Assembly (NCBI GenBank): GCA_013822765.1
Contig: PNKY01000001.1
Location: 186,001-250,000 of the forward strand
Source: Rhodospirillum sp.
GTDB lineage: Bacteria > Pseudomonadota > Alphaproteobacteria > Dongiales > Dongiaceae
Direction: 5' to 3'
Length of the DNA stretch: 64,000 nucleotides
A model generated the notes under the pieces. It was given only the letters and a program-made list of their open reading frames with translations, ran no database searches and was not told the DNA's origin. Shown here piece by piece: positions 1 through 64,000 of this stretch (within the stretch, counting starts at the first letter, position 1; each line of letters begins with the position of its first letter). Made by a program: the position numbers and the translations under genes.

Positions 1-850
1 AGGCGAACACCGTCTCGGTCAGCACCGATCCTTCCAGCAGGCCGCCGTACGACAGCGCGATCACGGTCAGCAGCGGCACCAGGATGTTGCCCATGGCGTG
101 CTTCCAGATCACGCGCCGCTCCGGCACGCCTTTCACGCGCGCGGTCAGGATGTATTCCTGGCGCAGCTGCCCCAGCATCAGGGACCGCGTCATGCGGCTG
201 ATGTAAGCGAGCGAGAAATAGCCGAGCAGCGAGGCCGGCAGGATGAGATGGCCGAGCGCGTTCTTGAATAGCTCCATGTCGCCGGCGATCAGCGTGTCGA
301 CCGTCATGAGGCCGGTGACCGGCACAACCATCTCCTCGTAGCCGAAATCGAGGCGCCCGGGTCCGGGCAGCCAGTCGAGCTTGACGTAGAACACCAAGAG
401 GCCCATGAGGCCGAGCCAGAAGATCGGCACCGAATAGCCGATCAGGCCGAAGAATCGCACCAGATGGTCGATGTAAGTGTCCTTGCGCACCGCGGCCCAC
501 ACGCCGAGCGGGATGCCGAGGATGACTCCGATGATCGTGCCGACGGTCGCCAGCTCGAGGGTCGCGGGGAACACCCGCATCAGCTCTTGGCTGATCGGCA
601 ATCCGGTGCGGATGGACTCTCCGAGGTCGCCCTGCAGCACGTTTTTGAGATAGAGCCAGAACTGCACGATGATCGGCTGATCGAGGCCGAGCCGGATGCG
701 TGCCGCCGCGATGGTGGATTCCGAAGCATGATCCCCGACCACCGCCAGGACGGGATCGGCCGGCAGGAACCGGCTGATGACAAAGGTCACGAGCAACAGC
801 CCGAGCAGCGTGGTGGCGACCGACGCCAGAAGCCTCAGAAATGACTTCAT
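1..850 (-). CDS. ABC transporter permease, DppB/OppB type (3' end outside the window)
   Basis: This is an inner-membrane permease subunit of a peptide/opine/nickel-type ABC importer. Reading down from the ATG at 850 gives MKSFLRLLASVATTLLGLLL, a first membrane helix, then the family hallmarks 'FLPADPVLAVVG' and 'RLGLDQPIIVQFW'. The cytoplasmic EAA-type loop is visible near the window edge as 'YILTARVKGVPERRVIWKHAMGN'-like sequence. About 283 codons are present, so the last few dozen residues and the stop lie beyond position 1. The gene follows the binding-protein gene by about 87 bp on the same strand, which fits an operon. The substrate cannot be read from the sequence; peptide is the family default. 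Confidence 0.9.
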   Translation of the reverse strand, partial: MKSFLRLLASVATTLLGLLLVTFVISRFLPADPVLAVVGDHASESTIAAARIRLGLDQPIIVQFWLYLKNVLQGDLGESIRTGLPISQELMRVFPATLELATVGTIIGVILGIPLGVWAAVRKDTYIDHLVRFFGLIGYSVPIFWLGLMGLLVFYVKLDWLPGPGRLDFGYEEMVVPVTGLMTVDTLIAGDMELFKNALGHLILPASLLGYFSLAYISRMTRSLMLGQLRQEYILTARVKGVPERRVIWKHAMGNILVPLLTVIALSYGGLLEGSVLTETVFA

Positions 851-937
851 CGTCCGCTGTTCATGTCACCTGCCGGAAAAAGCTCTGCCCCGCCGGCCAC
901 ACTTGAACAGCGCGACCGGCGGGGCAGAGACGCAGTT

Positions 938-2506
938 TTATTTCTTCACGACGTTCTTATAGAGGTCGAGATCGAAGCTCGGCCCGACAATGAAGCCATC
1001 GACGTTCTTGCGGAGCGCGATGGTCTCGACCTGCTGGAACATGATGATGAAGGGGCTCTCCTCCAGCGCCATCTTCTGCAGGTCCATGTACATCTGCGCG
1101 CGCTTGGCCGAATCCTTCTCGTCGCGTGCGGCGAGGGTGGCGGCTTCACGCTCCGGCGATTGCCAGACATTACGCTTGGCGAGCGGCGTATTCAGATAGC
1201 CATCGGCATTCGAATGCGGATCCATGTAGTCCGAGCCCCACTGACCGAGATAGATGTCGTGCTCGCTGGCGCGATACTTGGTCAGCGTCGTCTTGTTGTC
1301 GGCCGTCTTGATGATGAGGTTGACGCCGGCCTTGGCCATGGTGTTCTGCATCGAGGCCGACAGTTCGCGCGTCTCGCTCCGGTTGGTCACGTCCATGGTG
1401 ACGTTGAAGCCGTTGGGCACGCCGGCCTTGGCCAGCAGCTCCTTGGCCTTCGCGATGTCGAGCTTGAACGGCGTCTCGTTGTCGGCGCCCAGCTGACCGT
1501 CCGGCAGGAAGGTCTGGTGGATGACGCCGGTGCCGTTGAACATGGACTTCTGCAGGCCCTCATAATCCACCAGGTACTTCATCGCCTGGCGCACTTCCTT
1601 CTTGGCCAGATACTGGTTCTTGGTGTTGAGGCCGGCGTACCAAAGCGTCGCCTTCGGATAGGACTGGAACTTGACGTCGGCGTTGTTCTTGAGGGCAGCG
1701 AGCTGGTCGCCCGTCAGGTTGCGCGCGATGTCGATGTCGCCCTTCTGCAGCAGCAGCTGCTGGGTCGCGCTCTCCGTCACGTTCTTGATGAGGACGCGCT
1801 TGATCTTCGGCGCGCCGTCCCAGTAGCTCTCGTTGGCCTCGAGCACCAACGACTCGTTGGGCTTCCAGCTCTTGAAGATGAAGGGGCCAGAGCCGGCGGC
1901 GTTGGTCTTCAGCCACTCATGGCCAAAATCGCCATTGGCTTCGTGCGCCGCGACTTCCTTCTTGTCGATCACGACGCTGGTGAAGGACAGGCAGTTGAGG
2001 ACGAAGCTCGGCGCATAGGCTGCGTCCAGCTCGACCTCCAAGGTGGTGGGATCCTTGACGCGGACCTTGTCCTTCACATTGTCCTTGCTCAGACCGAACT
2101 GGGTCAGGATGAAGGCCGGGTTGAGATCGAGCGCGACGAAGCGCTCGAGCGAGAACTCGACGTCGTCGGCGGTGATGGGATTGCCGCTGTGGAACTTCAG
2201 GCCCGGCTTCAGCTTGAAGGTGAAGACCTTGCCGTCGTCGCTGACTGACCAGCTCTCGGCCAGCTGCAGCTTCAGCTGCGACGGGTTGGCCGGATCGATG
2301 ACCACCAGGCGGTCATAGGTGTTGGCCATGTATTCCGACGCGGTGAACTCGTAGATCTCGGCCGGATCGAGCGAGATCATGTCGTCGATCACATACGCCA
2401 TGACCAGCGTGTCGGCCGGGGTCTTCGCTTGCGCCGCGACCGACGAAGCCAGGATCGCGACCGCCGCCAGGGAGCCCTGGAGAGCGGATCGCAGGTACGG
2501 TTTCAT
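938..2506 (-). CDS. ABC transporter substrate-binding protein, family 5 (peptide/opine type)
   Basis: This periplasmic solute-binding protein of 522 residues delivers substrate to the permease encoded just downstream. A signal peptide (about residues 1-27, ending AAQA) precedes the mature protein. The body shows the SBP_bac_5 pattern: 'SLDPAEIYEFTASEYMANTYDRLVVID', then 'AESWSVSDDGKVFTFKLKPGLKFHSG' and 'ITADDVEFSLERF'. Length is normal for DppA/OppA relatives. The start is supported by a strong GAGGAGG site a few bases upstream of the ATG. It is probably the first gene of an importer operon continuing off the window. Ligand specificity is unknown. Confidence 0.93.
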   Translation of the reverse strand: MKPYLRSALQGSLAAVAILASSVAAQAKTPADTLVMAYVIDDMISLDPAEIYEFTASEYMANTYDRLVVIDPANPSQLKLQLAESWSVSDDGKVFTFKLKPGLKFHSGNPITADDVEFSLERFVALDLNPAFILTQFGLSKDNVKDKVRVKDPTTLEVELDAAYAPSFVLNCLSFTSVVIDKKEVAAHEANGDFGHEWLKTNAAGSGPFIFKSWKPNESLVLEANESYWDGAPKIKRVLIKNVTESATQQLLLQKGDIDIARNLTGDQLAALKNNADVKFQSYPKATLWYAGLNTKNQYLAKKEVRQAMKYLVDYEGLQKSMFNGTGVIHQTFLPDGQLGADNETPFKLDIAKAKELLAKAGVPNGFNVTMDVTNRSETRELSASMQNTMAKAGVNLIIKTADNKTTLTKYRASEHDIYLGQWGSDYMDPHSNADGYLNTPLAKRNVWQSPEREAATLAARDEKDSAKRAQMYMDLQKMALEESPFIIMFQQVETIALRKNVDGFIVGPSFDLDLYKNVVKK

Positions 2507-2662
2507 GAGGTGCCTCCTCGAGGTTTCTAGTTATTACCCGCCGAATTTCTAGCCGATTGGTCAATTTGTCCAGCAGTATCAAGGCTGGGATACGGCACCG
2601 CACCGTCATGCCCGCCCCTCGTGGCCGCTTTGCGCCGGTTCGCGCGCGCGCTCGTGTCCCCG

Positions 2663-2688
2663 GGAACTAACCGTCCGGTCACGCCGTT
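2663..2688 (+). promoter_or_regulatory. Candidate EcfG (general stress sigma factor) promoter
   Basis: GGAAC at 2663-2667 and CGTT at 2685-2688 are separated by exactly 17 bp. This matches the known consensus of EcfG/sigma-T/RpoE2 promoters in Alphaproteobacteria (GGAAC-N16/17-CGTT). The motif points at the gene starting at 2704, so the leader would be very short. The motif is seen; its function is inferred. Confidence 0.55.
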
Positions 2689-2703
2689 GTTTGTTGCGCA
2701 AGG

Positions 2704-4623
2704 ATGACGGCCTCGTCATATTCGCGTGAATTTTCAGCGACGTACGGGGCTGCGGAGCCCGCTTTCATGACACTGGACCAGGTGCAAAACCGGCGGGAAG
2801 TTTTGGCTCGCTGGCGATGGGCAGTGCCGGTGGTTTCGACCGCCGTGCTCTACGCCATCGCCTATTTCACGTGCTGGGCGGCGTTCGGGATCAAGATCGT
2901 CGAATCGCGCGTGCCCTACGATTTCGGACTCAACCTGCTGCTGGCGCTGCTGGTGTTCTCGGTCTCGCGCCGGGTCTGGCCCTTCCTGCTGCTGCAGACG
3001 CTCTATTTCGCCGTGTTCTATGGCGCCAGCGCACTCAAGATCGCAATGCTGGGGCGGCCGATCATGCCGGAAGATGTTCACAATCTCGGCGCGCTGATCG
3101 AGATCCTCGGCGCCGTCGGCTGGGTCGCCATCGTCCTGCCGCTCGCCTTGCTGGTCGGCCTGCTGGTCTTCAACCTGAGGTTCCGCGCCCGCCCGGCGCA
3201 GGCGGCCTGGGCGCTGCTGATCGCCCTGCCGCTCGGCGCCGCCAGCGATCCCAGCCCGCTCAGCAACAGCCTCGACAAGTTCTTCGGCAACACGCCATGG
3301 GACCAGCGCGAGAACTTCATCTGGCGCGGCGGCGCGCTGCACCTGGCCCAGGAATCGCTGCGCGCCCTGGCGGTCCGCCGCCCGGCGCCGACCGAGCAAG
3401 AGGTGCTGGCCGCGATCCAGCGCCGCGCCGCGGCCAGCGGCAGCGTCGAACCGCTGGTGCCGCTCGGCCACCGCCGCAACCTCCACATCATCCTGGAGGA
3501 GAGCTTCTGGGACCCGACGGCGCTGGCCGGCGCCGGCTATGGCGCAGACCCGCTCGACCCGCGCTTCCGTGCGTTGTGGGCCCAGTCCAACAACACCCAG
3601 GGCCTCAGCCCGGCGTTCGGCGGCCAGACCGCCAATGCCGAGTTCGAGGTCCTGTGCGGCTTCCCGGTCAACCAGATCGCGGTCAAGTTCGAGTTCAGCA
3701 TGCTGCGCGATGTGCCCTGCCTGCCGCGCATCCTGGACGGACTCGGCTACCGCACGGTCGCCTCGCATCCCAACGTCGCGGGCTTCTGGAACCGCTACAC
3801 CGCCTATGAGCGGCTCGGCTTCGAGACCTTCTGGGCCCAGGATGCCCTGGACATGAGCGACCGCAACGGCCCGTTCCTGGCCGACCGGTCGCTGCACCGC
3901 CAGGTGCGCGAGAAATTGCAGGCCACCGACGACGGTCGGCCGCTGTTCAACTACATCGTCACCATCGACGGGCACTGGATGTATGACGCCGGCGACAAGC
4001 GGCCACCGGTGCTTACCAGCACGTCCAAGATCAAGGAAGTCGGCGACTACGCCAACATGCTGCACTACAAGACGCGGCAGATGATGGATGGCATCGAGCA
4101 GATCCGGCGCGACGATCCGGACGCCGTGATCGTGGTGTTCGGCGACCATCTGCCGATGCTTGGGCGCAAGTTCGCGGGCTATGTCGAATCCGGCGTGCTG
4201 CCCGACAATTTCGGCGCCTTCACCGCCGAGCAGTACGATTTCTCGGCGGCGACGCCGCTGCTGGTGATCGACGGCCAGAACGGCCCGCTCGACCTCGGCC
4301 GCATCCCGATGTACCGGCTGCCGAGCGTGATCCTGCGCCTGCTGGGGGAGGATCGGAAGACCATGTTCGACCTGGTTCAGGTGCCGCGCTCGGTCATTCC
4401 ACGGCCGTTGCCCGACGTCATGGTGACCTATCAGGGCAGCGCGCCGCAGCAGCTGTGCAAGCAGAGGACGGATTCAGCAGCCTGCGCGGAAGCGGCGGCG
4501 TGGCTGGACGATGCCTTGCTGCTGGACCAGGACCTGTTCACCGGTGGCCAGCACGCGCTGAAATATCTGGATCGGGCGCCGACCGTCGAAGACGGCCTGC
4601 ACGCCACGCTTCAGGACAACTAG
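2704..4623 (+). CDS. LTA synthase/OpgB-like membrane sulfatase-fold transferase
   Basis: A 639-residue integral membrane protein with about five N-terminal helices (residues ~40-175) and an extracytoplasmic alkaline-phosphatase/sulfatase domain (~255-570). The LtaS-family catalytic pattern is present: 'HIILEESF' (metal Glu near 265), 'FGGQTANAEFE' (nucleophile Thr309) and 'VVFGDHLPM' (Asp481, His482). Relatives transfer phosphoglycerol or phosphoethanolamine from phospholipids to glycans or lipids; in Gram-negatives OpgB modifies periplasmic glucans. The acceptor here is unknown. It stands alone, with a palindrome just after its stop. An in-frame ATG at 2767 is an alternative start; 2704 sits nearer the candidate EcfG promoter. 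Confidence 0.87.
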   Translation: MTASSYSREFSATYGAAEPAFMTLDQVQNRREVLARWRWAVPVVSTAVLYAIAYFTCWAAFGIKIVESRVPYDFGLNLLLALLVFSVSRRVWPFLLLQTLYFAVFYGASALKIAMLGRPIMPEDVHNLGALIEILGAVGWVAIVLPLALLVGLLVFNLRFRARPAQAAWALLIALPLGAASDPSPLSNSLDKFFGNTPWDQRENFIWRGGALHLAQESLRALAVRRPAPTEQEVLAAIQRRAAASGSVEPLVPLGHRRNLHIILEESFWDPTALAGAGYGADPLDPRFRALWAQSNNTQGLSPAFGGQTANAEFEVLCGFPVNQIAVKFEFSMLRDVPCLPRILDGLGYRTVASHPNVAGFWNRYTAYERLGFETFWAQDALDMSDRNGPFLADRSLHRQVREKLQATDDGRPLFNYIVTIDGHWMYDAGDKRPPVLTSTSKIKEVGDYANMLHYKTRQMMDGIEQIRRDDPDAVIVVFGDHLPMLGRKFAGYVESGVLPDNFGAFTAEQYDFSAATPLLVIDGQNGPLDLGRIPMYRLPSVILRLLGEDRKTMFDLVQVPRSVIPRPLPDVMVTYQGSAPQQLCKQRTDSAACAEAAAWLDDALLLDQDLFTGGQHALKYLDRAPTVEDGLHATLQDN

Positions 4624-4641
4624 GGCTTCAGGATAACCGAA

Positions 4642-4684
4642 GCATTTTCCGCCGAAGTGGTCGCCGGTTCGGCGTAGAAAATGC
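4642..4684. repeat. Dispersed 43-bp palindromic element, copy A (terminator-like)
   Basis: Nested inverted repeats: GCATTTTC (4642-4649) pairs with GAAAATGC (4677-4684), and CGCCGAA (4650-4656) pairs with TTCGGCG (4668-4674). The same unit occurs at 13254-13295 and 14874-14915 in the opposite orientation. Copy A lies between two convergent genes, so it may also serve as a bidirectional terminator. Confidence 0.85.
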
Positions 4685-4703
4685 GACCAACCGAAGAGAC
4701 GAA

Positions 4704-5228
4704 TCAGACCGCGACGCTGAAGACGCGGGGCTGGTTGTCGACCAGCGAAGGCGAGCCGCCGGCCCGGCGATAGGCGTCGGACGCCGTCTCGTATTGCGGA
4801 TTGTAGAGGCCCTCGCGCAGCCTCTGCTGGGAGATGAAGCTGGCGAGGAAGGCGCTGGAGTTGCGCTCGCGCGTGCCGGCGCCGAACCCATCCAGCACGT
4901 CGACCGCAATACCGTCATCCTCGGTCTCGGTGCTGATCGCGCCGGAGTCGGGGGTCTCGCCGTTGAGCTCAGCTTCGCGCGCTGCGCCGTCAGTGGCGCC
5001 CCGGCTGCTATACGGGCGGAAGCGGAATTGCTTGCCCTTGATCTCGACAGTGTCGTCGCGGCGCTGCTCGATCAGGGTGAGGAAGGCCTGGCCCGGACCC
5101 TGCGCCTGCCGCCGCGCCCGCGCCGCCTCGATCGCCGACTCGGACTCCGATTGAACTGCCCGCACGCTTGCACGCGAGGACAGATGGGATGGCGGTGGCA
5201 GAAGAATGGCGCGTGGTATCTCTTGCAT
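4704..5228 (-). CDS. Hypothetical protein, low complexity, 174 aa
   Basis: Not recognised as a named family. The protein is polar and probably largely disordered, with a basic/Ser-rich start and an acidic middle ('GETPDSGAISTETEDDGIAVDV'). The C-terminal stretch looks more structured ('AFLASFISQQRLREGL', then 'YETASDAYRRAG'). No signal peptide or membrane helix is visible. It has its own AT-richer upstream region shared divergently with the EAL gene, so it is probably a single-gene unit. The reading frame is favoured over the opposite strand because the C-terminal half has natural helix-like composition. Function unknown. Confidence 0.65.
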   Translation of the reverse strand: MQEIPRAILLPPPSHLSSRASVRAVQSESESAIEAARARRQAQGPGQAFLTLIEQRRDDTVEIKGKQFRFRPYSSRGATDGAAREAELNGETPDSGAISTETEDDGIAVDVLDGFGAGTRERNSSAFLASFISQQRLREGLYNPQYETASDAYRRAGGSPSLVDNQPRVFSVAV

Positions 5229-5409
5229 CGAGCTCTATACGAAACACGAATGTTCGCCCGACGCGCAGCGGCGGGACCTAAGCTATCAACACCCGGCCCC
5301 ACCCGGACGATGCATACAATTTGAGGCAATTCCCCAAGAATCGCAACCCAACTTTGCGTGAGAAGGCAAAATAATCTCGTGTTTACAAAGTCTTAACCAA
5401 TAGGAGGCA

Positions 5410-5502
5410 ATGCCGATAAAATTGCTGGATTCAGAGAATGTTAACGCTCCCAGCCTACCTTCCGAAGCCCTACTCCCGCCTATACGAATTGGGTGCCCGT
5501 GA
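5410..5502 (+). CDS. Short leader ORF (30 aa) overlapping the start of the EAL gene
   Basis: An ATG at 5410 has a strong Shine-Dalgarno site (AGGAGG, 5402-5407) and opens MPIKLLDSENVNAPSLPSEA, running 30 codons to TGA at 5500-5502. The stop overlaps a GTG (5499-5501) that is in frame with the downstream EAL protein, giving a GTGA stop/start overlap typical of translational coupling. The GTG starts at 5493/5499 have no good ribosome site of their own. Either this is a coupled leader peptide, or a one-base frame difference separates the true N terminus of the EAL protein from its body. The ribosome site is clear; the interpretation is open. Confidence 0.5.
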   Translation: MPIKLLDSENVNAPSLPSEALLPPIRIGCP

Positions 5503-7235
5503 CCGTGCCGATCGGAGATCCGGAAATCAAAAAATCGGCCCCCGATCGGTCGAGCAGGCCCACGCCGGAATGGATCGAGCACGCGCTGATCTCCGCCGGC
5601 GATGTCGCCTATTCGTGGGATGTGACCAGCGACCGGCTGGTCTGGGCCGGCAATCTCTCCGATGTCCTCACCGACATTCCGCTGGAGACGGTGGCGACCG
5701 GCCATGCGCTCAACGACCGCATCCATCCCGAGGACCTGCCGCGCCGGCTGAAGGCGCTCTCCGACCATTTCGCGCTCGGCAAGATCTATGACTGCGAGTA
5801 TCGCCTGCGCACCGGCCACGGCCAGGTGGTGTGGGTGCACGATCGCGGCCTCGCGCAGATGGGCGGCGCCGGCATCCCCAAGACCATGGCGGGCGCCCTG
5901 CGCATCATCACCCAGCGCAAGCAGACCGAGGCGCGCCTGGAGCGCGCCGCCAACTACGACGACCTCACCGGCCATTTCAACAAGTCGCGCCTGCGCCAGG
6001 AGCTCGAGCAGGCGCTGAGCTTCGCGCGCCGCTTCTCGACCGCCGGCGCGTTTCTGGTGGTTGGCGTCGACAAGCTTGCCCTCATCAACAGCGCCTACGG
6101 CTACGAGGTCGGCGACGCCGTCCTGGTGACGGTGGGCCAGCGCCTCGATCGCTTCGTGCGTTCCAGCGACGTGATCGGCCGCCTCTCCGGCGACCGCTTC
6201 GGCGTCGTCCTGACGCAGTGCCCAGAAGACATGATCGCGACCGCGATGGACCGCGTCATCGACGCGATGCGCGAGAAGGCGATCGACGTCGACGGCCAGT
6301 CGATCCCGGTCACGGTCTCGGTCGGCTGCGTGATGTTCCCGAATTTCACCTCGACCGCCTACGACGTGATCGCGCGGTCGGAAACCGCGCTCAACGCCGC
6401 GAAGCTCGCCGGCCGCTCGTGCTGGCAGGTGCATCGCCCGTCGGAGCAGCAGAGCGTCCAGCATCGTCGCCACATGGTGGTGGCGGCGCAGGTGCAGCGC
6501 GCCGTGCGCGAGGATCGCCTGATCTTCACCTACCAGCCGATCGTCAAGTCCGACTCGTTCGAAGTCGTCAAGTACGAGTGCCTGCTGCGCCTCAAGGACG
6601 AGCAGGGCCGCATCATGTCGGCGGCCGAGTTCATCCCGGTGGTGGAAGAGCTCGGCATGACCCGCTTCATGGACCGCCACGTGCTCGACATGGCAATCAA
6701 CGAGCTGCGCGCCAACCCCGAGGTCGAGCTGGCGATGAACATTTCCGGCCTGACCGCGACCGACCAGGCCTGGCTGCGCGCGCTCAATTCCTCCGTCAAG
6801 GCGACGCCCGAAGTGGCGCCGCGCCTGGTAGTGGAGATCACCGAGACCGCCGCCCTGCACGACATCGAGGAGACCGCGCGCTTCGTCAACGCGGTGCGCG
6901 ACCTTGGCTGCCGCGTTGCGATCGACGATTTCGGCGCCGGCTTCACCTCGTTCCGCCACCTGAAGGCGCTGACCGTCGACATGGTGAAGATCGACGGCTC
7001 GTTCGTGCGCGACCTCGCGGTCAACGTCGACAACCAGCTGTTCATCCGCAACCTGATGGGCCTCGCCGAGACCTTCGGCCTCAAGACCTGCGCCGAGTTC
7101 GTGGAGAACGGCGAGGACGCCGCCTTCCTGGTGAAGGCCGGCGTTGACTACCTGCAAGGCTATTATTTCGGCCGCCCCGATTTCATCCGCCACTGGCGCA
7201 CCGGCGAGACGATCACGCCGGCGGTGAAGGGCTGA
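5493..7235 (+). CDS. PAS-GGDEF-EAL protein, probable c-di-GMP phosphodiesterase
   Basis: A soluble 580-residue c-di-GMP protein: PAS sensor ~30-145, GGDEF ~150-312, EAL ~330-572. The GGDEF signature is degenerate (SGDRF, 232-236), so cyclase activity is unlikely and this domain may be regulatory. The EAL domain keeps its catalytic set: Glu362 in ECLLR, Asn416, Glu448, Asp478-Asp479 (DDFGAGF), Lys499, Glu535 and the late QG at 555-556. It should therefore hydrolyse c-di-GMP. Translation may begin at GTG 5493 or 5499, or be linked to the leader ORF at 5410. The PAS ligand is unknown. Confidence 0.9.
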   Translation: MPVTVPIGDPEIKKSAPDRSSRPTPEWIEHALISAGDVAYSWDVTSDRLVWAGNLSDVLTDIPLETVATGHALNDRIHPEDLPRRLKALSDHFALGKIYDCEYRLRTGHGQVVWVHDRGLAQMGGAGIPKTMAGALRIITQRKQTEARLERAANYDDLTGHFNKSRLRQELEQALSFARRFSTAGAFLVVGVDKLALINSAYGYEVGDAVLVTVGQRLDRFVRSSDVIGRLSGDRFGVVLTQCPEDMIATAMDRVIDAMREKAIDVDGQSIPVTVSVGCVMFPNFTSTAYDVIARSETALNAAKLAGRSCWQVHRPSEQQSVQHRRHMVVAAQVQRAVREDRLIFTYQPIVKSDSFEVVKYECLLRLKDEQGRIMSAAEFIPVVEELGMTRFMDRHVLDMAINELRANPEVELAMNISGLTATDQAWLRALNSSVKATPEVAPRLVVEITETAALHDIEETARFVNAVRDLGCRVAIDDFGAGFTSFRHLKALTVDMVKIDGSFVRDLAVNVDNQLFIRNLMGLAETFGLKTCAEFVENGEDAAFLVKAGVDYLQGYYFGRPDFIRHWRTGETITPAVKG

Positions 7236-7290
7236 GGCTTCACGCCCCTCGATCTCACGCCATCCGCACCAAAGCGCTTCATTCAAAACC

Positions 7291-8196
7291 TTATTGGAGC
7301 GCTTCTTCGGAGATCAGGATCGCTACAACAGTGTCCGTCAACCCCAGAATCGCGTGCTTTGGCCGTAGAGGCGCAACTACGATCGAATAAGGCGAGGCGC
7401 CGGAAGGTCGACCAATTCTCACGGCCGCACCACTGCTGGTCAGGCTTACGTCGAGAACTTTGGCCGCGCACGCGACCGCGCGATGGAGCTCACTCGTCTC
7501 CGCAGGCGAACTGGCCGCAATCATTCCATTGGGGCTAAGGCTGAGTCCATCGTTGCCGCGCAGGATTTGGTTGGCCGCCTTGTTCTCGAAAAGGACCTTG
7601 CAGAAACTATCGGCAAGCACAAATCCAATCCCGAGCTCATGCAAAGCCGTCTCGGCCACGTCGCCATCCAGCTTGATCCGGTCGAGTTCCCGGTTGACTT
7701 GCAAAGCGCGGCGGAAATGAGGTGACAGGCGTTGAAGCAGCTCGACGTTGCGACGCTCGTCGAGAGAAGTGCGCTCTGGAAGCAGGGCGCTGATCGCGAT
7801 GAAGCGATCCTGTGCCTGGTCGATCGTTACGCCCACCCCGCTGAGCATGTCTTGAGGTTGCAGGAAATCGCTGTAAAACTCGGTTTTAAGCAAGCTGGCA
7901 CGATCCAGCATGTACTCCGCAGGCACGGCAAGTCCCACGGGCCTTTTCTTGAGATTCTTGAGCCACGGATTCACGCGGCAGTAATGGGCATTGTAGTCAT
8001 CGACCCAACGCCGATCCCAGCCGCAGGAGACGATCGTGAAACTGCCCGCTTCCGCGCTCAAATCGTGCTGAAGAAGAGTGGCGCGTCCTTCGGGAAATTG
8101 AGCGCAGAATCGATCGAGCGCGCTCTGCCAGCATGTTGGGTCTACGGCGGCCGCGTAGATCTCGTCGACGATGGGGCGAATGTCTGCGTGTTCCAT
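7291..8196 (-). CDS. LuxR-type sensor protein lacking the HTH domain
   Basis: A 301-residue protein. Its N-terminal region ('DEIYAAAVDPTCWQSALDRF', 'NPWLKNLKKRPVG', 'FYSDFLQPQDMLSGVGVTID', 'LLQRLSPHFRRALQVNREL') is the sensor half of a common alphaproteobacterial LuxR-regulator family. It is followed by a PAS-like segment ('HELGIGFVLADSFCKVLFEN'). In that family a C-terminal LuxR helix-turn-helix follows; here the frame stops straight after 'VVAILISEEALQ'. Base composition is less GC-rich than the neighbours. The second ATG (8196) is chosen because GAGGAG lies about six bases upstream of it. It may be a truncated regulator or a DNA-independent sensor. Confidence 0.75.
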   Translation of the reverse strand: MEHADIRPIVDEIYAAAVDPTCWQSALDRFCAQFPEGRATLLQHDLSAEAGSFTIVSCGWDRRWVDDYNAHYCRVNPWLKNLKKRPVGLAVPAEYMLDRASLLKTEFYSDFLQPQDMLSGVGVTIDQAQDRFIAISALLPERTSLDERRNVELLQRLSPHFRRALQVNRELDRIKLDGDVAETALHELGIGFVLADSFCKVLFENKAANQILRGNDGLSLSPNGMIAASSPAETSELHRAVACAAKVLDVSLTSSGAAVRIGRPSGASPYSIVVAPLRPKHAILGLTDTVVAILISEEALQ

Positions 8197-8374
8197 CACC
8201 ATCTCCTCGACACTCTACGACAACCTTAGCACGAATATCGGCTTTTCGATACCCATCGACGGCCAGGATGTGCGGACAGGCCGAGGACGCAGATGGAGGC
8301 TTCGATCGTCTGCCAATTGCTGGCGACCTTCCGCCAAGCAGTTGCGCCCGCCGAGGAGGGCTACCTGCTCGGCC

Positions 8375-9379
8375 CTATTCCGATGTGGCGTTGAGCGTCT
8401 CTATTGCGCGCTCGGCTTCCTGTATTATCGCGGCGATGATCTCTGCCGCGGGCCGCACGGCCGCGACCAGGGCGGCGCCTTCGCCGGCGTAGAGCGCCAT
8501 CTGCTCGAAATCGCCGGTGGTCGAGCGCAAGGGCGAATCGGTTCCGAACTTGTACAGTGGGCGGCCCTCTTCCTCGCCGATCACGACGCGCGGCAGCAAG
8601 TCGGGATGATGACCCCACAGCGCCTTGGCCTCGGCCGTCACGCTGTTGCGCAGCACGCGGACCGGCGAGTTCGGCGGCCAATTGATCGCGAACAGGTCGG
8701 TGTGCACGGTCTCTCCCGCCTTGGCCGCGACGATCCGCTGCTTATGAAAATCGTGGGCGAAGGATTCTGCACTGGCGAGAAACGCGGTGCCGCACTGCAC
8801 GCCGTCGGCGCCCAGCGCCAGCGCGGCGACGAGGCCGCGGCCGTCCGCAATCCCGCCTGAAGCGACGATCGGGATGCGCAGCTTGCCCGCGACCTGTGAC
8901 AACAGAACGTTGAGCGGCAGTCGCGCCCGTACGTGCCCGCCGGCTTCGACACCCTGCAGGATGACGACGTCGGCGCCGGCGGATTCGGCCAGCAGCGCAT
9001 CCTCGAGCGAGCCGACCTGGTGCAGCACGAGGCAGCCGGCCTTCTTGGCCTGTGCAACGACGTCGGGATAGACATCCCAGAAGAAGCACATCGCCGGCAC
9101 CTGGGCATCGAGGCAGACCGCAAGCTCTTCGCGCAGCAGCTTGGGATCGGTGGCGAACGGGATGAGATTGACCCCGAACGGCCTGGAGGTGCGGCGGCGC
9201 ACTTCCGCGATCTCGCGCGCGATCAGGTCCGGCGTTTCGCGCACCATGCCGAGCAATCCGAATCCGCCTGCTTCCGACACCGCGGCCGCCAGTTCAGAGC
9301 GCGCGGGCCCGCCCATGCCGGCGGAGATGATGGGGTGGCGGCAGTTCAGACGCTTGGTAAGGGCCGTGGTCAGGGTCAT
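8375..9379 (-). CDS. Nitronate monooxygenase (2-nitropropane dioxygenase family)
   Basis: An FMN-dependent TIM-barrel enzyme of 334 residues that oxidises alkyl nitronates. Motifs: N-terminal 'HPIISAGMGG', the catalytic-His segment 'LQGVEAGGHVR', the phosphate-binding 'IPIVASGGIADGRG' and 'ALGADGVQCGTAFL'. The open frame continues far upstream, but the coding character begins at the ATG at 9379 (MTLTTALTKRLNCRHP), the usual N terminus of the family. It is divergent from the helicase gene with about 120 bp between. Related family members include enoyl reductases, so the exact substrate is not proven. Confidence 0.9.
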   Translation of the reverse strand: MTLTTALTKRLNCRHPIISAGMGGPARSELAAAVSEAGGFGLLGMVRETPDLIAREIAEVRRRTSRPFGVNLIPFATDPKLLREELAVCLDAQVPAMCFFWDVYPDVVAQAKKAGCLVLHQVGSLEDALLAESAGADVVILQGVEAGGHVRARLPLNVLLSQVAGKLRIPIVASGGIADGRGLVAALALGADGVQCGTAFLASAESFAHDFHKQRIVAAKAGETVHTDLFAINWPPNSPVRVLRNSVTAEAKALWGHHPDLLPRVVIGEEEGRPLYKFGTDSPLRSTTGDFEQMALYAGEGAALVAAVRPAAEIIAAIIQEAERAIETLNATSE

Positions 9380-9499
9380 CGCTGCTGGCCTCTGGTTTGT
9401 TCTGCGCCCACACAATAGCGCGGCTTGCTCGGCGCGACGTGGTTGCGTTGCGAGACGCTCTGCGCAATAACCGGGCATGCGAACAAGCCGAGAACAACC

Positions 9500-12250
9500 G
9501 TGTCGGACCTGTTGAGCCCGCAGCCGCAGCGCGGCGGCGCCCGGCCGGTGCTGGTTGCCGGCTTCGCCGAGGCGGCATGGCTGACGCCCGACGGCCGCGT
9601 GGAGATGCTGGAGCCGGTGCTGGCGGCCCGCCGGGCGCTGGTGGAGGCGCCGATCGTCTGTCATGCGCCGGCGACCTTCCGCAAGCTGAAGAGCCAGCGC
9701 GCGCCGGTGGCGGACATCCTGGAACTCTACGCCTTCGTGCGACCGGCCAGCTTCTGCCTGCCGACCCCGCGCGGCATCGCGCTGGCGATGGGCCTGCCGC
9801 TGGCCGATCATGCGCCGCTGGCCGACCAGGCCCGGCTGCTGGCGCAGGCGGCGCGCGCGCTGCTGGGCGAACTGGCGGCCACCACGTCGAAGCGCCGCCG
9901 CATCTCCGGCCTCGCCACCTTGATGGCCAGGGCCGGCTGGGTCTGGGGTCCCGATGTGCAGAAGGCGCTGGAGATCGGCGGACCGTTGTCCGCCCAGGCC
10001 GGCGTCGCGGTGTGGGAAGACCTGCCGGAATGGCAGGACCAGGCGCCCGAGCCGGCCCCCAGCGATCTCGCCGTGGAACCGGCGGAGACGCGCCGCCGCC
10101 TCGCCGAGCTGCTCGGTCCGGAGGCGGAGCAGCGCCCGCAGCAGGCCGACTATGCCGAATCCCTGGTGCCGGCCTTCGCGCCACGTCCGGCGGAGGACAC
10201 GCCCAACGTGGTGCTGGCGGAGGCGGGCACCGGCGTCGGCAAAACCCTCGGCTACCTGGCGCCTGCCGGCCTGTGGGCCGAGCGCAACAAGGGCGCGGTG
10301 TGGATCAGCACCTTCACGCGCCACCTGCAGAACCAGATCGACCAGGAACTCGACCGGCTCTATCCCAACCCGGCGCTGAAGGCCGCGCGCGTGGTGCTGC
10401 GCAAGGGTCGGGAGAATTATCTCTGCCTGCTCAATCTCGCGGAGCTGTCCGGCCCGGCCGCCCTGCGCACGCAGGACGCCGTCGCCTTCGGCCTGATGGC
10501 GCGCTGGACCATGGCGACGCGCGACGGCGACCTCGCCGGCGGCGACCTGCCGGGCTGGCTCGGCGACATCTTGGGAGCCTCGCGCATTGGCGCGCTCGCC
10601 GATCGGCGCGGCGAATGCGTCTACAGCGCCTGCCCCCACTACGGCCGCTGTTTCATCGAACGCTCGGTGCGCCGCGCGCGCAAGGCCGACATCGTGATCG
10701 CCAACCACGCGCTGGTGATGATCCAGGCCGCGTTGGGCGCCGAGGATCAGCGCCTGCCGACCCGCTACGTGTTCGACGAGGGCCATCACCTGTTCGAGGC
10801 GATCGACAGCGCCTTCGCCGCGCACCTCACCGGACAGGAGACGATCGATCTGCGGCGCTGGCTACTCGGCGGCGAAGGCAGCGGCCGTGCCGCGCGTGCA
10901 CGCGGCCTGCGGCGCCGGGTCGAGGACCTGATCCTCGACGATGCCGGCGCCATGGACCTGATGCGCGACATCGCGGAGGCGGCCCGCGCCTTGCCCGGCG
11001 ATGGCTGGCTGCAGCGCCTGCAGGACCGGCGGCCGAACGGCGCGGTGGAGATGTTCCTGCACGCCCTGCGCCAGGAGGTGCTGGCGCGCGCTGCCGACGA
11101 CATGATGGGGTACGGCCAGGAGATCGACGCGCGCCCGGTCAACGACACGGTGATGACCGCGGCGCTGGCGCTGGACCGCGAGCTGCAGCGCCTGCAGACG
11201 CCGATGCGCGAGCTGGCGAAGCGCCTCGCCAAGCGGCTGGACGAGGATGCCGACGTGCTCGATTCCAACACCCGCCTGCGCATCGACGCCATGGTGCGCG
11301 GCATCACCCGCCGCTCCGACATGGAGGTCGCGGCCTGGCGCGCCATGCTGCAATCCCTGGCGCAGCCGATGCCGCCGGAATTCGTCGACTGGTTCGCGAT
11401 CGAGCGCGTGGAGGGGCGCGAGCTCGATGTCGGCTTCTACCGCCACTATCTCGATCCCACCAAGCCATTCATCGATGCGGTGGCGAAGCCTGCGCATGGC
11501 GTGGTGGTGACGTCGGCAACCCTGACAGACGGCTCAGGCAGCGAAGCGTCCTGGGAAGCAGCGGGTCAGCGGGTCGGCGCGCCGCACCTGGTCGCGCCGG
11601 CCATGCGCGTGCGGGTGCCGTCGCCGTTCGACTATGCCAACCAGACGCGGGTCTTCATCGTCACCGACGTTCCGCGCACCGACACGGCGCAGATCGCATC
11701 GGCGTATCGCGAGCTGTTCCTGGCGGCCGGCGGTGGCGCGCTCGGTCTGTTCACCGCGATCGCAAGATTGCGCGACGTGCACAAACGAATCGCGCCGGCG
11801 CTGGAGCAGGCGGGGCTTGACCTGCTGTCGCAGCATGTCGACGCCATGAGCACGGCGTCCTTGATCGACATCTTCCGCGGCGAGCGCGACGCTTGCCTGC
11901 TTGGCACCGACGCGATCCGCGACGGCGTCGACGTGCCGGGGCCGGCGCTGCGCCTGATCGTGTTCGATCGCGTGCCATGGCCGCGTCCGCACCTGCTGCA
12001 TCGCGCGCGCAAGAGCGTGTTCGGCGGCACCGACTACGACGACCAGCTGGTTCGGCTGAAGCTGAAGCAGGCGTTCGGGCGTTTGATCCGCCGCGCCGAC
12101 GATCGCGGCGTATTCGTGCTGCTGGACCGCCAGATGCCATCGCGCCTGCTCGGCGCCTTTCCGGCGGAGATCGCCGCGGAGCGCATTGGCCTCGCCGACG
12201 CGATCGACAAGACCCGCGCCTTCCTCGCGCCCTATCAAACGCCGAGATAG
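9500..12250 (+). CDS. DinG/XPD-like Fe-S ATP-dependent DNA helicase
   Basis: A superfamily-2 helicase of 916 residues. The Walker A motif is AEAGTGVGKT (Lys248) and the DEAH-type box is DEGH (426-429). Motif VI is 'KLKQAFGRLIRR' near the C terminus. Four cysteines consistent with the 4Fe-4S domain lie at 309 (NYLC), 373, 378 and 384. The first ~200 residues have no exonuclease motif that I recognise. Relatives unwind DNA with 5' overhangs, R-loops or G4 structures. The start is GTG 9500, where MSDLLSPQP begins; an upstream in-frame TTG at 9425 is less likely. The stop overlaps the convergent carrier gene by 16 bp. Confidence 0.9.
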   Translation: MSDLLSPQPQRGGARPVLVAGFAEAAWLTPDGRVEMLEPVLAARRALVEAPIVCHAPATFRKLKSQRAPVADILELYAFVRPASFCLPTPRGIALAMGLPLADHAPLADQARLLAQAARALLGELAATTSKRRRISGLATLMARAGWVWGPDVQKALEIGGPLSAQAGVAVWEDLPEWQDQAPEPAPSDLAVEPAETRRRLAELLGPEAEQRPQQADYAESLVPAFAPRPAEDTPNVVLAEAGTGVGKTLGYLAPAGLWAERNKGAVWISTFTRHLQNQIDQELDRLYPNPALKAARVVLRKGRENYLCLLNLAELSGPAALRTQDAVAFGLMARWTMATRDGDLAGGDLPGWLGDILGASRIGALADRRGECVYSACPHYGRCFIERSVRRARKADIVIANHALVMIQAALGAEDQRLPTRYVFDEGHHLFEAIDSAFAAHLTGQETIDLRRWLLGGEGSGRAARARGLRRRVEDLILDDAGAMDLMRDIAEAARALPGDGWLQRLQDRRPNGAVEMFLHALRQEVLARAADDMMGYGQEIDARPVNDTVMTAALALDRELQRLQTPMRELAKRLAKRLDEDADVLDSNTRLRIDAMVRGITRRSDMEVAAWRAMLQSLAQPMPPEFVDWFAIERVEGRELDVGFYRHYLDPTKPFIDAVAKPAHGVVVTSATLTDGSGSEASWEAAGQRVGAPHLVAPAMRVRVPSPFDYANQTRVFIVTDVPRTDTAQIASAYRELFLAAGGGALGLFTAIARLRDVHKRIAPALEQAGLDLLSQHVDAMSTASLIDIFRGERDACLLGTDAIRDGVDVPGPALRLIVFDRVPWPRPHLLHRARKSVFGGTDYDDQLVRLKLKQAFGRLIRRADDRGVFVLLDRQMPSRLLGAFPAEIAAERIGLADAIDKTRAFLAPYQTPR

Positions 12251-13170
12251 ACCAGCACCCAGGAGAGCGTGACCACCGAGGCGAGCGTGGAGCCGAGGAT
12301 GATGCCGGTCGCGCGCCGCACGTAGGTGTTGTTCTGCGACGCCAGCACGAACACCAGCGAACCGGTCGGCAAGGCGGCGAGCAGCAGCAGCACCCTGCGC
12401 CAATCGGGATCGACCGGGATCAGCCAGCAGACGACTGCGAAGGTCGCGAGCGGATGCAGCACCAGCTTCAGCGCCGACATAGCCGACACTTCGATCAGGT
12501 CGCCCTTGAAGCTCTTGCCCACCATGAACAGTCCCATGGCGAACAAGGCGGCCGGCGGCGCGGCCGCGCCCATGATGTCGCAGAAGGTGAGCAACGGCGC
12601 CGGAACCTCGATGGCGAAGGCCGAGGCTAGGATGCCGGCGGTCGCCGACAGCACCAGCGGCGAGCGGACGACACCCATGAGAGCGTCGCGCGCGACATGC
12701 AGGCGATGGCTTGCCGTCGACAGCTGCGCCTCGATCCACAGGATGTAGAGACCCATGATCAGCGCGCCATTCACGATGGTCAGGAGAATGGCGGGTAGCG
12801 CCGCCTCGCGGCCGAAGGCGGTGATGGCGAGCGGAATGCCCATGTAGCCGGTGTTGGCGAAGATCGCGCCCATGTTCTGCACGGCGAGGGCCGCGCCGCG
12901 CGTGCGGAACACAAACCGCCCCACGGCCAGCGCGATCACGGCGCTCGCCAGCAGGCCGAGCAGATAGGCGCTGAGATAAGGCCAATTGAATATCTGCGAC
13001 AATTCGACCTTGGCGAGCGAGCCGAAGAACAAGGCGGGCAGAGCGGCGAAATACACGAAGCCGTTCAACGCCTCGCTGCCGCCGGTGCCGAGCAGGCGGA
13101 ACCGCCCGCAGGCATAGCCGGCAAGGACGATAGCGAAGACGGGGAGGACGACATTAACGACGGCCTGCAT
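12235..13170 (-). CDS. AEC (auxin efflux carrier) family transporter
   Basis: An inner-membrane carrier of 311 residues with about ten hydrophobic helices, the standard length for the family. It starts MQAVVNVVLPVFAIVLAGYA, and the mid-protein 'NMGAIFANTGYMGIPLAI' is the AEC signature with the conserved Asn-Gly-Pro break. Bacterial members export or import small organic acids; the substrate here cannot be inferred. The frame is open upstream to about 13377, but that part overlaps repeats and is not protein-like, so the ATG at 13170 is used. The 3' end overlaps the helicase gene tail to tail by 16 bp. Confidence 0.88.
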   Translation of the reverse strand: MQAVVNVVLPVFAIVLAGYACGRFRLLGTGGSEALNGFVYFAALPALFFGSLAKVELSQIFNWPYLSAYLLGLLASAVIALAVGRFVFRTRGAALAVQNMGAIFANTGYMGIPLAITAFGREAALPAILLTIVNGALIMGLYILWIEAQLSTASHRLHVARDALMGVVRSPLVLSATAGILASAFAIEVPAPLLTFCDIMGAAAPPAALFAMGLFMVGKSFKGDLIEVSAMSALKLVLHPLATFAVVCWLIPVDPDWRRVLLLLAALPTGSLVFVLASQNNTYVRRATGIILGSTLASVVTLSWVLVYLGV

Positions 13171-13208
13171 GCGGCCGCGACCTTGGCAGAGCACCAGCCG
13201 TCGGTCCA

Positions 13209-13234
13209 GAGCGTGATCCGGTCGAATCACGCTC
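13209..13234. repeat. Short perfect stem-loop
   Basis: GAGCGTGAT (13209-13217) and ATCACGCTC (13226-13234) form a 9-bp perfect stem with an 8-base loop. It sits just upstream of the AEC gene and 20 bp from dispersed repeat copy B. It could be a mini-repeat or an operator. Confidence 0.6.
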
Positions 13235-13253
13235 CTTAATTGCTTCGCGGGGC

Positions 13254-13295
13254 GCATTTTCTGCGCCGAACCGGTGCCGCTTCGTCGGAAAATGC
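13254..13295. repeat. Dispersed 43-bp palindromic element, copy B
   Basis: GCATTTTC (13254-13261), TG, CGCCGAA (13264-13270), a 10-base loop, TTCGTCG (13281-13287) and GAAAATGC (13288-13295). It matches copy A in reverse orientation, with one mismatch in the inner stem. It lies between divergent genes, so it is not simply a terminator. Confidence 0.85.
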
Positions 13296-13369
13296 GCGGG
13301 GCGCTTGAGTTTCCGGAATTGCCCGCTAGAGTGCGGGCAATTCCAAGGATTTGAGAAGCGAGCCACCGG

Positions 13370-13777
13370 ATGATCAACCATCACGCCGCCCTGATCTACA
13401 CCATGGTCATCATGTCCGCCGCCGACCGTGACATGTCGGATGCCGAGCTGGGCGCCATGACCGACATGGTCGGGCACCTGCCGGTGTTCCGCGACTATGA
13501 CAAGTCGATGATCTCCAAGACTTCGGGCTCCTGCGTCGAGATGCTGAAGGACGGCGATGGGTTGGAAAAGATCCTGAAGCTGATCCGTGCCGCGCTGCCT
13601 GAGCGGCTGCGCGAGACCGCCTATGCGCTGGCCTGCGACGTTGCCGCCGCCGACAGCACGGTGACGCCGGAGGAAGCGCGGCTGCTCGACCTGCTGCGCT
13701 ACGAGCTGCAGATCGGCAAGCTGGTCGCCGCCGCCATCGAGCGCGGCGCCCGCGCCCGGCATTTGACGCTGAGCTAG
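13370..13777 (+). CDS. TerB-like (tellurite-resistance TerB family) protein
   Basis: A small all-helical cytosolic protein of 135 residues. The two-fold pattern 'YTMVIMSAADRDMSDAELGAM' and 'ALACDVAAADSTVTPEEARLL' is typical of TerB/DjlA-N folds: a helix with a conserved acidic residue followed by an acidic 'D..+..E' turn that may bind metal. No tellurite cluster (TerC, TerD, TerZ) is nearby, so resistance is not implied by context; many alphaproteobacteria carry this as a stand-alone gene of unknown role. The start ATG 13370 follows 'GAGAAGCGAGCC'. Confidence 0.8.
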   Translation: MINHHAALIYTMVIMSAADRDMSDAELGAMTDMVGHLPVFRDYDKSMISKTSGSCVEMLKDGDGLEKILKLIRAALPERLRETAYALACDVAAADSTVTPEEARLLDLLRYELQIGKLVAAAIERGARARHLTLS

Positions 13778-13791
13778 CTACTCTCTCAACA

Positions 13792-13881
13792 GTCATCCCG
13801 GCCAAGCGCAGCGCGAGCCGGGATCCATTCCGAAACCCGCGCCAAGCGGATCCATGGACCCCGGATCAAGTCCGGGGTGAC
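13792..13881. repeat. Dispersed GTCATCCCGG...CCGGGGTGAC palindromic repeat
   Basis: Two stems: ATCCCGGC (13795-13802) with GCCGGGAT (13817-13824), and ACCCCGGA (13858-13865) with TCCGGGGT (13871-13878), the latter with a 5-base loop. The ends GTCATCCCGG and CCGGGGTGAC also pair imperfectly. This is the common alphaproteobacterial intergenic repeat type. It lies between convergent genes and probably also terminates transcription. Confidence 0.85.
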
Positions 13882-13899
13882 GGCAGGAGTGTACGTGCG

Positions 13900-14742
13900 T
13901 TAGACCGGCTGGGTCTTCGCGTAGTCGAAGTAGAGTTCGCGCGCGCGGCGATAGACCGGGCCGGGCTGGAAGTCGCGCTTCTCGAAGCGCGTGACCGGCA
14001 GCACCTTGGCATAGTTGCCGGTGGAGAACATCTCGTCGCAGCTTTCGAGATCCTCGACCGTGATGTCGCGCTCCTCCGCCTTGACGCCGTTGTCGCGCAG
14101 CAGCTTCAGCACGCGCTGGCGCGTGATGCCGTTGAGGAACGTGCCGTTCGGCTTCGGCGTCATCGCGACGCCGTCCTTCACGATGAAGATGTTGGAGCCG
14201 GAGAATTCCGCGACGAAGCCGTCGGGGCCGAGCATGACGGCATCGTCGAAGCCGCGCTTCTGCGCCTCGGCCTGGGCACGGCCGGCCTGCGCATAGAGCC
14301 CGACCGCCTTGGCGTCGGTGGTGGCGGAGTCAGGGCCCGGCCGGCGGTATTTGGTGAGGCACACCGACATCGGGCCGGGCTGCGGCAACGGCGTCGCGCT
14401 GAGCGAGATCACCAGCCGCGTGCTCTCCGGATCTGGCACCAGGCCGCCCTTCTCCGCCCACATGAAGGGGCGCAGGTAGAGTGGCGTGCCATGCGGGAAC
14501 TTGCGGATGCCCTCGCGCAGGATGGCCTCGATCTCAGCAGCGGTCTTCGGTGACTTGAGGCCGAGATTGGCGGCGGAGCGGATCGCGCGCTCGCAATGCA
14601 GGGTAAGGTCGGGCGCATAGCCGTCGAAGGCGCGCGCGCCGTCGAAGATCGCCGCGCCCAGCCAGATCGCCTGGTCCCACGATTTCATGATCAGCGGATC
14701 GCCTTCGATCCACGTGCCGTCCATCCAGTTCAGCTTGTCCAC
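13900..14742 (-). CDS. Class IV PLP aminotransferase (branched-chain aminotransferase-like)
   Basis: A 280-residue fold-type IV PLP enzyme. The PLP-binding lysine is most likely Lys145 in 'TTDAKAVGLYAQ', and the pyridine-N-binding Glu179 lies in 'GFVAEFSGSNIFIV'. 'GITRQRVLKLLRDNG' and 'CDEMFSTGNYAKVLPVT' also fit IlvE/DAAT relatives. The protein is shorter than classical IlvE (~300-310). It probably transaminates branched-chain or similar amino acids, but D-amino-acid or other transaminase activity cannot be excluded. No other branched-chain biosynthesis gene is in the window. Confidence 0.85.
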   Translation of the reverse strand: MDKLNWMDGTWIEGDPLIMKSWDQAIWLGAAIFDGARAFDGYAPDLTLHCERAIRSAANLGLKSPKTAAEIEAILREGIRKFPHGTPLYLRPFMWAEKGGLVPDPESTRLVISLSATPLPQPGPMSVCLTKYRRPGPDSATTDAKAVGLYAQAGRAQAEAQKRGFDDAVMLGPDGFVAEFSGSNIFIVKDGVAMTPKPNGTFLNGITRQRVLKLLRDNGVKAEERDITVEDLESCDEMFSTGNYAKVLPVTRFEKRDFQPGPVYRRARELYFDYAKTQPV

Positions 14743-14873
14743 GGTGCCGCCCCTACCTGATAGTCGCTCTCAAGAGGCGCGAGCATAGTCAAGGGGCCCG
14801 CTCGAATCGAGACTGCGTTCGTCCGGCAGAGACGGCGAAACGCGTCAGGGTACAATCGGGTGCTTAAGTGGTC

Positions 14874-14915
14874 GCGTTCCTGCGCCGAACCGGCATCCAC
14901 TTCGGCGGAAAACGC
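14874..14915. repeat. Dispersed 43-bp palindromic element, copy C
   Basis: GCGTTCC (14874-14880), TG, CGCCGAA (14883-14889), an 11-base loop, TTCGGCG (14901-14907) and GAAAACGC (14908-14915). It has the same orientation as copy B. The inner stem is perfect; the outer stem keeps partial pairing despite changes on both arms (GCATTTTC to GCGTTCC, GAAAATGC to GAAAACGC). Confidence 0.85.
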
Positions 14916-14994
14916 TCCAATAAATAAAGCGGGCGACCAGCATGCACTGGTCGCCCGCTTCCCCAAGTCAGCGTAGCCGACGCCAACGAAAAGC

Positions 14995-15744
14995 TTACTG
15001 GGTGGCCCAGACCACCCGTGCGATCCAGCGAACGTCGCTGGTCTTGAAGAACGAACCGGCGGCCGAGTCGGTCAGCGATTCGAGATACAGGCCTTCCGCC
15101 TCCTGCCGGCCGACGCGGCGCAGCAGGACGGTGCCGGAGGTGTTGCCGACCACGATGCGGTCGCCGCGGCGCACTTCCTGCTCCGGCGAGGCGATCACGA
15201 TATCGCCGTCACGATAGACCGGATCGAATTCATGGCCGTTGATCTCGACCGCGAATGCCGTGCGGTCGACGATGCCCGGCGCGTTGAAGCGGCCCCAGGC
15301 GCTGCCCACCGGCTGGCCGTTCTGGTCGAAGCAGCTCTCGGTCGCGAGCCGCGCCAGCGCCACCACCGGGATCGACTTGCCGGCCGCGCCGCGGCCAGCC
15401 AGCTTGCCGCCCTGGAAGGCATTGCCTTCGCCGGTCCCGGGCGCGCCGGTCAGCTGCACGAAGCTGGAAAAGCTCTCGCCGGTGACGGTCAGGATCTTGG
15501 CGACCGATTCGGTTGAGGGCCAGCGTGGGCGACCCTCGCGCGTGATGCGCTTGCTGGGATTGAAGGCGGTGGGGTCAAGGCCCGCCCGCCGCGCCAAACC
15601 GGATGCCGAAAGGCCATGCTTGGCAGCCAATCGATCGATCCCGCGCCACACGTCCGCGTGCTGGAGCATGGGAACGAGACCGGCCCGTACGTTGGTTTCA
15701 GCCGGGCGATCCACAGGACTGCCCTCGATGCCATTGTTCAACAT
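14995..15744 (-). CDS. HTH/S24-like transcriptional regulator (LexA/CI fold)
   Basis: A 249-residue regulator. An N-terminal helix-turn-helix ('RLAAKHGLSASGLARRAGLD', ~residues 35-85) precedes a C-terminal S24/LexA-like domain (~130-249). In that domain the usual G-x-S-M-x-P motif reads 'NGHEFDPVYRDGD', and 'GTVLLRRVGR' stands where the catalytic Lys is expected. Both catalytic residues therefore appear lost, so self-cleavage is unlikely. ATG 15744 is chosen because GGGAGGGG lies just upstream; further in-frame codons to 15780 precede that site. The divergent region to pyrD holds two direct repeats that could be its operator. Confidence 0.82.
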   Translation of the reverse strand: MLNNGIEGSPVDRPAETNVRAGLVPMLQHADVWRGIDRLAAKHGLSASGLARRAGLDPTAFNPSKRITREGRPRWPSTESVAKILTVTGESFSSFVQLTGAPGTGEGNAFQGGKLAGRGAAGKSIPVVALARLATESCFDQNGQPVGSAWGRFNAPGIVDRTAFAVEINGHEFDPVYRDGDIVIASPEQEVRRGDRIVVGNTSGTVLLRRVGRQEAEGLYLESLTDSAAGSFFKTSDVRWIARVVWATQ

Positions 15745-15861
15745 TTCACCCCTCCCAACCTCTCGAGCCCAAGGCCGCACTTTGGTGGCTCATAGGCCCG
15801 ATGCCCCTTCAATCGAGCGGCAATGTACTCCCATCGCACCTGAAAATATTCAGCGCAGAGG

Positions 15862-15890
15862 TATAGGTAGGTCCAACGATATAGGTGGGT
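15862..15890. promoter_or_regulatory. Tandem direct repeats, candidate operator of the S24-like regulator
   Basis: TATAGGTAGGT (15862-15872) and TATAGGTGGGT (15880-15890) are near-identical 11-mers with an 18-bp period. They sit in the 258-bp region between the regulator and pyrD, about 118 bp from the regulator start. On the minus strand each carries a TATA-like hexamer. Function is inferred from position only. Confidence 0.4.
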
Positions 15891-16002
15891 GTTCTGACCA
15901 ATCGACGGCCTTTGCTGTGGTGTTGCTGGCGAATCGGCAGTCATTTGGCCAGGAAGCGGCCCAGCTGCTATAACTCCGGCGGTACCGCGGGGGCCTCCGA
16001 TA

Positions 16003-17073
16003 ATGGACATTTATTCCGCCATAAAGCCCGTTCTGTGGAGGCTTGATCCCGAACGCGCCCATCACCTTGCGTTATGGGCATTGGCTCACGGCTTGGTCCC
16101 CGCCGCGACCGAGCCTGAGGACCCCCGTCTCACTGTTGTCGCGCTCGGCCGCCGGTTCGCAAACCCGATCGGCCTCGCCGCCGGATTCGACAAGGACGCC
16201 AGAGTCTGGCGCCAGGCCGGGCGCCTAGGGTTCGGCTTTGTCGAGGTCGGCAGCGTCACGCCGCGCCCGCAATCCGGCAACCTGCAGCCGCGTCTGTTCC
16301 GGCTGGAACCGGACCGCGCCGTCATCAACCGCATGGGCTTTAACAACGCGGGCGTGGAGGCGATGGCGGCGCGGCTGGCAGCGCGACCGCGCGATGGTGC
16401 GCTCGTCCTCGGCATCAATCTCGGCAAGAACAAGGAGACCGAGGACGCCGCCGCCGACTACGAGATCGGCGCGCGCCGCCTGGGGCCGCTCGCGGACTAC
16501 ATGGTGATCAATGTCTCGTCGCCGAATACGCCCGGCCTGCGCGCTCTCCAGGGCAAGGCGCCGCTGGCGGCGCTAATAGCGCGCACCCACGGCGCGCTGG
16601 TCGAGGCGTGCGGCGCCAACCCGCCGCCGCTGTTGCTCAAGATCGCCCCCGACTTGACCGACCAGGATCTCGCGGACATTGCGGAGGTCGCATTGGAAGG
16701 CCGGCTCGCCGGCCTCATCGCCACCAACACCACCATCGCACGGCCAGCCGGGCTCGACCCGCGCCACGCATCGCAAGGCGGCGGCCTAAGCGGCCGGCCC
16801 TTGCTCGAGCCGTCGACCCGAATCCTGCGGGAGCTCCACCGCCTGACCCAGGGCCGGCTGCCCATCATCGGCGTCGGCGGCGTGGCGAGCGGGGCCGACG
16901 CCTATGCCAAGCTGCGCGCCGGCGCGACCCTGGTGCAGCTCTATTCCGCGCTGGTGTTCGAGGGGCCGGGTCTGGTGCGCCGCATCAAGCGCGAACTGCT
17001 GGATTGCCTGGAGCGCGATGGGCTGCGCACGATGGGCGAGGCGGTGGGGCTCGATCACCAGTCGGATTCTTAA
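16003..17073 (+). CDS. pyrD: Dihydroorotate dehydrogenase (quinone), class 2
   Basis: This enzyme oxidises dihydroorotate to orotate in pyrimidine synthesis and passes electrons to the quinone pool; it is a peripheral inner-membrane FMN enzyme. At 356 residues it has the class 2 N-terminal helix ('MDIYSAIKPVLWRLDPERAHHLAL'). Motifs include 'ANPIGLAAGFDKD', 'GFVEVGSVTPRPQSGN', 'RMGFNNAG', the catalytic-Ser segment 'NVSSPNTPGLR' and 'IIGVGGVASGADAY'. The TipF-like gene follows after 40 bp on the same strand, so the two are probably cotranscribed. Confidence 0.96.
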   Translation: MDIYSAIKPVLWRLDPERAHHLALWALAHGLVPAATEPEDPRLTVVALGRRFANPIGLAAGFDKDARVWRQAGRLGFGFVEVGSVTPRPQSGNLQPRLFRLEPDRAVINRMGFNNAGVEAMAARLAARPRDGALVLGINLGKNKETEDAAADYEIGARRLGPLADYMVINVSSPNTPGLRALQGKAPLAALIARTHGALVEACGANPPPLLLKIAPDLTDQDLADIAEVALEGRLAGLIATNTTIARPAGLDPRHASQGGGLSGRPLLEPSTRILRELHRLTQGRLPIIGVGGVASGADAYAKLRAGATLVQLYSALVFEGPGLVRRIKRELLDCLERDGLRTMGEAVGLDHQSDS

Positions 17074-17113
17074 TGCGGCGTTAACCGAGAACGCGCTAGG
17101 ACCTGGAACCAGC

Positions 17114-18403
17114 ATGTCGGGATTTCGTGCCTTTCTGCCCTGCCTGATCTACGTCGTGCCCGCCGCGCTGATCGCGCTCGGCCTGCCGCCGCGCGTCGCC
17201 GACCTGCCGCCCGCGACTGCACTCATCTTCGGATTGCTCGTGCTGCTTGGCGGTGCGCTGCTGCATCTCGGCTACGCCCTGGCGCGGTCGCGCGAACGCG
17301 CCGATGGCGAGATCGCCGGCGCGATGGAATCGGTCGCCCATCTCGAGCGCGTGCAGCGCCGGCTCGAAGGCGACCTCGCGCAGATGCGCAACGCGCTCTC
17401 CGACCTGCAGTCGCGGCCGGAGCAGAATGTCGGCGCGGTGGTCGCCGAAGTGAAAGTGCTGCAGTCGCTGGTGGAGCGGCTCTATTCCGCGCGCGCCGCA
17501 ACGGCCACGCCACAACCGGCCGCCCCCGCGTCGCCCGCTGCACCGGCAGCGAAGCCGGCCGCGCCGGCTGCGCCCGCAACCAATGGCGCGGCGTCCGGCG
17601 GCCCATCCCTGCCGATGCCGCCGGTCGCCGAAGGGCTGGACGAGCAGGAGATTCTCGACCTGGTGCGCGAAGGCCTGCGCGAGAATGCGGTCGAGCTCGC
17701 CTTGCAGCCGATCGTCAGCTTGCCGCAACGCAAGCGCCGCTTCTTCGAATGCTTCTCGCGCGTGCGCACCCACGACGGCGGGGTGATCGTGCCGGAGCAG
17801 TATCTCGAGGTGGCGGAGCGCCACGGCCTGGTGACGGCGATCGACAACCTGCTGCTGTTCCGCTGCATCCAGACCCTGCGGCGCATCCGCAAGAGCAACG
17901 CCAATGTCGGCTTCTTCCTCAACATCTCGCCCAACACGCTGGCCGATCGCGGCTTCTTCCGCGATTTCATCCAGCTGATGGCGCAGAACATCGAGCTGGC
18001 GCCGGCCCTGGTTTTCGAGTTCCCGCAGCGCGCCCTCGCGCAGGCCGACGACTCGCTGTGGCGCGACCTCGACCGCCTCGCCCAGATGGGCTTTCGCTTC
18101 TCGATCGACCAGGTCACCGATCTCGATCTCGACGCTGCCACTTTGTCGGGCCGTCACTTCCGTTTCCTGAAGCTGGAGGCCGGCCGCGTCACCGAAGCAG
18201 CGCGCAGCGGCCTGCTCGGCAACGATCCCAAGCTGCTCAAGCGCACGCTCGATTCCTACGCCATCGACCTGATCGTCGAACGCATCGAGACCGAGGCGAT
18301 GCTGCTGGAAGTGCTGGACCTGCACGTCGACTTCGGCCAGGGCTTCCTGTTCGGCGAGCCGCGCATCGCCAAGAGCGATGCATCGGGTACGCAGTTGAGT
18401 TGA
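17114..18403 (+). CDS. TipF-like membrane EAL-domain protein (degenerate EAL)
   Basis: A 429-residue protein: two membrane helices (~8-24, 33-57), a coiled coil (~58-125), an Ala/Pro-rich linker (~128-170) and a C-terminal EAL domain (~180-418). This order matches Caulobacter TipF, a c-di-GMP receptor that positions the flagellum. The EAL domain keeps Glu212 (FFECF), Asn270, Glu302, Lys353 and QG 409-410, but the DDFG motif is replaced by 'SIDQVTDL' (one Asp, 332). It therefore probably binds rather than hydrolyses c-di-GMP. The frame is open upstream inside pyrD; ATG 17114 is used because the membrane helix begins there. Confidence 0.85.
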   Translation: MSGFRAFLPCLIYVVPAALIALGLPPRVADLPPATALIFGLLVLLGGALLHLGYALARSRERADGEIAGAMESVAHLERVQRRLEGDLAQMRNALSDLQSRPEQNVGAVVAEVKVLQSLVERLYSARAATATPQPAAPASPAAPAAKPAAPAAPATNGAASGGPSLPMPPVAEGLDEQEILDLVREGLRENAVELALQPIVSLPQRKRRFFECFSRVRTHDGGVIVPEQYLEVAERHGLVTAIDNLLLFRCIQTLRRIRKSNANVGFFLNISPNTLADRGFFRDFIQLMAQNIELAPALVFEFPQRALAQADDSLWRDLDRLAQMGFRFSIDQVTDLDLDAATLSGRHFRFLKLEAGRVTEAARSGLLGNDPKLLKRTLDSYAIDLIVERIETEAMLLEVLDLHVDFGQGFLFGEPRIAKSDASGTQLS

Positions 18404-18491
18404 CCAGCCGGCGGGTCTTGCATTTCCGTTGACCGCGTCCTCCTCTCTCAGTTCTAGTGCCCGCCGTATCATTGATGTCACCAAGCCACCC

Positions 18492-19352
18492 ATGACCGTC
18501 CATATCCACGGCCTCGGCGAAATCGCGGATCGCTACGACGCCTTCATCCTTGATCTGTGGGGTTGCCTGCATGATGGCATCGTGGTCTATCCGGCCGCGC
18601 TCGAGGCTTTGTGCCGGCTGAAAGCCGCCGGCAAGCGCTCCATCATTCTCTCCAATGCTCCGCGCCGCGCGCGCGAGGTTGCGGCGCGCTGCGCGGAGAT
18701 GGGGATCACGCCGGATCTCTATGACTACATCCACACTTCGGGCGAGGAGACCTGGCAGGAGCTGGCGCAGAACGAGATCGCGGCGCTGCAGGGCCGCGGG
18801 CGCAAGCTCTATCCCATCATGGCGGCGCGCGATCGCGCGACGCTGGATGGAATCGATGTGGAGCTGGTCGACGAGCCGGCGCAGGCGGATTTCATGCTGG
18901 TGACCGGTACGGAGACCGGCAAGGAGGAGCTGGCTTCGTTCGATGCATTGCTGGCGCCGGCGGCGGCGCGCGGCGTGCCGCTGGTCTGCGCCAATCCCGA
19001 TCTGGTGGTGCATCGCGGTAGCGTCGAGGAGATCTGCGCCGGCTCGGTCGCGCAGCGCTATGAGATGCTGGGCGGGCCGGTGGTCTGGTTCGGCAAGCCG
19101 TATCCCGCGGTCTATCGGCGCATCCTGGCGGACTGCGACCTGAAACCAGCGCAACTGCTGTGCGTCGGCGACGCGCTGCGCACGGATGTCGCGGGCGGCA
19201 AGGGGATCGGCGCGGCCACTTTGTTCACCGTGGGCGGCATCCACCATCAGGAGCTGCTCGTAAACAACCAGTTGGACCTTGCCCGGCTGGAGGCCCTGTG
19301 CCGCAGGCTGGGCCACACGCCGGACTTCGCGATCGCGCATCTCGGCTGGTAA
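18492..19352 (+). CDS. HAD-superfamily class IIA hydrolase (TIGR01459-like)
   Basis: A cytosolic phosphatase-like protein of 286 residues. HAD motif I is 'YDAFILDLWGCLHDG', where the second Asp of DxD is replaced by Trp-Gly, as is usual in this subfamily. Motif II is 'KRSIILSNAPRR', the cap segment follows, and the C-terminal motifs are 'WFGKPYPAVYRRIL' and 'LLCVGDALRTDVAGGKGIG'. Substrates of the family are not established; sugar or nucleotide phosphates are typical for class IIA. An upstream in-frame TTG (18429) exists, but ATG 18492 gives the normal N terminus. The cyclase gene follows by 9 bp, suggesting cotranscription. Confidence 0.86.
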   Translation: MTVHIHGLGEIADRYDAFILDLWGCLHDGIVVYPAALEALCRLKAAGKRSIILSNAPRRAREVAARCAEMGITPDLYDYIHTSGEETWQELAQNEIAALQGRGRKLYPIMAARDRATLDGIDVELVDEPAQADFMLVTGTETGKEELASFDALLAPAAARGVPLVCANPDLVVHRGSVEEICAGSVAQRYEMLGGPVVWFGKPYPAVYRRILADCDLKPAQLLCVGDALRTDVAGGKGIGAATLFTVGGIHHQELLVNNQLDLARLEALCRRLGHTPDFAIAHLGW

Positions 19353-19361
19353 GCGGGGGAC

Positions 19362-21164
19362 ATGGCCGCCGTTTCGCAGACCTGGGAATGGGAGTTCGAG
19401 CATCCGCCGGAGGCGATGTGGCCGCTGCTGGCCGACACCGCGCGCTTCAACGAAGCCGCCAAGCTGCCCAAGCACCAGATCACCGAGATCCCGCAGCCCG
19501 ACGGCTCGGTGCATTATTTCGGGGCCGCCCGGATGGGACCGTTCGACATCAAGTGGCAGGAGAAGCCGGTCAACTGGGTGAGCGAGCAGTGGTTCGAGCA
19601 CACCCGCTATTTCTCGAGCGGACCGGTGAAAGTGCTGAGCGCCGAGTTCCATGTCGAGCCGCACAAGGGCGGCAGCCGCGCGCGCTACTCCATGTCGATC
19701 GAGCCAGCAAACCTGTTCGGCAAGCTGATCCTCGGCAAGATGTTCTCCGGCACCAAGGCGACCTTCACAAGGATGGTGGCCGAGGCCGCCTCTTTCGTGT
19801 CGGGCCAGCGGACCGAGCCGTTTCCGTTCGCCGCGCCGGCCATCAGCGACGAAGCCAAGCGCCGCGTCGACACCATGGTGGCGGAGATCGACGCCTCGCC
19901 CAACGGCCACGGCCTGGCGCGCAAGCTCGCCGACCACATCCTGGGAGCGCAGGAGGTTGACCTCTGGCGCGTGCGCCCACTCGCGCTGGCGCGCGTGTGG
20001 AACTGTCCGCCGCGCCACGCCATCGAAGTGTGTTTGCAGGCGGTGCGCGCCGGCCTTCTGCAACTACGTTGGGACCTGCTGTGCCCACGCTGCCGGGTGG
20101 CCAAGGGCTGGTCCGGCGGGCTCGATCGCCTGCCGCAGGGGGCGCATTGCTCGTCCTGCAACATCGACTACGAGCGCGACTTCTCCCGCAACGTCGAGGC
20201 CAGCTTCCATCCCGCGCCTGCGGTGCGCGCGCTGGAAAGCGGTGAATATTGCATGTGGGGCCCGATGTCGGTGCCGCACGTGAAGGCGCAGGTCCTGCTG
20301 CAGCCGGGCGAAATGCGCGAGCTGAAGGCGACGCTGCCGTTCGGTCCCTATCGCTACCGCACGCTGGAGCCCGGGCCGGAGGCGGAGGTCGATTGGCAGT
20401 CCGGCGGCATGCCCGAGCTGATTTTGGAAGACGGCACCGTGACAGCCGGTGCGCCGGCGCCGGCGGGTGCGCTGCGCCTCACCAACCGCGCGCAGCGGCC
20501 GCTGGTCGCCATTGTCGAAGATCGCAGCTGGGTCGCCGATGCGCTGACCGCCGACCGCGTGACGGCGCTGCAGACCTTCCGTGACCTGTTCTCCGACGAC
20601 GTGCTGCGTCCCGGTGACGAAGTCGCGGTCGGCCGCATCGCGCTGCTGTTCAGCGACCTCAAGGGCTCGACCGCGCTCTACCAGTCGATCGGCGATGCCA
20701 GCGCCTATCACCTGGTGCGCGACCATTTCGCTTTCATGGCCAAGGTCATCCGCGAGCATGAGGGCGCGATCGTGAAGACCATCGGCGACGCGGTGATGGC
20801 GGCCTTCGTGTCGCCGCGCCAGGCGGTCGCCGCCGCCATCGACATCCAGCGCCAGATCGCCGCCTTCAACCGCGAAAGCCATGTGGAGGACGGGGCGAGC
20901 CCGCCGATCGTCATCAAGCTCGGCGTGCATAGCGGCCCGACCATCGCCGTCACCCTCAACGACCGCCTGGATTACTTCGGCTCGACCGTCAACATGGCCG
21001 CCCGCCTCCAGGGCCAGAGCGAGGGTCGCGACATCGTGCTGTCGCCCGAGACCGCCGCCGATGTCACCGTGGCGCCGCTCCTGTCTGGGCTCTCGGCGGC
21101 CCGCGACGAGGCCACCCTGAAAGGCTTCGATCAACCGATCCGGTTTGTCCGCTTGAGGCCGTAA
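19362..21164 (+). CDS. Class III adenylate/guanylate cyclase with SRPBCC and DUF5939-like domains
   Basis: A 600-residue protein in three parts. Residues ~1-150 are a SRPBCC/START-like ligand fold ('WEWEFEHPPEAMWPLLADT'). Residues ~190-400 are a DUF5939-like region containing CPRC and CSSC pairs ('LLCPRCRVAKGW', 'HCSSCNIDYERDF') that could bind zinc. Residues ~420-590 are a class III cyclase domain. The cyclase shows 'LLFSDLKGST' (metal Asp), 'IVKTIGDAVMAAF' (second metal Asp) and 'YFGSTVNMAARLQG' (Asn and Arg for transition-state contact), so it should be active. The SRPBCC half suggests control by a hydrophobic ligand. It lies 9 bp after the HAD gene. Confidence 0.88.
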   Translation: MAAVSQTWEWEFEHPPEAMWPLLADTARFNEAAKLPKHQITEIPQPDGSVHYFGAARMGPFDIKWQEKPVNWVSEQWFEHTRYFSSGPVKVLSAEFHVEPHKGGSRARYSMSIEPANLFGKLILGKMFSGTKATFTRMVAEAASFVSGQRTEPFPFAAPAISDEAKRRVDTMVAEIDASPNGHGLARKLADHILGAQEVDLWRVRPLALARVWNCPPRHAIEVCLQAVRAGLLQLRWDLLCPRCRVAKGWSGGLDRLPQGAHCSSCNIDYERDFSRNVEASFHPAPAVRALESGEYCMWGPMSVPHVKAQVLLQPGEMRELKATLPFGPYRYRTLEPGPEAEVDWQSGGMPELILEDGTVTAGAPAPAGALRLTNRAQRPLVAIVEDRSWVADALTADRVTALQTFRDLFSDDVLRPGDEVAVGRIALLFSDLKGSTALYQSIGDASAYHLVRDHFAFMAKVIREHEGAIVKTIGDAVMAAFVSPRQAVAAAIDIQRQIAAFNRESHVEDGASPPIVIKLGVHSGPTIAVTLNDRLDYFGSTVNMAARLQGQSEGRDIVLSPETAADVTVAPLLSGLSAARDEATLKGFDQPIRFVRLRP

Positions 21165-21272
21165 TCCTAAAGTACGCCATCCGGCCTAACCCCTTCGTCC
21201 ATAACACAAATTATTAACGCCTCCCGGCTGAAGCTGGGCGGTCAGAATAGTTCGTCGTGCGGACGTGACGTG

Positions 21273-21839
21273 ATGAATGCGTTAGCATCGTCCCGCGCAA
21301 CGAGGGAGACCGGGTTGGGCGCGAGCGACATCGGCGAGATGACCGGCGATCGGGATTGGCGGGCGCGCTATTCCGAGTTCTGCGCGCGGGCCAAGGGGAC
21401 GAACGTCAACGACCGCACGCTGCTGGCGACCGACTACCTGAACCACGTCAACGAAATCATCATGCTGCTGGAACTGGTGCCGGATGCGCCGGAATGCCTG
21501 GAGGATTGCCGGGCCTGGCGGCCGATGAGCTACACCGAGCATTTCGAGGCGTCCTCAATCGCCGACCGCGACCTCGCGATCGAGGCCTACGCATTCTCGC
21601 CGCCGCAGTTCCGCGGCAATTTCGACCGGCTGATCGCGGAAATGCACCGCGTCATCGCCGGCGCGCTGGTCAGGGTGGAGGCGGCATCGGCCCAGGGCGA
21701 CGAGGACCGCGTGCGCCGCGTGATCGAACTGGCGGTCGTCGCGCTCAAGACCATGGTCGATCACGCCAGCTCCACCATCCATGGCGACGCCCAGGTCATG
21801 GACCAGGCCGCCATCGACGGCCTCATGGACATGATGTAG
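21273..21839 (+). CDS. Hypothetical protein, helical, 188 aa
   Basis: Not recognised. The sequence is predicted mainly helical with no membrane segment or signal peptide. It contains 'DYLNHVNEIIMLLELVPDAPECLEDCRAW' and a long C-terminal helical tail ending in Met-rich 'GLMDMM'. Composition and codon use match real genes of the window. The upstream 100 bp is AT-richer and probably holds its promoter. The GTG at 21270 directly precedes the ATG at 21273, and either could be used. It stands between the cyclase and mutase genes without tight spacing to either. Confidence 0.75.
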   Translation: MNALASSRATRETGLGASDIGEMTGDRDWRARYSEFCARAKGTNVNDRTLLATDYLNHVNEIIMLLELVPDAPECLEDCRAWRPMSYTEHFEASSIADRDLAIEAYAFSPPQFRGNFDRLIAEMHRVIAGALVRVEAASAQGDEDRVRRVIELAVVALKTMVDHASSTIHGDAQVMDQAAIDGLMDMM

Positions 21840-21930
21840 ATCGCGAGCGAAGTCTTTGGCGTTCCTAGACTTCCAATAATCCCGTCCGCTATAGTCGCCA
21901 GGCCGTTGCTGCACTGCGGAAGGGTCGTCT

Positions 21931-24081
<2,151 letters not shown>

Positions 24082-24151
24082 CATTCAAATGGAGTGATCC
24101 AGCCGGCGGGGATGGGGAAATCCTAGCGGGCGGGTCATGAGGGAGGATTGC

Positions 24152-27100
24152 ATGACTAATTTTCGCGGCCGGCGAACCCTGAGTCTCGCCGCCGCAGCCG
24201 TCACCGTTCTGTGGCTGATCGGTGTCGCCTGGTACATCTTCGAATTCATCGGTGTGGATGCGCTTGCAGGCATGCTGCCGCATGAGCTGGGCACGGTGGT
24301 CGCCGGCATCACGGCGCCGATCCTGCTGCTGTGGCTGCTGGTCGCCTTCGTGGTGCGCGGCCAGGCGCTCAAGGAGCACACCGACCTGCTGGCCAGCCGC
24401 CTCGCCGAGCTGACCTTTCCCGACTCATCGTCCGAGCATCGCATCAACTCGATCGCCGAGGCGCTGCGCCGTCAGGCCACCGATCTGCGTCTGGCGACCG
24501 AAGAAGCCGCGGCCGCGCTGGACGGCACGCGCGCCCTGTTCCGGTCCCAGGCCAGCGACATCGACACCGCCGCAAAGGCCGCACGCGCCCGCGGCGAGGA
24601 AGTCGAGAGCACGCTCGCGGAACAGCGCCGCCTCCTGACGGAAATCACGGGCATGGTGGAGAAGCAGCGCGAAGGCCTGAGCCAGACCGGCAAGGACCAG
24701 GCAGCCGCGATGGAAGCGGCGGCGGAAGAGAGCGCGCGCCGCATCACGCAGGTGCTGGACGGCAAGCGCAACGAGATCACGGCGGTGGTCGACCGCATCC
24801 TCGACCACGGCTCCAGCGTGCGCGACGCGGTGGAAACCCAGGCCGAGCGCCTGGGCGATCAGGTCGAGCAGTCGATGGGTCGCTTCCGCGAGCATATGAC
24901 CCAGCTCGCCGGCCGGATCGACGAGGCGACCGAGACCTCGCGCCACGAGACCAAGACCATGATCCAGGCGACCGAGGCGTCGCAGCGCGAATTCACCACT
25001 CACACCGAGACCCTGGCCGCGCAGATCCGCGGCAGCGCCAAGCAGATGAGCCAGCAGCTGACGCGCCTCGCCGACCAGGCGGTGGCGGCGGCCGAGAAGA
25101 CCGCTGCGGACAGCGCTGTGCTGGAACAGGCGAGCCGCGCCCAGGTGGAACGCTTGAGTGCCGCCGCGACCCTCGCGGGCGAGCAGTTCCGCCAGTCCTT
25201 CGACCGCCTGGCGACCGACGTCGGTGCCATGACACAATCGACCTCCGACCGGCTGGGCGAGCGCGAAAAGGCGATGCGCGCCGCGCTGGACGATAACAGC
25301 AAGCAGCTGGGCGACGCGACGATCGAGGCCGCCAAGTCCTTCGCCGACAAGGTCAGCGAGTTCAAGACCGCGCTGGCCGGCGCGACCGACGTGGCCACCC
25401 GGCAGACCACCGAGCTGCAGCAGCTGGTGGATCAGCAGAGCGGGCGCATGACCCTGGCGGCCGACGCCGCCTCGCAGCGCTTCCGCACCCACATCGACAG
25501 CCACGAGGCGAAGCTGGACGAACTGGCGCAGGTCGCGGCCAAGAAGGCCGACGACCTCGCCACTGCGATCCAGGCGCATGGCAGCATTCTGGAGGGCGCC
25601 GCCGGCCGCGGCTCCGAGAAGTTCGCCGATCTGCTGCGCAAGGAAGCGGCCAAGATCGACGAGCATCTGTTCGAGGTCGAGAAGCGCAATACCAAGCTCG
25701 GCACCGACATCGACAAGCAGGCCGAGCGGGTCGGCGGCATCATCGACAAGGCCGGCGAGCGCATCGCCGCCTATGTGACCGCACAGGAAACCAAGCTCGA
25801 CGATCTCGACAAGGCCGCAAGCGATCGCGTGGCCAAGCTCAGCGAGCAGATCGCCGCCCAGCGCGAGCAGCTGGTGGCGGCGGGCGAGCAAGCCGGCGAT
25901 GCCCTGCGCCAACGCATGGCGCTGCACACCATGGCGCTGGGCGAGACCTGGCGCGAGCAGCACACCAAGCTGTCGGAGCTGGTGCAGGCGCTGGAACAGC
26001 GCACCACCAATCTCGGCGACGAGCTGGAGACTCATGGCAAGCGCGCCACCCAGGTGGCGGCCGAAGGCGCCGACCGGTTCGGCGAGCGGCTCACCGAGCA
26101 CAGCGAGCGCATGCGCTCGCTGGAGCAGCAGGCGGCCGAGCATTGGCGCTCCGCCATCAGCGGTTACGGCGATTCGATTGCCGGCGCGTTGCAGGAGATC
26201 GACCGCCGCGCCGCCGCGCTGGCCGATGCGGCGGCGGGACAAAGCCGTTTGTTGTCGGAAGCCGCCGACCGCGCGGCGCAGACCCTGCGCGGCCAGCTCG
26301 ACGGCCATTCGCAGGCCCTGAGCGCCGTGGTCGACAGCCTGATCCGGCGCACCGGCGACTTGTCCGGCCTGGCGCTGGCGCACGGCGACAAGCTGAACGA
26401 GGCGACGGACCAGGTCGGGGCCAAGCTGAAGGACCAGCTCGACAAGCATCTGGTCGCGGTCCGCGATACTGCGGGCGAGCTGGAGAACCGCTCCACCGCG
26501 CTCGAACAGTCCATGCAGGCTGCTAACGCCAGGCTGCAGGATATGGCGCAGCAGGCGGCGGGTTCGCTGCACAGCCTGATGCGCGGGCAGTCGGACGAGT
26601 TCCTGAACGCGGCCGAACAGATAGGCACGCGCATCAAGGAGCTGCAGGGCGCCACCGTCGCGCAGCGCGACGAACTGATCGCGGCCGCCAAGCAGGCCGG
26701 CGCGTATCTGGAATCCGCGCTCAAGCTGCAGGCGCAGGAGATCGCGGCCACCGCTGCCGGGCTGGTGCAGCAGACTCACGGCCTCAGCGCTTCGGCCAAG
26801 GTGCAGGCTGAGCTGACCGGCCAGGGCCTCGCCGACATCGTCGCCAGCTTCGAGGAAGCGGCGCAACGCCAGGCTTCGCACCTGAAGGACGTGGCCGCCG
26901 CGGCCGCCAACGAAGCGACCAAGAATCTCGGCACCGAAAGCGAAGGCGTGCGCGCCTTGTTCCAGGACCTGGTCGATCGCGGCCGGGCCTTGTCGGACGC
27001 CGCCAACTCCCAGGCCGTCACCCTGGGCAAGGCCGCGGCGCAGGCCGCCGACGTCGCCATCGCCATGCGCGATGCGCTGTCCAAGCAGGCGCACGAGGCG

Positions 27101-28885
27101 AGCCGCGCCGGTCTGCAATTGACGGAGCGCGCCTCGGAAGCGAGCCGTGGGTTGCAGCGGCAGGTCGAGGATCTCGCCGGCACCATCGAAGGGCTGATCA
27201 ACCGCCATGCCGCCGGCCTGAAGACCGCCGGCGCCGCCGCGGCGGAGCGCGCCATCGATCTCGGCCAGACTCTGCAGCGGCAGAGCGACGACCTGCAGTC
27301 CGCATTGGCAAAGACCAACGCGGCGACCATTGAGATCCGCCAGAACCTGAAGGCCCAGATCGACGACGTGGGCAAAGTGGCGGAGCGGGTCGCGGTCGAG
27401 GCGCAGGGAATCGCCCAGTCCTTCCGCAACGATGCCGCGGCGCTGATCGAAGCGTCGAGCCGCGCCACCGACGGCGCCGGCACGCTCAACCAGACCCTGC
27501 GCAAGTCGATCCAGGATCTCGATACGGCGACCGCGACCGCCGCCGCCAAGACCACGGTCATCCGCAAGGAAGTGGAATCACAGTGCGATGTCCTGCGCCA
27601 GGCCGCGTCGGAAGGCGCGCGCCAGTCGGATCAGCTGGCGCAGCTGCATCTCGGCCAGGCCGCGCAGCTGGCGGGCGCCGCCGACGTGGCGCGCCGCCGC
27701 CTGGAGGAAGTGGGCCAGAGCCTGGTGCAGCAGACGGAGGGCCTGACCGCCGTCATCGACCGCTCGCTGCTGCGCCAGCACGATCTCAACGATTCGCTGA
27801 CGCAGCGCATGGGTCTGGTGAGCCAGACCGCCAAGGATGGCGAAACGCAGCTCGTCGCCTTGAACGAGCAGGTGGGGAGCCTGGCCCAGACCTTGAAGGA
27901 CGCGACCCTGGAAGGCGCGCGGCAGGCGCGCGACGTGGTGCAAAGCTGCCGCGACGGCGGCGAGGCGCTGACCCAGCTCGCCAAGCGCGCGGGCGGCCAG
28001 CTCGACGATCTCAAGACCTCGGTCAACGTGCAGCTGCAGGAGCTGGCGCAGCTCTCGCAGCAGGTCGTCAATCTCGGCCAGTCGGTGCGCGGCCAACTGC
28101 AGGGCCAGACCGCGGAGTTTGCCGCCGCCGCCAACGCGGCGAAGGCGAGCGCGGAAGCCGCCAAGTCGGAGGCCACCGCCGCCAGCGAGCTCTCCGGCAA
28201 GCACTCGGTCGTCCTGATCGACGCCGCGCACAAGCTGAACCAGGAGTTCAAGGCAGCCTCGGTCACGCTGGAGGAGCGCGTGTCGCACATGACGCGGGTC
28301 GCGGAGCAGGCAATCCAGCGCGCCACCCATGTGGCGCAGAGCTTCGACAAACAGACCAACAGCCTGCGGGTCTCGCTCGACGCCGCGACCCAGCGTACCA
28401 GCGAGCTCGGCGCGCGCTTCCAATTGCAGACCCAGGAGATCGCGAAGTCGACCCAGGCCGCGATGGACCGGCTGGACAAGCTGCGCCAGACCACGGCGCT
28501 CACCACCCGCGATGCGTTCCTGAAGATCGCGGCGGTGATGATCGACGAGCTCAACGGCCTCGCGCTCGACATGCACAACCTGCTCGATTCCGAAGTGCCG
28601 GATGACGTGTGGAAGCGCTACCGCAACGGCGACCGCTCGGTATTCGCGCGCCGGCTGTTCAAGTCAAAGGATGCCTACATCATCCCGGCGATCGAGCAGC
28701 GCTACCAGCGCGACGACAAGTTCCAGGACATGGTCGACCGCTACCTGGCGAAGTTCGAGAACCTGCTGAGCCACTCCGCGTCGGCCGATCCGGAATCGGT
28801 GCTGAGCGCCACCTTCATCACCGCCGACGTGGGCAAGCTCTACCTGGTGATGTCGCGCAGCCTCGGCCGCGCGACGGAGCATTGA
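24152..28885 (+). CDS. Giant membrane-anchored coiled-coil protein (TipN/GPR-like), 1577 aa
   Basis: Two N-terminal membrane helices (~10-33 and ~47-69) are followed by roughly 1370 residues of Ala/Gln/Glu/Lys-rich helical repeats with apolipoprotein-like amphipathic periodicity. A conserved-looking globular end (~1448-1577) contains 'DAFLKIAAVMIDELNGLALD' and 'FQDMVDRYLAKFENLL'. This architecture resembles Caulobacter TipN and the Agrobacterium growth-pole-ring protein GPR, both polar scaffolds. Homology was judged by architecture only. The start is ATG 24152, with GGGAGG about six bases upstream; an ATG at 24137 lacks such a site. The methyltransferase gene follows after 10 bp. Confidence 0.8.
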   Translation: MTNFRGRRTLSLAAAAVTVLWLIGVAWYIFEFIGVDALAGMLPHELGTVVAGITAPILLLWLLVAFVVRGQALKEHTDLLASRLAELTFPDSSSEHRINSIAEALRRQATDLRLATEEAAAALDGTRALFRSQASDIDTAAKAARARGEEVESTLAEQRRLLTEITGMVEKQREGLSQTGKDQAAAMEAAAEESARRITQVLDGKRNEITAVVDRILDHGSSVRDAVETQAERLGDQVEQSMGRFREHMTQLAGRIDEATETSRHETKTMIQATEASQREFTTHTETLAAQIRGSAKQMSQQLTRLADQAVAAAEKTAADSAVLEQASRAQVERLSAAATLAGEQFRQSFDRLATDVGAMTQSTSDRLGEREKAMRAALDDNSKQLGDATIEAAKSFADKVSEFKTALAGATDVATRQTTELQQLVDQQSGRMTLAADAASQRFRTHIDSHEAKLDELAQVAAKKADDLATAIQAHGSILEGAAGRGSEKFADLLRKEAAKIDEHLFEVEKRNTKLGTDIDKQAERVGGIIDKAGERIAAYVTAQETKLDDLDKAASDRVAKLSEQIAAQREQLVAAGEQAGDALRQRMALHTMALGETWREQHTKLSELVQALEQRTTNLGDELETHGKRATQVAAEGADRFGERLTEHSERMRSLEQQAAEHWRSAISGYGDSIAGALQEIDRRAAALADAAAGQSRLLSEAADRAAQTLRGQLDGHSQALSAVVDSLIRRTGDLSGLALAHGDKLNEATDQVGAKLKDQLDKHLVAVRDTAGELENRSTALEQSMQAANARLQDMAQQAAGSLHSLMRGQSDEFLNAAEQIGTRIKELQGATVAQRDELIAAAKQAGAYLESALKLQAQEIAATAAGLVQQTHGLSASAKVQAELTGQGLADIVASFEEAAQRQASHLKDVAAAAANEATKNLGTESEGVRALFQDLVDRGRALSDAANSQAVTLGKAAAQAADVAIAMRDALSKQAHEASRAGLQLTERASEASRGLQRQVEDLAGTIEGLINRHAAGLKTAGAAAAERAIDLGQTLQRQSDDLQSALAKTNAATIEIRQNLKAQIDDVGKVAERVAVEAQGIAQSFRNDAAALIEASSRATDGAGTLNQTLRKSIQDLDTATATAAAKTTVIRKEVESQCDVLRQAASEGARQSDQLAQLHLGQAAQLAGAADVARRRLEEVGQSLVQQTEGLTAVIDRSLLRQHDLNDSLTQRMGLVSQTAKDGETQLVALNEQVGSLAQTLKDATLEGARQARDVVQSCRDGGEALTQLAKRAGGQLDDLKTSVNVQLQELAQLSQQVVNLGQSVRGQLQGQTAEFAAAANAAKASAEAAKSEATAASELSGKHSVVLIDAAHKLNQEFKAASVTLEERVSHMTRVAEQAIQRATHVAQSFDKQTNSLRVSLDAATQRTSELGARFQLQTQEIAKSTQAAMDRLDKLRQTTALTTRDAFLKIAAVMIDELNGLALDMHNLLDSEVPDDVWKRYRNGDRSVFARRLFKSKDAYIIPAIEQRYQRDDKFQDMVDRYLAKFENLLSHSASADPESVLSATFITADVGKLYLVMSRSLGRATEH

Positions 28886-28895
28886 GCGCGGTGGG

Positions 28896-29690
28896 ATGAT
28901 CGATCCCAACGCTTTCTATGCCGGCGGCATCGCGGTCCGGACCTACGACCTGTTCGTCGAGGGCGGTGCGTTCGAAGGAGATGTCGATTTCTACCGCGCC
29001 TGCACCCGCCGCTTTGGCAGGACCGTACTGGAACTCGGCGCCGGAACCGGGCGCATCGCCATCCCCTTGGCACAGGACGGGTGCGCCGTCACCGGCCTCG
29101 ATCTCGCGCCGGCCATGCTCGACCTCGCGGCGCGGAGAATCGCCGCGCTGCCGTCCGAGGCCGCTGCGCGGATCGACCTGGTGCAAGGCGACATGGCGGA
29201 CTTCGACCTCAAGAAGACGTTCGACTGGATCGTCATCGCGGCCCGCGCGTTCCAGCATTTGATCGAGCCGGTGCAGCAGCGCGCTGCACTCGACGCTATG
29301 CATCGCCATCTGAAGCCAGGCGGCCACGTGGTGATGCACCTGTTCGATCCGCGCCTGGAATTCTGCCTGCCCGACGCGCCTGCGCCTCAGCAGGCGCGCG
29401 AGGTGTGGGACCCGGCCGCCGGCTGCCGGGTCCGCCGTACCATCATCGCGCGCCACAACGATCCGCTGCGTCAGGTGGTCGGAGAAAGGATGCGCCTTGA
29501 GACCTTCGACCAGGCGGGTACAGTTGTCGCGACCGAAGAAACCTCCTGGGCCCTGCGCTGGACCTTGCGGCAGGAGATGACCTGGCTGCTGGAGCTCTGC
29601 GGCTTCCAGCCGGTCGAGCAATGGTCCGATTTCCACGGCGCCCCGCCGGCCTATGGCAAGGAGCAGATCTGGGTCGCTCGCGCCGCGTGA
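28896..29690 (+). CDS. Class I SAM-dependent methyltransferase
   Basis: A 264-residue Rossmann-fold methyltransferase. Motif I is 'VLELGAGTGRIAIPLAQDG', followed by 'VTGLDLAPAMLDLAARR' (acidic residue for the SAM ribose), 'LVQGDMADFDL' and the post-motif 'HRHLKPGGHVVMHLFDPRLE'. The substrate is unknown; the C-terminal region resembles small-molecule or ubiquinone-type enzymes. It begins 10 bp after the giant coiled-coil gene, so it is almost certainly on the same transcript. That does not prove a shared function. Confidence 0.88.
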   Translation: MIDPNAFYAGGIAVRTYDLFVEGGAFEGDVDFYRACTRRFGRTVLELGAGTGRIAIPLAQDGCAVTGLDLAPAMLDLAARRIAALPSEAAARIDLVQGDMADFDLKKTFDWIVIAARAFQHLIEPVQQRAALDAMHRHLKPGGHVVMHLFDPRLEFCLPDAPAPQQAREVWDPAAGCRVRRTIIARHNDPLRQVVGERMRLETFDQAGTVVATEETSWALRWTLRQEMTWLLELCGFQPVEQWSDFHGAPPAYGKEQIWVARAA

Positions 29691-29786
29691 CCCCGCCGCA
29701 TGGGGCCGTTGCAGCCGTTGCCCTTCCAAACCCCACCCGCCTGCCATACATAGAGAACGAGAGCTGGGAGTTGGTCAGGGTCATTC

Positions 29787-31682
29787 ATGGCAACTGAGGC
29801 GAATGCCGAGCGCGGGCAAGAGCGTGTCGGCCAGTGGCAGGCGGTCAGGGAGCTTCTGCCGCATCTGTGGACCCGCATCGACTGGGACCTGCGCACGCGC
29901 GTGGGGGCGGCGGTCTGCTGCCTGATCGTCGCCAAGCTCACCAACGTCTATGTCCCCATTCTGTTTAAGGCCATGGTGGACGCCCTGACGCCGCGCTTGG
30001 GCGAGGCGGGTGCGACCGGGGCCACCGTCGCCATCGCCGTCCCGGTCGGCCTGCTCATCGCCTATGGCCTGGCGCGAATCGCAACCCAGCTTTTCTCCGA
30101 ATTGCGCGATGGCATCTTCGCCCGCGTGGCGCAGCGCGCGATTCGCAATGTCGCGCTGCAGACCTTCCGCCACCTGCATGCGCTGTCGCTGAAGTTCCAT
30201 CTCGACCGGCAGACCGGTGGCTTGACGCGCGCGATCGAGCGCGGCGCCAAGGGCATCGAATTCCTGTTGTTCTTCGTGCTGTTCAACGTGCTGCCGACGC
30301 TGATCGAGATCGCGCTGGTCTGCGGCATCCTGTGGGCGCTCTACGATTGGCGCTACGCGCTGGCGACCGCGGTCACCATCGGCGGCTATGTCTGGTACAC
30401 CCTCAGGGTCACCGAGTGGCGCATCAAATATCGCCGCGACATGAACGAATCGGACCAGAGCGCCAACACTAAGGCGGTCGACTCGCTGCTGAATTTCGAG
30501 ACCGTCAAGTACTTCAACAACGAAGAGCACGAGGCGCGCCGCTACGACGTCGCGCTGCAGGCCTACGAGCACGCGGCGGTGAAGTCGCGCACCACCTTGG
30601 CGACGCTGAATATCGGCCAAGCCTTCATCATCGCGGTCGGTGTCACGGTCATGATGACCATGGCGGCCCATGGCGTTGCCGGCGGCACCATGACGGTCGG
30701 CGACTTCGTGTTGGTGAATGCGTACCTGATCCAGCTCTACCTGCCGCTCAACTTCCTCGGCACGGTCTATCGCGAGATCCGCCAGTCGCTGATCGACATG
30801 GAGCAGATGTTCGCTTTGCTGCGCGTCGATGTCGACGTGCGGGACAAGCCCGGTGCGTCGCCGCTGCATGTGAAGGCGGGCGAGATCGCGTTCGACAACG
30901 TGGTGTTTGGCTACGATCCGCGCCGCCCGATCCTGAAGGGCATCAACTTCCGCGTGCCCGCCGGCAAGACGCTTGCCATCGTCGGCCCATCGGGCGCGGG
31001 CAAGTCCACCATCTCGCGCCTCTTGTTCCGCTTCTACGATGTGACCAGCGGCCACATCCGGATCGACGGCCAGGACATCCGCGACGTGCAACAGCAGACC
31101 CTGCGCTCCAGCATCGGGATCGTCCCGCAGGACACCGTGCTGTTCAACGACACGGTCGAATACAACATCGCCTACGGCAAGCCCGGCGCCGATCATGCCG
31201 AGATCGAGCAGGCGGCCTGGATGGCGCACATCTCCGATTTCATCGCCAAGCTGCCTGACGGCTACCAGACCCGCGTCGGCGAGCGTGGGCTCAAGCTTTC
31301 CGGCGGCGAGAAGCAGCGCGTCGCGATCGCGCGCACCATCCTCAAAGCGCCGCCGATTTTGCTGTTCGACGAGGCGACCTCCGCCCTCGATACCCAGACC
31401 GAGCGCGAGATCCAGACCAACCTCAAGGAGCTGTCGCGCAACCGCACCACGCTGGTGATCGCGCATCGCCTCAGCACCATCGTCGATGCTGACGAGATCA
31501 TCGTGCTCGCCGACGGCCGGATCGCCGAGCGCGGCCGCCACGGCGAGCTGCTGCAGCAGGACGGCATCTATGCCGCGATGTGGTGGCGCCAGCAGGAAGC
31601 GGCCGAGCGCAAGCTGCGCGGCGTCGACCAGGCGCTCGACATCGATGCTTCTCCTCCCAAGGTCCCCGTGGAGGCGAAGTGA
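29787..31682 (+). CDS. Atm1-type ABC exporter (half transporter)
   Basis: An inner-membrane homodimeric exporter of 631 residues. Transmembrane domain ~25-350 contains the Atm1 hallmark 'DSLLNFETVKYFNNEEHEARRYD'. The nucleotide-binding domain shows Walker A 'GPSGAGKSTISRL', signature 'LSGGEKQRVAIART', Walker B 'ILLFDEATSALD' and H-loop 'VIAHRLST'. Family members export glutathione-linked or Fe-S-related compounds and confer heavy-metal tolerance. Its stop overlaps the meaB start by 4 bp (GTGA), so translation of the two is coupled. Confidence 0.93.
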   Translation: MATEANAERGQERVGQWQAVRELLPHLWTRIDWDLRTRVGAAVCCLIVAKLTNVYVPILFKAMVDALTPRLGEAGATGATVAIAVPVGLLIAYGLARIATQLFSELRDGIFARVAQRAIRNVALQTFRHLHALSLKFHLDRQTGGLTRAIERGAKGIEFLLFFVLFNVLPTLIEIALVCGILWALYDWRYALATAVTIGGYVWYTLRVTEWRIKYRRDMNESDQSANTKAVDSLLNFETVKYFNNEEHEARRYDVALQAYEHAAVKSRTTLATLNIGQAFIIAVGVTVMMTMAAHGVAGGTMTVGDFVLVNAYLIQLYLPLNFLGTVYREIRQSLIDMEQMFALLRVDVDVRDKPGASPLHVKAGEIAFDNVVFGYDPRRPILKGINFRVPAGKTLAIVGPSGAGKSTISRLLFRFYDVTSGHIRIDGQDIRDVQQQTLRSSIGIVPQDTVLFNDTVEYNIAYGKPGADHAEIEQAAWMAHISDFIAKLPDGYQTRVGERGLKLSGGEKQRVAIARTILKAPPILLFDEATSALDTQTEREIQTNLKELSRNRTTLVIAHRLSTIVDADEIIVLADGRIAERGRHGELLQQDGIYAAMWWRQQEAAERKLRGVDQALDIDASPPKVPVEAK

Positions 31683-32662
31683 GCGAGCAGGACCTCGCCG
31701 AAAAGATAAAGTCCGGCGACCGCCGCGCCCTGGCGCGCGGCATCACGCTGGTCGAATCGCGGCGCGAGGATCACCGGCTGTCGGCCGAGAAGCTGCTCGA
31801 CCTCGTGATGCCCAGGACCGGCAAATCGATCCGCCTCGGCATTTCGGGGCCACCGGGCGTCGGCAAGTCCACTTTCATCGAATCCTTCGGCCAATATCTG
31901 ATCGACGCGGGACACAAGGTCGCCGTCCTCGCCATCGACCCGTCGTCCAAAATTTCCGGCGGCTCGATCCTCGGCGACAAGACCCGCATGACCGAGCTCA
32001 GCCGGCGCAAGGAGGCCTTCATCCGCCCCAGCCCCGCCGGCGAGACGCTCGGCGGCGTCGCGCGCCGCACGCGCGAGGCGCTGCTGCTGTGCGAGGCGGC
32101 GGGCTTCGACGTGGTGATTGTCGAGACAGTAGGGGTCGGCCAGTCGGAGACCGCGGTCGCGGAGATGACCGACATGTTCCTGCTGCTCTTGAGTCCCGGC
32201 GGCGGCGACGATCTGCAGGGCGTGAAGCGCGGCGTCATGGAGCTGGCCGACCTGCTGATCGTCAACAAGGCGGACGGCGACCTCGCCGCTGCGGCCGAAC
32301 GCACCGCCTCCGACTACGCCCACGCGCTGCGCCTGATGCACGCCTTGCACGAGGACTGGCAGCCGAGCGTCGTCAAATGCTCGGCCTTGAAGGGCGAGGG
32401 CATGGCGGCGGTGTGGGACAAGGTCCAGGCCTTCCGCAAGGCGACCAACAAGACCGGAGAGTTCGAAAGCCGCCGCCGCGACCAGGCCAAGAACGGGCTG
32501 TGGCAGGAGGTGTCGGACGGGCTGCTCGAGCGCCTCAAGTCCGACCCGGACCTCGCCGACCGGCTGGCCAAGTTGGAGACCAAGGTCGCCCAACGCAAGG
32601 CTTCGCCCGCGGCGGCCGCCCGGTCGCTGCTTTCCAGCTTTTTCAAGGGCTTGGGTGACTAG
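31679..32662 (+). CDS. meaB: MeaB, methylmalonyl-CoA mutase-associated GTPase
   Basis: A G3E-family GTPase of 327 residues that protects methylmalonyl-CoA mutase and gates cofactor loading and removal. Motifs: 'RLGISGPPGVGKSTFIESFG' (P-loop), 'AVLAIDPSSKISGGSILGDK', 'VIVETVGVGQSETAVAEM' (switch) and 'LLIVNKADGD' (NKxD). The start is the GTG at 31679, overlapping the Atm1 stop; the frame is open upstream inside that gene, but only the sequence from here is MeaB-like. It is not adjacent to the mutase, which lies 7.6 kb upstream. Confidence 0.96.
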   Translation: MSEQDLAEKIKSGDRRALARGITLVESRREDHRLSAEKLLDLVMPRTGKSIRLGISGPPGVGKSTFIESFGQYLIDAGHKVAVLAIDPSSKISGGSILGDKTRMTELSRRKEAFIRPSPAGETLGGVARRTREALLLCEAAGFDVVIVETVGVGQSETAVAEMTDMFLLLLSPGGGDDLQGVKRGVMELADLLIVNKADGDLAAAAERTASDYAHALRLMHALHEDWQPSVVKCSALKGEGMAAVWDKVQAFRKATNKTGEFESRRRDQAKNGLWQEVSDGLLERLKSDPDLADRLAKLETKVAQRKASPAAAARSLLSSFFKGLGD

Positions 32663-32689
32663 CGGCCGGTCCGCCGTAGCGGAATCACC

Positions 32690-32718
32690 TTGACTGTGCC
32701 GGCCCCCTTCTCTAAAAC
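32690..32718 (+). promoter_or_regulatory. Candidate sigma-70 promoter for rpmB
   Basis: TTGACT (32690-32695), a 17-bp spacer and TAAAAC (32713-32718) form a good housekeeping promoter 81 bp upstream of the L28 start. This is consistent with strong expression of a ribosomal protein gene. Confidence 0.6.
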
Positions 32719-32798
32719 CCCGGCGACCCGGCCGGCAGGTGACGCTTGTCCGGCCCCTTTGTTTTGAACGAAGCCGCTGAAGAAAAAGGATTTTTGCT

Positions 32799-33092
32799 AT
32801 GGCCCGGCGTTGCGATATCACCGGCAAGGGCGTCCTGGTTGGCAACCACGTCAGCCACGCCAACAACAAGACCAAGCGGCGCTTCATGCCGAACCTGCAG
32901 GTGACGAGCCTTCTGTCGGACGCACTCGGCCAGCTGGTGAAGCTGCGCCTGACGGTGAATGCGATCCGCACCATCGAGCACAATGGCGGCCTCGACGCCT
33001 ACCTGCTGTCGGTGCCGGACGCCAAGCTGCCGGCCGAAGCGCGCCGCCTGAAGCGCCGCATCGAGAAGGCCGCGGAGCGCGCCGCCGCTTAA
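32799..33092 (+). CDS. rpmB: 50S ribosomal protein L28
   Basis: Large-subunit ribosomal protein of 97 residues. It begins '[33 protein letters not shown]', the diagnostic L28 N terminus, with the later '[21 protein letters not shown]'. Ribosome site GAAAAAGGA precedes the ATG. It is a single-gene unit: promoter-like hexamers lie 81 bp upstream and a hairpin with a T-run follows about 40 bp after the stop. It has the alphaproteobacterial length of just under 100 residues, longer than E. coli L28 (78). Confidence 0.98.
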
Positions 33093-33129
33093 GTCGGTTT
33101 CGCCGGTCCGCCGGCAGAGAGAGTTGAAC

Positions 33130-33163
33130 AACCCGCGCGGCCCGCTCGGCTTCGCGGGTTTTT
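33130..33163 (+). terminator. Rho-independent terminator of rpmB
   Basis: AACCCGCG (33130-33137) pairs with CGCGGGTT (33153-33160), a perfect 8-bp GC-rich stem followed by more T residues (five in a row from 33159). It lies 37 bp after the rpmB stop. Confidence 0.85.
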
Positions 33164-33311
33164 CATGAGCAGGTGAAGCCGCTGGCCTGGACCAGCTGCC
33201 ACCAGCCTTCGCACCGGCCTTATTCCGGAGCGCGCGGGCAGAAGCACAACGTCTGTTGAAACCTCTTGGCTCGCCCGGGCTGTCATCCCGGTCACCGAGG
33301 AAGGAAGCGAA

Positions 33312-34142
33312 ATGTTTGCCGATCTGGTGGCGGGCCTCAACGCCCTGCCGACCGAATCCATGCTCGCGATCGAGCTGGTTGTCGTATTCAGTCTCATCCC
33401 GCTGGTGCTGCGCCCGTTCGGCGCCGCCGGCATGTTCATCTTCATCGCCGTCGGCATCATCGCCGCCAACGTGCAGGTGCTGAAGTCGGCGAGCTTCAGC
33501 TTCTACGCCTCGCCGATCCCGCTCGGCACCGTCGCCTTCTCCGCGACCTATGTCGCGACCGACGTGCTGACCGAGTATTACGGCCGCGCCACCGCGCGCA
33601 AGGCGGTGTGGCTCGGCTTCGCCGCCATGCTGCTGATCACGGTCATGATGCTGCTGGTCATGGGTTACAAGCCGATGACGCCGGAGGCGGCGCAGGAATC
33701 CGGCATGGGCTGGGCGCTGCCCAACCACGACCACATCCTGGCGCTCTATCTGCCGCAGGCGGCCTTGCTGATCGCGGGCCTCAGCTCGTACCTGATCAGC
33801 CAGATGAACGACATCTACGTGTTCCAGAAGATCCGCCAATGGACCGGCCGCGGCCAGCTATGGGTGCGCGCCTGCGGCTCGACCGCGGTGTCGGCGCTGG
33901 TCGACAACACGGTGTTCTCGACCCTCGCCTGGATGGTGTTTCCCTGGCTGCTAGGCCAACACGATCAAGTGGTGGATCTCCACACCCTCATCTTCACCTT
34001 CATCCTCGGCACCTATTGGATCCGCCTCGCGATGGCGTTCCTGGAGGTGCCCTTCATGTATGCCGCGCGCTGGTTCCTGCCCGAGGAAGACCGCCGCGCC
34101 TACGAAGCGCGCAACGACGGTGTTCTGCCGGCGATCACATGA
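33312..34142 (+). CDS. yhhQ: Queuosine-precursor transporter, YhhQ/VUT family
   Basis: An inner-membrane protein of 276 residues with about six or seven helices. The hallmark 'ATYVATDVLTEYYGRATARKAVWLGF' and the later 'YLISQMNDIYVFQKIRQWT' identify the YhhQ (vitamin uptake-like) family, which imports preQ1, preQ0 or queuine. It is longer than E. coli YhhQ, with extra residues between helices. Ribosome site GAGGAAGGA lies just upstream of ATG 33312. Its stop overlaps the tgt start by 4 bp (ATGA), so uptake and tRNA insertion are directly coupled. I saw no convincing preQ1 riboswitch upstream. Confidence 0.9.
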   Translation: MFADLVAGLNALPTESMLAIELVVVFSLIPLVLRPFGAAGMFIFIAVGIIAANVQVLKSASFSFYASPIPLGTVAFSATYVATDVLTEYYGRATARKAVWLGFAAMLLITVMMLLVMGYKPMTPEAAQESGMGWALPNHDHILALYLPQAALLIAGLSSYLISQMNDIYVFQKIRQWTGRGQLWVRACGSTAVSALVDNTVFSTLAWMVFPWLLGQHDQVVDLHTLIFTFILGTYWIRLAMAFLEVPFMYAARWFLPEEDRRAYEARNDGVLPAIT

Positions 34143-35326
34143 CCCTCACCTATCCCAACTTCGCGTTCGACATCGTCGCCGGGGACCCGCAGGGCACGCG
34201 CGCGCGGCGCGGGTGGCTGACGACGCCGCACGGCGCGCTCGACACGCCGGCTTTCATCTTCTGCGCCACCAAGGCGGCGATGAAGGCCTGCTCGCCGGCC
34301 GGGCTGCGGGAAGAGAAGACTCAGATCATCCTCTCCAACACCTATCACCTGATGCTGCAGCCGGGCGCGGACCTGGTGGCGAAGATGGGCGGGCTGCACC
34401 GCTTCATGGGCTGGGACGGCCCGATGCTGACCGATTCCGGCGGCTTCCAGATCTTCAGCCTCGGCCACGGCTCGGTCGCCGACGAGATCAAGGGCCGGCG
34501 CGACATCGCGCGGCCCAAGACACTGCTCAAGATCAGCGAAAAGGGCGCGGCCTTCCGCTCCTACATCGACGGCAGCAAGCACCTGCTGACGCCGGAAGGC
34601 TCGATCGACATCCAGCGCAAGCTCGGCGCCGATCTCATCGTCACGTTCGACGAATGCACGCCGTACCACTCCGACCGCACCTACACCGAGCGCTCGCTGC
34701 GCCTCAGCAACCGCTGGGCCGACCGCTGCATCGCCGAGTTCGAGCGCGGCCATGACGGCCGCCAAGCGCTCTACGGCATCCTGCAAGGCGGGGTCTATCA
34801 GGATCTGCGCCACGAAGCGGCGGAGTTCGTGAGTGACCGCCCGTTCTTCGGCAACGCCGTCGGCGGCACGCTTGGCGCCGATAGCGCGCAGATGGACGAG
34901 GTGGTCGGCCATGCGATGGAAAAGCTGAATCGCCAGCGTCCGACCCACTTGCTCGGCATCGGCGGCATCCGCGACATCTTCGCCGGCGTGGCGCAGGGCA
35001 TCGACACTTTCGACTGCGTCAGCCCGACCCGCATCGCTAGACATGGCGCCGCCCTGATGCCGGGCGTGAAGGGCGAGCGCGTCAACCTCAAGAACGCGCG
35101 CTTCAGGGAAGACGGCGCACCGATCGACGAGACCTGCGACTGCTACTGCTGCCGCAACTTCACGCGCGCCTACGTGCATCACCTGATCAAGGCGGAAGAG
35201 CTGCTTGGCATGCAGCTCCTCACCCAGCACAACATCAACGTGATGAACCGCCTGATGCGCGACGTGCAGGCTGCGATTCCGGAGGGCAGGCTGGACGAGC
35301 TCAGGAAGCGCTGGGTGGCCAACTGA
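34139..35326 (+). CDS. tgt: tRNA-guanine transglycosylase (queuine-type pocket)
   Basis: Exchanges guanine-34 of GUN-anticodon tRNAs for a queuosine base. The protein has 395 residues. Asp99 lies in 'MLTDSGGFQIFSL', nucleophile Asp282 in 'IDTFDCVSPTR', and Zn ligands are Cys333, Cys335, Cys338 and His364. Two features are unlike the usual bacterial enzyme. The substrate loop reads GGTLGAD (242-248) rather than GGLAVGE, putting Gly246 where preQ1-specific enzymes have Val233. The later segment is 'PTRIARHGAALM' instead of 'PTRNARNG'. Eukaryotic, queuine-specific enzymes also have Gly there. Start ATG 34139 overlaps the yhhQ stop; the longer frame upstream is not coding. Confidence 0.95.
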   Translation: MTLTYPNFAFDIVAGDPQGTRARRGWLTTPHGALDTPAFIFCATKAAMKACSPAGLREEKTQIILSNTYHLMLQPGADLVAKMGGLHRFMGWDGPMLTDSGGFQIFSLGHGSVADEIKGRRDIARPKTLLKISEKGAAFRSYIDGSKHLLTPEGSIDIQRKLGADLIVTFDECTPYHSDRTYTERSLRLSNRWADRCIAEFERGHDGRQALYGILQGGVYQDLRHEAAEFVSDRPFFGNAVGGTLGADSAQMDEVVGHAMEKLNRQRPTHLLGIGGIRDIFAGVAQGIDTFDCVSPTRIARHGAALMPGVKGERVNLKNARFREDGAPIDETCDCYCCRNFTRAYVHHLIKAEELLGMQLLTQHNINVMNRLMRDVQAAIPEGRLDELRKRWVAN

Positions 35327-35440
35327 CCATCTACGGGGCGGCCTATGCCGCCATTGAAAGCGCCGATTTGCTCCGACGCGCGCCGGTATGCCAGGATCAT
35401 GACAGTTTTCTGCACGACCGCCGCTGATCGGATTCCCCTC

Positions 35441-36283
35441 GTGACTCTTTCCCTTGGATGGACCCTGCTCGTCCTGCTGGCGGCGGTGATGCATGCCGCC
35501 TGGAACGTGCTGGTGAAGTCCGGCACCGACGCGCTGGTCAACATGACCCTGATCATGGGAGCGGGTGGGCTGATCGCGCTCGCCTTCACGCCGTTCGTGA
35601 ACTTCCCCGATCCGGCGAGCTGGATCTTCCTCCTGGGATCGGTGCTGACCCACCTCGGTTATTACGCCTTCCTGCTGTTCGGCTATCGCTATGGCGACCT
35701 GTCGCTGGTCTATCCGACCGCGCGCGGCTCGGCGCCGTTGCTGGTGGCGGTCAGTTCCTGGGTGTTCGTCGGCGAGGTCCTGTCGACGACGGCGATGCTG
35801 GGCGTGGCGGCAATCTCAGCCGGCATCTTCAGCCTCGCGGTCGACCGCGCGCATGACCGCGAGCACAAGTGGCGGCCGGTGATCTTCGGTCTGCTCACCG
35901 GCCTCACCATCATGGGCTATACCTTGTGCGACGGGCAGGGCGTGCGGCTCGCCGGCGATAAATGGGGCTACATCGTCTGGCTGTTCGTGCTCGACACGCC
36001 GCTGGTGCTGCTGGTTTGCATCTATCTGCGCGGCCGCGCGCTGCTGCCGCTTGTGGTGCAGAATTGGAAAGTCGGCGCGATCGGCGGCGCGCTGTCGATG
36101 GCCGCCTACGGCATCGCGATCTATGCCATGAGCCAGGCCTTCATGGCGCAGGTGGCGGCGCTGCGCGAGACCAGCGTGATCTTCGCCGCGATCTTCAGCG
36201 CCGTCATCCTGAAGGAGCGCTTCCACCCCCGCCGCTACCTGGCGGTCGCCATGGTCGCGTTGGGGGCGGTGCTATTGCGCTGA
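35441..36283 (+). CDS. EamA/DMT-family transporter
   Basis: An inner-membrane carrier of 280 residues with ten hydrophobic helices in two EamA repeats. 'LLAAVMHAAWNVLVKSG' opens the first, 'LVYPTARGSAPLLVAVSSW' closes it, and 'ALRETSVIFAAIFSAVILKERF' is the end signature of the second. Substrates of such carriers are metabolites or amino acids; none is implied by context. The first helix begins immediately after GTG 35441, which is taken as the start. In-frame ATGs at 35399 and 35345 would add a non-hydrophobic, poorly supported extension. It converges on the cyclophilin gene with 17 bp between stops. Confidence 0.88.
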   Translation: MTLSLGWTLLVLLAAVMHAAWNVLVKSGTDALVNMTLIMGAGGLIALAFTPFVNFPDPASWIFLLGSVLTHLGYYAFLLFGYRYGDLSLVYPTARGSAPLLVAVSSWVFVGEVLSTTAMLGVAAISAGIFSLAVDRAHDREHKWRPVIFGLLTGLTIMGYTLCDGQGVRLAGDKWGYIVWLFVLDTPLVLLVCIYLRGRALLPLVVQNWKVGAIGGALSMAAYGIAIYAMSQAFMAQVAALRETSVIFAAIFSAVILKERFHPRRYLAVAMVALGAVLLR

Positions 36284-36300
36284 GAACTGAGCGCTCCGGG

Positions 36301-36777
36301 CTACTCGGCGAACTTGACGCTCTTGATCTTGTCGCCCTGCTTCAGCGCGTGCATGGCCTCGAGGCCGTCGGTGATCTTGCCGAACACGGTGTGATTGTTG
36401 TCGAGGTGCGGCTGCGGCTCCAGCACCAGGAAGAACTGCGAGCCGCCGGTGTCGCGGCCGGCATGGGCCATGGACAGGGAGCCTTCGACGTGGCGGTGCG
36501 GGTTGCCCTTCAATTCGCACGCGATCTGCCAGCCCGGGCCGCCGGTGCCGGTGCCATTGGGGCAGCCGCCTTGCGCCACGAAGCCGGGGATGACGCGGTG
36601 GAACTTGAGCCCATCGTAGAAGCCGTCCTTGGCCAGCGTGTAGAAATTGGCGACGGTGTTGGGCGCTACGTCGGGATAGAACTCGATGGTGATGTCGCCG
36701 CGGTCGGTCGCCATCACCGCCTTGGTGAGGGTCTTCAGCTTGTCCGGCGCGATCTCGTGGACCTTGAGCTTGGCCAT
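36301..36777 (-). CDS. Peptidyl-prolyl cis-trans isomerase, cyclophilin type
   Basis: A cytosolic cyclophilin of 158 residues that speeds prolyl isomerisation during folding. The active-site Arg is in 'GLKFHRVIPGFVAQGG', and the binding groove is marked by 'GSLSMAHAGRDTGGSQFFL' and 'HLDNNHTVFGKITDG'. There is no signal peptide, so it is the cytoplasmic (PpiB-like) type with a slightly extended N terminus. It is the last gene of the minus-strand cluster, 52 bp after rppH. Confidence 0.95.
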   Translation of the reverse strand: MAKLKVHEIAPDKLKTLTKAVMATDRGDITIEFYPDVAPNTVANFYTLAKDGFYDGLKFHRVIPGFVAQGGCPNGTGTGGPGWQIACELKGNPHRHVEGSLSMAHAGRDTGGSQFFLVLEPQPHLDNNHTVFGKITDGLEAMHALKQGDKIKSVKFAE

Positions 36778-36829
36778 GGTGGTCTCCTGTTGACGAAGGG
36801 GTCTTGGTAGCGGCGCGCGCCGCGCAAGT

Positions 36830-37345
36830 CTAGCGCTTGATCAAGGGCGCGAATTCGGCCACCAGGTCGTCGTACAGCTTGCGCTTGAAGGGCACGATCA
36901 GGCTGGGCACTTCCGCGAGATCGGCCCAGCGCCAGGACGAGAACTCTGGCTCCTCGGTCGCGATGTTGATGTCGCGGTCGGTGCCGAGGAAGCGGAACGC
37001 GTACCATTTCTGGCGCTGGCCGCGGAACCTGCCCTTCCAGATCTGCGGCACCAGCTCGGCCGGCAGGTCGTATTGCAGCCAGTCCTTGCTCTCGCCGATG
37101 AAGCGCGCGCGGTCGGTGCCGATCTCCTCGCGCATCTCGCGCCAAGCCGCCTGCAGCGGTTCCTCGCGCTTGTCGATGCCGCCCTGCGGCATCTGCCAGG
37201 CCGGGCCGGGGTTGTCGATGCGCTGGGCCACGAACACTTGGCCCTTCTGGTTGACCAGCATGATGCCGACGCCCGGACGGTACGGCAGCTGGGCGATCTG
37301 CTCTGCGGTCAAAGGTGCGCTTTGGGGCGCGCTCGGATGCTTCAT
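36830..37345 (-). CDS. rppH: RNA pyrophosphohydrolase
   Basis: A Nudix hydrolase of 171 residues that removes pyrophosphate from the 5' end of mRNA, triggering decay. 'LPYRPGVGIMLVNQKGQVFVAQRID' and 'AWQMPQGGIDKREEPLQAA' are RppH signatures. The Nudix box GGIDKREEPL...REMREEIG is intact, and 'WYAFRFLG' follows. ATG 37345 is chosen; an in-frame TTG five codons upstream has no ribosome site. It follows the deacetylase-like gene by 29 bp in the gpmI-envC-ctpA cluster, an arrangement common in Alphaproteobacteria. Confidence 0.93.
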   Translation of the reverse strand: MKHPSAPQSAPLTAEQIAQLPYRPGVGIMLVNQKGQVFVAQRIDNPGPAWQMPQGGIDKREEPLQAAWREMREEIGTDRARFIGESKDWLQYDLPAELVPQIWKGRFRGQRQKWYAFRFLGTDRDINIATEEPEFSSWRWADLAEVPSLIVPFKRKLYDDLVAEFAPLIKR

Positions 37346-37374
37346 TGAACGGCGATTCAAAGAGACGGATGCGT

Positions 37375-38382
37375 CTACTCTTCAACCAGCGCGGTAGCCG
37401 GCACAAGTGAAATTTCGTCGCGTCCGACCAGCGCGCGCCGCCAGGCCGGGAATAAAGTGGCGGCACTGGTCGAGTCGACCACGCCCAGCGCGGCCCCGCG
37501 GCGTTGCGCCAGCCCCATCACGGTCTCGATCGAGCGGCCGATCGCGGTCTGTGTCGCATCGCTCACGATGGTCTCGTCCGCCGCGAGGGTGAGCGGCGCG
37601 GTCACCGGCAGTCCGATCACCGCCAGCCCCAGGTCCCGCGCGTGCGCCAGGATCGGCTGCAAGGCGGCGGCATCGGCCAGGAAGGGTTCGCTGCCGCTGA
37701 CGGCGATGCCCGCCACCATCGGCGCGCGCGCCAGCATCTCGTCCAGCCGGCGCCGATTCTCCTCCGGCGCCCGGCCGGCCGCAAGGCCGCTCGCCGGCTG
37801 ATCGAGGGGCAGGTCCAGGAATGCTTCGTGCCCAAAGGCGCGCGCAGCGGCGGTCCACGCCGACAAGTCCGGCGTATCGGCGGCGAAGCTCAGGCTGGTC
37901 TCCGGCGGTGATCCGGTGATGGCCCGCACCGTGTCGACTCGGTTGCGCCCGAGGCCGGTGATAAGCAGGGCGACACGCGGCGCCTGAGGCGAAACCGTGC
38001 TCTGCCGTCCGAAGCGCTGCCAGGCCGGCAGGCTCCCGTCACCCTCCGCCAGCGCGGCGCCGGGATCGGGCGGATACTTGGCGAGCAGCTCGGTGGGAGA
38101 GAGATCTTCCTCGATCGCGAAGCCGACCGAGTTCTCCTTGGCGACCGGCGCCGCAGGCATGGATTGCAGCTGCGCGCCGCCGCCGGTCGAAGCGGGCTGC
38201 CGGGCCTGTGGGACGGCGCCGCCCGGCAGGTTGATGGTGGCGCTCCCGGCCGAGCCCCGCCCGCCGCTCAGTGCGAGATAGGCGATCGCGCCGGCGATGA
38301 AGACGATCAGCAGGCATACCAAAAGAAAACCGGGGCCGCCGAACAGCCCGAGAATGGACTGTGGCGACCCCGATGAACGCAA
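37375..38382 (-). CDS. Divergent polysaccharide deacetylase family protein (YibQ-like)
   Basis: A 335-residue envelope protein with one N-terminal membrane helix ('GFLLVCLLIVFIAGAIAYLAL') and a flexible Gly/Pro/Ala-rich linker. A divergent carbohydrate-deacetylase fold (DUF610) follows from ~residue 140 ('RVALLITGLGRNRVDTVRAI', 'FGHEAFLDLPLDQP', 'VIGLPVTAPLTL'). The usual metal Asp pair after the first strand reads 'TG', and 'PME' reads 'PLD', so catalysis by the standard mechanism is doubtful. The gene normally follows envC and ctpA, as here (15 bp after ctpA), suggesting a role in cell-wall hydrolysis or division. Confidence 0.85.
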   Translation of the reverse strand: MRSSGSPQSILGLFGGPGFLLVCLLIVFIAGAIAYLALSGGRGSAGSATINLPGGAVPQARQPASTGGGAQLQSMPAAPVAKENSVGFAIEEDLSPTELLAKYPPDPGAALAEGDGSLPAWQRFGRQSTVSPQAPRVALLITGLGRNRVDTVRAITGSPPETSLSFAADTPDLSAWTAAARAFGHEAFLDLPLDQPASGLAAGRAPEENRRRLDEMLARAPMVAGIAVSGSEPFLADAAALQPILAHARDLGLAVIGLPVTAPLTLAADETIVSDATQTAIGRSIETVMGLAQRRGAALGVVDSTSAATLFPAWRRALVGRDEISLVPATALVEE

Positions 38383-38397
38383 CGGACGCGCCGCCCG

Positions 38398-39801
38398 CTA
38401 TTTCGCCGCTTGCTTCTGCAGCAGCGACAGGCCGCGCAGCAGGTCGAGGGCGCGCGCCAACTGATAGTCCTCGGACGGGCGGGCGATCTGCTGCCGCTCC
38501 GAGCCGACGAAGGCTTCCTTGTCTTCCGGCTTGGTCTCCTTGGTGGCGGTGGGCTCAGCCGGCTTCTCGGCCGGCGCCTCGACGCCCTGAGTCTCCGCCG
38601 GCATTTGCTCCGGCGCGCTTTCCTTGTCGTCCGGGTTGGACAACGCACCGCGCAGATCGGCCTCGTGCGTGCCGCGCTCCGGTCCAAGGGCTTCGACCTT
38701 GGCCTGCTGCACTTCGATGTCCGGCTCGATGCCCTTGGCCTGGATCGAACGGCCGGACGGCGTGTAGTAGCGCGCGGTGGTGAGGCGGATGGCGCCGTGG
38801 TTCGGGATCGGGATGATCGACTGCACCGAGCCCTTGCCGAACGACTTGGTGCCCAGCACGATCGATCGGCGCTGGTCCTGCAGCGCGCCGGCCACGATCT
38901 CCGAGGCTGAGGCCGAGCCGCCGTTGATCAGGATCACGATCGGCTTGCCGTCCATCAGGTCGCCGGATTCGGCGTTCCAGCGCTGCGCTTCCTCGCTCTT
39001 GCGGCCGCGGGTGGAGACGATTTCGCCCTTGTCCATGAAGTCGTCGCTGACCGCGATCGCCTGGTCGAGCAGGCCGCCCGGGTTGTTGCGCAGGTCGAGC
39101 ACCAAGCCCTGCAGCTGGTTCTTGCTCGCGTCCTTCAGCTTGGTGATCGCCTCGCGCAGGCCGCTGTCGGTTTTTTCGCTGAAGCTGGAAATGCGGACGT
39201 AGCCGACGTTGCCGTCCTCCAGCTCCCAGCGCACCGACTTCACCGCGATGACGGCGCGCTTCAACGTCACGTCGAACGGATCCTGGCTGCCGCGGATGAC
39301 GGTGATGCGGATCGACGATCCGATCTCGCCGCGCATCTTCTCGACCGCCTCGTTGAGCGTCAGGCCCATGATCGGCTGGCCGTCGAGCGCGGAGATGAAA
39401 TCGCCCGGCTGCAGGCCGGCTTCGGCGGCGGGCGTGCCGTCCATCGGCGACACCACCTTGATCAGGCCCTCTTCCATCGTGACTTCGATGCCAAGGCCGC
39501 CGAACTCGCCCTTGGTCTGGACCTGCATGTCGCCGAAGTCTTTCTGGTTCAGGTAGCTCGAATGCGGATCGAGCGAGGTCAGCATGCCGTTGACCGCAGC
39601 CTCGATCAGCTTCTCGTCGTCCGCGGGCTCGACGTAGTTGTCGCGGATCCGCTCGAACACCTCGCCGAACAGGTTGAGCTGCTCATAGGTGTTGCTGGAC
39701 GAGGCGGCCTGCGCGCGGACGCCCGAGGCATGGAACGCAACGCCGCCGATGGTGATGCCGGCGACCAGTGCGGTGGCGGCGAGAAGTGAGGTTCGGAACA
39801 T
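38398..39801 (-). CDS. ctpA: S41-family carboxy-terminal processing peptidase
   Basis: An exported serine protease of 467 residues. A signal anchor or peptide (~1-31) is followed by a helical segment with 'NGMLTSLDPHSSYL', a PDZ domain (~95-180, 'GGLGIEVTMEEGL') and the S41 core. The catalytic Ser lies in 'INGGSASASEIVAGAL' (~294-305) and the Lys in 'TKSFGKGSVQ' (Lys323), the Ser-Lys dyad. An acidic/Pro-rich tail (~385-440) may be an adaptor site. Such proteases trim envelope proteins including murein hydrolases. It lies 77 bp after envC in the same cluster. Confidence 0.94.
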   Translation of the reverse strand: MFRTSLLAATALVAGITIGGVAFHASGVRAQAASSSNTYEQLNLFGEVFERIRDNYVEPADDEKLIEAAVNGMLTSLDPHSSYLNQKDFGDMQVQTKGEFGGLGIEVTMEEGLIKVVSPMDGTPAAEAGLQPGDFISALDGQPIMGLTLNEAVEKMRGEIGSSIRITVIRGSQDPFDVTLKRAVIAVKSVRWELEDGNVGYVRISSFSEKTDSGLREAITKLKDASKNQLQGLVLDLRNNPGGLLDQAIAVSDDFMDKGEIVSTRGRKSEEAQRWNAESGDLMDGKPIVILINGGSASASEIVAGALQDQRRSIVLGTKSFGKGSVQSIIPIPNHGAIRLTTARYYTPSGRSIQAKGIEPDIEVQQAKVEALGPERGTHEADLRGALSNPDDKESAPEQMPAETQGVEAPAEKPAEPTATKETKPEDKEAFVGSERQQIARPSEDYQLARALDLLRGLSLLQKQAAK

Positions 39802-39878
39802 TCGCTTAGCGACCTTCTGTGAAGTGCGAGAGTTCTGCCTATCGTGGCTGGCAGTATCCAGGGGCGGCCCTTAACCGA

Positions 39879-41216
39879 TCATTTAAACCAGGGGGCCGGG
39901 TCGAACGGCTGTCCGCTGCGACGCAGTTCGACATACAGCTGGGGGTGGCCTTGCGCAGTGTCAATCATGGCGCCCACAGGCTCGCCGGCCTTCAACCATT
40001 GTCCGACCACAACGTCAACATGGGCAAGGCCGGCCAGCACCGTATGATAGCCGCCACGGTGCTCGATGATCAATATTTGGCCGTAGGACCGGAAAGGCCC
40101 CTCGAACACGATTTGGCCATCGAACGGGGTGACCACCTGGGCGCCTGACCGGGTGGCGATCACCAGGCCCTTGCCTTCGCCGAACGCGTCGGTCTTCTGC
40201 CCGAATTTTGCCGCAATCTCCCCGCGCGCCGGCTGGATCAGGCCGCCCATCTGCTTGGGGAAAGTCGGCAGATCGGCCGGCGGCGGCTGCAGGCGCATGG
40301 CCGGCGGGGCGGTGCGCGGGACCGCCGCCACCTGTTCGCCGGTCGCCTCGCCCTCGGCGCCCGCTTCGGCCGTGCCCTGGCCGGCGGTCTCTCGCTCGAC
40401 AGCTTGCCGCTCGGCTTCCTTCTTGGCGGCCTCCTTCTTGGCTGCCTCGGCGGCCGCGGCCTGTTGCCGCGCCTCTTCCTCGGCCCGCGCCGCCTCCAGC
40501 CGGTCGAGCAGTTCCTTGAGGCTTTCCGCCTGGTCGGCCAGCTGGCCGACCCGCTTTTTCTGCTCCTGGCTCTGCGCCAGGGTCGCTTCCTGCAGCTTGG
40601 CTTTCTCGTTGAGCAAAGACGCGAGGTGCTGGTTTTCCTGCGCCAGGCGATCGACCGATGCGGCCAGCTCCTCCTGGCGCGCCGCCGCCACCTCGCGCAG
40701 CTCCTGCACCTCGGCGAGGTCGTTCTGCAGCTGTCGGGCGCGATCGTCCAGCGCGCGGGTCGCCGCCGCCATCAGGGTCGCGGCGCGCGCCTCGTCGACC
40801 GGCGTGCGGTCGGACAGGAACGCCGCCTGCGGCGGCCGCAGCGACAGCCGCTCCATCGCAATCAGGGTCTGGCTCAGCTGCGCGCGCTTGCGGTCAAGAT
40901 CGGTGGCGTTGGTCTGCTCGCGTGCCGACAGCTCAGCCAGCTCCTGCTCCAGCTCGGTCGCCTCGGATTCGGCGTCCTGCACTTCCGCGGCGGAACGGAC
41001 CAGCTGCTGCTGCAACTGCGCGACATCTTTGGCGAGACGGTCCGCCTTCTGCTTCAGCTCGCTCGCCTCGATCTTGCCCTGATCGATCTGCTCCTGGATC
41101 TGCTGCAGCTCCTCGCTGGACTGGGCCCACGCTGCGCCGCCGGCCGCCGGCAGCGTGGCCAGCGCGCATAGCCAACGCAGGATACGCAGGTCAGGCAGTG
41201 GCACGGGCGCGCGCAT
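39879..41216 (-). CDS. EnvC-like murein hydrolase activator (M23 fold)
   Basis: A periplasmic protein of 445 residues: a signal peptide ending AAWAQ, a long coiled coil (~33-285), a low-complexity Ala/Glu linker and a LytM/M23 domain (~320-445). The M23 metal ligands are missing: no His-x3-Asp in 'GKGLVIATRSGAQVVTPFDG', and HxH reads 'LYVELR'. This is the EnvC pattern, a non-catalytic activator of amidases during septum splitting. Its start overlaps the gpmI 3' end by 26 bp, which implies translational coupling. Confidence 0.9.
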   Translation of the reverse strand: MRAPVPLPDLRILRWLCALATLPAAGGAAWAQSSEELQQIQEQIDQGKIEASELKQKADRLAKDVAQLQQQLVRSAAEVQDAESEATELEQELAELSAREQTNATDLDRKRAQLSQTLIAMERLSLRPPQAAFLSDRTPVDEARAATLMAAATRALDDRARQLQNDLAEVQELREVAAARQEELAASVDRLAQENQHLASLLNEKAKLQEATLAQSQEQKKRVGQLADQAESLKELLDRLEAARAEEEARQQAAAAEAAKKEAAKKEAERQAVERETAGQGTAEAGAEGEATGEQVAAVPRTAPPAMRLQPPPADLPTFPKQMGGLIQPARGEIAAKFGQKTDAFGEGKGLVIATRSGAQVVTPFDGQIVFEGPFRSYGQILIIEHRGGYHTVLAGLAHVDVVVGQWLKAGEPVGAMIDTAQGHPQLYVELRRSGQPFDPAPWFK

Positions 41217-42753
41217 CCTCGCGGGGCACCAGCAACGAGCGGCCGGTCATGACGGTGGGTTTCGGCAGCCCCATCAGCTCCAGCAGGGTGGGGGCGACGT
41301 CGGCCAGCTTGCCGTCGACTACCTTGCGGCCGTGCGCGCCCACCACGACCACCGGCACGCGGTTCAGCGTGTGCGCCGTGTGCGGCTCGTGAGTGGTGGG
41401 ATCGGTCATCATCTCCGCATTGCCGTGGTCGGCGGTGATCAGCAGCGCGCCGCCCTTGGCCTCGACCGCGGCGCGCAACCGGCCGAGGCAGCGATCGACC
41501 GCTTCCACCGCCATGATGGCGGCCGAGAGATCGCCGGTGTGGCCCACCATGTCGGTGTTGGCGAAATTGACGACCACCAGGTCGAACTGATCGGACTCGA
41601 TGGCAGCGACCAGCTTGTCGGTCACTTCATAGGCCGACATCTCGGGCTTGAGGTCGTAGGTCGCGACCTTGGGCGAGGGCACCAGGATGCGCTCCTCGCC
41701 GGGGAACAGCCGCTCCTCGCCGCCGTTGAAGAAGAAGGTGACGTGCGCGTATTTCTCGGTCTCCGCGATGCGCAGCTGCTTCAGCCCCGCCCTGGACGCG
41801 ATCTCGCCCAGCGTGTCGGTGAGCTCGGACGGCGGGAACAGTGACGGCATGAACTTCGCCAGCGCGGACGAATATTCGACCATGCCCAGCACCGCCGCGA
41901 ACGTCACGGCGTATTTGCGCTTGAAGCCGTCGAACGCGGGATCGAGCAAGGTGGTCAGGATCTGCCGCGCGCGGTCGGCGCGGAAATTGCCCATCAGCAA
42001 CCCGTCGCCGGCCTTCATGCCGGCGAAGCCGTCGATCAAGGTCGGCTTCACGAACTCGTCGGTCTCGTCGCGCGCATAGCCGGCTTCGACCGCGGCGATC
42101 GCGCTCGGCGCTCTGTACGGCGCGTCGCCGAAGAACGCGTTGTAGGCGAGCTCGACGCGCTCCCAGCGCTTGTCGCGGTCCATCGCGTAGTAGCGCCCAC
42201 CGACCGTCGCGAACCGCACATTGCGAAGGCCGGCAAGCTCGGCCGCGACTTCAGTCACATACAGCTTCGCGCTGCTCGGCGGCGTGTCGCGGCCGTCGAG
42301 GAACGCATGCAGCGCCACCGGCACGCCGGCGTCGCTGACCAGCTTGGCCAGCACCACCAGCTGGGCCTGGTGCGAATGCACGCCGCCCGGCGAGAGCAGG
42401 CCCATGAGATGACAGGTGCCGCCGCTCTGCTTCAGCTTGGCGATGAAATCGTGCAGCAAGGGATTGCGTGCGAGCTCGCCGGTGGCGATCGCCTGGTCGA
42501 TGCGCGGCAGGTCCTGCATCACCACCCGACCGGCGCCGAGATTCATGTGGCCGACCTCGGAATTGCCCATCTGCCCTTCCGGCAGGCCGACATGCAGCTC
42601 TGACGCATCGATCAGCGCATGCGGGCACTCGCGCATCATGGCGTGCCAGTTCGGAATGTTGGCCTGCTCGATCGCGTTGTCGTCCGGCTGCGGCCGATGG
42701 CCCCAGCCGTCGAGGATGCAAAGGACTACCGGTTTGGGTCGCTTGTTGGTCAT
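41191..42753 (-). CDS. gpmI: 2,3-bisphosphoglycerate-independent phosphoglycerate mutase
   Basis: Interconverts 3- and 2-phosphoglycerate in glycolysis with two metal ions. At 520 residues it has normal length. The metal site opens with 'VVLCILDGWGHR' (Asp15), the phosphoserine intermediate is Ser65 in 'GQMGNSEVGHMNLGAG', and the C-terminal metal motifs are 'VVNFANTDMVGHTGD' and 'LLITADHGNAEMM'. It overlaps envC by 26 bp and follows the lipoprotein gene by 13 bp. Confidence 0.97.
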   Translation of the reverse strand: MTNKRPKPVVLCILDGWGHRPQPDDNAIEQANIPNWHAMMRECPHALIDASELHVGLPEGQMGNSEVGHMNLGAGRVVMQDLPRIDQAIATGELARNPLLHDFIAKLKQSGGTCHLMGLLSPGGVHSHQAQLVVLAKLVSDAGVPVALHAFLDGRDTPPSSAKLYVTEVAAELAGLRNVRFATVGGRYYAMDRDKRWERVELAYNAFFGDAPYRAPSAIAAVEAGYARDETDEFVKPTLIDGFAGMKAGDGLLMGNFRADRARQILTTLLDPAFDGFKRKYAVTFAAVLGMVEYSSALAKFMPSLFPPSELTDTLGEIASRAGLKQLRIAETEKYAHVTFFFNGGEERLFPGEERILVPSPKVATYDLKPEMSAYEVTDKLVAAIESDQFDLVVVNFANTDMVGHTGDLSAAIMAVEAVDRCLGRLRAAVEAKGGALLITADHGNAEMMTDPTTHEPHTAHTLNRVPVVVVGAHGRKVVDGKLADVAPTLLELMGLPKPTVMTGRSLLVPREDARARATA

Positions 42754-42766
42754 CGTTCGCTATTCG

Positions 42767-43354
42767 TCACTGTTGTTCCACATAGGCCGGGCCGATACGC
42801 TTGAAGCTGATCGGCTTGTCGAAGAATCCCGCCGGCGGCTTGGCGAGGAACGCCTGCCACTGCTCCGGCGTCGCGGTGATCCGCACGTCGGTCATGCCGC
42901 CCTCCACCTTGGTGGTGCCGGGCAGCTTGCCGCTCTTCACCGCCTGTTCCAGCGCGTCGTTTCCAGGGAACGAAACCGACACCGCATCGGTCCCACCGAA
43001 CTCGTACCTGCCGATCACATAGCCGGCCTCGGAACCTGTGACCACGACGTTCAGATAGTCGCCCGATGGCAGGTTGGTGACATGGACGTCGTAGGTCTCG
43101 ATCTCGCCCAGGCCCTCGACCCCATGCTCGGCCAGGGAGATGCTGAGCGCATCCTTCTCGGTCGCGAACACGTGGGCGACCATGTAGCCGTCCTCTTCCT
43201 CCGACATCCACGATCCCCATAGCCGGGGGTCGTTCTTGGCCGGATCCGCCGCCGCGACCGGATGCTCCGATTCGGGCAGGCACCCCGCCAGCAGGGTCGC
43301 CAGCGCAAGGCCCGCCGCCATCCGGCGGAGTCGATCGATGCTCCAAACTGTCAT
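42767..43354 (-). CDS. Putative lipoprotein, 195 aa
   Basis: Not recognised as a named family. A lipoprotein signal is clear: MTVWSIDRLRRMAAGLALAT followed by LLAGC, with acylated Cys25. The mature part opens with 'DPRLWGSWMSEEEDGYMVAHVF', which looks like a small beta-rich domain of the lipocalin/DUF kind with a G-x-W motif. ATG 43354 is chosen because GAGGG precedes it and the lipobox then falls at normal distance; the longer frame runs into rlmH. It is seven bases after the rlmH stop and 13 bp before gpmI, inside the cluster. Confidence 0.82.
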   Translation of the reverse strand: MTVWSIDRLRRMAAGLALATLLAGCLPESEHPVAAADPAKNDPRLWGSWMSEEEDGYMVAHVFATEKDALSISLAEHGVEGLGEIETYDVHVTNLPSGDYLNVVVTGSEAGYVIGRYEFGGTDAVSVSFPGNDALEQAVKSGKLPGTTKVEGGMTDVRITATPEQWQAFLAKPPAGFFDKPISFKRIGPAYVEQQ

Positions 43355-43361
43355 CTTGCCC

Positions 43362-43841
43362 TCAATCGCGGTGATAGGGATGCCCCGCCAGGATCTGTTG
43401 CGCGCGGTAGATCTGCTCCACCAGCATCGCACGGGCCAGCAGGTGCGGCCAAGTCATCTGGCCCAGCGATAACACAAAGTTGGCCTGGCTGCGGAGGTCC
43501 GGCGCGAGGCCGTCCGCGCCGCCCAGCAGGAACAGGATTTCCGGCGCACCCTGTTCCTCCCAGGTCTTGAGGCGGGCGGCGAAGTCCCGGCTGCCCAGGG
43601 TCTTGCCGTGCTCGTCGAGGGCGACCAAGACCGGCCGCCCACCGCCCTTCGGTGCCCCGCGCTCGATCGCCGCCTGCAGCAGGGCGCCCTCGCGCGCCTT
43701 CAGCTCAGGCCCCGACAGCGGTCGCTTTTCCTCGACCTCCTCGATCGCGAGCGGCCAGTGCAGGCGCTTCTGGTATTCGGCGATCAGCGCGGCTTCCGGG
43801 CCGGTCTTGGCGCGGCCCACTGCCAAAATCCGCAGCTTCAT
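43362..43841 (-). CDS. rlmH: 23S rRNA (pseudouridine-1915-N3)-methyltransferase
   Basis: A SPOUT-class methyltransferase of 159 residues that methylates pseudouridine 1915 in helix 69. The diagnostic knot sequence 'ILFLLGGADGLAPDL' and 'LSLGQMTWPHLLARAMLVEQIYRA' with the terminal 'ILAGHPYHRD' are complete. It is the first gene of the minus-strand cluster and is divergent from the DUF2272 gene with only 36 bp between starts. The usual neighbours rsfS and nadD are not present here. Confidence 0.97.
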   Translation of the reverse strand: MKLRILAVGRAKTGPEAALIAEYQKRLHWPLAIEEVEEKRPLSGPELKAREGALLQAAIERGAPKGGGRPVLVALDEHGKTLGSRDFAARLKTWEEQGAPEILFLLGGADGLAPDLRSQANFVLSLGQMTWPHLLARAMLVEQIYRAQQILAGHPYHRD

Positions 43842-43877
43842 GACAGTCTCGGTGAATCGCGCATCGGGAGGGAAATC

Positions 43878-44609
43878 ATGAGTGCAAGGTGGCGGCGACT
43901 CTGTCTGGTGGCACTGCTCGGCTCGGTCTTGGCGGCCTGCGCGGGAGTCCAGCCTCCAGCGCCCCCGCCGGTCGATCCCGCACTGGTCAAGGGCAACATC
44001 CTACGGTTGGCGGACGCGGAATGGAATGCGTTCGGCAGCCAGACCATCACCTACGACAATGGCCGCGAGCGCATCGATCCGGTCGGCGTCTGGGAGGACG
44101 AGCGGCGCGGCTCGCCCCGCATCGGGCAATATTGGCGCCTCGTGGGCGAGGAATGGTCCGGCTATGACTGCGACAAGCCCTGGTCCGCCGCGTTCATCTC
44201 CTGGCTGATGCTGGAAGCGGGCGTGCCGGCGCAGCTGTTCCCGCCCAGCGGCCTGCATTCCGACTACCTGCGCGCGATCGCCGACACCGAGGGCGATCCG
44301 AATGCGCGCTTCGCGCTGCGCGATGCCAAGCTGTTCCGCCCGCGGCCCGGCGATCTCATCTGCGCCACGCGCGCCGGCGCCAGCATTCCCGCCTATAACC
44401 AGATTCCCGATGGCACCACGATGCACTGCGACCTGGTGGTGTTCAATGACGGCCAAACACTGGAGAGCATCGGCGGCAACGTGCGCAACTCGATCTCGAA
44501 GACTGTGCGCCAGCTCGGCCCTGATGGAATGCTGATGCGCGACCGGCCGTGGGTGCTGGTGGTGGAGGACCGCTATCCCGACGCTACGCCGCTGGTGGTG
44601 AGCCGTTAG
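43878..44609 (+). CDS. DUF2272 lipoprotein
   Basis: A predicted lipoprotein of 243 residues. The signal MSARWRRLCLVALLGSVLAA ends in the lipobox LAAC (Cys21), followed by a Pro-rich tether. The body carries a DUF2272/CHAP-like cysteine region ('EEWSGYDCDKPWSAAFISWLMLEAGVP') and 'FRPRPGDLICATR', plus a later His ('TTMHCDLVVF'). This suggests an NlpC/P60-like hydrolase fold acting on peptidoglycan; the family's activity is not established to my knowledge. ATG 43878 has ribosome site GGGAGGG; the open frame upstream belongs to the rlmH antisense strand. Confidence 0.85.
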   Translation: MSARWRRLCLVALLGSVLAACAGVQPPAPPPVDPALVKGNILRLADAEWNAFGSQTITYDNGRERIDPVGVWEDERRGSPRIGQYWRLVGEEWSGYDCDKPWSAAFISWLMLEAGVPAQLFPPSGLHSDYLRAIADTEGDPNARFALRDAKLFRPRPGDLICATRAGASIPAYNQIPDGTTMHCDLVVFNDGQTLESIGGNVRNSISKTVRQLGPDGMLMRDRPWVLVVEDRYPDATPLVVSR

Positions 44610-44617
44610 CGCCGCGG

Positions 44618-45502
44618 CTATGCGCCCATCTTGCCTTCGAGCAGCTGCTTCTGCTCCTGGAACAGCGCGACCAGCGCGTCCATGACGCGGCGCACGCGCG
44701 CCAGCTCGCGCAGGTCGCGATGCACCAGCAGCCATTGGTCCGCCGACACCTCCTTGAGCACCGGGCCGACGCGGCGCAGCACGGGATCGGTGTCGCCGAG
44801 ATAGCATGGGAGGACAGCGAGTCCGGCGCCGCCACGCAGAGCGTCGTGCAGCACCAGCCAGTTGTTCACGCGCATAGCAGGCTTGGCGCCTTCCAGCAGC
44901 TCCAGCATCCAGCTTTGGCCCGGCATATAGGTGTGATCCTCGTCGAAGCCGACCCACGGCATGCGGCGCAGCTTGTCGCGCGCAGGGCTGACCGCCATGT
45001 CCGCGTGTCCGTAGATCGCAAAGGCGGCGCGCCCGAGCTTGCGGGTCACCAGGCTGGCAAGGTCCGGCACCTGCTCGCGGATCAGGAGGTCGGCCTCGCG
45101 CCGCGACAGGTTGGCGAGCATGTGGTTGGCGCTGAGCTCGAACTCGACGCATTGCAGATTGTGCCGCAGCCGCACCAGGTGAACGGCGAGGAACCCGGTC
45201 ATTGCCTCGTGGGCGGAGATGCGCACCGTGCCGTGCGCCGGATCGGTCATGCCAGCGCTGCGGCGATGGATCGAATCGGCGGCGCGCTCCATGGATTCGG
45301 CGTCCGCCAACAGGCCCTCGCCGGCCTCGGTCAGCACATAGCGGTCGGGCAGGCGGTCGAACAGCCGCGCGCCGATCGAGTCCTCCAGCGCCTTGACCCG
45401 GCGCGCGACCGTCGGATGGCTGACGTCGAGCTGCTTGGCAACCGCCGTCAGCTTGCCGGCGCGCGCCAGGGTGAGGAAAACGTGCAGGTCGTCCCAATTC
45501 AT
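44618..45502 (-). CDS. LysR-family transcriptional regulator
   Basis: A 294-residue LTTR. The N-terminal winged helix-turn-helix reads 'MNWDDLHVFLTLARAGKLTA' then 'VAKQLDVSHPTVARRVKALE', and a periplasmic-binding-like effector domain fills ~90-294. ATG 45502 is the canonical LTTR start ('MNWDDL'); 13 more in-frame codons upstream are unlikely. It is divergent from the fused ABC exporter, and the shared 129-bp region holds a GAACA-N4-TGTTC inverted repeat, so it may control the exporter. The inducer is unknown. Confidence 0.92.
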   Translation of the reverse strand: MNWDDLHVFLTLARAGKLTAVAKQLDVSHPTVARRVKALEDSIGARLFDRLPDRYVLTEAGEGLLADAESMERAADSIHRRSAGMTDPAHGTVRISAHEAMTGFLAVHLVRLRHNLQCVEFELSANHMLANLSRREADLLIREQVPDLASLVTRKLGRAAFAIYGHADMAVSPARDKLRRMPWVGFDEDHTYMPGQSWMLELLEGAKPAMRVNNWLVLHDALRGGAGLAVLPCYLGDTDPVLRRVGPVLKEVSADQWLLVHRDLRELARVRRVMDALVALFQEQKQLLEGKMGA

Positions 45503-45576
45503 GGCGGCTCTGTCCAGGAATGTCAGGAGTGGACTGTTCAATAATTTACAGCCGATGCTCCGATTTGTCGAATGCG

Positions 45577-45590
45577 GAACATTGCTGTTC
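45577..45590. promoter_or_regulatory. Inverted repeat, candidate LysR-type operator
   Basis: GAACA (45577-45581), four bases, TGTTC (45586-45590) form a perfect dyad between the LysR gene and the ABC exporter it diverges from. LTTR sites are usually short interrupted dyads in this position. The site is seen; the binding is inferred. Confidence 0.4.
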
Positions 45591-45631
45591 AGCCTACCGT
45601 GCTCGCCTGTGATGATCTAGAGGTTTCAATC

Positions 45632-48600
45632 ATGCATATCGAGCCGAGGCTTTGGACCTTCACCCGCGGCGTCCGGCTGCGCATCGCCTGGACCGTGCTG
45701 ATCGGACTCATTGCCGGCGCTCTCGGCGTCGCGCGCCTCGGCCTGCTGGGCTGGCTGATCGGCGCCCTGTTCGCTGGCCAGAGCCTCGCGCAATTGCTGC
45801 TGCCGACCGCCGCCATCGCCGGGGTCATGGTGCTGCGCGGCGTGTTCGAGCATTGGCGCGCCATGATCGCGCACGAGACCGCCGCGCGGGTGCAAGTTTC
45901 CCTGCGCCGCGTCATCTACGAGAAGATCGCCTCGCTCGGCCCGGGCGCGGTCGGGCGCCAGCGCTCCGGCGCGCTCACGCTGTCGCTGATCGACGGGGTC
46001 GAGCAGCTCGAGACCTATTTCGGCCAGTTCCTGCCGCAGTTCCTGATCTCCCTTCTGTCACCGGTCCTGATCTTCGCGGCCATCGCCTTCATCGACCTGC
46101 CGGTCGCGGCGGTCATGCTGGCGTTCGCGCTGATCGCCTTGTTCGCGCCGGCGCTGTGGCACAAGTTCGACGTGGCGCGCTCGCTGGATCGGCAGAAGGC
46201 CTACGCCACCTTCGCCGCCGAGTTCCTCGATTCGATCCAGGGCCTCGCGACGCTGAAGGCGTTCAACCAGAGCAAGGCGCGCGGCGACCATCTGGACCGC
46301 GAGGCCAAGAGCCTGTTCGAGCGCACCATGTGGGTGCTGGCGACCAACGTGCTGGCGCGCGGCATCACCGACAGCGCGATCGCCTGCGGCGCGGCCGCCG
46401 CGCTCGCGCTCGGCGCGTTCCGGGTCGAGGCCGGCACGATGGAGCTGTCGGCGCTGCTCATCATCCTGATGCTGGGCATCGAGATCTTCCGTCCGATGCG
46501 CGAGCTGCGCACGGTGCTGCACCAGGGCATGGTGGGCATGTCGGCGGCGCAGGGCCTGTACCAGATACTCGACAGCCGGCCGCTGATCGAAGACGCGCCG
46601 GCGGCGCCGCTGGCGCAGTCGCTGGCCCCCAGCCTCGCGTTCGAGGGCGTGCGCTTCCGCTATCCCGGTACCGCCCGCCTGGTGCATGACGGTCTCAGCT
46701 TCGCGGTGGCTCCGGGCGAGCGCATCGGCGTGGTCGGCGCGTCCGGCGGCGGCAAGTCGTCGATCGTTCGCCTGCTGCTGCGCTTCTACGATCCGGTCGA
46801 GGGCGCGATCCGCCTCGGCGGCCACGATCTGCGCCAGCTGTCGTTCCAGCAGATCCGCGGCATGATCTCGGTGGTCAACCAGGACACCTTCCTGTTTCAC
46901 GGCACGGTCGAGGCCAACATCCGCATGGGCCGCCCAGACGCGAACGATGACGATGTCCGCGCCGCTGCTTCGGCCGCCAACATCCACGATTTCATCGCGG
47001 CCCTGCCCAACGGCTACGACACTGTGATCGGCGAGCGCGGCATCAAACTGTCCGGCGGCCAGCGCCAGCGCATCGCGATCGCGCGTGCGATCTTGCGCGA
47101 CTCGCCCATCTTGGTGCTGGACGAAGCGCTGTCCGCGGTCGATGCCGAGAACGAGGCGTTGATCCAGATTGCGCTGGACCGTCTGATGCGCGGACGCACC
47201 ACGCTCATCTTCGCGCATCGCCTCTCCAGCGTGATCGACTGCGACCGCATCCTGGTGTTGTCGGATGGCCAGGTGGTCGAGAGCGGCCGCCACGAGAGCC
47301 TGATGAAGGCCGGCGGCATCTATGCACGGCTGATGGCGGAGCAGGCGCGCGACGCGACTGCCGAGCCGGTCGTCGATGCAGCGCCGACCGAAGCCGCAGC
47401 GCCGGAGATGATTGCGCACATCCCCGATGCCGGCCTGAAGCCGGTGACCGAAGGCATCATCAAGGCGGAAGGCCTCAACTGGCTGCAGCTGATCGCGGCG
47501 CTGATGACTCTGGTCATGCACTGGAAGGGCCGCCTGACACTCACCTTCCTGTTCGGCGTGCTGCGGGTGTTGGCCTTCATCGGCGTCGGCATCCTGAGCG
47601 CGCTGGTGGTGCTCGACCTGAAGAACGGCGATCCCTACAGCCACTGGCTGTGGGCGCTCGCGGTGGTGGCGCCGCTCTCCGGCCTGCTGCATTGGCTGGA
47701 ATCCTGGATCGCCCACGACATGGCATTCCGCCTGCTGGCGGACATGCGGATCGACGTGTTCCGCAAACTCGATCAGCTGGCGCCGGCCTATCTGGTGCGC
47801 CGGCGCACCGGCGATCTGATGGCGCTCGCCACCCATGACATCGAGCTGGTCGAGTATTTCTTCGCCCACACCGTCGCGCCCGCCTTCGTCGCCGTCCTGG
47901 TGCCGGGCGTGGTGCTGGTATGGCTCGGCATCAGCTCGCCGTGGCTGCCGCTGGCGCTGCTGCCGTTCCTGGCCGCAGTCGGGCTGTGTCCGTTCCTGCT
48001 GCGCGGCAAGGTCGACCGGCTCGGCTCCGAAGCGCGCGAAGCGGCCGGCGAGCTCGGCGCCTTCGCAGTCGATTCGGTGCAGGGCCTGGGCGAGATCGTC
48101 GCCTTCCAGCAAGAGCAGAATCGCACGCGCGCGCTCGATGCGCTGTCGCAGCGGCATGTGCAGCTGCGCCTGCCGTTCTACCGCGAGCTGACCTTGCAAG
48201 GCAGCCTGCTCGAGATCTTCACCGGCCTCGGCGGCCTCGCGGTCGTGATCGCCGGCGCGCTGTTGATGCAGCAAGGCGCGATCGATCCTGCAGTCTTGCC
48301 CTTGCTCACCCTGCTGGCGATGGCGGCGTTCCTGCCGGTGTCGGAGATTGCGCAGATCGGCCGCCAACTCGCCGACACACTGGGCGCGACCCGGCGCATC
48401 TACGGCCTGATGAACGAGCCGGTGCCGGTGCAGGACGGCGCGGGCGCGGCCATCCCGCAGCGCAGCGCGGCGCTGTCGGTGCGCGGGGTCGACTTCACCT
48501 ATTCCGGACAGAACCGCCGCGCCCTCAGCGACGTCTCGTTCGAGATTCCCGCCGGCAAGACGGTAGCACTGGTCGGCATGTCCGGCGCCGGCAAGACCAC

Positions 48601-49216
48601 GCTGGCGCAGCTGCTGATGCGCTTCTGGGATCCGGACAACGGGTTGATCGAGCTCAACGGCGTCGACCTGCGCGCCTACAAGATCGACGCCGTGCGCAGC
48701 GGGATCGCGCTGGTCGCGCAGGACACCTATCTCTTCAACGACACGCTGCGGCGGAACATCCTGATCGCCAAGCCGGAGGCCCGTGCGGAAGACCTGAACG
48801 CCGCGATCCGCCACGCCTCGCTCGAGGATCTGGTTGCGACGCTGCCGGACGGCCTCGACGCGCCGGTGGGAGAGCGCGGCATGAGCCTCTCCGGCGGCCA
48901 GCGCCAGCGCGTCGCGATCGCGCGCGCCTTCCTCAAAGATGCGCCGATCCTGATCCTGGACGAAGCGACCTCGCATCTCGACGCCCTCAACGAGCAGGCG
49001 GTGCGCCATGCGCTCGACCTGCTGCAGGCCGACCGCACCACCATCGTGATCGCGCACCGCCTGTCGACCATCCGCAATGCCGACATCATCGTCGTGCTGC
49101 AGGACGGCCAGGTGAAGGAGATCGGCGACCATGACAGCCTGGTCGCTCGCGCCGGGCTCTATGCCCAGCTGGTGTCGCGGCAGTTCGCCTCGGCCTACGC
49201 CTCGGCGGCGCAGTAG
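45632..49216 (+). CDS. Fused double ABC exporter (TMD-NBD-TMD-NBD), 1194 aa
   Basis: A complete type-IV ABC exporter in one chain, CydDC- or MsbA-like in layout. First half: TMD ~15-300 and NBD ~335-580 (Walker A 'GASGGGKSSIV', signature 'LSGGQRQRIAIA', Walker B 'ILVLDEALSAVD'). Second half: TMD ~630-940 and NBD ~970-1185 (Walker A 'GMSGAGKTTLA', signature 'LSGGQRQRVAIA', Walker B 'LILDEATSHLD'). Both ATP sites look competent. Bacterial half transporters are normally separate, so the fusion is notable. Start ATG 45632 has AGAGG at a suitable distance; an in-frame ATG at 45572 is possible. Substrate unknown. Confidence 0.9.
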   Translation: MHIEPRLWTFTRGVRLRIAWTVLIGLIAGALGVARLGLLGWLIGALFAGQSLAQLLLPTAAIAGVMVLRGVFEHWRAMIAHETAARVQVSLRRVIYEKIASLGPGAVGRQRSGALTLSLIDGVEQLETYFGQFLPQFLISLLSPVLIFAAIAFIDLPVAAVMLAFALIALFAPALWHKFDVARSLDRQKAYATFAAEFLDSIQGLATLKAFNQSKARGDHLDREAKSLFERTMWVLATNVLARGITDSAIACGAAAALALGAFRVEAGTMELSALLIILMLGIEIFRPMRELRTVLHQGMVGMSAAQGLYQILDSRPLIEDAPAAPLAQSLAPSLAFEGVRFRYPGTARLVHDGLSFAVAPGERIGVVGASGGGKSSIVRLLLRFYDPVEGAIRLGGHDLRQLSFQQIRGMISVVNQDTFLFHGTVEANIRMGRPDANDDDVRAAASAANIHDFIAALPNGYDTVIGERGIKLSGGQRQRIAIARAILRDSPILVLDEALSAVDAENEALIQIALDRLMRGRTTLIFAHRLSSVIDCDRILVLSDGQVVESGRHESLMKAGGIYARLMAEQARDATAEPVVDAAPTEAAAPEMIAHIPDAGLKPVTEGIIKAEGLNWLQLIAALMTLVMHWKGRLTLTFLFGVLRVLAFIGVGILSALVVLDLKNGDPYSHWLWALAVVAPLSGLLHWLESWIAHDMAFRLLADMRIDVFRKLDQLAPAYLVRRRTGDLMALATHDIELVEYFFAHTVAPAFVAVLVPGVVLVWLGISSPWLPLALLPFLAAVGLCPFLLRGKVDRLGSEAREAAGELGAFAVDSVQGLGEIVAFQQEQNRTRALDALSQRHVQLRLPFYRELTLQGSLLEIFTGLGGLAVVIAGALLMQQGAIDPAVLPLLTLLAMAAFLPVSEIAQIGRQLADTLGATRRIYGLMNEPVPVQDGAGAAIPQRSAALSVRGVDFTYSGQNRRALSDVSFEIPAGKTVALVGMSGAGKTTLAQLLMRFWDPDNGLIELNGVDLRAYKIDAVRSGIALVAQDTYLFNDTLRRNILIAKPEARAEDLNAAIRHASLEDLVATLPDGLDAPVGERGMSLSGGQRQRVAIARAFLKDAPILILDEATSHLDALNEQAVRHALDLLQADRTTIVIAHRLSTIRNADIIVVLQDGQVKEIGDHDSLVARAGLYAQLVSRQFASAYASAAQ

Positions 49217-49225
49217 GAGATCGCG

Positions 49226-52573
<3,348 letters not shown>

Positions 52574-52725
52574 CCGATCAATGTGGCCATTGCCTGTGCC
52601 GCCCCTTCTTCCGACGGAGAAGGGGCCTAAGGGTCATTGTCAGCCGCGATCGTGGATAATTCCTTTACCCGGCCGACTCAGCCAGGGATATCAACGGTCA
52701 GCATAGTTAATTTTGGCCGGTCCGT

Positions 52726-52737
52726 TACCGTACGGTA
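52726..52737. promoter_or_regulatory. 12-bp perfect palindrome upstream of the kinase
   Basis: TACCGTACGGTA is self-complementary and lies in the AT-richer 250-bp region between the kinase start (52573) and the mtgA stop (52824). It could be a regulator site for the kinase gene. A single palindrome of this size is weak evidence. Confidence 0.25.
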
Positions 52738-52823
52738 CTCGATATCACGCCGTCATTCGGTCACCACGCGCAGACGGACGGGCGTTGCGACCTCACACGT
52801 ATTTGTGACGAATTGTAGGAGTC

Positions 52824-53573
52824 TCACCTGACGCAAGGATCGTCCGTGGGATCCGCCACATCGTTCATCTGGGCCTGGATCTGGCCGGCGCGGCGCGAGA
52901 CGTAGGCGCCGGGCTTGCCGGCATTGTATTTCCGCGGATTGGGAAGGGCGGCGGCGAGCAGGGCCGCCTCGCGCCGCGACAGCTCGGCAGCGGATTTATG
53001 GAAATGATGCTGGGCGGCCGCCTCCGCGCCATAGACCCCGGGCGCCCATTCCACCACGTTGAGATAGACCTCGAGGATGCGCTTCTTGCCCCACATGCCT
53101 TCGATCAGGATCGTGAAATAGGGCTCGACCGCCTTGCGGGCATAGCGCGTCACCGTCGTGTCGCCCGGCCAAAGAAAGGTGTTCTTGGCGGTCTGGTTGC
53201 TGATCGTGCTGCCGCCGCGCAGCCGGCGTGACTTCTCGTTGTGGCGCAGGGCCTTCTGGATCGCGGTGAAATCGAAGCCCCAGTGCGAGCAAAAGCCGGC
53301 GTCCTCGGCCGCGATCACCGCGCGAACCAGGTTGGGCGAGATCTCCTCGTACGGCACCCAGTCCTTGGAGATCCAGTTGCCCTCGAACAGGCGGATCACC
53401 ATCAGCGGCGTCAGCAGCGGCGGCACGATCCGGTAGATCGCGGCGAGGACAACGGTAATCGCGACGAACAGCAGGATCGCGCGGCCCAGCCAGCGCAGGC
53501 TGCGCCGGATCAGCCCGCCGCGCCGTCGCGTGGTTGAAGAGCGAAGCAAGGGGTCAGCCAGCGGATCATCCAT
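52824..53573 (-). CDS. mtgA: Monofunctional peptidoglycan glycosyltransferase
   Basis: A GT51 enzyme of 249 residues that polymerises lipid II into glycan strands at the inner membrane. A membrane helix ('WLGRAILLFVAITVVLAAIY', ~29-48) anchors the domain. Catalytic motif 1 is 'RAVIAAEDAGFCSHWGFDF' with the essential Glu, followed by 'RRLRGGSTISNQTAKNTFLW' and 'KKRILEVYLNVVEWAPGVYG'. ATG 53573 gives the expected short cytoplasmic tail; 42 further in-frame codons upstream overlap the divergent mmcB region. It is divergent from mmcB with 82 bp between starts. Confidence 0.95.
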   Translation of the reverse strand: MDDPLADPLLRSSTTRRRGGLIRRSLRWLGRAILLFVAITVVLAAIYRIVPPLLTPLMVIRLFEGNWISKDWVPYEEISPNLVRAVIAAEDAGFCSHWGFDFTAIQKALRHNEKSRRLRGGSTISNQTAKNTFLWPGDTTVTRYARKAVEPYFTILIEGMWGKKRILEVYLNVVEWAPGVYGAEAAAQHHFHKSAAELSRREAALLAAALPNPRKYNAGKPGAYVSRRAGQIQAQMNDVADPTDDPCVR

Positions 53574-53655
53574 TGCCGGTCTTGATACTGACGCACGCTG
53601 GCCGCGACAAGGGCAAGGGTTGCGGAATCCAAGAGGATCGTCGGAGGATGACGCC

Positions 53656-54105
53656 ATGACCGATCCGGATCCGGAATTTCCTGCAACGGCGGCGCGCATC
53701 CTGCGCGGCGCGACCAGGCTGCTGGAGGGCCTCGGCTATGCCGCGATCGCCGAATACACCCTCGGCAACGGCCGGCGCGCCGACATCCTCGCGATCGACG
53801 GCGCCGGGCAGGTGACGATCGTGGAGATCAAGTCCTCCCGCGCCGATTTCGCCGCCGACCACAAGTGGCGCGACTACCTCGAATTCTGCGACCGGTTCTA
53901 TTTCGCGGTCGAGCCGGACTTTCCGCTTGGCCTGCTGCCGGAGGAGGTCGGCCTCATCTGCGCCGACGCCCATGGCGGCTCGATCCGCCGCGAAGGCGCG
54001 CTGCAACCCATCAACGGCAACCGCCGCCGGAGCCTCATTCTCGGCGTCGCCCTCACCGCCAGCCGCCGCCTAGCGCGCGTCGCCGATCCGGAGTTGCCGT
54101 GGTGA
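53656..54105 (+). CDS. mmcB: MmcB-family putative DNA-repair endonuclease
   Basis: A PD-(D/E)XK nuclease-fold protein of 149 residues. The core reads 'RRADILAIDGAGQVTIVEIKSSRADFAADHKW', giving the Asp, Glu-x-Lys metal-site arrangement, followed by 'YLEFCDRFYFAVEPDFPLGLLP'. In Caulobacter, MmcB is an SOS-linked protein needed for survival of mitomycin C damage. Start ATG 53656 has GGAGG nine bases upstream. I did not find a clear alphaproteobacterial LexA box (GTTC-N7-GTTC) in the 82-bp upstream region. Confidence 0.85.
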   Translation: MTDPDPEFPATAARILRGATRLLEGLGYAAIAEYTLGNGRRADILAIDGAGQVTIVEIKSSRADFAADHKWRDYLEFCDRFYFAVEPDFPLGLLPEEVGLICADAHGGSIRREGALQPINGNRRRSLILGVALTASRRLARVADPELPW

Positions 54106-54130
54106 ATTTTCTGATCTCTCCTAAGGAGAG

Positions 54131-54235
54131 CCTCCCCCCAAATTGGGGGAGGGTAGGAGGGGGCAGCGAGCGAAGGCTCGTTCCAATTGCGCGGCGGCTT
54201 CCCCCGCCCTAACCCTCCCCCGTGTCGGGGGAGGG
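54131..54235. repeat. Paired CCTCCCCC/GGGGGAGG palindromes, bidirectional terminator region
   Basis: Two hairpins: CCTCCCCC (54131-54138) with GGGGGAGG (54145-54152), and CCCTCCCCC (54213-54221) with GGGGGAGGG (54227-54235). Sequences just inside them (GGAGGGGGCAGC, GCTTCCCCCGCCC) are also roughly complementary. They fill the space between convergent mmcB and the HD-GYP gene. This is a common alphaproteobacterial intergenic repeat; a partial relative lies at 60791-60816. Confidence 0.85.
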
Positions 54236-54266
54236 GATTCCGTTCGGGAGCCGAGGCGAATTTCCG

Positions 54267-56447
54267 CTACTGCTCCGCCGCCGTCACGTCCGCGAGCTGG
54301 GCGCGGCCGTCGCGGTTGTCGAGGTAGTTGACCAAAGCCGCCACCACGCGGCGGTCGTAGGCCTTGCCGGCTTCCTTGAACAGGATCTCGAGCGCGGCAT
54401 CCATCGACATGCCCTGGCGGAACGCCCGGTCGCTGGTCATGCCGACCAAGGCGTTGGCGACGCCGATGATGCGCGCGGTGATCAGGATGTCCTCGCCCTT
54501 GAGGCCGCGCGGGTGGCCGCTGCCGTCCCAGCGCTCCTGCGCCTGGCGCAGCGTTTCCACCACCGGCCCATCGAACTCGATGTCCTGGATGATATCGGCG
54601 CTGACCTGCACCGAATTGCGCAGCAGCTTGCGCTCCTCCTCGGTCAGGTCGCCGGTCTTGGCCAGCACCTCAGGAGGAATCATGATCTTGCCGAGGTTGA
54701 GCAGGTTGGCGGCGCTTTCCGCGGTGTCGATCTCGGTCTCGGTCAGGCCCATCTCGCGCGCCACCGCCCGCGCCACGCGCGCCACCCGGGTCGAATGGTT
54801 GGCGGCATAGGGATCGCGCCGGTCGACCACGCTGACCAGGGTCTTGACCAGGTTCTGCAGGGTGCGGGCGCGCTTCTCGCGCTCGGTCACCACGTCGGTG
54901 ATGTCGTGCTCGACCGTCAGCACGCCGGCGGTCGCGCCGGAGCGTTCCTTGAGCGGGATGTGCTCCGACTGCAGCACCTTGAGGCCTTCGTCGTTCTCCA
55001 GCCGTGCCACGTTGTTGACGGCGGTGCCGATCTTAAGCGCCTGCTCGTTCAACTCGAGATAGCGCTTGGCGCTCGCCGGGCCCATGACGGCAGCGATGTC
55101 CTTGTTCAGCATTTCGGCCGGCGTGATGCCGGCGCCGGCGCTGGCCTGGGCGTTGGCGAAGCGGTAGCGGTTCTGGGTGTCGAGAATGAAGATGCTGGTC
55201 GGCTGGCTGTCGGTGACCAGCTGCAGCAGGTCCTTCTGCGCCTCGTAGCTGTTGGCCAGGATCTGCGCGCGGGTCGCCGCCTCCGACGCCCGGCGCGACG
55301 AGCCGTGGCGCCACACCGCGATGATGGCGATCGCGATCACCAGCAGCGCCAGGGCCAGAATGGCCGCAAGCGTGCGGAAACGGGTATCGGCGGCGCCCAG
55401 CGCTTCCTCGTAGTCGACGGTGTACATCAGCACCCACGGCGCGCCCGTGATGGCCCGTGCGACCACCACCACGCGCCGGCCGTTATAATCCCGCAGGTCG
55501 GGTGCAAAGCCATTGCTCTCGGTGACGGCAAAGGCCGCATCCAGGTTGGGCGTCGACATTTCCATGGACATCCCGGGCGGCTGCGGCGTTTCGCCCGGCC
55601 GCATGACCGGCGAGAGATACCTCACCTTGTTCCCGTCTCTGGTGAGCAGCACGGTGGTCGCCGAGCGCGTGGTGTCGCCGGGCTGGTGTAGCAGGGCGTA
55701 GAGTTCCTCGCCCACCCGCTTCACGCCAACGATGCGGCCGATCTGGGCGCTGGTGGCCTGGTCGGATTGCACCGCAAACAGCGGCACCACGAAAGTCATG
55801 GTTGGCTCGCCGCGCGCATCGATGGTGAGTGGACCGGTTGCGGATCGGCCGGGCGCGACCGAGTCGACGAAATCCCGCAACGCGCCATCGAACGGCGGCG
55901 CATCTGGCGACGCCGCCACGATGTCGCCGGCGCTGTTCACGATCAGGATTCCGCCGGAGGCCACGTTGGGCGCGTTGAAGCCGGGCTGTTGCTCATCGCT
56001 GGCTTCGCCGAAGCCGCCACGGGTCGCGGCCACCAGCAGAAGATTGCGCAGATACTGGCGGAAGCCTTCGACCTGGTCCTGCTGCTCTGGATCGGTGCTG
56101 AACTCGTCGATCGAGCCGACATAGAGCTGGACCGACTCGTTCTCGGCGAGCGCGTTGAGGTCGGCCATGTTGCCGGCGAGCCAGCGGTTTACTTCGGCCA
56201 CGCGGCTGTCGGCGACGATGCCGAGGCGCACCTGCCATTGTGTCAGCTCGCGCTGGCGCGCTTCGTCCACGAAGCGGTTGATGGCCCAGACGCCGACGAC
56301 GCCCAGCACGACCAGGATGATCGCTGGAAACAGGATCTTGAGGTCGAGGCCACGTTTCGGAGCGCCGGAATCGAACATTCCACCGGCGGTTTCCCCCTTG
56401 GCTCCCCCATCCGCCCTCGTCTGCGGGCTTGCGCCACGCTCAGCCAC
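54267..56447 (-). CDS. Membrane dCache-PAS-HD-GYP protein with degenerate active site
   Basis: A 726-residue sensor: helix ~37-57, extracytoplasmic dCache (~60-345), helix ~358-378, PAS (~400-515) and HD-GYP (~525-712). His551 ('NHSTRVARVAR') is kept. The HD dyad, however, reads Leu583-Asn584 ('NLLNLGKIMIPP'), HHE reads Ala636-Gln637-Glu638, and GYP reads GHP (644-646). Most metal ligands needed for c-di-GMP hydrolysis are therefore absent, and the domain probably acts as an effector or binding module. It is divergent from the LapG-like protease gene. Confidence 0.9.
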   Translation of the reverse strand: MAERGASPQTRADGGAKGETAGGMFDSGAPKRGLDLKILFPAIILVVLGVVGVWAINRFVDEARQRELTQWQVRLGIVADSRVAEVNRWLAGNMADLNALAENESVQLYVGSIDEFSTDPEQQDQVEGFRQYLRNLLLVAATRGGFGEASDEQQPGFNAPNVASGGILIVNSAGDIVAASPDAPPFDGALRDFVDSVAPGRSATGPLTIDARGEPTMTFVVPLFAVQSDQATSAQIGRIVGVKRVGEELYALLHQPGDTTRSATTVLLTRDGNKVRYLSPVMRPGETPQPPGMSMEMSTPNLDAAFAVTESNGFAPDLRDYNGRRVVVVARAITGAPWVLMYTVDYEEALGAADTRFRTLAAILALALLVIAIAIIAVWRHGSSRRASEAATRAQILANSYEAQKDLLQLVTDSQPTSIFILDTQNRYRFANAQASAGAGITPAEMLNKDIAAVMGPASAKRYLELNEQALKIGTAVNNVARLENDEGLKVLQSEHIPLKERSGATAGVLTVEHDITDVVTEREKRARTLQNLVKTLVSVVDRRDPYAANHSTRVARVARAVAREMGLTETEIDTAESAANLLNLGKIMIPPEVLAKTGDLTEEERKLLRNSVQVSADIIQDIEFDGPVVETLRQAQERWDGSGHPRGLKGEDILITARIIGVANALVGMTSDRAFRQGMSMDAALEILFKEAGKAYDRRVVAALVNYLDNRDGRAQLADVTAAEQ

Positions 56448-56597
56448 TGTCCGCTCCTCGCGTCTTCTGTTTGAACAGGTTGGGACAATACTCTACAACC
56501 TAGCATGATCTTTGGGTTGGGCCAATTAACGCCTTCTTAACCGTAAATGCACAGTTTGGCCGGAATGCGCGCGAGTCAGCGCGCCAGGGCGGCGGGC

Positions 56598-57251
56598 ATG
56601 GAACACCGGGGACCGAGATATTCCGCAGCGCATTGGCCCGGCCGCGTCATGGCGGCCGCGAGCGTGCTCGTCATGCTGCTCGGCGTCGCGCCGGCGGAGG
56701 CGCGTAAATATCCCAAGATCTTCGGCTCGATCGAGTTGTTCTCGACCAAGACCACGCGCTTTCCCAAGTGGCTCGGCATGCTCGACCGGTTCCAGAACGG
56801 TGGCAAGGCGTGCGAGAGCGCAACCTGCACGGTCAAGGGCTGGAACGAGTTCATCGCCGAACTCAAGGGCCAGGATCTCAAGACCCAGCTGAAGGAAGTG
56901 AACCGCGCCTTCAACGCGCACAAGTACATCCTCGACATCAAGAACTGGGGCGAGGAGGACTATTGGGCGACGCCGTACCAGTTCCTGAAGAAGCACGGCG
57001 ATTGCGAGGACTATGCGATCTCCAAATACTTCACGCTGAAGGCCCTGGGCGTGCCGGTCGACGACATGCGCGTGGTCGCGTTGCAGGACCAGAACCTCAA
57101 TCTCGGCCACGCCGTGCTGGTGGTCTATGTCGGCGACCAGCCGATGCTGCTGGACAACCAGATCGCCTCGGTGGTGCCCGCCAACTCCATCAAGCACTAC
57201 AACCCGGTCTTCTCGATCAACGAATCCGGCTGGTGGCTGCACCGCCGCTGA
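56598..57251 (+). CDS. LapG-like periplasmic transglutaminase-type cysteine protease (BTLCP)
   Basis: An exported BTLCP of 217 residues from the chosen start. A signal peptide ends 'GVAPAEARK'. The catalytic triad is Cys136 ('KKHGDCEDYAI'), His171 ('NLGHAVLVV') and Asp186 ('LLDNQI'). 'FGSIELFSTKTTRFPKWLGM' near the N terminus is typical. In Pseudomonas, LapG cleaves surface adhesins when c-di-GMP is low, being held by LapD. Neither a LapA-like adhesin nor a canonical LapD is in the window, but degenerate c-di-GMP proteins flank it. In-frame ATGs at 56547 and 56565 are alternative starts. Confidence 0.88.
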   Translation: MEHRGPRYSAAHWPGRVMAAASVLVMLLGVAPAEARKYPKIFGSIELFSTKTTRFPKWLGMLDRFQNGGKACESATCTVKGWNEFIAELKGQDLKTQLKEVNRAFNAHKYILDIKNWGEEDYWATPYQFLKKHGDCEDYAISKYFTLKALGVPVDDMRVVALQDQNLNLGHAVLVVYVGDQPMLLDNQIASVVPANSIKHYNPVFSINESGWWLHRR

Positions 57252-57378
57252 GCCGCCACTTTTGCCGGACCGACACCAAGGCGTGGATATCACCTGCCCG
57301 AATCTTAGCAGTTCATTTACCATGAGGCTCGCAAGGTGACGGCTGGGGTGCCATGAGGCGCCGTCGGGTGTGGGCCGG

Positions 57379-58626
57379 ATGAACGAGCGGACCAACAAAG
57401 AGACGCGGGCGTTGACCTATGACGAGCTGTTGCTCGACTTCGTTACGCGCCTGGACCGTCACCGCGCCGGCCGCATGGCGTGCGAGCTGCATCTGGGTCT
57501 GCTCCGGCCTTATCACCAGCAGCCACACCATCTGCGCATCGTGCGCAAGACCATGGAGCCGCTGACCCGGCGCTTCGATGCCGGCATCTACGAGATGCAC
57601 AACAGAAGCGTGGTCGTCGTCACCAAGGGCGCGGCGCTCGCCGACATCGAACATTACGTTGCGCAGGTGCGCAGCCTGTTCTCCGAAGATCCGCTGTTCA
57701 TCGGCGAGGACCAATCGCACTTCTGCAGCTGGTACGACCTGGAACGCGACTACGACGCAATGCTGCGCCGCGCGCGACAGCTGAGCGAGGAACGCAAGGC
57801 AGCGGACTCAGGCGCAAGTGACGAGCAGGCGCCGGCCAATCGCCTCATTCCCGGCGGTACTGCGATCCGGCCGACCCACCTGGAGCAGATCGAGCGCGCC
57901 ATCGAGCACGCCGACCTTGCCAACATCCTGCGTCGGCAGGAGGTCTGCGCGGTCATTCCCGGCATGCGGCCGGAGCCGATGTTTCACGAGCTTTATTTCT
58001 CGATGTACTATCTGGCGCAGACTCTGCTGCCCGGCCACAACGTCACCTCCGACGATTTCCTGTTCCGCCACCTGACGCGGGTGCTCGACCGCCGCATGTT
58101 GGCTTTGATGATGCAGCGCGAATTGTTCCCGATGCTGCGGACGGCCGCGCTCAATCTCAACGTGCGCACGGTGCTGTCGGCCGAGTTCATGGAGTTCGAC
58201 AAGGCGACCAACGTCAAGGACCGCGGCACGCTGGCGATCGAGTTGCCGGCGCTCGACATCATGAACGATCCCAACGAGTACCTATTCGCGCGCGATTTCC
58301 TGAAGGAGCGCGGCTACAAGATCGTGCTCGACGGCGTGAAGCACCTCAACCTGCCGCTGATCGACCGCGACTGGCTGGGCTTCGATTTCGTCAAGGTGAC
58401 CTGGACGCCCAGCCTGCTCGACGACGCCGCGACTCAGCGTGGCGAAGCGCTCAAGGCCGCCGTGTCGAGGATCGGCCGCGAACGCGTGGTGCTGTGCCGC
58501 GTCGACAGCGAAGACGGCCTGAAGGCCGGCGAGGCGCTCGGCGTCACGCTCTACCAGGGTCGGCTGATCGACTCGCTGAATGCGGCAAGGCCGCGCACCA
58601 CTCCGTCAGTCGGCGCGGCGGAGTAA
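57379..58626 (+). CDS. Degenerate EAL-like cytosolic protein, 415 aa
   Basis: A soluble protein with a ~165-residue N-terminal region of unknown fold and a C-terminal EAL-like barrel (~166-400). The barrel match rests on 'FHELYFSMYYL' (Glu204 for the EAL Glu), 'LNLNVRTVLSAEF', 'TLAIELP' (Glu288), 'GYKIVLDGVKHLNLPLI' (a single Asp318 where DDFG has two), 'FDFVKVTW' (Lys339) and 'LGVTLYQGRLI' (QG). With DDFG lost it is probably non-catalytic. A GTG at 57370 is an alternative start; ATG 57379 follows GGGCCGG. It lies 127 bp after the LapG-like gene on the same strand. Confidence 0.78.
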   Translation: MNERTNKETRALTYDELLLDFVTRLDRHRAGRMACELHLGLLRPYHQQPHHLRIVRKTMEPLTRRFDAGIYEMHNRSVVVVTKGAALADIEHYVAQVRSLFSEDPLFIGEDQSHFCSWYDLERDYDAMLRRARQLSEERKAADSGASDEQAPANRLIPGGTAIRPTHLEQIERAIEHADLANILRRQEVCAVIPGMRPEPMFHELYFSMYYLAQTLLPGHNVTSDDFLFRHLTRVLDRRMLALMMQRELFPMLRTAALNLNVRTVLSAEFMEFDKATNVKDRGTLAIELPALDIMNDPNEYLFARDFLKERGYKIVLDGVKHLNLPLIDRDWLGFDFVKVTWTPSLLDDAATQRGEALKAAVSRIGRERVVLCRVDSEDGLKAGEALGVTLYQGRLIDSLNAARPRTTPSVGAAE

Positions 58627-58656
58627 CGACACGCCACTGCATCGACCCTCTCAAAC

Positions 58657-58785
58657 CGTCATGGTCGTGCTTGGCTCGACCATCCACGAGTTTGCTTGTC
58701 GCGCAAGGATCTTGCCCATCGAAACTCGTGGATGGCCCGCCGACGAATGTCGGCCTGCGCCGACGGACCAAGTCCGACCATGACG
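58657..58785. repeat. 129-bp dispersed palindromic element with nested inverted repeats
   Basis: Outer arms CGTCATGGTCG (58657-58667) and CGACCATGACG (58775-58785) are a perfect 11-bp match. Inner arms CCATCCACGAGTTT (58680-58693) and AAACTCGTGGATGG (58722-58735) are a perfect 14-bp match. The element fills the space between two convergent genes. It resembles the CGTCATGG...CCATCCACG repeats known in Bradyrhizobium-like genomes. Confidence 0.85.
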
Positions 58786-58812
58786 AATATGAAAGCTTGT
58801 CTTGGGCTGCGC

Positions 58813-59349
58813 CTAACCCCTTGGCGCATACTTCGCGAGGATGCGCTGCAGCGTGCGGCGATGCATGCGCAGGCGGCGCGCGGTTTCCGAGACGTTGCGG
58901 TCGCATTGCTCGAACACGCGCTGGATATGCTCCCAGCGCACGCGGTCGGCGGTCATCGGCTGCTCGGGCGGCGGCGGCAGGGCGGTCTTCTCCTCCAGCA
59001 GCGCCGCTTCGACCTGGTCGGCGTCGGCCGGCTTGGGCAGGTAGTCGGCGGCGCCGTGCTTGATGGCGGCGACCGCGGTCGCGATGTTGCCGTAGCCGGT
59101 CAGCATCACCACCCGGCAATCCGGATTGACGTTGCGGATCTCGGTCACGATGTCGAGGCCGCTGCCGTCGTTGAGCCGCAAATCGACCACGGCATATTCG
59201 GGCGCCTCGGCCTTGGCGGTGGCGATGCCGGACGCGACGCTCTCCGCCTGCCGCACCATCCAGCCGCGCTTCTCCATCGCCTGCGCCAGGCGCTGGCGAT
59301 AGACCATGTCGTCGTCGACGATCAGCAGGGATTTCGCTCTGTCATTCAT
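58813..59349 (-). CDS. regA: Redox response regulator, ActR/PrrA/RegA family
   Basis: A 178-residue response regulator for global redox control. The receiver domain has the acidic pocket 'LIVDDD' and phospho-acceptor Asp56 ('YAVVDLRLNDGSG'). A Pro-rich linker (PPPPEQP) is followed by the Fis-type helix-turn-helix 'NVSETARRLRMHRRTLQRIL', identical in layout to RegA. Its start overlaps the regB stop by four bases (TCAT on the plus strand), so the two are coupled. The usual senC/prrC partner is not adjacent. Confidence 0.96.
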   Translation of the reverse strand: MNDRAKSLLIVDDDMVYRQRLAQAMEKRGWMVRQAESVASGIATAKAEAPEYAVVDLRLNDGSGLDIVTEIRNVNPDCRVVMLTGYGNIATAVAAIKHGAADYLPKPADADQVEAALLEEKTALPPPPEQPMTADRVRWEHIQRVFEQCDRNVSETARRLRMHRRTLQRILAKYAPRG

Positions 59350-60671
59350 CCTAAAACGCTCCTCGGCCAGGACACGCGCACTTCGGCGCCGCCATAGTCA
59401 TTGTTGCTGAAACCGACGGTGCCGCCGGTCCGCTCGATCAGGTTCTGCGCGATGAAGATGCCAAGGCCCATATGATCGCCCTGTCGCTGGCCCTGGTCCA
59501 GCCCTTCGCCGCCGCTCGATAGATAGGGATCGCCCAGCCGCCGCAACACATCGGGTGGGAATCCGGGGCCGTCGTCGGTGACGGTGATGACGATCTCGCC
59601 GCGGGTCCAGGCGATCAGCACCTTGACCTCCTCGCGGGCGAACTCGATGGCGTTCTGCAGCAGGTTGCCGAGGCCGTGCATGATCTCCGGCCGGCGCGGC
59701 AGCACCGGATCGCGCGGCTCCGACGGGTCGGGCGCGAACTCGATGCGCAGCGCGACGTGCGGGCGCGCGTGCGGCGCCGCCGCCAGCTCCACCAGCAGGC
59801 CGGCGGGCAGCACGTTGAAATGATCCTTGTCCTGCTCCGGCTTGCGCGACAGCTCGGCCAGAATCTCGCGGCAGCGCTCGCTCTGGCTCACCAGCAAATC
59901 GGCGTCGGCGCGATGGTCCGACTCCTTCGGCAGGTCACGCGCCAGTTCCTTGGCGATCAGCGAGATGGTGCCGAGCGGCGATCCCAGCTCGTGTGCCGCC
60001 GCAGCCGCCAATGCGCCAAGCGACGAGACGCGCTGTTCGCGGTCGAGCGCCGCCTGCGCCGCCGACAAGGCGTCCGACAGGCGTCGCGATTCCTGTGCCA
60101 CGCGATAGACATAGAACGTGAGGAACATCACCGCGAGGATCAGCGCGATCGCATAGCCGGCGACGAAGATGTCGGGAACGTCGAAACCGCCCTCGGGCCA
60201 CGGCAGGGGCTCGTGCCGGATGCCGAGCAGCACCACGCAGGCGATCGCAAGCCCGGCGAGGCCGAGCGTGCTGCGATAGGAGAGGGCGGCGGCGGAAACC
60301 GTGACCGGCGCCAGGATCAGCACCGAGAACGGATTGTTGAGCCCGCCGGTGAGATAAAGCAGGACCGCCAACTGCAGGATGTCGAACGCGAAATAGAATG
60401 CGGACTCACGGTCGGTCAGGCGCTCCGATTGCGGCCGGCGCACCTGCGTTGCCAGCGTGACCGCGGCCAGCGCCGCCACCGCCGTGCCGGCCCAGCCGAT
60501 CTGCATCGGGAACCCGAGCACGTAATGCACCACCAGCAGGGTCAATGCCTGCCCGGCGACCGCGATCCAGCGGATGATGAGGATGGTGCGCAGCCGCACG
60601 CGCCCCACCATGCGGCGCGGCTTCGCTATACCGCTGGGCGCACTCGGGCTGTCTGCGGCGATCTGGGTCAT
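59346..60671 (-). CDS. regB: Redox-sensing histidine kinase, ActS/PrrB/RegB family
   Basis: A membrane kinase of 441 residues with about six helices (~28-190). The ubiquinone-binding heptapeptide GGLNNPF (109-115) matches the family GGxxNPF. Phospho-acceptor His227 is in 'AAAAAHELGSPLGTI', and the redox-active cysteine is Cys267 ('SERCREILAEL'). Both are offset by two from Rhodobacter RegB His225 and Cys265. The ATPase domain ends the protein ('DDGPGFPPDVL', 'GLGIFIAQNLIERTGG'). It signals oxygen and quinone redox state to RegA, encoded immediately downstream. Confidence 0.96.
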   Translation of the reverse strand: MTQIAADSPSAPSGIAKPRRMVGRVRLRTILIIRWIAVAGQALTLLVVHYVLGFPMQIGWAGTAVAALAAVTLATQVRRPQSERLTDRESAFYFAFDILQLAVLLYLTGGLNNPFSVLILAPVTVSAAALSYRSTLGLAGLAIACVVLLGIRHEPLPWPEGGFDVPDIFVAGYAIALILAVMFLTFYVYRVAQESRRLSDALSAAQAALDREQRVSSLGALAAAAAHELGSPLGTISLIAKELARDLPKESDHRADADLLVSQSERCREILAELSRKPEQDKDHFNVLPAGLLVELAAAPHARPHVALRIEFAPDPSEPRDPVLPRRPEIMHGLGNLLQNAIEFAREEVKVLIAWTRGEIVITVTDDGPGFPPDVLRRLGDPYLSSGGEGLDQGQRQGDHMGLGIFIAQNLIERTGGTVGFSNNDYGGAEVRVSWPRSVLG

Positions 60672-60790
60672 CGGCCGGACTATCGCCGTCGCCGCCGGTT
60701 AATTGCAAGCATCGCGGACCAAGGAAAACCCCGGATCGCGGCGTTTTGCCGCGTGGTTCTGAGCGTGAAAACCCGAGCCCCAACAGGTTC

Positions 60791-60816
60791 CCTCCTCCCC
60801 CACAAGGGGGAAGGGG
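60791..60816. repeat. Short CCTCC..CCCCC/GGGGG..AGGGG hairpin
   Basis: TCCCCC (60796-60801), ACAA, GGGGGA (60806-60811), with further partial pairing outside. It is a short relative of the paired palindromes at 54131-54235. It lies in the 160-bp space between regB and the glycosylase-like gene. Confidence 0.6.
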
Positions 60817-60831
60817 CTTCTATTTTGGAGG

Positions 60832-62028
60832 TCAGCCTTCGATCTTGCCGCTGATCGCTTTCCGCAGGCGCACCGGCGTCAGGCCCGGCGCTTCCACCTT
60901 GGTTGCGCCGGCGATGCGGGCGAGGCGGTGGATGGCTTGGCGCAGGCGATCCTCCGGCACCGTCTTGATGAGGTCGAGCCCGACCACGCGCCAGGCATCG
61001 CCGTCCTTCTTGGCGTCGATCAGGCCGGCGACGTCATGCTCATAGAGGATCGGCATGGCGAAATAGAAGCGGCGCTGAGCCTGCGGGGTATAGGCCTCGA
61101 ACTTGTAGGCAAAGCCGAACAGCTCGGTGAGGCGCCGGCGGTTGAACAGCAGATTGTCGAGCGGCGGAATGATGCGCACGACATCGTCGGCGATCGGGAT
61201 CGGCTGCGCCAGCTCCTCCGCCAGCGCATAGAGCGGATCGCCGTTGGCGGCGCGCGCGAACGGGGCCTCCACCACCACGCCTTGCTTGATCGCGCGGTCG
61301 ACCACCTTGTGCGCGACCGGCAGCCAGCCCTCGCGCCAGGTGCCGATGTGGTGCGCCGTGCGCTCGGTGAGCTGCCGGTGGGTGGCGAGCTTCAGCACCG
61401 AGGCCGCGGAGCGCACGAAGAAGTCCAGGTGCTGGGTGCGTGTCAGTTTCTGCTTCGCCAGCAGTTCAGGCGCGACCTTCTCGGTCAGGTCGAACTGGCG
61501 ATGGAAATGCTTGGTGCGGCCCGCGATCTGGGTCTCGCCGAGATAGAACAGGTAGTCGAGCGCGCGGGTGGTCAGCTTGATGGTGTTGAAGCCGCCGATC
61601 ACCCGTTCGCTGTCGAGGTCGGCGGGCGAGATCGGCCCTTCCTCGCGCATGCGCTTCTTCAGGCGCCGCATCATCGGCCGCAATTCGCGCAGCCGGTCGG
61701 TGTCCCTGATGGTGTTGCCAAAACCCTTGATGAACCAGGGCAGCCAGTCGCGCCGCGTGGCGAACTGCGGGTAATGCGTCTCTAGCATCGCGCGGTCGCG
61801 ATAGATCACCTTGTAGAGGTCCTCGACCGGCGCATCGGTGCGCGCGGCCCAGGCGATCTCGTGGTTCCTGAGGCCGTTCACCCGGATCGAATCGATCTGG
61901 ATCATGCCCAGCTTCTTGGCCTCTTCGCCGGCGCGTTCGACCGGCCAGAGCGGACCCGACAAGCCGAGCCGCGCCAGGATGAAGGCGCGCGCCGCCGCGG
62001 GATCGTTGGAAGTGGGGGATTGGCTCAC
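60832..62028 (-). CDS. YcaQ-like winged-helix DNA glycosylase (HTH_42 family)
   Basis: A 398-residue protein of the YcaQ/AlkX/AlkZ family, which unhooks interstrand crosslinks and removes bulky alkylated bases. The conserved catalytic Q-x-D/Q motif is present as 'LGMIQIDSIRVNGLRNHEI'. Further landmarks are 'LPWFIKGFGNTI', 'RRFYFAMPILYEHDVAGLIDAK' and 'LIPPLDNLLFNRRRL'-like sequence near 290. It follows cobT by 15 bp on the same strand, probably one transcript, though no functional link is obvious. Confidence 0.87.
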   Translation of the reverse strand: MSQSPTSNDPAAARAFILARLGLSGPLWPVERAGEEAKKLGMIQIDSIRVNGLRNHEIAWAARTDAPVEDLYKVIYRDRAMLETHYPQFATRRDWLPWFIKGFGNTIRDTDRLRELRPMMRRLKKRMREEGPISPADLDSERVIGGFNTIKLTTRALDYLFYLGETQIAGRTKHFHRQFDLTEKVAPELLAKQKLTRTQHLDFFVRSAASVLKLATHRQLTERTAHHIGTWREGWLPVAHKVVDRAIKQGVVVEAPFARAANGDPLYALAEELAQPIPIADDVVRIIPPLDNLLFNRRRLTELFGFAYKFEAYTPQAQRRFYFAMPILYEHDVAGLIDAKKDGDAWRVVGLDLIKTVPEDRLRQAIHRLARIAGATKVEAPGLTPVRLRKAISGKIEG

Positions 62029-62043
62029 GGACAGGATCGACCG

Positions 62044-63066
62044 TTATTCCTTGTTGCTGACCCCGGCCTCGGCAAAGGTCGCCATGCCGGAGTGGCACAG
62101 CGCCGCGGCACGCACGATCGGAATCGCCAGGGCCGCGCCGGACGCCTCGCCCAGCCGCATGCCGAGATCTAGCAGGGGCGCCTTGCCAATCGCTGTCAGC
62201 AGCCGGCGATGGCCCGGTTCCGCCGAGCAATGCGCCACCAGGCAATGGTCGAGCGCGCCCGGATGCGACTTCAAGAGGACGCTGGCCGCGGCCGTGCTGG
62301 CGAAGCCATCGAGCAGCACCGGCACCCGCGCTATGCGCGCCGCCATCACCGCGCCGGCGATCGCCGCTAGCTCATGCCCGCCGAGGCAGCGCATGATCTC
62401 GAGCCCGTCGTTGAACCTGGCGCGATGGCGGGCGAGGCCCTGGTCGATCACCTCGGCCTTGCGGGTCAGCTGCGCGCCCTTGATTCCGGTGCCCGGTCCC
62501 GCCCAGTCCGCGCCGGCGCCGCCGAACATCGCGGCGGCGATGGCGGAGGCGCTGGTGGTGTTGGCGATGCCCATCTCGCCGACGCACAGCAGGTCGATGC
62601 CCGGTTCCACGCAAATCATGCCGTAGGCCATGGCGCGCGCGGCTTCCTCTTCGCTCAGCGCCGGGCCCTGGGTGAAATCCTTGGTCGGCTGGTCCAGGCA
62701 CATCTCATAGACGCGAAGGTCGGCGTCGGCGTTCTTGCACAGCTGGTTGATGGCAGCGCCGCCGGCCTGGAAGTTTAGCACCATCTGCTGCGTCACTTCC
62801 TTGGGATAGGCCGAGACGCCGAGGTCGGCGACGCCATGGTTGCCGGCGAACACCGCCACCCGCGGATGATTGACGGCCGCCGGATGCCGGCCCTGCCAGG
62901 TCGCGAGCCAGCTGGCGATCTCCTCCAGCCGGGCGAGAGCGCCGGTCGGCTTGGTCAGGTGCCCCTCGCGCTCGGCGGCCCTGGTCGCGGATTCCTGGTC
63001 TGGACCTGGAAAGTCCGCCAGGATGCGGCGAAGCTCGGCGAAACTGGCGGCGGACTGGGTATCCAA
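62044..63066 (-). CDS. cobT: Nicotinate-nucleotide-dimethylbenzimidazole phosphoribosyltransferase
   Basis: Makes alpha-ribazole phosphate for the lower ligand of cobalamin. The protein has 340 residues. Signatures: 'LARLEEIASWLATWQG', 'VAVFAGNHGVADLGVSAYPKEVTQQMV', 'GEMGIANTTSASAIAAAMFG' and 'CLGGHELAAIAGAVMAAR', followed by the loop with the catalytic Glu ('PVLLDGFASTAAASVL'). It is divergent from cobS with 126 bp between. That gap lacks the conserved B12-box elements of a cobalamin riboswitch. Confidence 0.96.
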   Translation of the reverse strand: MDTQSAASFAELRRILADFPGPDQESATRAAEREGHLTKPTGALARLEEIASWLATWQGRHPAAVNHPRVAVFAGNHGVADLGVSAYPKEVTQQMVLNFQAGGAAINQLCKNADADLRVYEMCLDQPTKDFTQGPALSEEEAARAMAYGMICVEPGIDLLCVGEMGIANTTSASAIAAAMFGGAGADWAGPGTGIKGAQLTRKAEVIDQGLARHRARFNDGLEIMRCLGGHELAAIAGAVMAARIARVPVLLDGFASTAAASVLLKSHPGALDHCLVAHCSAEPGHRRLLTAIGKAPLLDLGMRLGEASGAALAIPIVRAAALCHSGMATFAEAGVSNKE

Positions 63067-63192
63067 GATTGGCTCCTGCTGGGCGTTTCGTTAAGACTTG
63101 AGGCTCTATTTGTTCGAACCGGAAGCCCTTGCGGTCGCTGTTCTGCACCCGCATATGGGCTCCTGGCAATCGGGACCTCGCAGCAAGACTAG

Positions 63193-63999
63193 ATGAACGA
63201 CCAGACCAGACCTTCTCCGGGCGCAACCCAGCGGAATGCCAGCAGACCCGGCTGGCACCCCGGCCAATGGTGGCGCGAATTCCGCCTGGCGCTGGGCTTT
63301 TTCACCCGCCTGCCGCTGAAGGCCCCCGGCGGACCGATTGCCGAGGCTGCCCGCGCCTTTCCGGTCGCCGGCGCCGTCGTCGGGCTGATCGGATCCCTGA
63401 TCTATCTTCTGGCGATGCAGATCGGCCTGTCCGGCTTGCTGGCGGCGCTGCTTGCCGTGGCAGCGACGGTGATCGCCGGCGGCGCCCTGCACGAGGACGG
63501 CCTCGCCGATTTCGCCGACATGCTGGGCGTGCGCGGCGACCGCGAGCGCAAGCTCGCCGTCATGCGCGACAGTCGCATCGGCTCCTATGGCGTGCTGGCG
63601 CTCGGCTTCTCGACCGCGATCAAGGTCAGCGCCCTGGTCGGCTTGGGCGATCCGTGGCTGGTGGCCGGCGCCCTCATCACCGCCCATGCCTGCGGCCGGG
63701 CGACCCTGCCGATCATCATGCGCTCGCTGCCCCTGGCGCGAGCCAACGGCCTGGCCGTCGGCGCCGGCAAGCCGGGCGCGGCCGCGACCTACCAGGGCAT
63801 CGGCGTCGCGCTCTTGATCTCCGCCTTCGCCTGCGGCCCCGGCGCCGCTTTGGTCAGCGTGGTGGTGGCGATCGTCGCCGCCTTCCTCGTCTCAGAGGTC
63901 GCGCGCCGCCAGATCGGCGGCTATACCGGCGACGTGCTGGGCGCGGCGCAAGAGGCCGCGCAGCTCGCCATCTTCGTCAACCTCGTGTCGCTCGCATGA
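63193..63999 (+). CDS. cobS: Adenosylcobinamide-GDP ribazoletransferase (cobalamin synthase)
   Basis: An inner-membrane enzyme of 268 residues that joins alpha-ribazole to adenosylcobinamide-GDP, the last step of the nucleotide-loop pathway. Signatures: 'FRLALGFFTRLPL', 'ARAFPVAGAVVGLIGSLIYLL', 'GGALHEDGLADFADMLGVRGDRERKLAVMRDSRIGSYGVLAL' (metal-binding Glu and Asp residues), and several hydrophobic helices. Its stop overlaps an ATG at 63996, so another gene, perhaps a cob phosphatase, probably begins at the window edge. Confidence 0.95.
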   Translation: MNDQTRPSPGATQRNASRPGWHPGQWWREFRLALGFFTRLPLKAPGGPIAEAARAFPVAGAVVGLIGSLIYLLAMQIGLSGLLAALLAVAATVIAGGALHEDGLADFADMLGVRGDRERKLAVMRDSRIGSYGVLALGFSTAIKVSALVGLGDPWLVAGALITAHACGRATLPIIMRSLPLARANGLAVGAGKPGAAATYQGIGVALLISAFACGPGAALVSVVVAIVAAFLVSEVARRQIGGYTGDVLGAAQEAAQLAIFVNLVSLA

Positions 64000-64000
64000 C

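Follow-up and report, generated by a model that had tools for sequence, protein, structure and literature searches.

The window that we analysed, a stretch of 64,000 nucleotides, carries two overlapping genes, yhhQ and tgt, which very probably form a queuine-salvage operon, predicted to act by a chlamydia-like route in a genome of 5.8 Mb. The first gene (yhhQ, 33312-34142, forward strand) encodes a queuosine-precursor transporter of 276 amino acids (QPTR, PF02592/TIGR00697), a predicted queuine importer, and the second (tgt, 34139-35326, forward strand) encodes a tRNA-guanine(34) transglycosylase of 395 amino acids, which belongs to a chlamydia-like type that we call window-type and is predicted to insert queuine. 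Queuine, presumably supplied by other organisms nearby, would be imported by YhhQ and then exchanged by Tgt for guanine-34 in tRNAs with GUN anticodons to render queuosine in one step; the Q34 of tRNA-Asp so made would subsequently be glutamylated by GluQRS. The original prediction of queuine uptake and direct insertion that bypasses de novo synthesis is supported by gene absences, by the trees, by the presence of GluQRS and by the clade to which YhhQ belongs.

The stop codon of yhhQ and the start codon of tgt share the four bases ATGA (34139-34142, forward strand), as had been claimed for this pair and as can be read in the sequence, and the two genes may well be co-transcribed. The overlap is likewise 4 bp in two congeners (G002 and G003), and yhhQ adjoins tgt in all four genomes of the genus, in which both genes are kept intact, with Tgt identities of 89-92%. 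The NCBIfam labels for the pair are queuosine precursor transporter and tRNA guanosine(34) transglycosylase, with YhhQ scoring 123.9 bits against TIGR00697 (curated cut-off 50.95) and Tgt 435.4 bits against TIGR00430 (curated cut-off 306.75). Against the model of the E. coli-type preQ0/preQ1 transporter (NF008406) YhhQ scored 30.7 bits, under the cut-off of 252. A predicted model of Tgt (mean pLDDT 92.4, lowest at residues 101-130, which hold the insert described below, at 59-76) and fold searches confirmed the TGT fold, and they give no residue-level view of the pocket; human QTRT1 was absent among the 50 matches listed in either fold search, which is uninformative about QTRT1. Elsewhere in the window, an open reading frame of 1582 amino acids (24137-28885), rich in Ala and Gln, probably encodes a long coiled-coil protein.

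Our profile searches of the genome (97.7% complete, 53 contigs, estimated contamination 5.8%) recovered one TGT and one YhhQ and no QueA, QueG, QueC or QueD, in keeping with the predicted lack of de novo synthesis; the sole match to the QueF model (28 bits) is FolE and was rejected as a QueF. Neither QueA nor QueG was found by the same kind of search in any of the three congeners (G001, 68% complete; G002 and G003, both 100%). One of these, G002, has a run of genes (L047:4296-9561) in the order dpdB, dpdA, dpdB, queE, queD and queC, followed by a gene for a weak YhhQ-like protein. This run is a 7-deazaguanine DNA-modification cluster and explains the QueC and QueD matches of G002, for which a de novo tRNA pathway was rejected because QueC, QueD and QueE lie in the dpdA/dpdB cluster and there is no QueA or QueG; its QueF-model match (27.5 bits) is as weak as the FolE match above. 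Each of the other 13 genomes in the family carries QueA and QueG together with a canonical Tgt. Eleven of them have neither a QueC match above 30 bits nor a QueD match, nine have a QueF above 100 bits, and eleven have a YhhQ above 170 bits near queA. In these genomes (G004-G016; L196-L199, L209, L210) queA, tgt and queG mostly lie together, often with queF and a preQ-type yhhQ. Since queA and queG are kept in all 13, and QueC and QueD are lacking in 11, most members of the family appear to be salvagers of preQ0 or preQ1; the genus of the window genome seems to have changed its salvage target from a preQ0/preQ1 precursor to the finished base, queuine.

The pocket of the enzyme was read from alignments (all positions on the forward strand). 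The canonical preQ1-type loop GGLAVGE is absent; instead the loop reads GGTLGAD (GGTLG, 34862-34876), one residue shorter. An insert of about 18 residues (GHGSVADEIKGRRDIARPK, 34463-34519) follows the TDSGGFQIFSL segment in the Tyr106 region, where the Zymomonas mobilis TGT has a gap of 18; a similar insert occurs in chlamydial Tgts, and none of this kind was seen in the canonical Tgts aligned. Cys173 (34655-34657) corresponds to Cys158 of the Z. mobilis enzyme, so that the Val at this position that marks eukaryotic QTRT1 and the Leu that marks chlamydial Tgts and BL-TGTs are both absent; Cys is kept in 64/64 window-type Tgts, with Leu in the eight chlamydial rows. The motif PTRIARHG (35024-35047) takes the form PTR[ILVM][AG]RHG in all 64, and Glu235 is not conserved. 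The letters of the loop (GGTLGAD) and of PTRIARHGAALM are present as the original prediction gave them. However, the exact position of the glycine depends on where the gap is placed: MAFFT aligns the loop as GG-TLG, with Leu at 233 and Gly at 234, and in the five phmmer alignments displayed the gap shifted with the target, so that Leu fell at 233 against Z. mobilis chains with Val233 and the Gly of GGTLG fell at 233 against chains with Gly233. The published queuine-type loop GG[LS][AS]G is similar to GGTLG, but here too the gap can be placed in two ways. According to the available part of one study (PMC3660597), exchange of Val233 for Gly is held to open the space needed for queuine and exchange of Cys158 for Val lowers preQ1 affinity, and Z. 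mobilis mutants with both changes, Val233Gly included, did not insert queuine. Val233Gly was dropped as the key change in the form first stated, since one residue is deleted from the loop and the gap can go in either of two places: the glycine-bearing loop is there, and a Gly at exactly 233 hinges on the alignment. The description of the pocket as eukaryote-like was too strong, given that Cys158 is retained and Gly233 is gap-dependent; it is chlamydial Tgts that match the shortened loop and carry an insert like this one. The original prediction therefore reached a conclusion that stands, by way of a plain Val-to-Gly change and a eukaryotic resemblance that do not. As judged from the aligned sequences, the pocket resembles the chlamydial one in its loop and insert, keeps the canonical residue at 158, and is chlamydia-like rather than eukaryote-like. 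With Cys158 kept, and Val there lowering preQ1 affinity, preQ1 may still bind.

Tgts of this type are found well beyond the genus. When the Tgts of the window genome and 60 relatives were scored with PF01702, they fell mostly into two groups, high and low, the low-scoring type occurring in 14 genomes (including the window genome and its three congeners) and having the loop GG[ST]LG, the insert GHGSVADEIKGR or similar, [ANS]FIFC and PTR[IL]ARHG. A profile (A1) built from these low-scoring Tgts was applied to 289 alphaproteobacterial genomes of at least 90% completeness, drawn evenly from a larger group. It separated 59 genomes at 552 bits or more (window-type) from 211 at 394 bits or less (canonical), with no genome in between and 19 without a match at E 1e-60. 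The 59 and five others from the relatives set together gave 64 window-type Tgts, the loops of which were GGSLG (36), GGCLG (14), GGTLG (11), GGSFG (2) and GDCLG (1), so that 61/64 have GG[STC]LG. Tgt trees were built from alignments stripped of the loop and insert columns (by quick searches, with SH-aLRT as the sole support measure and roots placed for drawing only), one of 109 rows with 47 of 80 named loci and all 30 loci of canonical relatives, and one of 90 rows with 15 of those 30 and with the chlamydial rows set as QueA-minus from the literature; neither tree includes three odd or partial TGTs (L048, L049, L051), and the smaller also omits L041 (G037). In the 109-row tree a branch with SH-aLRT 89 divides the window-type and chlamydial sequences from all others, and one with 98 divides the window-type sequences from the chlamydial; in the 90-row tree the window-type rows lie together on one side of a branch with support 95, and the canonical rows on one side of a branch with 99. 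The Tgt of the window groups with Tgts of other families, apart from the canonical Tgts of its own family, and lies outside the canonical, QueA-associated clade, as expected if the original prediction is right. Among named sequences the Tgt of a Dongiaceae MAG is the nearest (91% identity), and those of Nitrospirillum amazonense, Rhodospirillum centenum and Azospirillum sp. are 66-68% identical.

Several Tgts from other groups were also seen. Four from Thermodesulfobacteriota and Myxococcota (L117, L118, L119, L121) have a GGSLG loop, yet lie on the canonical side of the 109-row tree, and in L117-L122, from the same two phyla, there is an insert of other sequence, GVGKIASIFPE. Window-type Tgts occur in Verrucomicrobiota (Puniceicoccales, Opitutales) and in a Spirochaetes genome (L079, L098, L102, L108, L113, L123), and their nesting among alphaproteobacterial sequences makes a cross-phylum transfer possible. 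A record titled Rickettsia typhi (MAG; L055) holds a window-type yhhQ-tgt pair, a title that may be a misassignment.

The type of Tgt goes with the presence or absence of QueA. Neither QueA nor QueG was found in any of the 14 window-type genomes of the relatives set, and among the 289 genomes QueA was found in 212: 5/59 window-type, 204/211 canonical and 3/19 genomes without a Tgt match; in other words, it is lacking in 54/59 window-type versus 7/211 canonical genomes (Fisher p = 6e-43, a value that ignores shared descent). At least four changes of QueA presence are needed on the 90-row tree. Fifty-four of the 289 genomes therefore combine a chlamydia-like Tgt with no detected QueA, eight of them of at least 4 Mb. 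The five window-type genomes that do carry QueA are G111, G200 and G275 (one family, with GGCLG, an ordinary loop for this type; loci L141, L143, L144, L191, L193) and G126 and G284 (loop GGSFG; L142, L145). The queA gene of G111 is flanked by queG and by a yhhQ that groups with those near queA. The Tgts of G126 and G284 are the sole Phe-loop members of the 64, which makes the Phe a candidate specificity residue. The occurrence of QueA in these five means that Tgt type alone does not exclude preQ1 use, and some members of the window-type clade probably use preQ1, or both bases.

In 35 of the 64 window-type genomes a yhhQ gene immediately precedes tgt on the same strand, at a spacing of -34 to +152 bp, with an overlap in 24 of these 35 that is exactly 4 bp in six; it lies about 1 kb from tgt in one more and was not found in the examined stretch around tgt in 28. 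None of the five QueA-carrying window-type genomes has yhhQ beside tgt. In a YhhQ tree of 60 rows (four of them long and unsure in position), a clade with SH-aLRT 100, to which the YhhQ of the window belongs, is made up of one sequence from G037 and 44 that are encoded beside a window-type tgt, and seven near queA form a separate clade with three from elsewhere (SH-aLRT 99).

GluQRS glutamylates Q in tRNA-Asp and tends to be missing from genomes smaller than about 2 Mb, according to the part of PMC11332805 that was accessible. The window genome encodes a GluQRS outside the 64,000-nucleotide stretch (L132:1361-2191, reverse strand, G000:C3; NF004315, 355.4 bits, cut-off 250), the 276 amino acids of which fit the expected length of about 280, much shorter than GluRS. 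Its score against the broader model TIGR03838 (253.8 bits) is under that model's cut-off of 276.7. That model was rejected as a GluQRS detector, as it exceeded its cut-off in 1/61 genomes of the relatives set and also matches GluRS, and NF004315 was therefore used for the counts; the congener G002 scores 361 bits with it. GluQRS was found in 171 of the 289 genomes: 13/59 window-type, 154/211 canonical and 4/19 genomes without a Tgt match. These last four (G023 and G059, with QueG and QueF; G188 and G208, with a QueA match) are in 170-810 contigs, so a missed tgt is likely. The absence of GluQRS from 46/59 window-type genomes says little where the genomes are small, since the enzyme is usually missing below about 2 Mb; among window-type genomes of at least 3.5 Mb it is present in 10/10, eight of which are without QueA. 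In all, ten window-type genomes have GluQRS without QueA, compared with 0/7 of the canonical genomes that lack QueA.

The retention of GluQRS, whose known substrate is finished Q34, favours queuine over the use of preQ1 described for Bartonella, in which imported preQ1 is inserted and never converted to Q. In Bartonella henselae, which has bTGT and QPTR alone, the pair uses preQ1, and queuine serves only at high concentration, as reported in the accessible text of PMC11570991. The retained Cys158 would suit such a mechanism here, but the Bartonella Tgt has, in the same text, the canonical GGLAVG loop that the window Tgt does not, and the window genome keeps GluQRS, which no canonical-Tgt genome without QueA in our sample does. 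We consider this explanation quite unlikely. It is similarly improbable that the enzyme takes both preQ1 and queuine, or that unrelated enzymes replace QueA and QueG: the five window-type genomes with QueA, and G111 with its additional queG and adjoining preQ-type yhhQ, speak for dual use, but the great majority of window-type genomes have no QueA, and all 14 in the relatives set lack QueG as well. We know of no replacement for QueA.

Two further explanations concern the reality of the pattern. The completeness, the 53 contigs and the estimated contamination of the assembly leave some room for queA and queG to be present in the organism and missing from its assembly, but all four genomes of the genus are without both genes, two of them at 100% completeness, and the pattern recurs across the class, making an artefact very improbable. 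That the pair persists as a vestige supplying no modification is scarcely credible; in some Bartonella tgt decays once the other genes are lost (PMC11570991, in the part available), but here both genes are intact, conserved and adjacent throughout the genus. Queuine salvage by the yhhQ-tgt pair is the reading that we prefer.

Uptake of the finished base and its direct insertion have so far been described mainly in eukaryotes and intracellular bacteria. In the accessible portion of PMC11570991, a survey of 2127 alphaproteobacterial species gave tgt, queA and queG for all but Bartonella and predicted no queuine salvage, Anaplasma and Ehrlichia being listed as tgt only in its discussion; Rickettsia keep most of the de novo pathway (PMC5615194, as far as its text was available). 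Our literature search, in which most papers were judged by their listing and subscription papers were mostly out of reach, revealed no account of this Tgt type in such genomes. Our data suggest, and we think it likely, that a large overlooked group of Alphaproteobacteria, including members with genomes of 4-6 Mb, are queuine auxotrophs that take up their neighbours' queuine by means of a co-inherited yhhQ-tgt operon and insert it directly, the larger genomes then glutamylating the product with GluQRS. Among the named carriers of this Tgt type, Nitrospirillum amazonense, Rhodospirillum centenum and Azospirillum sp. live free, and the genome size of 5.8 Mb suggests the same for the organism studied here. 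If this is correct, queuine salvage would not be mainly a mark of life inside eukaryotic cells; it would be a trait that serves bacterial communities as a public good and can take the place of preQ1 salvage, with finished queuine circulating between bacteria and a tRNA modification thought to be home-made becoming a traded vitamin. GluQRS kept in the absence of QueA would mark out queuine users from preQ1 users at the genome level, and the five genomes with both QueA and a window-type Tgt offer natural tests of what determines the choice of substrate, which the Z. mobilis Val233Gly mutants did not settle.

The closest known system is that of Chlamydia trachomatis, which is reported to use queuine, salvaged by QPTR (YhhQ) and Tgt (Yuan et al., 2019, as cited in the accessible parts of PMC11570991, PMC11130926 and PMC12301720). 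As in C. trachomatis, the window genome has tgt and yhhQ and is without QueA and QueG, and as in the chlamydial Tgts compared, the enzyme has a short GG[ST][LV]G loop of the same length and an insert of the GSVAEEIKS type. Unlike the chlamydial enzyme, which has Leu, it keeps Cys158; it shares about 39-40% identity with the Chlamydia sequences examined and lies on another branch, and the pair comes from a genome of 5.8 Mb with GluQRS. Algal BL-TGTs of chlamydial origin have Gly at 233 and Leu at 158, according to the available text of PMC12301720. Bartonella henselae resembles the organism studied here as a member of the Alphaproteobacteria that has tgt and yhhQ and lacks both queA and queG, but its Tgt has the GGLAVG loop and prefers preQ1 (PMC11570991, in the sections available), whereas that of the window has the short loop and the insert. 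Eukaryotic QTRT1 shares a Gly in the loop region and queuine as the substrate predicted here, and differs in loop length, in the insert and in having Val161 where the window Tgt has Cys158. With the canonical preQ1 Tgts of Z. mobilis, E. coli and the sister genera of the family, the enzyme shares its fold and catalytic family, and it is set apart from those systems by its loop, insert and PTRIARHG motif and by the absence of QueA and QueG from its genome. The short loop, the insert and Cys158 are also found in the Tgts of Nitrospirillum amazonense, Rhodospirillum centenum and Azospirillum sp., which belong to other lineages.
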